Positions 1 through 32,811 of a stretch of 32,811 nucleotides of DNA are shown piece by piece (within the stretch, counting starts at the first letter, position 1; each line of letters begins with the position of its first letter). Below the pieces are notes generated by a model. That model was not told the origin of the DNA. It saw nothing but the letters and a program-made list of their open reading frames with translations, and ran no database searches. The DNA is from an uncultured Eubacteriales bacterium (lineage in GTDB: Bacteria; Bacillota; Clostridia; Oscillospirales; Acutalibacteraceae): positions 1 through 32,811 of the forward strand of contig ONCR01000014.1 in assembly GCA_900316345.1 (NCBI GenBank), given 5' to 3'. Position numbers and translations under genes: made by a program.

Positions 1-421
1 CGACTGCTCCTGCAAATACAAGCGGCGCTGTTAACCTTCCTGAAAAATGTCCTCCGCCTCTGACATCATTAAAACCGCCGTAACGAATATGTCCTGTATA
101 GTCTGCGTGAGATGGTCTTGGCGAGGTCATAAGATTTCCGTAATCTTGAGAGCGTGTGTTTGTATTGTGGATTACAGCACAAAGTGGAGCGCCTGTTGTT
201 GTATCGTTGAGCATACCTGAAAGAATTTCCGGCAAATCGCTTTCTTTTCTCGGAGTAGCGGCTTTATCGTTGCCCGGTGCTCTCCTTGCCATTTGTACTA
301 AAAGCTTATCCATATCAATCTTTTCACCCGCCGGAAGTCCGTTTATTACAACGCCTATGCCATTGCCATGACTTTCTCCGAAAATTGAAATTTCTATATT
401 TTTACCCCATGTTGATGACAT
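1..421 (-). CDS. aroC: Chorismate synthase, 3' end beyond the window
   Basis: This is the N-terminal part (about 140 residues) of chorismate synthase, which removes phosphate from 5-enolpyruvylshikimate-3-phosphate to give chorismate and needs reduced FMN. The translation starts MSSTWGKNIEISIFGESHG, and GESHG is the conserved N-terminal family motif. Further on are the substrate-loop residues around SPRPSHADYTG and RYGGFNDVRGGGHFSGR, both standard signatures. The ATG at 421 lies inside the 3' end of aroA (20 bases of overlap), so translation is probably coupled. It is the last visible gene of the tyrA-aroB-aroA-aroC operon. The C-terminal half is outside the window, so completeness cannot be judged. 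Confidence 0.95.
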   Translation of the reverse strand, partial: MSSTWGKNIEISIFGESHGNGIGVVINGLPAGEKIDMDKLLVQMARRAPGNDKAATPRKESDLPEILSGMLNDTTTGAPLCAVIHNTNTRSQDYGNLMTSPRPSHADYTGHIRYGGFNDVRGGGHFSGRLTAPLVFAGAV

Positions 422-1622
422 TAGCGTTACCTCCAAGATTATTATAGTCCTCAAAGAAGCTCGGATATGATTTATTGATACTTTCTGCGTCTGTGATGAT
501 AACTGGTTCTGTAGCTCTTGTTGCCGCAACGGAAAGTGCCATAACTATTCTATGGTCATTATAGCCCTGAACTGCTCCGCCATGAAGCGATTTTACACCG
601 TTTATCTTCAAACCGTCCGGCAGTTCTGTTATATCTGCGCCGAGTTTATTTAAACCCTCTGTGATTGCGTGAAGTCTGTCGCTTTCTTTTATGCGAAGTC
701 TTGCCGCACCCGTAATAGTGGTTGTCCCCTCTGCAAGTGACGCTACAACTGCAAGAATCGGAACTAAATCAGGAATATTTTCTGCATCAATTTCTATTCC
801 ATGAAGTTTATTGTGATTACAGCTGAGAACTTGTCCGTTTATTGTTATATCCGCACCAAATTGACGGAGCAATTCATATATAGCTTTATCTCCTTGATAT
901 GATTCAGTATCAAGATTCTCAATAAAAATATTTCCGCCCAAAGCACCAGCCGCAAGGAAAAACGCTGCCTGCGACCAATCGCCCTCAACCGTGCAGGACG
1001 TCTTATTATATTTTTGATTTCCTTTAATAAAATATCCGTTTTCGCCTTCCTCAGCATCAACGCCGAAAAGCCTCATAACGCCGAGCGTCATTTCAACATA
1101 GGGCTTTGACTGTAGCGGCGAAACAAGAACAATTTCGCTGTCGCCGTCAAGAAGCGGAAGCGCAAGCAGCAGCCCCGTAATATACTGAGAGCTGATATTG
1201 CCTTCAATTTCGTATCTTCCCGAAGTCAGCCTGCCGCTTATTTTAAGCGGAAGCCCTCCCTTACTTTCACATTTTACTCCGTGCTCGGGAAGAAGCCTTA
1301 AATACTCGCCTATCGGCCTTTCCGGAAGACGCCCCCTGCCTGTAAAGGTTACCGCCTTGCCAAGCGCCGCGGCAACGGGAATAAGAAATCTTAAGGTGGA
1401 GCCCGATTCGCCGCAGTTAATTACGTCCTTGCCTGCGCTTATAGCTTCAAGCGCGCCGAGCGTTGCCTCAATATCCTCGGATTTGCCGAGGCCGCGAACC
1501 TCGCTTTCGCCCGAAAGAAAAGCGCAGATTGCCATTCTGTGGGCAGCGGATTTTGAGGGAACTGCGCCGAGCGTTCCGAAAAGCGCTGAGCTTTCTATAA
1601 CCGCCCTGCTCATATTATACAC
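402..1622 (-). CDS. aroA: 3-phosphoshikimate 1-carboxyvinyltransferase (EPSP synthase)
   Basis: A 406-residue EPSP synthase that joins shikimate-3-phosphate and phosphoenolpyruvate in the shikimate pathway, in the cytoplasm. Family motifs are visible: the N-terminal substrate-binding KSAAHR (usually KS-SHR), NCGESGSTLRFLIPVAAAL around residues 70-90, RIKESDRL, NDHRIVMAL and the closing NKSYPSFFEDY. Length is close to the usual 420-430. The start overlaps the end of aroB by 8 bases and the end overlaps the start of aroC by 20, so all three are likely co-translated from the tyrA promoter. A second in-frame start, MSRAV, lies three codons in and cannot be excluded. Glyphosate class was not assigned from sequence alone. 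Confidence 0.96.
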   Translation of the reverse strand: MYNMSRAVIESSALFGTLGAVPSKSAAHRMAICAFLSGESEVRGLGKSEDIEATLGALEAISAGKDVINCGESGSTLRFLIPVAAALGKAVTFTGRGRLPERPIGEYLRLLPEHGVKCESKGGLPLKISGRLTSGRYEIEGNISSQYITGLLLALPLLDGDSEIVLVSPLQSKPYVEMTLGVMRLFGVDAEEGENGYFIKGNQKYNKTSCTVEGDWSQAAFFLAAGALGGNIFIENLDTESYQGDKAIYELLRQFGADITINGQVLSCNHNKLHGIEIDAENIPDLVPILAVVASLAEGTTTITGAARLRIKESDRLHAITEGLNKLGADITELPDGLKINGVKSLHGGAVQGYNDHRIVMALSVAATRATEPVIITDAESINKSYPSFFEDYNNLGGNANVINMG

Positions 1623-2664
1623 CGAAAAGCCCGGGTATATCGGAATAACTTACGGGGTTAATAAACCCGTATCCGATATCCTTAAGCATAATAAATTTAA
1701 TTGAGGACGCCGTTCTTTTCTTATCGCTTCTCATTGCGTTGACTATATCCGAAAGGCTGTTTTCATCCTCTGTTTTTAGGTTATATTTTTTAAGAACGCG
1801 CGCTATTCTTTCACCGCAGCCCTTTTCGGTTACGCCGTTTTTTTCGGCGGCACGGCAAATTAAAACCATACCGATACCTACCGCCTCGCCGTGGGATACG
1901 GTTTCAAAATTATGAAGGCGCTCAATCGCGTGACCCGCAGTATGGCCGAAGTTAAGAAGCGCCCTTTCGCCCTTTTCCTTTTCGTCGCGTTCAACGACCT
2001 CGGCCTTGAGCGAAACGCATTCAAAAATTATATCGTCAATTATATTCTTTGCGTTTTCGTTTTCAATTTTTTCAAATAAGCTCTTGCTTTTTATACAGCC
2101 CATTTTAATCGCTTCCGCCATACCGTCGCTGAAAAAGTGAGGCGAAAGCGTGTCGAGCGTTGTTGAATCAATAAGAACAAGGCTCGGCTGGTGAAATGCG
2201 CCGCAGAGATTTTTGCCCTGAGGCAAATCTACCGCAGTTTTGCCGCCCACGGAGCTGTCAACCTGCGCAAGAAGAGAGGTGGGAAGCTGAACGAAATCAA
2301 TTCCCCTTAAATATATCGCCGCCGCAAAGCCCGCCATATCTCCGCAGACTCCGCCCCCGAGCGCAACAACAAGGTCATCCCTGGTCAGCCCGTTTTCGGC
2401 AAGAAATTCAACAATATTTAAAACTGTTTCGGGCTTTTTGGAAGCCTCACCGGCTTCAAAAACAAAGCATAAGGCTTCAAAGCCTGAACATTCAAGGCTT
2501 GCCTTTACCCTTTCGCCGTAAAGCGGAAAAACATTGCTGTCGCTTACGATACAAACCTTTTTTGCATTTGAAACTTTTCTTATATATTCGCCGCAGGAGG
2601 AAAGAATCCCCTTTTCAATAAGGATTTCATAGCCCTTGCCTGCGTTAACAAAAAGCTTTTTCAT
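1615..2664 (-). CDS. aroB: 3-dehydroquinate synthase
   Basis: A 349-residue dehydroquinate synthase, the NAD- and metal-dependent enzyme that cyclises DAHP to 3-dehydroquinate, the second step of the shikimate pathway. Seen in the translation: the NAD-binding GGGVCGDMAGFAA, the LPTSLLAQVDSSVGGKTAVD segment and the metal-ligand region GHTAGHAIE. Length matches the family (about 350). The ATG at 2664 shares its A with the TGA stop of tyrA (TGATG), a coupling arrangement; a GAGG ribosome site lies about 10 bases upstream in the tyrA tail. A TTG one codon earlier, at 2667, is the alternative start. It lies between tyrA and aroA in one operon. Confidence 0.96.
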   Translation of the reverse strand: MKKLFVNAGKGYEILIEKGILSSCGEYIRKVSNAKKVCIVSDSNVFPLYGERVKASLECSGFEALCFVFEAGEASKKPETVLNIVEFLAENGLTRDDLVVALGGGVCGDMAGFAAAIYLRGIDFVQLPTSLLAQVDSSVGGKTAVDLPQGKNLCGAFHQPSLVLIDSTTLDTLSPHFFSDGMAEAIKMGCIKSKSLFEKIENENAKNIIDDIIFECVSLKAEVVERDEKEKGERALLNFGHTAGHAIERLHNFETVSHGEAVGIGMVLICRAAEKNGVTEKGCGERIARVLKKYNLKTEDENSLSDIVNAMRSDKKRTASSIKFIMLKDIGYGFINPVSYSDIPGLFGV

Positions 2665-3491
2665 CAACCTATTTCCTCTTTAATTCTGTTGCCTTCCTTC
2701 ATAAGCGCGGTAAGCGCCTCGCCGTCGCCGTTAACGATATTATATTTAAATCGCATAAGGTTAGATACAAGGTCGTCAATTTCACGCACGAGCGGCTCCC
2801 TGTTGTCAAGGAAAAGCTCCGTCCACATCTCCGCGTTTATTCTTGCAACGCGGCTGACGTCGCGGTAAGAGCCCGCAGAATAGCCGGCGTGCATAGGCGC
2901 AAGCGGCGAAAGAACATAGGAGCAGGCAAGCACGTGAGCAATCTGAGAGGTGAAAGCTATCATTTCATCGTGATGCTCAGGCGTTGTTACTACCGTTCTT
3001 GCAAAGCCCATTTGCTGAGCAAGGCCTACGAGGGCGTCGGTTTTAACGCGCGGGGTATCCTCGCTCGGCGTACAGATAAAGCTTGCGTTATCGTAAAGAT
3101 TGTCAAGGCTGTTATCATAGCCGCTTACCTCGCGTCCTGCCATCGGGTGAGCGCCGATAAAATAAAAATTAAGGTTGTGCTTTTCCATTTCGCGGCATAT
3201 TTTTGTTTTGATTCCGCAGGAATCGGTTACAATGCTGTCGCGCTTAAAGCTGTTTTTGTGTTCAAGAATAAACGGAACGATAGCGTCGGGGTAAAAATTC
3301 ACGAAGGTAATATCCGCCTCCGCCATAAGGGCTTCAAGCTCTCCCGTTTTGTCTATCACACCGTCGCGCAGCGCCTTTTCGGTCACCGAAGGCGTTCTGT
3401 TCCATCCGAGAACAGTATGGTTAGTATTCTTTTTAAGGGTTTTGGCAAGCGAGCCGCCGATTAAACCCAGGCCGCAAATTAAAACGTTCAT
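2664..3491 (-). CDS. tyrA: Prephenate dehydrogenase
   Basis: A 275-residue prephenate dehydrogenase, which oxidatively decarboxylates prephenate to 4-hydroxyphenylpyruvate, the precursor of tyrosine. The N-terminus MNVLICGLGLIGGSLA is a Rossmann dinucleotide fold (GxGxxGxS). Other family marks are TDSCGIKTKI, GAHPMAGRE and the later TSQIAHVLA. There is no C-terminal ACT domain and no fused chorismate mutase, so this is the short monofunctional form. It is the first gene of the shikimate cluster, with GGAG just upstream of the ATG and a good promoter about 35 bases further up. Tyrosine and chorismate synthesis are thus transcribed together. Confidence 0.94.
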   Translation of the reverse strand: MNVLICGLGLIGGSLAKTLKKNTNHTVLGWNRTPSVTEKALRDGVIDKTGELEALMAEADITFVNFYPDAIVPFILEHKNSFKRDSIVTDSCGIKTKICREMEKHNLNFYFIGAHPMAGREVSGYDNSLDNLYDNASFICTPSEDTPRVKTDALVGLAQQMGFARTVVTTPEHHDEMIAFTSQIAHVLACSYVLSPLAPMHAGYSAGSYRDVSRVARINAEMWTELFLDNREPLVREIDDLVSNLMRFKYNIVNGDGEALTALMKEGNRIKEEIG

Positions 3492-3524
3492 AACTTCTCC
3501 GTAATTTATAGTTATTCAGTATAT

Positions 3525-3553
3525 ATAATAATATATAAATTATAATAAGTCAA
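3525..3553 (-). promoter_or_regulatory. Promoter of the tyrA-aroBAC operon
   Basis: On the minus strand a TTGACT -35 box (3548-3553) and a TATTAT -10 box (3525-3530) are 17 bases apart. The region is very AT rich and lies just upstream of tyrA. Other TATAAT-like words occur nearby, so the exact start site is not certain. Confidence 0.65.
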
Positions 3554-3605
3554 ATTATATTATACTTATGTAATAGTTTTTTAATAATAGATTTCAGGGC
3601 AAATT

Positions 3606-3635
3606 AAAACGGCTTCGGTTTCCCGAAGCCGTTTT
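3606..3635. terminator. Terminator after the 53-residue gene
   Basis: A perfect 13-bp stem (arm AAAACGGCTTCGG) with loop TTTC. T-rich flanks occur on both strands, but the gene ending into it is the small minus-strand gene at 3644-3805. It separates that unit from the tyrA promoter. Confidence 0.85.
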
Positions 3636-3643
3636 GTTAATTT

Positions 3644-3805
3644 TTAATCGCCGAATATATTGCTGTTCATATCCGAACCGGAAGCGTTGCCCGTAATATC
3701 ATAGACGTCATCGTCTATACGGTCGCCACTGTCTGTAAAAACCGAATTATACTCTAAAGCATAGATTCTTACATCAAGCTTCGGCTTACGGTAAGTTTTT
3801 TTCAT
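3644..3805 (-). CDS. 53-residue protein of unknown function downstream of the giant secreted protein
   Basis: A short open frame, MKKTYRKPKLDVRIYALEYN..., ending ...MNSNIFGD. It is supported by a strong GGAGGTG ribosome site 6 bases before the ATG, by its place 16 bases after the stop of the giant secreted protein, and by an intrinsic terminator right after its stop. It has no signal peptide or membrane segment; the N-terminus is basic (KK, R, K, K) and the C-terminal half is acidic and rich in Asp, Ser and Gly. The pattern K-x-Y-x-x-P-x-L-x-V followed by a TDSG-like element recalls short peptides I remember from gut Clostridia and Bacteroidota, but that is memory, not a search. The function is not known. 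Co-transcription with the giant gene is inferred. Confidence 0.75.
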   Translation of the reverse strand: MKKTYRKPKLDVRIYALEYNSVFTDSGDRIDDDVYDITGNASGSDMNSNIFGD

Positions 3806-3821
3806 CCTGCACCTCCGAATA

Positions 3822-6800
3822 TTAGAGGGTATCGTCTGCTATATCAGAGTAGATGGTATCTGTTACAGTTTTACCGCCGCTGGTATATGAATACTTAACG
3901 AAGGTTCTGTATCTTACGCGTGTGCCGCTTGCAATACTTCCTCTGTTTACAGATACGTTGATGTTTCTGTACTTAGTGCTCTTAGTATACTTAAATCTGT
4001 AAGCACCGCTGAGAGTATTGTAATTGTCAAGCTTAAGCTGGTCGGATGTGATTTCCTTATCAGCGTTGCCGAGGTATACAAGTACGCCGCACTCTACAAG
4101 AGTATTTCCTTCAGGAAGATAGAAGTTACCGTTCATTGTGAACTTAGTGTTTGTAAGAACAAGCTCTTCCTTAACATCGGTATGAGCTGTAGCGTTAACG
4201 AAGCCTTCGCTTACTGCCTCTTCATAATCCTCCTGAGTCGGATATACGATGATAGCTGTGTCGGAAGCGATGAAGTAAGTTAACTCTGAACCGATGAACG
4301 GAGTTTCGGTGTTGAATGCGTCATCGAGGTAATCCGCTCTGCCTGCGGTCCAAGCTTCATACTTGCTGCCTTCAACTACTGTGTAAGCATATACGTCAGC
4401 GTTAAGTGCAAGCGAGTTAGCGGCTGTGGAAAGCTCTTTCTTTTCGCCGTTTACATAGTAGAAGCCCTTCTTAGCCGTACGGCCCGTGCCTACCTGGCGT
4501 AAATCTGTTGCATTGAATTCAAGCTTGTCGTTATAGCCAACGCCTTCTGAAAGAGTGCTCTTCTTGAATGCGCCGTCTCTCATGATGTAAACATCAAGAG
4601 CGAAGCCTTCTGAATTATAATCAGGCTCATACATAGCTGTTACAGCCTGGCTCTTTGTGTCAGCAGTAATTACAACTGTTGTGCCGGCAGACTTGTTGTA
4701 GCCGTTGAAGTTGTAGAATGCGTATGTCGGAGCAGCAAGCTCTTTTGAATCACTGCCGTCAGCATAGTTGATAACGATGCTGTTGCTGCCTACCGTGTAG
4801 CTGTCGCCAACGTTGAGGTATTCAATAGCAACAACGTGGTTAAGGTCGTCAATGATTGAAAGCTTTGTTGTTCCGTTGGATTCTTCGTTTGAAGGCTGGC
4901 CTTCGTTAACGGTTGTGTTACCAACTACTACAAATTCAAATGTATCTGTAGGAGCAATTGTAGCTTCCTTCTGAGTTGTAACTGTTCTTGAAACATAGTG
5001 ATATGTCCACGGAACAGCCTTGCCGCTTGTTGAGCTTACGCTAATCGGTGTTCCGTAGGTCTGGTTTTCAAGAACCTGAGAAGTACCGTCAGCCTTGTTG
5101 ATTGTTACTGTATAAGGAATAGCGTTAACATGAGTCATAATCTCTTGAAGCTCGTCATCAATCTCTGCGTTTGAAGCGAAGTTGATGCCTTCAACCGGAA
5201 GATTGTTAAGAGGAGCGATGTTAACGGTTTCATAAATCTCTGCTGCAAGCTCTGTTGCAAGCGTTACTGCTTCTGCCGCGTCATAAGCGTCGGGGTCGGA
5301 TGCAGCGTTCTGCGCCATTTCAATGATATATGCCGGTGTGTAAACGTCTATATCCATTGCTGATGATGCAGGCGGTAAGCAAGCCATAATTCTGGAAGCT
5401 TCCGAAGCTATAGCCGCGTCGTCATCCTCGCTGTAAAGAGCGATTCCGCTTCTGTTAAGCTCGTGCTGAGCAGCAGCGTCGTTTTCAAGCTCATAGTAAG
5501 CTGTTGTAAGAGCAGCAAACGCCGTGTTGATTGCCTTAAGGCTTGCTGAGGTATAAACCTTATTATAATTGCTTGCGAAGTAGCTCTTAAGAGCTGTCAT
5601 AGCTGCGTCAACAGGAGCAAAGTTAGCCCACCTCTTAAGAGCAGCGTATGTTGATTTAATGTTTGCAGCGAGCTGATTGATTTCAGTCTGCTCTGCGCTG
5701 AGGCTTACGCCTGACATACCTTCAATTGATTCAATATCATTAATTGTGAGGCCAAGAGCGTCAAGGTCAGCAATGTCAAGAGCGTCGCCGTCGCCGTTTA
5801 CGAATCTTGCATAATCACGAGCACCGGAAACTAATGTGTTACCGTTGGTGTCGTAAGTCGGAGTTGCATATTTACCTGCATTTGTTCCGTCGCCGTAGAT
5901 AGCTACGTCGCCTGCTTCATAAGCAGCCTTAAATGCGTTCCAGGTATTTGTTGTATAGGTTCCGTATTCGTTTGCTGCTGTTACATCGTTGTTTGTGAGA
6001 TACTTGTTGTACCAAGCGTTGTTAGCGTGCTTAACAACAGCGCCGATATCCTTGCCTTCGTTCTGTGCCTGAGCGTGAGGTCTTGTAAGCTCAATGTTTG
6101 TTGCACAGGGGATGAGGGCTTTCCAAGCGTCGTAAAGGTTCTGATATCTTGTTACAAGAGCTGAAACAAGAGCAGAGGTTGTTACTTCTCTGTAGGTCTT
6201 GCCGCTGCCGAAATCGTTTGAAGTTGCAGCTGCAAGCTTTGTCTTAAGGTTCCGCCAGCTTGCTTCGGTGTAATCATTCTGGTCAAGAGTGTTTACAACA
6301 GCAACGAGCTCCTTAAGGTTTGACATATCAACTGTAGTAACCTTCTGGGTATATTGGTTTTCGGTTCTTTCATGGTAATAACCCTGATATACGTTCTTAG
6401 CAATCCAAAGCGAAGCACCGTCTGCCTGCCAATAGAAGGTATGGCCGAAGTAACCTGTTGCCGAATAATCGGTTGAGAAGGGAACTGTTGACCTTGAAAG
6501 GGTTACTGCGCTTGTTGCGGGAACCGAAAGGTAAGCGTTACCTGAGAAGGAGGTTGTTGAGTTATTGAATGCATAGAAGCCTGACGCAGCGGAGCAAGTA
6601 CCTTCTGCGATTGTAAGAGCGGTATCGTATGAACCGTCAGCGCTCTTACCGAAGATGAAGCCGCCGTTACCGTCGGACCTACCCTTAACACCCTGGATAC
6701 CCTGGATGCTGTAGGTACCGTTATTGGTTGTTGCGATTGAAAGGTTACCTGCGTAGGTTGCCTGCTCTGCTTCGCTGAGAGCAACGGATGTAGCCTCGCT

Positions 6801-9296
6801 CCAGGAAGCGGCGTTTGATTTATGGATTTCGCCCGAAGCGCCTGCCTGGTCGTTAATGTTTACGGCATCAAGAACCGCGTTATAGTCGCTGGCAGCGCCG
6901 GTTGCAAACTGGGTATTGCCCTGGTAGAAGTTGAAACCAACCTTACCGAGGTTAAGGTTTGCGGCGTCCTTAGTTGTTCTGAATACAACAACGTTTGTAA
7001 ATCTTGAGAAGGTGAGATACCACTTATCCTCAACCTGCTTGGGCATAAGAGTATCGGTATCGCCCTGGTTAACGATAGTACCGTTATCAAGAGCAAGGAA
7101 GGTCTTTTCAAGAGCGTCGATAATATCCTTACAATACTGGATATAGCTCTTTAATTCGGCAGCCTTTGCCTTTACGCAGCCTCTTGTAATAGCTGACGGG
7201 TCCTGAACGCCGGCAACCGTCGGGATAAGAGCTTCCTCAAAGTTGTTGTTAACGTAGTTGATACCTGCTGCAAGCGTATCGTAGTTAATGTAATCATCGG
7301 GCTTATAAAGAGTTGTATCAGCCATATCCTGAAGCATACGGGCAAGCGAATACTGGTCGCCTGTAACGTCGTTATAGGTTACAACTGCATTTCTCTTAAC
7401 CGAAAGAGCAAGGATAAGGGGCTCTAAAGCATTTTCCTGAGCGGTTACCTTGTTCTGGTTAGAGGTTGAAGCCTTCGGAAGCGAGCCTTCGTCGCCGTAG
7501 TTGGATACGGTGTAGGTTTCGCCCGTGTCGGGGTCTGTAAGAGTTGAGTTACCCCAAATTCTGTATTTAGCGTTGTTAACAGCGTTTGTGATATCCTGAA
7601 TTTCCTGAGCTGTAAAGCCGTAAGCCTGGAATTCACTAAGCGCGTCAGTAAGCTCTTCAATGTAGAGAGTGAGCTTTGTTACGTCAACTCTCTGGGTTGC
7701 CTGAAGCGTTGCGGCATGAAGGTCTGCATAAACCTCGTTAACCGTCTTTGTAGCTGCAGGAACGGAAACCGTTACTGCGTTTTCGCCCGTGCCAACCGTT
7801 ACGGAAGTTGCAGGATAGCTGAAGCTTGCTTCAAACGAATTGTTCTGGTCAAAGATTGACTGAGCATATGTGAACGCCTTTACGAACGCCTGAATACTTT
7901 CGTCAGTGTAGTTTTCAGTCTTGTTGTTAACGTTATACCATCTGCCGAGGGTTCCGCTTGTTGCAAGAGCGCCCTTCATTTCGGTAGCAAGAAGACCGTA
8001 GTAGCTTGCGTCCGCAGTCGGGGTTACATTAAGGTTATTAATATAACCGTTCATAGTGCTTGCAAGTGAGGAAGCACTCTGGGTTCCGTTCGGGTTCCAG
8101 TTCTGAGCGTTCTGAATGTTGGTAAGAAGAGTTCTTAAGCCGCCTTCAAGATAAGGATTCTCTTCGGTAATCTTGATTTTTTCTCTTAACGAAGTAGCGT
8201 TAAGAGCGTTAACAAGCTTTGCGTAGTTAAGAACCTGAATGTTAATACTAGCATTAGCCGAGCCCGCATCCTGCATACTGTCATTACCGGAAAGGCTGTA
8301 GATAGGAAGCGTGCTGTAGGTTTTATAGTCTTCTGTAAACGCCGTATTAGCGGGAATGTGCCATCCGAGATAGTTACCGATATAAAGGTAACGTTCGGCA
8401 GTACCGCCGTTGTTTGACTTTCTTGTACCTGCACCAACAGAGCCTTTACCGTTTGCCTTATCGTTCAGTGACGGGTTAGCAATAGCTGCAACAAGGTCGC
8501 GCTTATTATATCTGTTTTTAACAGCGCTCTTGATGGCTGTATCGCTGTCGCCTTCGTTTGCGCACTGATACCAGGTGTCGCCGAAATCGAACCAGTCGTT
8601 TCCGTTTACTTTAACAAGACCGATTCTACGGTTAGTCTGGTTAAATAAATTACCGCCGTTTGCGGCATAATATACCATTGCACCGATACGTGCTTCAAAG
8701 TTATTTGAGCCGTCGTAGATAATGGTTGCCTGCGGAATGAAAATTGTAAGGTCGAGTTTGTTGGCAGTCCAGCTTGTACCTGAGCTTACACTTCTCTGAA
8801 CATAGCCGAGCTGCTGATAAGTAGCAGCATAAACGTCATCGATATAAGCGTTGCCCGTACCGCCCTGAATAAGACGCTCGCCGGTATAGGTTGTAGCATC
8901 GCCGTTAATGGTTGTAAGCGAATAGTCTTCATTAAAGCCCTTGGACGAGTTAGTGGGACGGGTTGTGCCTGATTTCGGAGTCCATGTTCCCATAGCAGTT
9001 CTGGCCGTATTAAGAGTGTTGGTAGCGCTTTCAATATCAGCCTGGGTAACATCGTTTGCGCCGTAAGCGGCCTTGTCATATACCTTAACAGCATTAATGT
9101 ATGCGTTATATGCAGCAAGCATATTGGTATAAACAGTACCGTTCATCTGAGCGCGGTATGCGTCGATTTCATCGTTCAGCGCTGTAAGAACCGAGTTCGC
9201 CGCTGTTGTTGAAGCGATAGCAGCGAGAGGCGCTGAAGTCATTACCATTAATACTGCAAGAAAAACGGCAATGATTTTTGAAGAAAGTTTTCTCAT
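3822..9296 (-). CDS. Giant secreted protein of unknown function (1824 residues)
   Basis: The N-terminus is a typical Sec signal peptide: basic MRKLSSK, a hydrophobic core to about residue 25, then an AxA-type site before STTAAN. The rest is polar and rich in Ala, Asn, Thr and Tyr. It contains several helical stretches of the kind A-x-x-x-L-x-x-A (for example ATNTLNTARTAM), which resemble FIVAR-like surface repeats, and a beta-rich C-terminal third from about residue 1400. I see no LPXTG sorting motif, no SLH domain, no dockerin and no C-terminal membrane anchor, so it is probably released or held non-covalently. An AGGAGG ribosome site precedes the ATG. No catalytic motif was recognised; an adhesin or surface-layer-like role is only a guess. 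A 53-residue gene follows in the same direction. Confidence 0.9.
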   Translation of the reverse strand: MRKLSSKIIAVFLAVLMVMTSAPLAAIASTTAANSVLTALNDEIDAYRAQMNGTVYTNMLAAYNAYINAVKVYDKAAYGANDVTQADIESATNTLNTARTAMGTWTPKSGTTRPTNSSKGFNEDYSLTTINGDATTYTGERLIQGGTGNAYIDDVYAATYQQLGYVQRSVSSGTSWTANKLDLTIFIPQATIIYDGSNNFEARIGAMVYYAANGGNLFNQTNRRIGLVKVNGNDWFDFGDTWYQCANEGDSDTAIKSAVKNRYNKRDLVAAIANPSLNDKANGKGSVGAGTRKSNNGGTAERYLYIGNYLGWHIPANTAFTEDYKTYSTLPIYSLSGNDSMQDAGSANASINIQVLNYAKLVNALNATSLREKIKITEENPYLEGGLRTLLTNIQNAQNWNPNGTQSASSLASTMNGYINNLNVTPTADASYYGLLATEMKGALATSGTLGRWYNVNNKTENYTDESIQAFVKAFTYAQSIFDQNNSFEASFSYPATSVTVGTGENAVTVSVPAATKTVNEVYADLHAATLQATQRVDVTKLTLYIEELTDALSEFQAYGFTAQEIQDITNAVNNAKYRIWGNSTLTDPDTGETYTVSNYGDEGSLPKASTSNQNKVTAQENALEPLILALSVKRNAVVTYNDVTGDQYSLARMLQDMADTTLYKPDDYINYDTLAAGINYVNNNFEEALIPTVAGVQDPSAITRGCVKAKAAELKSYIQYCKDIIDALEKTFLALDNGTIVNQGDTDTLMPKQVEDKWYLTFSRFTNVVVFRTTKDAANLNLGKVGFNFYQGNTQFATGAASDYNAVLDAVNINDQAGASGEIHKSNAASWSEATSVALSEAEQATYAGNLSIATTNNGTYSIQGIQGVKGRSDGNGGFIFGKSADGSYDTALTIAEGTCSAASGFYAFNNSTTSFSGNAYLSVPATSAVTLSRSTVPFSTDYSATGYFGHTFYWQADGASLWIAKNVYQGYYHERTENQYTQKVTTVDMSNLKELVAVVNTLDQNDYTEASWRNLKTKLAAATSNDFGSGKTYREVTTSALVSALVTRYQNLYDAWKALIPCATNIELTRPHAQAQNEGKDIGAVVKHANNAWYNKYLTNNDVTAANEYGTYTTNTWNAFKAAYEAGDVAIYGDGTNAGKYATPTYDTNGNTLVSGARDYARFVNGDGDALDIADLDALGLTINDIESIEGMSGVSLSAEQTEINQLAANIKSTYAALKRWANFAPVDAAMTALKSYFASNYNKVYTSASLKAINTAFAALTTAYYELENDAAAQHELNRSGIALYSEDDDAAIASEASRIMACLPPASSAMDIDVYTPAYIIEMAQNAASDPDAYDAAEAVTLATELAAEIYETVNIAPLNNLPVEGINFASNAEIDDELQEIMTHVNAIPYTVTINKADGTSQVLENQTYGTPISVSSTSGKAVPWTYHYVSRTVTTQKEATIAPTDTFEFVVVGNTTVNEGQPSNEESNGTTKLSIIDDLNHVVAIEYLNVGDSYTVGSNSIVINYADGSDSKELAAPTYAFYNFNGYNKSAGTTVVITADTKSQAVTAMYEPDYNSEGFALDVYIMRDGAFKKSTLSEGVGYNDKLEFNATDLRQVGTGRTAKKGFYYVNGEKKELSTAANSLALNADVYAYTVVEGSKYEAWTAGRADYLDDAFNTETPFIGSELTYFIASDTAIIVYPTQEDYEEAVSEGFVNATAHTDVKEELVLTNTKFTMNGNFYLPEGNTLVECGVLVYLGNADKEITSDQLKLDNYNTLSGAYRFKYTKSTKYRNINVSVNRGSIASGTRVRYRTFVKYSYTSGGKTVTDTIYSDIADDTL

Positions 9297-9483
9297 AAAT
9301 TTTACCTCCTAAGTAAAATATGCAAAAGGCTTTGGCTTTCAATGCTTGAAGTTGTTAACAAAATTAACAAATTCGCAACATCTTTTTGGCTTTTTACTGA
9401 CCTTAAAACCGGGTTAAAGCCTAAGTATTTTGCTCTTTTTTCGGGTGAAAAGCGGACTTTTCCCCATTAAAATATTTTTATAC
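9297..9483 (-). other. Long 5' leader of the giant secreted protein
   Basis: If transcription starts about 7 bases after the -10 box at 9490-9495, the untranslated leader is about 185 bases. It holds no open frame of note. It is AT rich, with a GTTAAC-containing stretch and the AGGAGG site next to the ATG. I recognised no known riboswitch. Such leaders often stabilise abundant surface-protein mRNAs, but that is inference. Confidence 0.5.
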
Positions 9484-9489
9484 AAGGTC

Positions 9490-9518
9490 ATAATAGCATA
9501 AACAAATGCAAATTGCAA
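9490..9518 (-). promoter_or_regulatory. Promoter of the giant secreted protein
   Basis: Minus strand TTGCAA (-35, 9513-9518) and TATTAT (-10, 9490-9495) with a 17-base spacer. It lies about 190 bases before the start codon. Confidence 0.6.
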
Positions 9519-9599
9519 TAGGAAATTCAAAAAAAATTTACAATTTTTTTTACATTTTGTTCACAATTGGGATGATTTTGTTCAAAATTTGTGATTATT

Positions 9600-9761
9600 G
9601 TAGGGCACGATGCCCACATCGTGCCGTTTTAATTTTCAATTTTCGTAGGGCACGATGCCCACATCGTGCCGTTTTAAATTTCCTTTTTCGTAGGGCACGA
9701 TGCCCACATCGTGCCGTTTTAATTTTCCGTTTTCGTAGGGCACGATGCCCACATCGTGCCG
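9600..9761 (+). repeat. Four tandem REP-like hairpins, 45-bp period
   Basis: Four identical 27-bp copies begin at 9600, 9645, 9690 and 9735, exactly 45 bases apart. Each is GTAG, then a 9-bp stem arm GGCACGATG, a CCCA loop, the complementary arm and a closing G. The 18-base spacers are AT rich (TTTTAATTTTC type) and similar but not identical. GTAG directly abutting a short palindrome is the arrangement known for REP sequences recognised by RAYT transposases, and such a gene lies immediately to the right. Confidence 0.9.
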
Positions 9762-9770
9762 CACCAACAC

Positions 9771-9800
9771 ACAAAAACGAACCGATATTATCGGTCCGTT
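9771..9800 (-). terminator. Terminator overlapping the end of the transposase gene
   Basis: An 11-bp stem with one mismatch (arms 9776-9786 and 9790-9800) and a 3-base loop, followed on the minus strand by GTTTTTG. The TAA stop of the transposase begins in the loop, so the last codons are part of the terminator. Confidence 0.65.
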
Positions 9801-10438
9801 TTATAATATTTATCAATTACCCATTTTAAAGGGTTTTCCTCAATATACTTGAGGTGTTTAATATAATCGTATTCATCCCTGATAATATGGTCGTAAAACC
9901 TCGGTTGCCATATTGATTTGCCTATTTCCTTCGTTACCATGGTTTTAAAACTTTTAATATCATTTGATATGCTTGTAGGGCACGATGCCCACATCGTGCC
10001 GCTTTCATATCCCTTAACTATTATCAAATGTATATGATTGGGCATAATAACATATTGCTGAATACCGGGAATTAAGGATATATGTTTTTCAACAATTTTA
10101 CCGTATTCCGTAAGCTCAGGATTCGGCACGATGTGGGCATCGTGCCCTACAGTGTCTGGGTTTTGCGGCACGATGTGGGCATCGTGCCCTACGGCGTCTG
10201 AGTTTTGCGGCACGATGTGGGCATCGTGCCCTACGGCGTCTGAGTTTTGCGGCACGATGTGGGCATCGTGCCCTACAACGTCTGAGTTTTGCGGCACGAT
10301 GTGGGCATCGTGCCCTACATTGATTCGGGATAAAATACAAGCCATATTTTTGGTGCATATTGTAATAAAATATGCACCGTTTTGTGAATAATCATAATCT
10401 TTTAAGCGTATGGGTTTTCGCTTCGGAAATTTGTTCAT
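9788..10438 (-). CDS. REP-associated tyrosine transposase (RAYT, Y1/HUH family) with in-frame hairpin repeats
   Basis: A Y1-type single-strand transposase. Seen: the N-terminal RLKDYDYSQNGAYFITICTK typical of this family, ELTEYGKIVEKHI, the metal-binding HUH motif in MPNHIHLIIV (His 135 and 137), and the C-terminal QPRFYDHIIRDEYDYIKHL plus YIEENPLKW, which carries the candidate catalytic Tyr. The ATG at 10438 fits the family start; a GTG at 10453 lies in a hairpin. At 216 residues it is longer than the usual 150-180. The excess is five tandem 14-residue units (VGHDAHIVPQNSDx) at residues 41-105, encoded by five GTAG hairpins on the gene strand. A sixth hairpin in the opposite sense encodes GTMWASCPT at about 147-155. 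The frame is intact throughout. No clear ribosome site was seen. Whether the protein is active is unknown. Confidence 0.85.
   Translation of the reverse strand: MNKFPKRKPIRLKDYDYSQNGAYFITICTKNMACILSRINVGHDAHIVPQNSDVVGHDAHIVPQNSDAVGHDAHIVPQNSDAVGHDAHIVPQNPDTVGHDAHIVPNPELTEYGKIVEKHISLIPGIQQYVIMPNHIHLIIVKGYESGTMWASCPTSISNDIKSFKTMVTKEIGKSIWQPRFYDHIIRDEYDYIKHLKYIEENPLKWVIDKYYKTDR
9975..10001 (+). repeat. Single REP-like hairpin inside the transposase gene
   Basis: One 27-bp copy identical to those of the neighbouring array, on the plus strand. It is read in frame on the minus strand as GTMWASCPT, just after the HUH motif. Length and position keep the reading frame open. Confidence 0.9.
10124..10318 (-). 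repeat. Five tandem REP-like hairpins inside the transposase gene, 42-bp period
   Basis: Five identical 27-bp copies, in the orientation of the gene, begin (low coordinate) at 10124, 10166, 10208, 10250 and 10292, exactly 42 bases apart. The 15-base spacers mostly read CAAAACTCAGACGNC. The period is a multiple of three, so the array encodes repeated VGHDAHIVPQNSDx without frameshift. The spacer differs from that of the 45-bp array, so the two arrays expanded separately. Confidence 0.92.
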
Positions 10439-10447
10439 ATCGTTTTT

Positions 10448-10471
10448 CGGCACGGTGCTTACACCGTGCCG
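10448..10471. repeat. Diverged hairpin between thrS and the transposase gene
   Basis: A 24-base palindrome (arm CGGCACGGTG, loop of 4) related to the REP-like stem but with changed bases and without GTAG. It sits 7 bases after the thrS stop. It has a short A run rather than a T run on the thrS-sense strand, so it is not a canonical terminator; it may still protect the thrS 3' end. Confidence 0.6.
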
Positions 10472-10477
10472 TAATAA

Positions 10478-12409
10478 TTATTCTTTATTATTTATTTCCA
10501 TTAATAGTCTGCTTAGGAATTCGTCCGCGGAGGTTACGCCCTCGTCGCCGTTTTTACGGGAACGAACGGAGATTGTATTAGCTTCAATATCCTTATCGCC
10601 TACAAGAAGCATATAAGGGATTTTTTCCATCTGTGCGGCTCTGATTTTGAAGCCGATTTTTTCGCTTCTGTCGTCAAGCTCGCAACGGATTCCCGCGTTT
10701 TCAAGCTTTTCCATAACCTCACGGCAGTAATCCTGATGTCTGTCCGCAATGGGGAGGAATTTAACCTGAACGGGAGCAAGCCAAACCGGGAAGGAGCCCA
10801 TCGTTTCCTCAATAAGATAAGCCATAAAGCGGTCAAGCGAGCCGAGAATAGCGCGGTGAAGAACAACGGGAGTATGGGGCGTATTATCCCTGTCAATATA
10901 AGTTAATTTAAATTTTGCCGGAAGGCAGAAATCAAGCTGGCAGGTTGAAAGCGTATATTCCGCGCCTACTGCAGGCTTAACGTTAACGTCAAGCTTCGGG
11001 CCGTAGAAGGCGGCTTCGCCGATTTCCTCGGTATAATCAAGGCCGAGGTCGTTTAACACTTCGCGAAGAGCGTTTTCGGCGGTATTCCACATCTCGTCGT
11101 CATCGTGGTATTTTTCCTTATCCTCAGGGTCACGAAGCGAAAGAACAAGGCGGTAATCGGTAATGTTAAAATCCTTATAAGTTTCAAATATAAGGTCAAC
11201 TACCTTTGCAAATTCGTCCTTAATCTGCTCGGGCGTTACAAAAAGGTGGGCGTCGTTCTGGCAGAAGTGGCGGCCTCTTTCAATACCCTTGAGCGTTCCC
11301 GAAGCCTCAAAGCGGAAATCGTGGGCAATTTCGCCTATTCTGATAGGAAGATTGCGGTAGGAATGGGGCTGATTTGCGTAAATTCTCATATGATGAGGGC
11401 AGTTCATCGGCCTTAAAACATAGGTTTCCTCCTCAACCTCCATAGCCGGGAACATATTATCCTTATAGTGGTCCCAGTGGCCCGAGGTTTTATAAAGGTC
11501 AACCGTGCCTACGCAGGGGGTTAAAACGTGCTGATAGCCCGATTTAATCTCTTTATCCCTAATATAGTTTTCAAGAATTCGCCAAAGAGTGTAGCCCTTG
11601 GGAAGGAACATCGGCATTCCCCTGCCTACAAGCTCATCCGTCATAAACAGGCCGAGGTCGTGGCCGAGCTTTCTGTGGTCGCGCATTTTGGCTTCCTCAA
11701 GCTTTTGAAGGTATTCGTCAAGCATTTCCTTCTTCGGGAAGGCAATTCCGTAAATTCTCTGAAGCGCTTTTCCCTTTGAATCGCCGCGCCAGTAAGCAGC
11801 GTTATTGCTTATAAGTGCAAAGGCGTTTGCCTTTACAGCTCCGGTCTTAAAAATGTGCGGTCCGGCGCAGAGTTCCGTAAATTCTCCCTGCCTGTAAAAG
11901 CTTATAGCTTCACCCTTATCGGCGTGTTCCTTAATAAGCTCAATCTTATACGGCTCGCCTTTTTCCTCCATAAGCGCGATTGCTTCATTAACGGGAAGCT
12001 CAAAACGCTCAAGCTCAAGGTTTTCTTTAATGATTTTCTTCATTTCGTCGGTGATTTTATCCAAATCCTCGGGCGAAAAGGTGTTTTCAACGTCAAAGTC
12101 GTAATAAAATCCGTTTTCAATAGCCGGGCCGATAGTAAGCTTTGCGTCGGGATAAAGGCGTTTAACCGCCTGCGCCATAATATGCGAAGCCGTATGGTTA
12201 TACGCTTTTTTTCCGTCCTCGTCCTCAAAGGTGAGAATTTCAAGCGAAGCATCGTCGCTGATAAGCGTTCTTAAATCCGCAACCGTGCCGTTGATTTTGC
12301 ACGCGCAGGCGTTGCGGAAAAGCCCCATAGAGATATCCTTACAGATATCCGCTGCGGTTTTCGGCTCGGAATAATTAAGAATACTTCCGTCTTTTAATGT
12401 GATGTTCAT
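10478..12409 (-). CDS. thrS: Threonyl-tRNA synthetase
   Basis: A 643-residue class II synthetase that charges tRNA-Thr. Domains in order: TGS (from MNITLKDGSIL, about 1-62); the second N-terminal editing domain with HTASHIMAQAVKRLYP and the Cys/His region near ELCAGPH; the catalytic core with motif 2 (RFEASGTLKGIERGRHF), the zinc-binding NCPHHMRIYA, and motif 3 around LHRAILGSLDRFMAYLIEE; and the C-terminal anticodon-binding domain from about 540. Length is that of the family. The ATG at 12409 follows GGAGG. Expression is controlled by the T-box leader upstream. Confidence 0.98.
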   Translation of the reverse strand: MNITLKDGSILNYSEPKTAADICKDISMGLFRNACACKINGTVADLRTLISDDASLEILTFEDEDGKKAYNHTASHIMAQAVKRLYPDAKLTIGPAIENGFYYDFDVENTFSPEDLDKITDEMKKIIKENLELERFELPVNEAIALMEEKGEPYKIELIKEHADKGEAISFYRQGEFTELCAGPHIFKTGAVKANAFALISNNAAYWRGDSKGKALQRIYGIAFPKKEMLDEYLQKLEEAKMRDHRKLGHDLGLFMTDELVGRGMPMFLPKGYTLWRILENYIRDKEIKSGYQHVLTPCVGTVDLYKTSGHWDHYKDNMFPAMEVEEETYVLRPMNCPHHMRIYANQPHSYRNLPIRIGEIAHDFRFEASGTLKGIERGRHFCQNDAHLFVTPEQIKDEFAKVVDLIFETYKDFNITDYRLVLSLRDPEDKEKYHDDDEMWNTAENALREVLNDLGLDYTEEIGEAAFYGPKLDVNVKPAVGAEYTLSTCQLDFCLPAKFKLTYIDRDNTPHTPVVLHRAILGSLDRFMAYLIEETMGSFPVWLAPVQVKFLPIADRHQDYCREVMEKLENAGIRCELDDRSEKIGFKIRAAQMEKIPYMLLVGDKDIEANTISVRSRKNGDEGVTSADEFLSRLLMEINNKE

Positions 12410-12419
12410 AAAACTACCT

Positions 12420-12682
12420 CCGTAAGTAATTACTGATAAAGCCTGCCTTAGGCAGATGAAAATATAAAAAGCGCCCCGAAATCAGGGCGCTTACACGCGG
12501 TTCCACCTGAATTGCGCACAATTATTATGCGCCGCTCAAAGCCTTTAACGCAGGCATACGGCAAAGCATTTCCTCTTTGCACTCAGGGGCGGTAGCAATT
12601 AACCTTCCGGGCGCTTTTTCACCTGCCAAGCGCTCTCTTAACCCTCCGGTTAAAGCCGTGTTCCCTTCACTGTTTTTTATAT
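12420..12682 (-). ncRNA. T-box leader of thrS, specifier ACC (Thr)
   Basis: On the minus strand the leader has the AGAGAGCG element of stem I, a candidate specifier codon ACC (12591-12593) directly followed by GCCCCTGAG, matching the way other T-boxes follow the specifier, and the conserved antiterminator sequence GGTGGAACCGCG (12497-12508). A terminator stem follows. ACC is a Thr codon, which agrees with the downstream gene. Uncharged tRNA-Thr should bind and prevent termination. Confidence 0.92.
12466..12492 (-). terminator. T-box terminator of thrS
   Basis: Stem AAGCGCCC...GGGCGCTT with a short loop and then a T run on the minus strand. It competes with the GGTGGAACC antiterminator just upstream. 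Confidence 0.88.
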
Positions 12683-12689
12683 TGAAAAT

Positions 12690-12718
12690 ATATTATCACT
12701 CATAAGCTGATTTGTCAA
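12690..12718 (-). promoter_or_regulatory. Promoter of thrS, -35 box overlapping the thiT stop codon
   Basis: Minus strand TTGACA (12713-12718) and TAATAT (12690-12695), spacer 17. The TGA stop codon of thiT (12715-12717) lies inside the -35 hexamer, so thrS can start independently of thiT without an intergenic gap. Confidence 0.85.
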
Positions 12719-13374
12719 GCATCTTGCTCAACAATATACTTTCTGAGCGGCTTAACCGCCATAATTGCAAGAAGAGCAACAACGGTAACCGCAAGGTTTG
12801 GAAGCATATAAGAAGCATTATAAATCAGCGAATAAACTGCGGCAAGTCCCTGACCGCTGAAGGACGCAAGAATGCTTTGACCGAGCTTGTTATTCATTAC
12901 GTCGGTAAAGAACCATTCCGCATAGCTTCCCCAGAGAATAAAGCCTGAAAGGAAGTGCGCCGCAAGCCTTAAAAGAACAACAACCGCACCACCGAGAGTT
13001 ATTGCGGCGGTATCGTTTTTAATTTTACCCTTGAACATACCCGAAAGCCCAAGCACGGTAAAAGCAACGATATAATCAAGAAACGCCATAAGCACAATAT
13101 TTATTATTGATTTTGCAGCGTTTTCAGGGTCGTACATACCTGCAAACGCCTGAGAGGTTGTTGCGCCGAGCACAGCCTCAACAATACTGTAAACAAAGCC
13201 GGAAAAAAGTCCCCATTTTACACCGTATTTGTAGCCGAGAATAATAATCGGAACCATTCCTGCCAATGTAATTGAGCCGCCATATGGCAAGTCAAACACC
13301 TTTACAAGCGCAAGAATTGCGGAAAGCGCAATAAGCACGCCCGTTGTTGTTAATCTTTTTGTTTTTGAGTTCAT
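12715..13374 (-). CDS. thiT: Thiamine transporter, S component of an ECF transporter (ThiT)
   Basis: A 219-residue integral membrane protein with about six hydrophobic segments, the size and layout of ECF S components. It binds thiamine and uses a shared energising module that is not encoded in this window. Family marks include the N-terminal TKRLTTTGVLIALSAILA, the GGSITLAGMVPIIILGYKYG segment and, late in the protein, GSYAEWFF and LIYNASYMLPN, comparable to the substrate-contact regions of ThiT. Assignment is strongly supported by the TPP riboswitch just upstream. The ATG at 13374 follows AAGGAGG; an earlier frame start at 13428 lies within the riboswitch expression platform and is rejected. 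No terminator is seen after it, and its stop overlaps the thrS promoter. Confidence 0.93.
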   Translation of the reverse strand: MNSKTKRLTTTGVLIALSAILALVKVFDLPYGGSITLAGMVPIIILGYKYGVKWGLFSGFVYSIVEAVLGATTSQAFAGMYDPENAAKSIINIVLMAFLDYIVAFTVLGLSGMFKGKIKNDTAAITLGGAVVVLLRLAAHFLSGFILWGSYAEWFFTDVMNNKLGQSILASFSGQGLAAVYSLIYNASYMLPNLAVTVVALLAIMAVKPLRKYIVEQDA

Positions 13375-13399
13375 AATTTTTCCTCCTTTTTGAGCACCA

Positions 13400-13434
13400 A
13401 AAAATAAAATCCCTGCGCAAAAAAGCACGGGGAT
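13400..13434 (-). terminator. Terminator of the TPP riboswitch
   Basis: On the minus strand ATCCCCGTGC pairs (one mismatch, one wobble) with GCGCAGGGAT around a T loop and is followed by TTTTATTTTTT. It lies between the TPP aptamer and the thiT ribosome site, as expected for a transcription-off switch. Confidence 0.7.
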
Positions 13435-13449
13435 ATGCTGTCGTTATAT

Positions 13450-13518
13450 CGTCTTCCTACGCACGCATTACCGTACAGGTTAGAAGGGTATAATCTCAGC
13501 CTTGCGGCACCCCTGACT
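13450..13518 (-). ncRNA. TPP riboswitch (thi element)
   Basis: The minus strand carries the conserved thi-box parts in order: GGGGTGCC, GGCTGAGA, ACCC, ACCTG, GGTAATGCG and a closing AGGAAGA. The downstream gene is a thiamine transporter. Ligand binding should lower thiT expression through the terminator that follows. Confidence 0.94.
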
Positions 13519-13532
13519 TATTTGGTGTTACT

Positions 13533-13561
13533 ATCATATATCTTTTTTCCCCTTTTGTCAA
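13533..13561 (-). promoter_or_regulatory. Promoter of thiT
   Basis: Minus strand TTGACA (13556-13561) and TATGAT (13533-13538), spacer 17, just upstream of the TPP aptamer. Its -35 box is 8 bases from that of the divergent aldehyde dehydrogenase promoter. Confidence 0.85.
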
Positions 13562-13569
13562 GTTGGGTA

Positions 13570-13598
13570 TTGCAATAAAAACGCTTTAATGATAAAAT
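13570..13598 (+). promoter_or_regulatory. Promoter of the aldehyde dehydrogenase gene
   Basis: Plus strand TTGCAA (13570-13575) and TAAAAT (13593-13598), spacer 17, about 30 bases before the start codon. Confidence 0.65.
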
Positions 13599-13629
13599 AT
13601 TAGCGAAAAATTTTAAGAGAGGTATTCTT

Positions 13630-15135
13630 ATGGAAAAGCTTAAGTATTTTGTTAACGGCGAATTCAGGGAATCGGCTACCGATAAGTGGTATGACCTTCA
13701 CAATCCTTCAACGGGCGAGGTTACGGGTCAGGCTCCCTGCTGTACAAACGATGAGGTTCTTGAAGCTATAGCAGCCGCAAAGGACGCTTATCCCGCTTGG
13801 AGAAACACTGCCGCAAGAAAGAGAACTCAAATCCTTTATAAGGTACGCGAGCTTCTTATTGAACATATGGACGAGCTCACTCAGCTCGTTTGCGAAGAAA
13901 ACGGCAAAACCTGGAGCGAGGCTGCAGGCGACGTCGGCAAGGCACAGGAGGGCACGGAGCTCGCAACCCAGGCGCCTTCGCTTATGATGGGCGAAAGCCT
14001 TATGGACGCTTCAACGGGCTTTGACACCGTAAAGTACCGCGAACCCCTCGGCGTTTTCGCAGGTATTGTTCCGGTTAACTTCCCCGCTATGATTCCTTTT
14101 GGCTGGATGGCTCCCGTTTGCGTTGCCTGCGGTAACACTATGGTTCTTAAGGCTGCTTCTCTTACGCCGAGAACCGCTATGAGAATCGCGGAGCTCTACA
14201 AAGAAGCGGGTATTCCCGACGGCGTTATAAACGTTGTAACCTGCTCGAGAAACGAAATTAACACAATTCTTGAACACCCCGACGTTAAGGGCATCACCTT
14301 TGTAGGTTCAACGCCCGTAGGTCTTAAGATTTACGAAAAAGCCGCTGCAAACGGCAAACGCTGTCAGGCGCTTACCCAGGCTAAAAACCACGCTCTCATT
14401 CTTGAGGACTGCGCTCTTGAAAGAACCGTAGCGGGCGTAATTAACTCCGCCTTCGGCTGCGGCGGACAGAGATGTATGGCTCTCGCCGCCGTTGTTGTTC
14501 AGGAAAGCATTGCCGACAAATTTGTTGCCGAGCTTAAAAAACAGATTAAATCCGTTAACTGCGGCCCTGCGTGGGATAAAAACACGCGTCTCGGCCCGAT
14601 TACGTACGAAAAGCATTACCACGAGGTGCTTGACGATATACAGAAGGGTATCGATGAAGGCGCAACGCTTGTTGTTGACGGCCGTAATCCCGAGGTTCCG
14701 GCAGGTTACGAAAACGGCTACTTCATCGGCGCAACCGTATTTGACAACGTTACGGAGGATATGTCCATCGGTAATGAGGAAATCTTCGGCCCGGTTCTTT
14801 GCGTAAAGCGCTGCAAGGGCTTTGAGGACGGCCTTGAAATGATGAACAGAAACCCGTACGCTAACGGCTCCGTAATATATACCCAGAGCGGGTACTATGC
14901 ACGCCAGTTTGCAAGATATACCGACGGCGGACAGGTTGGCATTAACGTAGGTATTCCGGTACCCGTAGGCTTTGTTCCGTTCAGCGGCCACAAGCAGAGC
15001 TTCTTCGGCGACCTTCACTGCCTCGGCAAGGACGCTTACCGCTTCTTCACCGAAAGCAAGAGCGTAACCCAGCACTGGTTTGACGAGGAGGAAAAGAAGG
15101 CTAAAGAGGTTGACACCTGGGACGGACTTCTTTAA
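13630..15135 (+). CDS. mmsA: Aldehyde dehydrogenase, methylmalonate-semialdehyde (CoA-acylating) type
   Basis: A 501-residue aldehyde dehydrogenase, full length, starting at the ATG after AGAGAGGT. The catalytic Cys is 282 in FGCGGQRCMAL and the oxyanion Asn is 150 in PVNFPAM. Instead of the general-base Glu motif ELGGK of ordinary aldehyde dehydrogenases it has ALTQAKNHALI, the form found in methylmalonate-semialdehyde dehydrogenases (MGAKNH), which use CoA to resolve the thioester. EEIFGPVL, NPYANGSVIYT and GVNVGIPVPV also fit that group. These enzymes act in valine, inositol or beta-alanine breakdown, but no pathway genes adjoin it, so the physiological substrate is uncertain. It is a single-gene unit between its own promoter and a strong terminator. 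Confidence 0.88.
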   Translation: MEKLKYFVNGEFRESATDKWYDLHNPSTGEVTGQAPCCTNDEVLEAIAAAKDAYPAWRNTAARKRTQILYKVRELLIEHMDELTQLVCEENGKTWSEAAGDVGKAQEGTELATQAPSLMMGESLMDASTGFDTVKYREPLGVFAGIVPVNFPAMIPFGWMAPVCVACGNTMVLKAASLTPRTAMRIAELYKEAGIPDGVINVVTCSRNEINTILEHPDVKGITFVGSTPVGLKIYEKAAANGKRCQALTQAKNHALILEDCALERTVAGVINSAFGCGGQRCMALAAVVVQESIADKFVAELKKQIKSVNCGPAWDKNTRLGPITYEKHYHEVLDDIQKGIDEGATLVVDGRNPEVPAGYENGYFIGATVFDNVTEDMSIGNEEIFGPVLCVKRCKGFEDGLEMMNRNPYANGSVIYTQSGYYARQFARYTDGGQVGINVGIPVPVGFVPFSGHKQSFFGDLHCLGKDAYRFFTESKSVTQHWFDEEEKKAKEVDTWDGLL

Positions 15136-15144
15136 TAACAACAT

Positions 15145-15184
15145 AAAAATCTCCCCATCCTATAGAAGGATGGGGAGATTTTTT
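15145..15184 (+). terminator. Terminator of the aldehyde dehydrogenase gene
   Basis: A 16-bp stem (arm from AAAAATCTCCCCATCC), 7-base loop, then a T run. A-rich sequence on the left may let it also stop minus-strand transcripts from the mutase unit. Confidence 0.9.
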
Positions 15185-15203
15185 ATCGGATTAGTCGGGA
15201 TTT

Positions 15204-15223
15204 GCCGGGCAGAGCCCGCCCTA
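15204..15223 (-). repeat. Possible degenerate REP-like hairpin
   Basis: The minus strand reads TTTAGGGCGGGC, TCT, GCCCGGC: a short GC hairpin after a TTTAG word, similar in layout to the GTAG hairpins at 9600-10318 but with a different stem. A single copy, so a relation to the transposase is only suggested. Confidence 0.3.
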
Positions 15224-15240
15224 AACTCTTTAATTTGTTG

Positions 15241-15336
15241 TTATCTTAAAAATACCGTTAAGCCAACGCCGAGGCCGCTTGCGGCCATAAGCACGGCAAG
15301 AATAATTGCGGTTATTTTTACCCATTTTTGTTGCAT
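15241..15336 (-). CDS. 31-residue membrane microprotein
   Basis: The minus strand encodes MQQKWVKITAIILAVLMAAS... ending GVGLTVFLR. It has a short basic N-terminus, one hydrophobic span (about residues 8-29) and a final Arg. AAAAAGGAG lies 7 bases before the ATG, a good ribosome site. It begins 21 bases after the phosphoglucomutase stop on the same strand, so it is probably co-transcribed. Short single-span proteins like this are known in Firmicutes (for example DUF4044-like peptides), but I cannot assign a family. Function unknown. Main doubt: a 31-codon frame can occur by chance, but the ribosome site and hydrophobic profile argue for it. Confidence 0.65.
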   Translation of the reverse strand: MQQKWVKITAIILAVLMAASGLGVGLTVFLR

Positions 15337-15357
15337 AATAATTCTCCTTTTTGCGCC

Positions 15358-17070
15358 TTATTTCATAAATTCATCAGCGGCGGCAATAAGCTTTTTCTCG
15401 ATTGCCTCGGCGTCTGCTCTGCTTTCACCGATAGCGGTTAAGTAAGCCTTAATCTTCGGCTCGGTTCCGCTCGGACGGACGATTACCTTGTTGCCGCCCT
15501 CAAGCGCAAAAGCAAGAACGTTTGATTTAGGAAGGTCGATTGCCTCCTCGTTTCCGTCGGTGAAAACGGTTTTGCTCGTTTTGTAATCCGAAACGGCCGT
15601 AACTGCATAGCCTGCGATTTCCTTAGGCGGATTAGCGCGAAGGGAATCCATAATTCCCGCCATTTTTTCCATACCAGCGGCGCCCTCGAAGGTATAGCTC
15701 TGAACGTTGTTGCCGTAATATCCGAATTCATCGTATAGCGAATTCATAACGTCAACAAGGTTCATACCCTTAAGTTTGTAGTAAGCCGCCATTTCACAGA
15801 TAAGCATTGAGGCAACAACGGCGTCCTTATCCCTTGCGTGAGTTCCCGCAAGATAGCCGTAGCTCTCCTCAAAGCCCATAACGAAGTCGTCGGCTCTGCC
15901 TTCGGCTTCAAGGTTTGTAATAAGCTCGCCGATATATTTAAAACCGGTAAGAAGGTTCTTAAATGTACAGTTATACTTCTTTGCAATTACCTCCGCAAGG
16001 TCGGTTGAAACGAAGCTTTTAACGGCAATTGCGGAAGCAGGCAGCGTTCCCTTCGCCTTGCGTTCGGAAAGAAGGTAGTTAAGAAGCATTGCGCCTACCT
16101 CGTTTCCGCTCATAAGAACAAGCTCGCCCGATTTATCGGGAACGGCGATGCCTACGCGGTCGCAGTCGGGGTCGGTTGCAAGAAGAAGGTCCGCACCGAT
16201 TTTCTTGTTCATTTCAAGACCGATTTCAAATACCTGCTTGATTTCGGGGTTCGGGAAGGGGCAGGTCGGGAAATTGCCGTCGGGCTTTTCCTGCTCGGGA
16301 ACGACGAAAACCTGCTTAACGCCTATTCTGTCAAGAATAGCGCGCACGGGCTTGTTACCCGTACCGTTAAGCGGAGTATAGATAACCTTAAGGTCAGCCT
16401 TCTTAACAAGCTCGGGGTTAACGCACTGCTTTTCAACCTCGTCAAGAAAGGCGTTAATAACCTCGTCGCCTATATATTCAATTCTTCCGTCGGCAACGGC
16501 CTCGTCAAAATCAACCCTTTTAATACCCGTGAAATAATCAACCTTCTGAATAAAGCCGTAGGTTTCCGCGGCTTCCTCATCGGTCATCTGATAACCCTTC
16601 GGGTTATAGCATTTATAGCCGTTATACTTTGCGGGGTTATGGGAAGCGGTCAGAATAATTCCGCTTGAGGTGTGAAAATATCTTATTGCAAAGGAAAGGC
16701 AGGGCGTCGGTTCAAGCTCCTTGTAAAGGTAAACTTTAATACCGTTTGCGGCAAGAATTGAAGCTGCCTCCTTGCTGAAATACGTGCTTTTTATTCTGCT
16801 GTCATAGCCGATAGCTATTGACGGGTTTTCGTAGTTTTTATTAAGAAAATCAGAAAGGCCCTGGGTTGCTCTTCCGACTGTATAAATATTCATCCTGTTA
16901 GTGCCTGCGCCGATTACTCCGCGAAGCCCCGCCGTTCCGAATTCAAGGCTGCGGTAAAAGCGGTCAAGAATCTCATCGTCGTTGCCCTTGATTGCTTCAA
17001 GCTCTGCGGTAAGGTCAGGGTCGAGCGTGGCCTTCTCAAGCCATTCGTTATACAAAGCATTGATATCCAT
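15358..17070 (-). CDS. pgcA: Phosphoglucomutase / phosphomannomutase (alpha-D-phosphohexomutase)
   Basis: A 570-residue cytoplasmic phosphohexomutase that interconverts hexose 1- and 6-phosphates, supplying UDP-sugars for wall and glycolipid synthesis. The four family signatures are seen: the phosphoserine loop TASHNP with Ser 143, the magnesium loop DPDCDRVG, the sugar-binding GFEESYGYL, and the phosphate-binding RPSGTEPKIKAY near the C-terminus. Length is near that of Bacillus PgcA (about 580). The ATG at 17070 follows AAAGGAG. Its promoter is back to back with that of the comM-like gene. A 31-residue membrane microprotein follows 21 bases after it. The sugar preference (glucose or mannose) is not decided by sequence. 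Confidence 0.94.
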   Translation of the reverse strand: MDINALYNEWLEKATLDPDLTAELEAIKGNDDEILDRFYRSLEFGTAGLRGVIGAGTNRMNIYTVGRATQGLSDFLNKNYENPSIAIGYDSRIKSTYFSKEAASILAANGIKVYLYKELEPTPCLSFAIRYFHTSSGIILTASHNPAKYNGYKCYNPKGYQMTDEEAAETYGFIQKVDYFTGIKRVDFDEAVADGRIEYIGDEVINAFLDEVEKQCVNPELVKKADLKVIYTPLNGTGNKPVRAILDRIGVKQVFVVPEQEKPDGNFPTCPFPNPEIKQVFEIGLEMNKKIGADLLLATDPDCDRVGIAVPDKSGELVLMSGNEVGAMLLNYLLSERKAKGTLPASAIAVKSFVSTDLAEVIAKKYNCTFKNLLTGFKYIGELITNLEAEGRADDFVMGFEESYGYLAGTHARDKDAVVASMLICEMAAYYKLKGMNLVDVMNSLYDEFGYYGNNVQSYTFEGAAGMEKMAGIMDSLRANPPKEIAGYAVTAVSDYKTSKTVFTDGNEEAIDLPKSNVLAFALEGGNKVIVRPSGTEPKIKAYLTAIGESRADAEAIEKKLIAAADEFMK

Positions 17071-17105
17071 AAGTGAACTCCTTTACACAAAATAATACAT
17101 TATTT

Positions 17106-17134
17106 ATTTTAATCCTATTATTAACTATTGTCAA
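17106..17134 (-). promoter_or_regulatory. Promoter of the phosphoglucomutase gene
   Basis: Minus strand TTGACA (17129-17134) and TAAAAT (17106-17111), spacer 17. The -35 box overlaps that of the divergent plus-strand promoter by five bases. Confidence 0.8.
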
Positions 17135-17156
17135 CAATTCAATTTTTTTGTATACT
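17128..17156 (+). promoter_or_regulatory. Promoter of the comM-like gene, overlapping the divergent -35 box
   Basis: Plus strand TTGTCA (17128-17133) and TATACT (17151-17156), spacer 17. Expected transcription start is about 17163, only 4-10 bases before the candidate start codons. Confidence 0.75.
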
Positions 17157-17172
17157 GTACTTGGTGATGAAA

Positions 17173-18696
17173 ATGTTTGCAAAGGTTAACAGCCAGAGTA
17201 TAAGCGGCCTTAACGGCTTTGACGTTGTTGTTGAGGCGGACGTAAGCTCGGGCCTTCCAAGGTTTGACCTCGTAGGTCTTCCCGACGCTGCGGTTAAAGA
17301 GAGCCGTGAAAGAGTTCGTGCGTCGATAAAGAACAGCGGCCTTACCTTCCCCGTTTCCCGCATTACGGTTAATATTGCGCCTGCCGACGTAAAAAAGGAG
17401 GGCGCGTTTTACGATTTGCCCATTCTTCTTGCAATTCTTAAGGCAAGCGGCCAGCTTAAGGGAAGCACCGACGGCTGTTCGTTTATCGGCGAGCTTTCGC
17501 TTGACGGCGAAATAAGAAGCGCAAACGGCGTTCTTCCTATGGTTATTCAGGCAAAAGAAAGCGGAATAGGCTCAGTTTTTGTTCCGTCGGACAATGCCTG
17601 CGAGGGCTCGGTCGTTGACGGGATAGACGTATACCCCGTTTCAAACATCCGTGAAATTCTTGCCCACCTTTCGGGAAGCAGGCTTATTGAGCCCGTAAAA
17701 AAAGAGCTTGAGCAAAACGAAATTATAAGCGAGGAGCTTGATTTTTGCGACGTCAAAGGACAAAGAGAGGCAAAGCGAGCACTTGAAATCGCCGCTGCAG
17801 GCGGGCACAACTGTTTAATGATAGACCCTCCCGGAACGGGAAAATCCATGCTTGCAAAGCGCATCGGCTCAATTCTTCCCGAAATGACCTTTGATGAAAA
17901 AATAGAAACAACAAAAATCTATTCCGTTGCAGGGGCGCTTCCTAAAAACGCAAGGCTTGTTGCGCGCCGTCCCTTCAGAAGCCCTCACCACACGGTTTCG
18001 GCGCAGGGCCTTACCGGCGGCGGAAACAATCCGAAGCCCGGCGAAATCTCGCTTGCGCATAACGGCGTGCTTTTTATGGACGAATTTCCCGAATTTGACC
18101 GAAGAGCAAAGGAGAGCCTTCGTCAGCCCCTTGAGGACGGAATAGTTACAATAACAAGAACTGCAGGCACGGTAAGCTATCCTTCAAGCATAATGCTGAT
18201 TGCGGCTATGAATCCCTGCCCGTGCGGTTACCTCGGCCATCCGTCAAGGGAATGCACCTGCTCCGAAGCGGCTAAAAAGCGTTACCGCGATAAAACCTCG
18301 GGCCCTCTGCTTGACAGAATTGATATTCACATCGAGGTTCAGCCTATTGAATACGAGCTTCTTTCGGGCAAGCAGAAGGAGGAGAGCTCAGAGGATATAA
18401 GAAAACGCGTTAACGCCGCAAGAGCGCTTCAGCAAAAGCGTTTTGAGGGAACAAATATCACCTGCAACGCAAAAATGACGCCGCGCGCAACGCGTAAATA
18501 CTGCGTTTTGAGCAGCGAAGCGGACGCTCTTTTAAAACAGAGTTTTGAAAGTCTCGGTCTTTCGCCGAGGGCATACGATAAGATACTGCGCGTTTCGCGT
18601 ACCATAGCCGATTTGGAGGGCAGCGAAACCATTGAGCTTGCCCACGTTGCCGAAGCGATTCAGTACAGAAGCCTTGACCGTAAATACTGGAGATAG
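17173..18696 (+). CDS. comM: YifB/ComM-family Mg-chelatase-like AAA+ ATPase
   Basis: A 507-residue member of the YifB family, whose studied member ComM is a hexameric helicase promoting branch migration in natural transformation. Order of parts: N-terminal ChlI-like domain (GLPRFDLVGLPDAAVKESRERV, then INIAPADVKKEGAFYDLPI), Walker A in DPPGTGKSMLAKR, Walker B in GVLFMDEFPEF, sensor region MNPCPCGYLGHP, and the cysteine cluster CPCGY...ECTCS. The C-terminal lid ends SLDRKYW. The Walker A has D-P-P where many homologues have G-P-P. The start was chosen at MFAKVNSQ because homologues begin there and GGTG lies six bases upstream; ATG 17167 is the alternative. Longer frames run into the -35 box and are excluded. 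It is transcribed alone. Confidence 0.92.
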   Translation: MFAKVNSQSISGLNGFDVVVEADVSSGLPRFDLVGLPDAAVKESRERVRASIKNSGLTFPVSRITVNIAPADVKKEGAFYDLPILLAILKASGQLKGSTDGCSFIGELSLDGEIRSANGVLPMVIQAKESGIGSVFVPSDNACEGSVVDGIDVYPVSNIREILAHLSGSRLIEPVKKELEQNEIISEELDFCDVKGQREAKRALEIAAAGGHNCLMIDPPGTGKSMLAKRIGSILPEMTFDEKIETTKIYSVAGALPKNARLVARRPFRSPHHTVSAQGLTGGGNNPKPGEISLAHNGVLFMDEFPEFDRRAKESLRQPLEDGIVTITRTAGTVSYPSSIMLIAAMNPCPCGYLGHPSRECTCSEAAKKRYRDKTSGPLLDRIDIHIEVQPIEYELLSGKQKEESSEDIRKRVNAARALQQKRFEGTNITCNAKMTPRATRKYCVLSSEADALLKQSFESLGLSPRAYDKILRVSRTIADLEGSETIELAHVAEAIQYRSLDRKYWR

Positions 18697-18706
18697 AGTA
18701 AAAAAC

Positions 18707-18740
18707 AAAACCGCATCACGGGGCGCCCGTCATAAAGAAG
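18707..18740 (+). repeat. 3'-UTR repeat, copy A
   Basis: AAAACCGC, six variable bases, then GGGCGCCCGTCATAAAGAAG. Nearly the same sequence lies on the minus strand after ddh (24948-24980). It sits just after the comM-like stop and before its terminator. Confidence 0.6.
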
Positions 18741-18766
18741 GTTAGGTTTTAAACAGCTATTTATAA

Positions 18767-18794
18767 GGCGAGGGTATACCCCTCGTCTTTTTTA
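18767..18794 (+). terminator. Terminator of the comM-like gene
   Basis: Stem GGCGAGG...CCTCGTC (one G-T pair) with a small loop and TTTTTT after it on the plus strand. Confidence 0.85.
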
Positions 18795-18949
18795 TTTGCC
18801 GTCTTTGATAGAAATCTTTAAATGATAAAATGTATGCATAAGAAAAACTGAACGGCTAACTCGCATATTTCCCAAGCGTAGACAATACTTTCTTGCCGAA
18901 AAACGCTTTATAAATCGCGGACCGATTATTTTCAATGAAATAAACACAT

Positions 18950-18975
18950 AAGGGATTGGTATTTACCAATCCCTT
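18950..18975. terminator. Terminator after the ABC permease gene
   Basis: Perfect 12-bp stem (arm AAGGGATTGGTA) with a 2-base loop, 5 bases past the permease stop. The T tract is weak on the minus strand, so termination strength is uncertain. The 150 bases between it and the preceding terminator hold no feature I can support. Confidence 0.65.
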
Positions 18976-18980
18976 TTAAG

Positions 18981-21479
18981 TTAATCCTGTTTTAAGTTTT
19001 CAATAATGTTATCGTCCTTGATTTTGTCGGCTGAGTAGAGCAGTGACAGAAGGATGATGACGAACACTGCAAGGATTGCGGCAAGGTAAAACTGCGGATT
19101 AAGCGAGAAATCCATAACCGTTCCCTCCGAGGTTGACAGCGCATAGAACATAAGATAATGCAGCGCCGCGCTGATCGGAAGCGACCACAAAAGCGACTTT
19201 ACTCCGTAGCGTATGCTCTCAACATATATCATTTTCTTAAAGCCCTTCGGAGTTACGCCGACGGATTTGAGCATTGCAAATTCCGTTTTGCGCTCGTTCA
19301 TTGAATTTGAAATTGAATTGATAATGTTGATAATTGCAATCAGCGTTAAGAGTGTAATGAAGCCGTAAACAAACACTTTGACAATCTTTAAAACTGCGTT
19401 GGCTGCCTGCATCTGCGAGGTGCTGTCCTCTATGGAATAGGCAATGCCGATGTTTTCAAAATACTCATCCGCCGCATTCATTACGGTTTTGTAGTCCTTT
19501 GTAAAAATACCGAAGCAGAACATACGCCTTTCAAGCGGAAGAGCGGAAACCATATCTTCGGAAAAAACAAGCGCAGGCTCTCTTACATATATCGGCTGAA
19601 ACAGCGATGACTCAAACGCCTTATCCGTCATCGCTCCGACGGTAACGGAAAAATCATGGCGGTCATCAAACTCGCCCGACTCCTCATTATACTCGTTTAC
19701 GAGGCAGTTCAGCGTTTTGCCTTTCGCCTCGTCTTTAAATGCCCTGCATTCCTTCGGCTTACTGCCCGTGGTATCAACCACTCGGTTGAAGATAAGCGCC
19801 TTCGGGTGCGTTTTATCGTGGTAAGCTTCGGGATTTTCGCCTACGGATTTAAGATACGAATCAAAGCTTGAGTTATCCATCACAAAGAGGAACAAATCCG
19901 TGATATCCTCTCCCTCTGAGAGACTTAAGGCGCGGTAGGTGTCCTCGGTAAAAAGCTCTGTATTAACCAGAGTCGCCTCTGTCGTGATATAGCCGATATA
20001 ATTTTCAATATCCGTGCCGTCAAAATAATCTTTGACCTTGTCCTTATACTCGCTTTCAGTGTAAACGATAAAGTCCGCACTTTCTTCGCCCGCTGAATTC
20101 TCTACCAGTAAGGTGAACATCTGGGAGAAGTTCGTAACGGTAAGAAAGAGCACTACGCTCATAACAAGAGCGAAAACTATATTTCTGCTGCGCCTGCCGT
20201 TTCGTTTGAAATTCTTGACGGCAAGCTCGCCCTCATAGCCGTAAAGCTTTCGTGTAAGCTTTGAAACGCGAAGTCTTTTTGACTTCTTTACCTTAACGGT
20301 ATTTGTGCCCTTTATCGCTGCAATCGGCGTTGTTTTTGAAGCACGGCGGGCGGGAATATAGCACGAAATAAAGATTGTCAGCGCACTGATAAGCACCGTT
20401 CCGATAATAATGTACGGGCTGAAATGCACCTTAAGCGTACCTTTAATCGGGATTGAAATCGTAGTCAGGAACGCGCCTTCAATGCTCTTAAAGGTTATCA
20501 GCATGCCGATAAATCCTGCGATAATACCAAAGATAATTCCGATAGTGCCGAGGATTAAGCCCTCAAAATAGATAGACGAGCGCTTTTGCTTTTTCGTTGC
20601 TCCGACGGAAGCGAGCATACCGAGGTAGCGCTCACGCTCCTGATAAGATACGGCAAAGGAATCGTAAATCATAACAACCGAAGCAATAACGATTACTGCA
20701 AGAATAACCGCAGCAAAACCGCCAATGGTTTTCAATGTATCGTTCTTTTCCATTATACCAGAATAGTTGAGCAGGTCGATATTGTACTTTCTCTCAATTG
20801 CGCCCGTTTCCTTTTGGAGTGCCTCCGTTCTGTCATAAACAGAATTATCAAGCTTGTGATAACTTACCGTTACGTAAACGGGAAAGTCCTTTGGGATAAC
20901 GCCATCAAGATTCGCAACGAAGCCGTCACGATGGTCAAAGAAACTGACGTTGCCCTCGGCAATACCGCAGAGCGTGTAGTCCCTGTACATCTCTTTTTCA
21001 TCAGCGAAGTCAAGGCAATAAAGACTGACGGTATCCCCTACACTCCAGTCAAGCTTATTCTTTTCTATATATTCCTTTGTAACGACGATTTCGTTCTTAT
21101 TTTTCGGGAACGCGCCGTCGGTTATTTTTATATTCCTTATGTTAAGCGCGCTTTCGTCAACCGCGTCAACCTGCGCATATGCTTTTGCCGCCTCAACGTT
21201 TTTATCATACGTGAACCGAAAAAGGTTTGCGCCTGCATAGTAATCAAGGTCACCGCTTTCAAACGCAGCCATATCCGGCATTCTTTCATACATAAGCTGC
21301 GCGTGCCAGTTACCGTCATATGCCTTGGTAGAATCCTGCATAAACTTAACAAACGAAAATATGCTTGTGAAAACTGCGGTTACCATTGCGACGGAAACAA
21401 TAATTGACAGCACCGTTAACAGTGAACGGCGTTTGTGGCTCTTAATGTGTCGGAGAGTCAAGCTGTTTACAATGTTCAT
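18981..21479 (-). CDS. ABC transporter permease, double FtsX/MacB type
   Basis: An 832-residue permease built as two FtsX-like halves. Half one: one membrane span near residues 15-40, an extracellular domain of about 200 residues, then three spans between about 255 and 380. Half two: one span near 430-450, a second extracellular domain of about 240 residues, and three spans between about 705 and 820. Each half has the cytoplasmic loop typical of the family (LGMLASVGATKKQ and FAMLKSVGVTPKG). The ATG overlaps the TGA of the ATPase gene (ATGA), so the two are coupled. With the adjoining two-component system this suggests export of, or resistance to, membrane-active peptides or lipids. It is not the 10-span BceB type. 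Substrate unknown. Confidence 0.9.
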   Translation of the reverse strand: MNIVNSLTLRHIKSHKRRSLLTVLSIIVSVAMVTAVFTSIFSFVKFMQDSTKAYDGNWHAQLMYERMPDMAAFESGDLDYYAGANLFRFTYDKNVEAAKAYAQVDAVDESALNIRNIKITDGAFPKNKNEIVVTKEYIEKNKLDWSVGDTVSLYCLDFADEKEMYRDYTLCGIAEGNVSFFDHRDGFVANLDGVIPKDFPVYVTVSYHKLDNSVYDRTEALQKETGAIERKYNIDLLNYSGIMEKNDTLKTIGGFAAVILAVIVIASVVMIYDSFAVSYQERERYLGMLASVGATKKQKRSSIYFEGLILGTIGIIFGIIAGFIGMLITFKSIEGAFLTTISIPIKGTLKVHFSPYIIIGTVLISALTIFISCYIPARRASKTTPIAAIKGTNTVKVKKSKRLRVSKLTRKLYGYEGELAVKNFKRNGRRSRNIVFALVMSVVLFLTVTNFSQMFTLLVENSAGEESADFIVYTESEYKDKVKDYFDGTDIENYIGYITTEATLVNTELFTEDTYRALSLSEGEDITDLFLFVMDNSSFDSYLKSVGENPEAYHDKTHPKALIFNRVVDTTGSKPKECRAFKDEAKGKTLNCLVNEYNEESGEFDDRHDFSVTVGAMTDKAFESSLFQPIYVREPALVFSEDMVSALPLERRMFCFGIFTKDYKTVMNAADEYFENIGIAYSIEDSTSQMQAANAVLKIVKVFVYGFITLLTLIAIINIINSISNSMNERKTEFAMLKSVGVTPKGFKKMIYVESIRYGVKSLLWSLPISAALHYLMFYALSTSEGTVMDFSLNPQFYLAAILAVFVIILLSLLYSADKIKDDNIIENLKQD

Positions 21480-22159
21480 TGTACTCTCCTTTCGTCGCGG
21501 ACGATTTTGCCGTCCTTAATTTCAATAAGGCGGTCTGCGGAAAGCGCAATATTCTCGTCGTGTGTAATCATAATAACCGTCTGACCGAGCTCACGGTTGA
21601 ACTGACGTAAAAGCGAAATAATTTCCTTACTGTTTTCGCTGTCAAGATTTCCCGTCGGCTCGTCGGCAAGCATTAGAGCAGGGTTGTTTATCAGCGCTCT
21701 GCCGATAGATACTCTCTGCTGCTGACCGCCCGAAAGTTGCGAAGGCAGATGACTTAATCTTTCCTGTAATCCAAGACGCTCAATGATACTATTAAGCTGT
21801 CTTTTATCGGGCTTTCTTCCGTCAAGCAGAAGCGGAAGAGTCAAGTTTTCCTCAACCGTTAATATGGGTATAAGGTTGTAAAACTGATATACAAGACCTA
21901 TCTGACGGCGGCGAAAAATAGCAAGCGCCGTTTCATCAAGGGTTGATATATCGGTTTTATCAATAATAACGCTGCCGCTCGTTGCGGTATCAACACCGCC
22001 GAGTATGTGCATAAGCGTTGATTTACCCGAGCCGCTCGGACCCACGATTGCAACAAATTCACCGCGCTCAATCGAAAAGTTGACATTGTCCAACGCCTTT
22101 ACCATTGTGTCACCGCTGCCGTAGGTTTTGCAAAGATTTACTGTTTCTAAAATTTTCAT
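21476..22159 (-). CDS. ABC transporter ATP-binding protein, MacB/LolD type
   Basis: A 227-residue ATPase partner of the following permease. Seen in order: Walker A GPSGSGKST, the Q-loop near LVYQFYNLIP, the signature LSGGQQQRVSIGRAL, Walker B LMLADEPTGNLD and the switch His in MITHDE. NLxPxLTVEEN after the Q-loop fits the group that works with FtsX-type permeases. The ATG at 22159 follows GGAGG. The 72 bases before it contain a tandem candidate operator, so it probably has its own regulated promoter in addition to read-through from the kinase gene. Confidence 0.94.
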   Translation of the reverse strand: MKILETVNLCKTYGSGDTMVKALDNVNFSIERGEFVAIVGPSGSGKSTLMHILGGVDTATSGSVIIDKTDISTLDETALAIFRRRQIGLVYQFYNLIPILTVEENLTLPLLLDGRKPDKRQLNSIIERLGLQERLSHLPSQLSGGQQQRVSIGRALINNPALMLADEPTGNLDSENSKEIISLLRQFNRELGQTVIMITHDENIALSADRLIEIKDGKIVRDERRVQ

Positions 22160-22198
22160 AGTATTTCCTCCTTTTGACGCAATGGTACTATTCCAAAC

Positions 22199-22238
22199 TT
22201 ACAATCAGGTGAATTTATTATTACAATTCAGTCATATT
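22199..22238 (-). promoter_or_regulatory. Two candidate response-regulator sites before the ABC genes
   Basis: On the minus strand AAATTCACCTGATTGTAA (22199-22216) and AATATGACTGAATTGTAA (22221-22238) share AAnnTSACnnnATTGTAA. Their starts are 22 bases apart, about two helix turns. The same motif occurs before the regulator gene. Site two overlaps the kinase stop codon. Confidence 0.55.
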
Positions 22239-23224
22239 ACTGATTTATAAAACTTGATTTCAAATTCCGTGCCACTACCTTCCTCACTTATAACGGAAAC
22301 GGCGGCGTTTTCTTTATTAAGAATTGCTTTTGATAACGCAAGCCCTATGCCTACGCTTTCCGATGAAGCATTTTTACCGTGATAAAAACGCTCAAAGATA
22401 TGCGGCAAATCCTCTTTTGCTATACCGCAGCCATTGTCGCTTATAACAATGCGGCTGAACACCGTTGTTTCGTCGGTTCTAATAGAAAGCGCCCCTCCGT
22501 CCGGCGTATGCTCAATACAGTTTTTAATAATATTCTGCAACGCCTCAATTGTCCAGTCTTTATCGCCGTTAAAGATGAATTCATCTATACTCTTTTTAAC
22601 GTTTATATTTTTTAAATCCATTGTGAGTAAAAACGGAGTCAGACTGTTTTCAATCACTTCGCTTACGGAAATCGGTTCAATATTCATTTCCGCGGTTCCC
22701 GCGTCAAGCTTTGAAAGCTTTAAAAGAGTCTGAATAAGCCAGCTCATTTTTTCGCATTGGGTATTGATTATTTCCGTAAACTCCTTGCGCTTTGCTTCAT
22801 CCTCTTCTTTTTCAAGAAGCTCGGATACAACGAGCATTGAGGTGAGCGGTGTTTTAAGCTGATGTGAAATATCCGCAAGAGAGTCGGCAAGATACGTCTT
22901 GTCAGCCGCAATCACTTCATTCTGCGTTTTAAGCTGACTGATAACCTTCAAAAGATTGTTTTGCAGAATTGAAAGCTCTCCTTCAGTATTATCTTCAAGA
23001 GCCAAATCGTAATTACCTGAACACACAAGCAACAAATAATCATTCAAATCACTTATTGCGCGGTAGCGCCTATTTGTATAAAAACAAAATATAGCAATAA
23101 GAATAATACCGAGCGCAGCACAGATTATTGCCCCCGATTTATTCATAAACAGCATTATTGTTGAAGCTGTAGCAGTAGCGGAAACGCCAATAATAACAGG
23201 AATAAAGAATTCTTTATTTTTCAT
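22232..23224 (-). CDS. Sensor histidine kinase, intramembrane-sensing type
   Basis: A 330-residue kinase. Two membrane spans (about residues 7-28 and 32-50) are separated by only a few residues (NKSGA), so there is almost no extracellular sensor. Then come a short HAMP-like linker, the dimerisation box ADISHQLKTPLTSML with the phospho-acceptor His (about 121), the N box NIIKNCIEH, the G1 box ISDNGCGI and the G2 box GIGLALSKAI. Its ATG at 23224 overlaps the 3' end of the regulator gene by 11 bases; a TTG lies one codon earlier. Such kinases are often paired with ABC transporters that do the actual sensing, which fits the two genes downstream. The ligand cannot be told from sequence. Confidence 0.94.
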   Translation of the reverse strand: MKNKEFFIPVIIGVSATATASTIMLFMNKSGAIICAALGIILIAIFCFYTNRRYRAISDLNDYLLLVCSGNYDLALEDNTEGELSILQNNLLKVISQLKTQNEVIAADKTYLADSLADISHQLKTPLTSMLVVSELLEKEEDEAKRKEFTEIINTQCEKMSWLIQTLLKLSKLDAGTAEMNIEPISVSEVIENSLTPFLLTMDLKNINVKKSIDEFIFNGDKDWTIEALQNIIKNCIEHTPDGGALSIRTDETTVFSRIVISDNGCGIAKEDLPHIFERFYHGKNASSESVGIGLALSKAILNKENAAVSVISEEGSGTEFEIKFYKSVI

Positions 23225-23891
23225 CAATAATATACCCCATTCCTCTCACGGTTTTAATAATCTTCGGCTCAGCGGGATTGTCCTCAATTTTGTTTCTTAA
23301 CCTTTTTATGTAAACGGTCAGCGTATTGTCGTTTACAAAATCGCCCTCTACGTCCCATATGTCCTCAAGCAGTCTGTTTCGTGTTAAAACAATTCCGCGA
23401 TTATTAAGCATCGTCAGCAACAGGCGATATTCCATAGCGGTAAGAATAATCTCCTCGCCGTTTTTGAACACCCTTGCCTCGTTTGTGTTAACGCGGATAT
23501 TTTGTATATTAATCATTCCGTCGGCTGTTTCTTTACTGTAACGGCGAAGAACGGACTTGATTCGCGCAAGAAGCTCCTTAAGCCTGAACGGTTTTGCGAT
23601 ATAATCATCTGCGCCGAGATCAAAGCCCATAACAACATTTGCTTCATCGTCATAGGCGGTAAGAAAAATCACGGGATAGTCGCCCTGCTCCTTAACAGTT
23701 TTACAAATGTCGTAGCCGCTGCCGTCGGGCAAGGTTAAATCAAGTATGTAAATTGCAAAGGTTTGCCTTTTAATTATATCCTTCGCCTCAGCTATGCTTT
23801 TTGCAAGCGTAACACCGTATCCCTCGCTTTCAAGTGAATAGCTTAACGCCATACCGATTGCGCCGTCGTCCTCTAATAAAAAGATGTTCAT
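23214..23891 (-). CDS. OmpR-family response regulator
   Basis: A 225-residue two-domain regulator. The receiver domain (1-115) has the acidic pair in LLEDDG, the phosphorylation site Asp 51 in YILDLTLPDG, the switch Thr in FLTAYDD and Lys in AKPFRLKEL. The C-terminal winged-helix DNA-binding domain carries LTAMEYRLL and the recognition region NDNTLTVYIKRLRNKIED. The start codon follows GAGGTGATAGT. It overlaps the kinase gene. An 18-base motif 48-65 bases upstream recurs twice in front of the ABC genes, which suggests it controls both itself and the transporter. Confidence 0.95.
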   Translation of the reverse strand: MNIFLLEDDGAIGMALSYSLESEGYGVTLAKSIAEAKDIIKRQTFAIYILDLTLPDGSGYDICKTVKEQGDYPVIFLTAYDDEANVVMGFDLGADDYIAKPFRLKELLARIKSVLRRYSKETADGMINIQNIRVNTNEARVFKNGEEIILTAMEYRLLLTMLNNRGIVLTRNRLLEDIWDVEGDFVNDNTLTVYIKRLRNKIEDNPAEPKIIKTVRGMGYIIDEK

Positions 23892-23938
23892 ACTATCACC
23901 TCGGATTTCATTTTAGCATATTAGTGATGATGTTTCCA

Positions 23939-23956
23939 TTACAATATTGTCACATT
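23939..23956 (-). promoter_or_regulatory. Candidate response-regulator site before the regulator gene
   Basis: AATGTGACAATATTGTAA on the minus strand, matching AAnnTSACnnnATTGTAA of the two sites before the ABC genes. TAATAT and TAAAAT lie downstream as possible -10 boxes. Confidence 0.5.
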
Positions 23957-23960
23957 AAAT

Positions 23961-23988
23961 AAGGCTTCGGATTAATCCGAAGCCTTTA
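23961..23988. terminator. Terminator of the Fic gene
   Basis: Palindrome AAGGCTTCGGAT with its complement and a 2-base loop, T-rich on the right and A-rich on the left. It lies just after the Fic stop codon and before the regulator promoter region. Confidence 0.8.
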
Positions 23989-23990
23989 AT

Positions 23991-24584
23991 CTATTTCTTA
24001 CTTGTTATTCTTTCAAACATCTCGTTGATTTTATCATAATCGCGGGCGAAGGATTCAGCGCTGGCGATTATCATTTCATCGGCGGTAACGTCCGAGAAGT
24101 CAACCTTGTATCCGGCGTGGTCTGCGAGATACTCAATGAATAATCTTTGCGCTCTGCCATTGCCTTCACGGAACGGATGAAGAACATTGATTTCGCTCAG
24201 GTAATATGCAAGGCGGTGAGCTATATTGCCGTCATAATCAATCAGATAATTATCCGCTTTGAGTTTGGCAAAGATGTCCGCCGCATACGTTTCAATATGC
24301 TGACTCAGGCAAAACTGATTGCCCTTTGAGATGTTGACATGGCGTGCTTCGCCCGCCCAGGTATAAATATCTTCAAAGACGAATTGGTGAATTCTTTTAA
24401 GGTGTTCAAAATCAAAGTTGCCCTTAATCGGCTCCGCCTTTGCCATAGCTATTTTCAGCGAGGTGATTTCTCTTTCGGCGGTTACGAGCTCGTCGTGATT
24501 CTTGATACCGAGCTTGTTTATCAGCACACCCGAATCGGGATAACAGTATTCTTTATCCCATTCATATTCGTAACTATATCCCAT
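23991..24584 (-). CDS. Fic-domain toxin (AMP-transferase family)
   Basis: A 197-residue single-domain Fic protein. The catalytic signature HPFREGNGR is complete at residues 136-144 (His 136 is the base). The flap region DIYTWAGEARHVNISKGN is at about 72-89. Fic proteins of this type usually transfer AMP to hydroxyls on target proteins such as topoisomerases. The gene starts 8 bases after a 53-codon gene with the Fic-inhibition motif, so this is a class I Fic toxin-antitoxin pair like VbhT/VbhA. AGGTGAG precedes the ATG. The toxin has no own inhibitory helix at its N-terminus, which fits dependence on the separate antitoxin. Target unknown. Confidence 0.93.
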   Translation of the reverse strand: MGYSYEYEWDKEYCYPDSGVLINKLGIKNHDELVTAEREITSLKIAMAKAEPIKGNFDFEHLKRIHQFVFEDIYTWAGEARHVNISKGNQFCLSQHIETYAADIFAKLKADNYLIDYDGNIAHRLAYYLSEINVLHPFREGNGRAQRLFIEYLADHAGYKVDFSDVTADEMIIASAESFARDYDKINEMFERITSKK

Positions 24585-24592
24585 AAGCTCAC

Positions 24593-24754
24593 CTATGCGG
24601 AATGCTTAAGTATCAGCTCACGCAGAATCTTCTGAAACTGCTCTTTGTTTGAAAGGGAAATGCGGATGCGTTCCTTGTCAGCATCGGTAAGCGGCATTCC
24701 CTCAATCGCCATTGAGCCGTTCACTTCATTTACAATTTTATCAATCTCACTCAT
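24593..24754 (-). CDS. Antitoxin VbhA-type, Fic inhibitor
   Basis: A 53-residue protein, MSEIDKIVNEVNGSMAIEGM..., with the inhibitory motif S-x-x-x-E-G at Ser14 to Gly19. In class I Fic systems the Glu of this helix points into the ATP site of the toxin and blocks productive ATP binding. The C-terminal half (TDADKERIRISLSNKEQF...) fits the VbhA fold. The ATG at 24754 was chosen because AAGGAG lies just upstream and the promoter -10 box follows at a normal distance; the longer frame up to 24877 would cross that promoter. It is the first gene of the two-gene unit. Confidence 0.92.
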   Translation of the reverse strand: MSEIDKIVNEVNGSMAIEGMPLTDADKERIRISLSNKEQFQKILRELILKHSA

Positions 24755-24784
24755 ACGCTTTCTCCTTTCGTTTAGTACACATAT

Positions 24785-24813
24785 ATTATACCACAAACAC
24801 ATATACAATTCAA
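24785..24813 (-). promoter_or_regulatory. Promoter of the Fic toxin-antitoxin unit
   Basis: Minus strand TTGAAT (24808-24813) and TATAAT (24785-24790), spacer 17. It ends about 30 bases before the antitoxin ATG. Confidence 0.75.
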
Positions 24814-24902
24814 TAAATATAATTGTTTCATTCTTTAGAAGCAATGTACTTTTGATATAAGATGTCAAAATTGCCATTGCGTTATTCTTGACAAGAGTTA
24901 CA

Positions 24903-24943
24903 GAAAAACAGACCGAAAAAGAATCATTTCTCTTTCAGTCTGT
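24903..24943 (-). terminator. Terminator of the ddh operon
   Basis: Minus strand hairpin ACAGAC...GTCTGT with an inner A/G-rich to T/C-rich stem and one or two mismatches, followed by TTTTTCTG. Confidence 0.75.
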
Positions 24944-24947
24944 AAAA

Positions 24948-24980
24948 CTTCTTTATGACGTGCGCCCCAACGGCGGTTTT
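24948..24980 (-). repeat. 3'-UTR repeat, copy B
   Basis: Minus strand AAAACCGC, five variable bases, then GGGCGCACGTCATAAAGAAG. It matches copy A after the comM-like gene at 19 of 20 bases in the conserved core. It lies between the ddh stop and its terminator. Confidence 0.6.
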
Positions 24981-24988
24981 CGTTTTTA

Positions 24989-25969
24989 TTAAAGATAATG
25001 CGCGCGAAGCTCGTCGGGAGCGATTGCGCTTAAATATACGGGAGCAATATCGAATACCGTCATTGCGCCGGTTTTGCCCTCTTTGTTAAGGCGAACAGCC
25101 GCCCTTGCGTACGCCGCAAGAACAGAGCCCGTAAACTCGGGGTTTGAATCAAGCTTAAGGCTGTATTCAATAACGTGCTTCGTTCCCTCGCTCGTCGTTC
25201 CGCCGTAAATAACGGAGCCGCCGTGGGGAAGACCGCTGTGGTCGCGCTTCATTTCCTCTTCTGAAATAAAGTGAACAACGGTATCGTATTCATCAAAATA
25301 GTTGGGCATCGTTTTGATTTCGTTTTCAATCCTTGCAAGGTCAGCGCCGTCCTCGGCAACAACAAAGCATTCCCTTGTGTGCTTCTCTCTTGTTGTAAGA
25401 GTCGGGTTTTCGCCGCTTCTTACCTTTTCAAGCGCTGCAGGAACGGGGATAGTGTACTGGCGGCAGTCCTTAACGCCGTCAATTCTTCTTACCGCGTCGG
25501 AATGGCCCTGGCTTACGCCCTTGCCCCAGAAGGTATACGCCTCTCCGCAGGGAAGAATCGAAGTGCTGTAAAGCCTGTTAACCGAAAACATACCCGGGTC
25601 CCACCCGCAGGATATAACGGCGGCGTTTCCGCCTGCCTTCGCCGCTTTGTCAACGTTTGCAAAATGAACGGGTATTTTTGCGTGAGTGTCAAAGCTGTCA
25701 ATAACGTTGTAAAGCGCAGCGTATTTCGGCGTCATTTCGGGAAGGTCCGTTGCCGAGCCTCCGCAGATTACGAGGATATCAATATCCTCCTCGCCCTTAT
25801 CAAGCTGAGCCGTTGATTTTACGGGAACGCCCTCGGTGTTGATTTTAAGCGTTGACGGGTCGCGCCTTGTATAAACAGCCGCAAGCTCAAGGTCGCCGTT
25901 CATTTTAATCGCCGCTTCAACGCCTCTTCCGAGGTTTCCGTAACCTAAAATTCCGATTTTAATTGCCAT
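24989..25969 (-). CDS. ddh: meso-Diaminopimelate dehydrogenase
   Basis: A 326-residue NADPH-dependent dehydrogenase that makes meso-diaminopimelate from tetrahydrodipicolinate in one step, giving a wall precursor and lysine. The N-terminus IKIGILGYGNLGRGVE is the Rossmann motif; VYTRRDP matches the phosphate-binding region. The substrate-side signatures CGWDPGMFSVNR and TFWGKGVSQGHSDAVRRIDGV are those of the Ddh family. Length is as in Corynebacterium Ddh (320). An AGGAGG site precedes the ATG, and the gene begins 20 bases after the solute-binding lipoprotein gene, so the two form one transcription unit. Confidence 0.96.
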   Translation of the reverse strand: MAIKIGILGYGNLGRGVEAAIKMNGDLELAAVYTRRDPSTLKINTEGVPVKSTAQLDKGEEDIDILVICGGSATDLPEMTPKYAALYNVIDSFDTHAKIPVHFANVDKAAKAGGNAAVISCGWDPGMFSVNRLYSTSILPCGEAYTFWGKGVSQGHSDAVRRIDGVKDCRQYTIPVPAALEKVRSGENPTLTTREKHTRECFVVAEDGADLARIENEIKTMPNYFDEYDTVVHFISEEEMKRDHSGLPHGGSVIYGGTTSEGTKHVIEYSLKLDSNPEFTGSVLAAYARAAVRLNKEGKTGAMTVFDIAPVYLSAIAPDELRAHYL

Positions 25970-25989
25970 AACGTCCTCCTGAATATATA

Positions 25990-26835
25990 CTATTTGCTTC
26001 CCTCGGGTTCATAATCGAACGAGGAAGCATTGTAACCGAAATATTTTTCAACAAGCGGCGTAAATTCATCGCCGTTCTTGTTGTATTCAGCGCTTCTGTA
26101 TTCATAAATCGCTTCGTTAATGCTGTCCTTCCAACCGCTGTATTTGGCGCAGGCGATAACGTATTCCTGCCTGTCAAGCTCGCCCGCAAGAACGGTGTAG
26201 CTTTCGGCCTTGCCCGACGGATTAAAAGTGAATTCATCGGTAACAACAACGTCAGCCTTGCCCGAATCAAGAAGCGAAAGCGCCTCGTCAAGCTTCGCCG
26301 CCTTAATGCTTTTGCAAAGCGAGGTAATTGCAAAGTTTTTATTTAAAGCCTCTTTTGCATAATCGCCGGCGGTAACTGCGTTTGCGCCTTTTAAATCATT
26401 ATAACTGCTTATTTTGCCGCCCTTTTTGGTAACGGCGATAACGCGGTTTGTTACTACAGGCTCGGTGAAGGAATAATCCTCGTTAAAGGTTGAGCTGTTT
26501 TTATGAACGTCGCCCATAAGAAGCGAAGCGCTGTATTCCTTATCGTTACTGTCAAAAAATCCGCCGTCATCCTCAAGAGCATAGCCCTCCTCAACCTTTT
26601 CAAAGCGGTAGGTTTTAAAATCGCCCTTAACGGATTCAAAAATTGCGTCCCACAAATCAGCATAAAAGCCCGTGGCCTTGCCGTCCTCGCTAACCTCAAG
26701 AAAAGGAGCGGCGCTTTCGGTATAGCCGATAATCAAAACGGAATCGCTGTATTTTTCGCCCTTGCCCGAGCTGCAGCCCGAAAAAACGGCTGCGATAAGC
26801 AAAACCGAAAGTAAAACGGAAACAAGCTTTTTCAT
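25990..26835 (-). CDS. Solute-binding lipoprotein, family 3 (amino-acid type)
   Basis: A 281-residue protein with a lipoprotein signal: MKKLVSVLLSVLLIAAVFSGC, lipobox FSGC, so the mature protein begins at Cys 21 and is membrane anchored. The rest has the fold marks of bacterial family 3 solute-binding proteins: IGYTESAAPFLE, ATGFYADLWDAIFE, YNDLKGANAVTAGDYAKEA and DVVVTDEFTF. That family binds polar amino acids for ABC uptake. No permease or ATPase gene is next to it, so it is an orphan receptor here. It is the first gene of the unit with ddh; an amino acid related to diaminopimelate or lysine is a possible ligand, by context only. Confidence 0.87.
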   Translation of the reverse strand: MKKLVSVLLSVLLIAAVFSGCSSGKGEKYSDSVLIIGYTESAAPFLEVSEDGKATGFYADLWDAIFESVKGDFKTYRFEKVEEGYALEDDGGFFDSNDKEYSASLLMGDVHKNSSTFNEDYSFTEPVVTNRVIAVTKKGGKISSYNDLKGANAVTAGDYAKEALNKNFAITSLCKSIKAAKLDEALSLLDSGKADVVVTDEFTFNPSGKAESYTVLAGELDRQEYVIACAKYSGWKDSINEAIYEYRSAEYNKNGDEFTPLVEKYFGYNASSFDYEPEGSK

Positions 26836-26868
26836 AACATTTCCTCCGATTACAGAATTTCACATCTA

Positions 26869-26897
26869 ATTTTATAATAATAACACACGCTTGTCAA
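26869..26897 (-). promoter_or_regulatory. Promoter of the lipoprotein-ddh unit
   Basis: Minus strand TTGACA (26892-26897) and TAAAAT (26869-26874), spacer 17. Confidence 0.82.
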
Positions 26898-26930
26898 GAA
26901 ATTTGAATTATATGTTTTTCGGATTTTTTC

Positions 26931-26959
26931 TTGACAAAAGGCAAATGATATACTATAAT
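26931..26959 (+). promoter_or_regulatory. Consensus promoter of the gpx-trx redox operon
   Basis: Plus strand TTGACA (26931-26936) and TATAAT (26954-26959), spacer 17: both hexamers match consensus exactly. It is divergent from the lipoprotein promoter. Confidence 0.92.
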
Positions 26960-27009
26960 ATGTGTAAATTCGATTGTGCGCAATTTAATTTTACGAATGG
27001 AGGACAGTT

Positions 27010-27474
27010 ATGAGCATTTATGATTTTAAAGTAACCACCAACAAGGGCGAAGAAATCACGCTCGGCAAATACGAAGGCAAGGTTCTTCTTATTGTTAACA
27101 CAGCTACGGGCTGCGGCTTCACACCTCAGTACGAAGGGCTTGAAAACATGTATAAGAAGTTCGGCGACAGGGGCTTTGAAATACTTGATTTCCCCTGCAA
27201 CCAGTTTGCTTTTCAGGCTCCCGGCGACGACGCCAAGATAGACCAGTTCTGTACCGTTAAATATAAAACAACCTTCCCCCGCTTTAAGAAAATCAAGGTT
27301 AACGGCGGCGGCGCGGACCCGCTTTATAACTATCTTAAAGAAAACAGCGACGGCAAAAGAATTAAGTGGAATTTTACAAAATTCCTTATTGACAGAGAGG
27401 GTAATATCGTTGCTCGCTTTGCCCCGAGCGACAAGCCCGAGGACATAGAGGCAAAGGTTGAAGCTCTTCTTTAA
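27010..27474 (+). CDS. gpx: Glutathione peroxidase family, thioredoxin-dependent peroxidase
   Basis: A 154-residue peroxidase that reduces hydrogen peroxide or organic peroxides. The active-site Cys is 35 in NTATGCGFTPQY (Cys, not selenocysteine). The other signatures FPCNQFAFQ and KWNFTKFLID supply the catalytic Gln, Trp and Asn. Cys 81 in FCTVKYKTTFP is at the position of the resolving Cys in thioredoxin-dependent members, and the dimerisation loop of mammalian enzymes is absent. So thioredoxin, encoded two genes downstream, is the likely reductant. GGAGG lies 7 bases before the ATG. First gene of the redox unit. Confidence 0.94.
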   Translation: MSIYDFKVTTNKGEEITLGKYEGKVLLIVNTATGCGFTPQYEGLENMYKKFGDRGFEILDFPCNQFAFQAPGDDAKIDQFCTVKYKTTFPRFKKIKVNGGGADPLYNYLKENSDGKRIKWNFTKFLIDREGNIVARFAPSDKPEDIEAKVEALL

Positions 27475-27504
27475 TTGAAAATAATATTTTAGTGGTGTTT
27501 TTAT

Positions 27505-28377
27505 ATGTTTGATGTTATAATAATAGGCGCAGGGCCTGCGGGTATTTCCGCTTCGCTCTACGCAAAGCGCGCCAACAAAAGCGTTCTTGTTCTTTACCAC
27601 GGCGAAAGCCAGCTTGAAAAAGCGCATATGATTGATAACTATTACGGCTTCCCCGGCGGAATAACGGGAACGCAGCTTTATGAGGACGGCATAGCCCAGG
27701 CAAAGGAGCTTGGCGTTGAGGTTAAAAACGAAGAGGCGCTTCATATTTCAATGAACGCAAATATGTGCTTTGACGTTACGACAACCGAGGGCCAATACGA
27801 AGCGAAGGCGCTTATTCTTTCAACGGGCAATAAAAAGGTAAGGCCTAACATCAAGGGCATTATTGATTTTGAGGGAAAGGGCGTAAGCTACTGCGCTATC
27901 TGCGACGGCTTCTTTTACAGAAAAAAGAGCGTTGCGGTTATAGGCAACGGCGATTATGCCGTTAGCGAGGCAGGCGACCTTGAAAACATTGTAGGAAGCC
28001 TTAAAATTCTTACAAACGGCAAGCCTGCGCCGAATACGGACAAATACGAGATAATCGAAACCCCGATTAAGGAAATCAAGGGGGACGCAAAGGTTTCCTC
28101 AGTTGTTTTTGAGGACGGCCAAGAGCTTGAGGTTAACGGCGTATTTGTTGCCGAAGGCGTTGCGGGCGGCGCTGATTTTGCAAAGAAAATGGGCATTGCC
28201 GTAAACGGCGACAGCATTAAAACCGATGAAAAAATGGCAACCAACATTCCCGGCGTTTTCTCATGCGGAAACGTTAACGGCGGCCTGCTTCAGGTTTGCA
28301 AGGCTGTTTATGAAGGCGGCGTTGCAGGGCTTTCTGCAGTAAACTATCTTAAAGAAAAAACTGATAAGGAGAAATAA
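27505..28377 (+). CDS. Thioredoxin-reductase-like flavoprotein lacking the NADPH motif
   Basis: A 290-residue flavoprotein: FAD-binding GAGPAGISASLYA at the N-terminus, the redox-active pair CAIC (in SYCAICDGFFYRK), and the C-terminal FAD contact PGVFSCGNVNGG. The inner nucleotide domain keeps GNGDYA, but the HRRDxFR segment that binds the 2'-phosphate of NADPH in ordinary thioredoxin reductases is replaced by LTNGKPAPN and the domain is about 15-20 residues shorter. This recalls ferredoxin-dependent (FFTR) or other NADPH-independent reductases known from Clostridia; which one is not certain. It lies 30 bases after gpx and 2 before trxA. The ribosome site is weak (AGTGGTG). Confidence 0.87.
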   Translation: MFDVIIIGAGPAGISASLYAKRANKSVLVLYHGESQLEKAHMIDNYYGFPGGITGTQLYEDGIAQAKELGVEVKNEEALHISMNANMCFDVTTTEGQYEAKALILSTGNKKVRPNIKGIIDFEGKGVSYCAICDGFFYRKKSVAVIGNGDYAVSEAGDLENIVGSLKILTNGKPAPNTDKYEIIETPIKEIKGDAKVSSVVFEDGQELEVNGVFVAEGVAGGADFAKKMGIAVNGDSIKTDEKMATNIPGVFSCGNVNGGLLQVCKAVYEGGVAGLSAVNYLKEKTDKEK

Positions 28378-28379
28378 TT

Positions 28380-28685
28380 ATGGCAGTTTTAGAAATTACC
28401 GATTCCAATTTTGATGAGATTGTAAAGGCTAACGATACCGTTTTGGTAGACTTTTTTGCAGTGTGGTGCGGCCCCTGCAAGATTATGTCGCCCATCGTTG
28501 ATGAAATCGCGGCTGAAAGAAGCGATATTACGGTAGGTAAATGCGACGTTGACGACGCCGAGGAGCTTGCGGAGCGCTTCGGAATTATGTCTATCCCGAC
28601 CCTTATGGTTTTCAAGGGCGGCGAAGCGGTTAAAACCTTTATCGGCGTAACCGATAAGCAGTCGATTATAGACGAACTTAATTGA
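28380..28685 (+). CDS. trxA: Thioredoxin
   Basis: A 101-residue thioredoxin with the active site VWCGPCK (Cys 30 and 33) and the cis-proline loop SIPTLMVFKGG. It passes electrons from the reductase gene just upstream to targets, including the peroxidase of the same operon. AAGGAG lies 7 bases before the ATG. A terminator begins 7 bases after its stop codon. Confidence 0.96.
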   Translation: MAVLEITDSNFDEIVKANDTVLVDFFAVWCGPCKIMSPIVDEIAAERSDITVGKCDVDDAEELAERFGIMSIPTLMVFKGGEAVKTFIGVTDKQSIIDELN

Positions 28686-29089
28686 ATAAGTCGGGGAAGG
28701 TAAGCCTTCCCCTGTTTTTGGGTGACGAGAATGAAAAAAATATTACCTGTTATATTGGCAATTATTTTTCGTATCCCTGCATCTCAACCGCTGAAAACGA
28801 GGACGAAAGAAAAACGCTTCTTTCAATGGCGGCTGACGAGGGCAGGCACGCGGCAATTTTAAAGGAGTATACCGGCGCGCCGCTAAAGCCTAATCCGACG
28901 CTTGCAAAGGCAGCGGCGGCAATGTTTAAAATAGGCGGCAAAAGGCTGCTCTTCCCCTTTATGGCTGAATTTGAAATCAATTCCTTTTTCAGCTATAAGA
29001 AGTATTTTGTAAAATACCCCGAAATAACAAAAATAGCTTCCGACGAAATCCGCCACGGACACCTTCTCAGCGGAATGCTTAACAAATAA
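28682..29089 (+). CDS. Ferritin-like (rubrerythrin-type) protein with no proper start codon
   Basis: The open frame has rubrerythrin-like helices: AADEGRHAAILKEYTG and, later, ASDEIRHGHLLSGM, each with a D-E-x-R-H metal-ligand pattern, and a stretch of about 50 residues between. These proteins usually reduce peroxide at a di-iron site, which fits the redox operon. The frame has no ATG before residue 49; its only upstream starts are TTG codons (28682, 28718) with no ribosome site, and the first part overlaps the trxA terminator. An ATG at 28731 with GGGTGA upstream is one base out of frame, right before seven A residues; one more A there would give MKKNITCYIGNYF... and a 119-residue protein. 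It may be a pseudogene, a slippage-dependent gene or an assembly error. The first metal ligand is not obvious. Confidence 0.6.
   Translation: MNKSGKVSLPLFLGDENEKNITCYIGNYFSYPCISTAENEDERKTLLSMAADEGRHAAILKEYTGAPLKPNPTLAKAAAAMFKIGGKRLLFPFMAEFEINSFFSYKKYFVKYPEITKIASDEIRHGHLLSGMLNK
28691..28721 (+). terminator. Terminator after trxA
   Basis: Stem GGGGAAGG (28693-28700) with CCTTCCCC (28705-28712), loop TAAG, then TGTTTTTG. It should end most gpx-trxA transcripts before the ferritin-like gene. Confidence 0.82.
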
Positions 29090-29100
29090 TTATGCATAAA

Positions 29101-29136
29101 AAATATGACTGCAGGGCGCCCTGCAGTCATATTTTT
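29101..29136. terminator. Bidirectional terminator between the ferritin-like gene and the glycyl-radical operon
   Basis: A perfect palindrome of 16-17 bp per arm (AAATATGACTGCAGGGC) with T tracts on both sides. It serves the converging units. Confidence 0.92.
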
Positions 29137-29142
29137 ATGTGT

Positions 29143-31650
29143 TTAATTGAATGAAAGCTCGGTTCGGCGGATTAAGTCCATCTGAAGCGGAACGCCGAGC
29201 TCAACGAAATACGCGCTGTAGCCCGCAACCCTTACAAGCATATCCTTATGCCTTTCGGGGTGAGCCATCGCGTCTCTCATCATGGCGGAGCTCATAATAT
29301 TAAACTGGCAATGCATTGCTTTTTTATCAAAATAAGCCTTGATAAAGTTAACAAGGTTTTCCCTGCCCTCAACGCCTTCAACGCATTCGGGCGGGAATTT
29401 CCAGTTAAGAAGCGTACCGTTAGTCGCCTTTGAATGGTCAACCTTCGTAACGGAATTCGCAATAGCCGTAGGACCTAAAATATCGTGTGAACCTACAAGG
29501 GTATGAACGGGGCCGAGGTTATCCGAAATCGGCTCGAAATCCTTTCTTCCGTCAAGGGAAGCGCATATATCCATACCGAGCCCTACATTAGCGTTAACCG
29601 TATAAACGCCGGGGCAGAATTCGCCGCCGCGCTCATTTTTCCTTCCGCTGATATTATCGCAGTAAATATCAAATACCTTTTTAAAAAGTTCGTCGGCGTA
29701 ATCGTCGTCGTTGCCGTAATGGTGAACCTTTTCGCTGTTAACAAGCGCATAGAGCGCTTCGTAGCCCTCCCAGTTGTTTTTAACGGCTTCAAGAAGCTGT
29801 TCGCCCGTATACTTCTTCTCTTCAAAAACAAGCTGCTTAATAGTACAGAGAATGTCCGCGCAGGTAGCAATTCCGCTTGCCTGAGGGCCCGAGAAGTTAT
29901 ACTTCGCGCCGCCTGCGTTAAGCTCTGTTCCGCTTTCAACGCAGTCCTCAAAAAACGCAGAAGCGTACGGAAGCGGCTTAACGTCGCGCTGGGCTCTGTC
30001 GGTAATATTAATTCCGCTGCACATTTTATCAGCCCAGAAGGCAACCTGCCTGTTAAATGCTTCAAGCACCTCGTCAATATTCTTATAAGTTGTTAAATCG
30101 CCGTAATTCGGGGAAAGAATTTCGCCCTTGCCCACGCAGCGGTCATACGCTTTGCAGTCCTTGCTGCACCCAACGCATTTTCCGCCGTTAAGCGTAAGCT
30201 CCATTACCTTTGCGATATTCATATAAGCCGCGTCGTGATAGCCGAGTTCCTTGCCCGGAAGGTCGGGCTCAACGCAGCCTACGACCTCGTAATTTCTCGC
30301 CTCTTCAAGGGTCATTCCCTTGTTGAGCATTACGGGAACGGTTACCTGATCGTTAAAAAGCTTCGGGTGACCGTAGCCCGCTCTGATACATTCAACGGTT
30401 TTAACAAGAAGCTCATACGGCGTGTTTTCGTGAAGCCTTACACAGAGCCACGGGTCCATCATCCTTGTATGTACCGAGGCTTCAAGAAGCATAAAGGTAA
30501 GGTCGTTTGTCGCGTCGTTTCCGTCTTTGTCAACGCCGCCTACGGTAAGGCTTTCTCCGCCCCAGCCTCTGCCGTTGCGTACCTTCGTACTGCCCTTATC
30601 GCGGAGCTTTGACGGATTTCCGCATTTTATAAACGCACATTCAAGAAGCTCCTGAGCAAAATCCTTGGTATATGTTTTGTTTTCCATATCCCTTTCATAG
30701 AAGGGGTAGAGCCATTGGTCCATTCTTCCGTACGAAACGGAGTGGCCGTTGCTTTCAATAAGCGCAATCGTTGTTGCAAAATTCCAGAGCTGAAGCGCCT
30801 GCCACATAGTTTTAGGCGGCTCGCCGGCAACAACGCGGCAGTTTTCGGCAATCTGAAGAAGCTCCGCTTTGCGCTTTTCATCATTTTCATTTTCAGCCAT
30901 CTTTTGCGCGAGCGCAGAATATCGGTTAATGTAATTTTTTGAAGCCTTAAGGCTGATTATCATTGCGGTATAGAATTCTTCCTTCTTACCGTCGCCCTTT
31001 GCAAGGGCAAGCCTGTCCTCTGCTTCTTTTATCATTCCGTTATAGCCGAGCCTCATAAGCCTTTCGTAATCCATAACGTAATGGCCTACGCCTGCATAGT
31101 GGTAAAGGTTGGTCATATAAACCTTTTTGCCCATTTCGCCGCCCTTAAGCTGGTCGGCGTCAAGCTCGCTTTCAACTCGGTCCGCAACGGTTTTACCAAC
31201 CCAATAGGGAAGAACCTTTAAAAGCTCCTGCTTGTCCTGCTCGGTGATATAGAATTTATCATGCTCTCTGTCGGCAAAGGTTCCGTCGCCGTCAAGCTCC
31301 TCCATAATCCAGCTTACCGAAAATTCGGGGTAAATCGGAGCCGCCTTCGGGGGCGCGGCAATGTCGCCTATAATAAGCTCGTCATCATGGATATAAAGCT
31401 CCGCCTCTCCGAGCATTTTTTTAAGGAATTCAGCCGTTTTCATTATCGGCGACGCTTCCTCGTTTTTCTTATAAACCTCGGTTATAACAAGCGCTCTTTT
31501 AATATCAATGTTAAACTCTCTGTCAAGAAAAACCCTGCGAAGCTTATTTACCCTTTCATAGGGCGAAAAATCATCGTGCCCTACCTTATAGCCAACGCCG
31601 TAATTTTTATCAAACGGCTCTGTTCCGCAGGCTCTTATTTTTGATATCAT
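29143..31650 (-). CDS. Glycyl-radical enzyme, dehydratase/eliminase-like group, substrate unknown
   Basis: An 835-residue pyruvate-formate-lyase family enzyme. The glycyl-radical motif RVAGYSAYFVEL is near the C-terminus (radical Gly 810). The thiyl Cys is 459 in VGCVEP, with Glu 461 as base, the Cys-x-Glu arrangement of dehydratases and C-N or C-C lyases rather than of true pyruvate formate-lyase. GGAKYNFSGPQ, YGNDDDYADEL and NGPTAIANSVTK-like segments (here LGPTAIANSVTKVDH) are closest, from memory, to the glycerol/diol-dehydratase side. An unusual insertion after the active site carries four cysteines, C492-x2-C-x3-C-x5-C505. The ATG at 31650 starts one base after the activase stop (AAAGGAG upstream). 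The TTG-initiated longer form is less likely. Context: aldehyde dehydrogenase and activase. Confidence 0.93.
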   Translation of the reverse strand: MISKIRACGTEPFDKNYGVGYKVGHDDFSPYERVNKLRRVFLDREFNIDIKRALVITEVYKKNEEASPIMKTAEFLKKMLGEAELYIHDDELIIGDIAAPPKAAPIYPEFSVSWIMEELDGDGTFADREHDKFYITEQDKQELLKVLPYWVGKTVADRVESELDADQLKGGEMGKKVYMTNLYHYAGVGHYVMDYERLMRLGYNGMIKEAEDRLALAKGDGKKEEFYTAMIISLKASKNYINRYSALAQKMAENENDEKRKAELLQIAENCRVVAGEPPKTMWQALQLWNFATTIALIESNGHSVSYGRMDQWLYPFYERDMENKTYTKDFAQELLECAFIKCGNPSKLRDKGSTKVRNGRGWGGESLTVGGVDKDGNDATNDLTFMLLEASVHTRMMDPWLCVRLHENTPYELLVKTVECIRAGYGHPKLFNDQVTVPVMLNKGMTLEEARNYEVVGCVEPDLPGKELGYHDAAYMNIAKVMELTLNGGKCVGCSKDCKAYDRCVGKGEILSPNYGDLTTYKNIDEVLEAFNRQVAFWADKMCSGINITDRAQRDVKPLPYASAFFEDCVESGTELNAGGAKYNFSGPQASGIATCADILCTIKQLVFEEKKYTGEQLLEAVKNNWEGYEALYALVNSEKVHHYGNDDDYADELFKKVFDIYCDNISGRKNERGGEFCPGVYTVNANVGLGMDICASLDGRKDFEPISDNLGPVHTLVGSHDILGPTAIANSVTKVDHSKATNGTLLNWKFPPECVEGVEGRENLVNFIKAYFDKKAMHCQFNIMSSAMMRDAMAHPERHKDMLVRVAGYSAYFVELGVPLQMDLIRRTELSFN

Positions 31651-31651
31651 T

Positions 31652-32605
31652 TTACTGATTCTCCTTTGTTGTTGTTCCAATTATACAATTAATATCTCTG
31701 CTTAAAAAATAGCTTTGAATATTTGAAATACGGCTGTCAAACGCGTCCTTGTTATAGCTTAAATCAGCCATCGGATAAGGCGTATCAAGCGAACGGTATT
31801 TTTCTTCACCCAGGGGCATATACCGAAGAAGCTGTAAAACGCTTATTTTATTGCCCATTTCGTTAATGATGAAATCCGCCGTTTCCCTTGCGTTTTTAAT
31901 ATTATCGTTAACCTTCGGGATGACGGGAATTCTTAAAATCAGGGGAATGCCTTTTTCGCTTAAATACTTAAGGTTTTCAAGAATTTTTTGGTTAGAAAAG
32001 CCGATATATTTTTTGTGAAGCTCATCGTTAATAAGCTTTATATCCGCAATAAGCATATCGCAAAAATCAAGAATTTCGTCAAGCGCCTCCCTTTCGGCTT
32101 CAAGCGCGGTTTCAACGCAGGTATGAATACCGAAATGCCTGCACTGCTTAAGTATTTCGGCAACGAATTCGCTTTGCATAAGCGGCTCGCCGCCCGAAAT
32201 TGTTACGCCGCCCGAGGACTTTTTATAATACGGAATATCCTTTTTAACAATTTCCGCAACCTCTTCGGCGCTCATCCTTTTTCCCCATGACTTAAGGGCA
32301 ACCGAGGGACAGGCCTCGGCGCATTTCATACAAGAGGTGCATTTTTTTCGATTGACGGAATAAACCTTATTATCTTTAAAATCAATACAGTTTTCATCGC
32401 ACGCCTTAACGCAAAAGCCGCATTTATCAAGCCCTATGCATTTTGAGGGGTAAACCCCTACTTCGCAAAAGGTGTTCTGGCTTTCGGGATTACTGCACCA
32501 AAGGCACCTTAACGGGCAGCCCTTAAGAAAGATTTCGGTTCTTATCCCGGGGCCGTCGTTAATGGTATAGCGCTGAATATTAAAAACCGTTCCGTAAGCA
32601 GACAT
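31652..32605 (-). CDS. Glycyl-radical enzyme activase (radical SAM)
   Basis: A 317-residue radical-SAM enzyme that installs the glycyl radical on the enzyme encoded next. The SAM cluster motif is C30-x3-C34-x2-C37 in KGCPLRCLWCSNPE. Two ferredoxin-like clusters are inserted after it: Cys 56, 62, 65, 69 (73) and Cys 89, 92, 95, 99, the layout of activases for dehydratase-type enzymes rather than of the shorter PflA. GGEPL is the SAM-binding motif. The gene starts 3 bases after the aldehyde dehydrogenase stop, and its own stop is followed one base later by the enzyme's ATG, so the three genes form a tight operon. Confidence 0.95.
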   Translation of the reverse strand: MSAYGTVFNIQRYTINDGPGIRTEIFLKGCPLRCLWCSNPESQNTFCEVGVYPSKCIGLDKCGFCVKACDENCIDFKDNKVYSVNRKKCTSCMKCAEACPSVALKSWGKRMSAEEVAEIVKKDIPYYKKSSGGVTISGGEPLMQSEFVAEILKQCRHFGIHTCVETALEAEREALDEILDFCDMLIADIKLINDELHKKYIGFSNQKILENLKYLSEKGIPLILRIPVIPKVNDNIKNARETADFIINEMGNKISVLQLLRYMPLGEEKYRSLDTPYPMADLSYNKDAFDSRISNIQSYFLSRDINCIIGTTTKENQ

Positions 32606-32608
32606 TTT

Positions 32609-32811
32609 TTACAGAATTCCTTTTAAAACAATACATTTAAGCTTTGTTAATTCGTTAAAGGTTGAATAAACGCCCTCTGTTCCTATGCCCGATTTTTTGT
32701 AGCCGCCGAAGGGCATTTCAAAGCTTCTGAAATAGCTGGAGCCGTTGATTACAACGCTTCCCGCCTCAAACGCCTTTGAGAAGAAAACAGCCTTTTTCAT
32801 ATCGTTGGTGA
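32609..32811 (-). CDS. Aldehyde dehydrogenase, C-terminal fragment at the window edge
   Basis: The last 66 or so residues of an NAD(P)-dependent aldehyde dehydrogenase. TNDMKKAVFFSK, FEAGSVVINGSS and MPFGGYKKSGIG match the C-terminal oligomerisation and active-site-closing region of the superfamily. The frame is open to the right edge of the window, so most of the gene is outside. It lies 3 bases upstream of the activase gene on the same strand and probably oxidises an aldehyde made by the glycyl-radical enzyme. It differs from the methylmalonate-semialdehyde type gene at 13630. Confidence 0.87.
   Translation of the reverse strand, partial: TNDMKKAVFFSKAFEAGSVVINGSSYFRSFEMPFGGYKKSGIGTEGVYSTFNELTKLKCIVLKGIL

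Follow-up and report, generated by a model that had tools for sequence, protein, structure and literature searches.

The closest described systems are the tnpA-REP genes of RAYT subclass 2.4, which is group 4 of Bertels (Quentin 2018, PMC6006769). In that paper's account, the subclass is defined by an HUH motif of the form NH[IFV]H, a WQ motif, and a Y motif of the form YIxNNP; it has an 8-residue insertion at the end of helix B and a variable insertion, made of REPs, between beta3 and helix C. The in-frame REPs of these genes generally lie between the HUH and Y motifs and were considered peripheral. For double-foot REPs, the same paper proposes an origin from inverted REPs through a deletion of the central part.

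In the REPtrons and REPINs described for E. coli and Pseudomonas (PMC8266576, PMC3116915), a RAYT gene lies near GTAG-tagged REPs, and there are inverted REP pairs. Both features recur here, but in the described systems the REPs flank the gene, whereas here the coding sequence itself contains a matched pair, placed around the segment with the HUH motif. E. coli TnpA-REP is described as recognizing REPs strand specifically, with the GTAG strand recognized as a single strand and with a role for irregularities in the stem (PMC8266576); for the locus studied here, we only infer such recognition. REPs also occur inside genes of many functions (Di Nocera 2013, PMC3733652), and, like the in-gene REPs and the Rickettsia palindromic elements treated in that paper, the repeats considered here are palindromic and lie in frame in a coding sequence. 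There, however, the repeats are in many unrelated genes, whereas here the host gene encodes the repeat's presumed enzyme, and the sites and the sense are fixed. IS200/IS605 elements, such as IS608 and ISDra2, share the HUH Y1 transposase fold and have hairpins beside a guide tetranucleotide (PMC6006769, PMC8266576). Unlike the hairpins here, theirs bound the element outside the gene. We know of no dispersed REP family of an IS200/IS605 element that has copies in the gene.

The window, that is, the whole stretch of 32,811 nucleotides that we analyzed, contains 10 copies of GTAGGGCACGATGCCCACATCGTGCCG, a 27-nucleotide GTAG hairpin, at 9600-10318. All 10 were exact in an exact-match scan, and 100 dinucleotide shuffles had 0 copies. 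Five copies are on the plus strand; the five on the minus strand have a period of 42. Six of the 10 units are inside a minus-strand open reading frame (9788-10453), and the other four are outside the gene (Table 1). We refer to the five tandem units that precede the HUH motif, in coding sense, as S1 and to the single unit just after the HUH motif, in the opposite sense, as S2. Each S1 unit translates to VGHDAHIVP; a 5-residue spacer follows four of the five, and the fifth runs into NPELTEYGK. S2 encodes the stretch GTMWASCPT, after NHIH. The reading frame is open through all six hairpins. These results confirm what the first-pass annotation had described: 10 identical hairpins, six of them in coding sequence (five in tandem and one inverted), and an intact frame. 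Comparison with paralogues indicates that the likely start codon is the ATG at 10438 and not the GTG at 10453. Counted from that ATG, 39 bases separate the RAYT gene from the thrS open reading frame, which is upstream on the same strand, and downstream of the RAYT stop codon is a second tandem array, with four units and a period of 45, which the first-pass annotation had not described as such. The count of five in S1 should be taken with caution because the assembly is fragmented (129 contigs) and two of the four 15-nucleotide spacers are identical. Within 3 mismatches, the S1 spacer was found nowhere in the genome beyond the four places in this array.

Table 1. Features of the RAYT locus, in window coordinates
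Feature	Position	Strand	Basis or comment
RAYT gene	9788..10438	-	likely ATG 10438 (ORF tool: GTG 10453); stop codon 9788-9790
S1 unit 1, first in gene order, VGHDAHIVP	10292..10318	-	exact copy
S1 unit 2	10250..10276	-	exact copy
S1 unit 3	10208..10234	-	exact copy
S1 unit 4	10166..10192	-	exact copy
S1 unit 5, last before inner segment	10124..10150	-	exact copy
Inner segment (S1 to S2), codes first long helix and HUH strand	10002..10123	-	ORF, structure model
MPNHIH codons (HUH motif)	10028..10045	-	ORF, paralogue alignment
S2 hairpin, GTAG on the gene's template strand, part of GTMWASCPT	9975..10001	+	exact copy
YIEENP codons (presumed catalytic tyrosine motif)	9830..9847	-	ORF, paralogue alignment
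Downstream array unit nearest the RAYT stop codon	9735..9761	+	exact copy
Downstream REP array unit	9690..9716	+	exact copy
Downstream REP array unit	9645..9671	+	exact copy
Downstream array unit farthest from the RAYT gene	9600..9626	+	exact copy
REP-like palindrome without GTAG, between thrS and likely RAYT start	10448..10471	.	overlaps alternative GTG start

Compared with subclass 2.4 as described in PMC6006769, the window case is alike in its NHIH and WQ motifs, in the variable REP insertion between the HUH strand and helix C, in having in-frame REPs, and in the occurrence of double-foot REPs. It differs in that REPs occupy two fixed sites, one of them before the HUH motif, in opposite sense and matched within each gene; in coming mostly from Clostridia; in having five tandem units at one site; and in having YIEENP instead of YIxNNP. 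In the passages of Quentin 2018 that we consulted (PMC6006769), we found no mention of the S1 site as a REP, of a fixed and matched pair in opposite sense, of a fivefold array, or of deletions that remove the HUH motif and leave a double-foot palindrome. The window case belongs to a published kind, in-frame REPs in subclass 2.4 genes (PMC6006769), and we do not claim that the matched two-site pair is unpublished.

By profile comparison and structure model, the window protein is RAYT-like, with a predicted HUH and single-tyrosine Y1 transposase fold related to E. coli TnpA-REP. It scored 66 bits against the RAYT model NF047646, under the cutoff of 80, and 12.8 bits against Pfam's Y1_Tnp, under the cutoff of 23. 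The E. coli RAYT 4er8 was the best PDB match both by profile (E = 9.9e-14) and by fold (E = 2.1e-5, with a modest TM-score of 0.39 by query and 0.51 by target), which bears out the earlier reading of the gene as a RAYT, in the sense of RAYT-like. NHIH and WQ motifs are present in the window protein and in four aligned paralogues, and the Y motif in these proteins is YIEENP, YIDDNP, or YIDENP, which resembles YIxNNP but lacks its NNP. From established knowledge of the family, we take YIEENP to be the catalytic tyrosine motif. The structure model has a mean pLDDT of 76 and a confident core. In this model, S1 falls between a strand (residues 26-34) and the first long helix (116-125), and S2 falls between a strand (140-147) and a helix (160-177). 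The residues encoded by the S1 array and by S2 are low-confidence predicted loops (pLDDT of about 50); for the array, this was a check that the first-pass annotation had proposed. The array also had matches to a Pfam ice-binding beta-roll (E = 0.0047) and to an NCBIfam model of the adhesin Ata (E = 0.073), both below cutoff, which we took to be chance matches to the 14-residue repeat.

The 27-nucleotide unit is dispersed in its own genome, and is not confined to this locus: with up to 3 mismatches it occurs at 33 places, 23 of which are outside the window. Absence of the repeat from the rest of the genome, which the first-pass annotation had listed as part of what would speak against its view, is therefore not what we see. 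Two of those 23 are inside a broken RAYT gene on contig C126. Ten of the 23 share the left context TCCGTATCAATT (on contigs C19, C43, C51, C52, C56, C57, C65, C70, C105, and C115); these belong to a REPIN-like or MITE-like element of roughly 100 nucleotides that joins the unit, head to head, to all or part of a second REP type. Because several copies are at contig ends, the assembly probably undercounts them.

The genome has six RAYT loci (identified with NF047646), of which five are intact and the sixth is the broken gene on C126. All six have a hairpin at S1, in coding sense, and a hairpin at S2, in the opposite sense. The hairpins fall in four sequence types, and within each gene S1 and S2 are alike or identical. 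Including the copies inside RAYT genes, the four types have 33, 17, 66, and 8 matches in the genome (with at most 3, 3, 2, and 2 mismatches, respectively); two of the 17 are second readings of the same palindromes. Since the RAYTs of this genome carry their own dispersed REP types, the hairpins of the window gene look cognate. The C126 paralogue (L010, positions 1215-1900) lies between rplA and rplJ and has one S1 and one S2 hairpin, both identical to the 27-mer of the window. The end parts of the window gene and this paralogue are 65-67% identical; the 27-nucleotide units are identical at both sites. At a seventh place, on contig C75 (L145), all that remains of the gene is the amino-terminal part and S1. 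L145 and L144 (G018:C11) are both RAYT remnants that break off shortly after the S1 hairpin.

For other genomes, GTDB gave 456 candidate loci, of which we scanned the best 80; these are the nearest relatives and not an unbiased sample. A motif search found the gene in 78 of the 80; with the five intact genes of the window's own genome, this gave 83 genes. S1 was present in coding sense in 62 of these and in antisense in 2, and S2 was antisense in 70 and in coding sense in 2. Both hairpins were at the expected sites in 60 of the 83 genes, one was in 12, and neither was in 11, so the pair is dispensable for some relatives. Genes of one lineage are not independent in this sample. In the usual arrangement GTAG faces outward at both ends, as in a REPIN. 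When codons were shuffled synonymously, both hairpins were present in just 0.06% of 1660 gene-shuffles. The two loci that the motif missed (L066 and L103) are outside these counts; read directly, each has hairpins at both sites. In L103 (positions 2970-3560), both inner hairpins are lengthened to about 45 nucleotides and have inner stems that differ; a single gene can thus change stem length at S1 and S2 alike.

Within the genus, 24 of 60 genomes (the window's own included) had a RAYT match at E of 1e-10 or better, and both hairpins were present in 27 of the 34 HUH-bearing open reading frames that passed the motif filter, from 49 loci scanned. One locus that we considered as an inner deletion, G004:C355, was rejected: it has the HUH motif and both hairpins, with its parts in different frames. 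The first-pass annotation had pictured an invasion particular to the window gene, which is not supported, as the places and orientations of S1 and S2 are common to most of the nearest relatives scanned. For the same reason, we view the hairpins as old, maintained parts of the gene.

In a phylum-wide control of 30 loci, 0 of 28 RAYT-like genes had hairpins at the places of S1 and S2 (a first motif gave an open reading frame in 15 of the 30 loci and a wider motif in 28, all but L164 and L169). These controls are mostly longer proteins with other motifs, and we judged them to be of another subclass. L181 (168 residues, with NHIH and YIRENP) looks close to the clade and has no inner hairpin and 11 GTAG hairpins within 1.2 kb; it counts against universality of the inner pair. 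Plasmid searches of the database gave 4 records each, and a phage search gave 1. We inspected the plasmid-search records from Leptolinea, Spirosoma, Klebsiella, and Monoglobus. The first three have no hairpins inside the RAYT region; in the Monoglobus record, S2 falls within the gene as annotated, and the S1 hairpin, identical to it, precedes the start codon given in the annotation.

The two hairpins of a gene resemble each other far more than they resemble those of other genes. Across the 60 genes with both sites, the average S1-S2 edit distance was 1.47 within genes and 8.27 between genes, and the lowest value in 300 permutations was 7.17. Beyond the shared GTAGGG, S1 and S2 were 0.91 identical in one group (n = 44) and 0.93 identical in another (n = 12), as compared to permuted maxima of 0.68 and 0.81. 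The hairpin detector requires paired stems, so covariation within the stems is partly by construction, but the match between S1 and S2 is not. In the comparison of L110 with L134, the ends of the genes are 86% and 77% identical in DNA and the inner part is 65% identical, but 11 edits separate the S1 hairpins, and the two genes have different hairpin types at S1 and at S2. In such comparisons, the two hairpin sites of a gene switch together. Homogenization is incomplete: a lineage comprising C47b (from the window's own genome), L119, L122, L149, and L154 keeps slightly and stably different hairpins, with GGCTGACG.. at S1 and GGGCGACG.. at S2, and the two hairpins of L110 also differ from each other. 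A close copy of the hairpin (at most 2 mismatches) was present within 1.5 kb for only 17 of the 60 genes, versus 0 of 60 in the control.

A REPIN consists of two inverted REPs with GTAG outward and is mobile as a unit. The orientation agrees here, but none of the six family matches in the window's own genome is an orphan inner segment, and there was no clear excess of inner over outer identity that would mark the inner segment as a mobile or exchanged unit. The latter comparison covered 78 genes, namely the 60 genes with both sites and 18 genus genes (a stricter filter than for the 27 above). There are a few exceptional pairs, such as L044 with L102, whose identity is 0.83 in the inner part and 0.60 in the outer part.

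The mismatches in the stems point to what is conserved. On the GTAG strand, the S1 stems of 62 genes have 23 purine-purine, 0 pyrimidine-pyrimidine, 7 G.T, and 0 A.C mismatches, and the S2 stems of 70 genes have 24, 0, 10, and 0, respectively. As related genes are not independent, these numbers count genes and not events. With every mismatch at S1 and S2 being purine-purine or G-T when read on the GTAG strand, it seems to be the REP DNA that is constrained, and not the peptide or the mRNA; the messenger does not explain the asymmetry, as the GTAG strand at S2 is the template strand. The pattern is as expected if the REP strand that a RAYT recognizes is what is kept. Within the class of 26-nucleotide hairpins, stem positions 7-9 show three to four Watson-Crick types (with a detector that favors paired stems). 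The peptides encoded by the hairpins differ from gene to gene. Homologues that conserve VGHDAHIVP without a DNA hairpin, which the first-pass annotation had named as evidence against its view, are not what we found: hairpins are kept while the peptides differ.

We think it probable that a permanent cognate REP pair is built into this subclass-2.4-like RAYT gene and locks the gene and its REP family together. The sequence comparisons that support this are the constancy of both sites and of their orientations in most nearest relatives scanned, the near-identity within genes, the matching dispersed REPs, the joint switching, the strand-specific mismatches, and the absence of the HUH segment from some relatives. 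In the mechanism that we propose, a REPIN-like pair with GTAG at both outer ends frames the HUH-coding segment, and the RAYT protein would recognize the GTAG strand of the inner hairpins while its own gene is single stranded; a RAYT that recognizes its own gene's GTAG strand would stay locked to its REP family. What renews the match in DNA may be selection that favors hairpins fitting the protein, conversion by other REPs, or both. An active role for the built-in pair, in regulation or as a substrate in cis, is a tentative proposal that we rate at somewhat below even; we favor self-recognition or a self-limiting role. A stronger form, in which the RAYT gene is the master REPIN of its REP family, so that the protein uses the pair as a cis substrate or DNA operator and families switch along with the gene's pair, is possible, though we lean against it. 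In that form, enzyme and recognition sequence would be inherited as one unit, and the sequence of each gene would tell which hairpin its protein recognizes, which would amount to a recognition code for many RAYTs.

A gene that carries its own target would bear on two questions: what keeps RAYTs matched to their REP families, and for what reason these transposases are retained. If this is true of each gene of the clade, then enzyme-target pairs can be read from the gene sequence alone; hairpin recognition could be studied in many natural pairs, and coevolution could be tested directly.

The main rival is that the hairpins are tolerated passengers: a RAYT inserted REPs into two surface loops of an ancestor, where they are harmless and are refreshed by conversion from genomic REPs. 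Quentin 2018 offers such a view (PMC6006769), and several species are known to have REPs in genes. In its favor, the structure model places S1 and S2 in low-confidence loops that are not part of the core, and the hairpins of the broken C126 gene are still perfect. However, passengers should vary in place and sense and should decay, whereas place, sense, and the mismatch chemistry of the GTAG strand are kept even as stem sequences change, and both sites switch together. We consider the passenger explanation a possible but doubtful one.

Alternatively, the constraint could be in the messenger, where S1 and S2 might pair as one long stem that limits RAYT translation or mRNA stability. The two sites are inverted, and the match between them is what a long stem would need; the S1-S2 messenger stretch of C47a, the only one that we folded, forms a long stem (-80 kcal/mol, z = -8.5). 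Against this, the S2 mismatches become pyrimidine-pyrimidine or A.C in mRNA, whereas a constraint on the messenger would favor G.U. Also, both outer ends retain GTAG, and each of the four hairpin types that we searched for recurs as a dispersed REP. Control by mRNA structure therefore seems unlikely, and a REP pair that is conserved as DNA remains our preferred reading.

The view of the first-pass annotation, a recent invasion of the window gene by its own REPs, is very unlikely for the pair, as hairpins are at the same places in most relatives scanned; it stands only for the expansion of the array. In L110 and L111, the closest relatives outside this genome, S1 is a single unit, versus five in the window gene, so unit number does vary between relatives, a point that the first-pass annotation had proposed to check. 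Among the 78 genes, tandem S1 units are present in the window gene (5), L033 (2), and L044 (2). In the genus scan, L124 has two S2 units. The fivefold array is in none of the other genes examined. Only the multiplication of S1 looks recent or peculiar to the window gene, and S1 probably reached its five units through tandem duplications whose lengths are multiples of three bases. Last, it is barely credible that the hairpin-coded loops (VG.....P and ....PT) are functional protein elements that palindromes encode by chance: S1 is read in one frame in 66 of 68 units, with VG at its start, but this bias is partly explained because one of the other two frames turns TAG into a stop codon, and the peptides vary widely between genes, S2 is read in two frames (in 59 and 11 genes), and the hairpins are rare under synonymous recoding.

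The hairpin repeats would also expose the RAYT gene to slippage deletions in which the HUH motif is lost and a double-foot palindrome is left. In two alleles, G028:C7 and G049:C24, the entire stretch from S1 to S2 is gone, the HUH motif included, and a perfect double-foot palindrome (GTAG...CTAC) remains. Slippage between like-oriented arms of the two hairpins would be a simple route to these scars; action of the RAYT is possible but not needed. Both alleles fit the central-deletion proposal of Quentin 2018 (PMC6006769). They illustrate how the active site of a RAYT gene can be lost, probably in a single step, and how an inverted REP pair can give rise to double-foot palindromes. In three other alleles (G050:C2, G009:C35, and G051:C94), the inner part is absent and there is no double-foot palindrome. 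A third perfect double-foot palindrome is inside the RAYT match of L127, at position 1581.

Two observations concern the neighbors of these genes. In the window, an open reading frame of 1824 residues (3822-9296) follows the RAYT locus in the same orientation; its start is signal-like, and it has no match in Pfam at E of 1e-5. Each of four RAYT genes of this genome (L011, L012, L013, and the window gene) immediately follows another gene in the same orientation, an arrangement that would suit expression by read-through. The Pfam domains of the upstream genes are those of aldolase class II, argininosuccinate lyase, Fe-alcohol dehydrogenase, and threonyl-tRNA synthetase (the last at 10478-12409 in the window).
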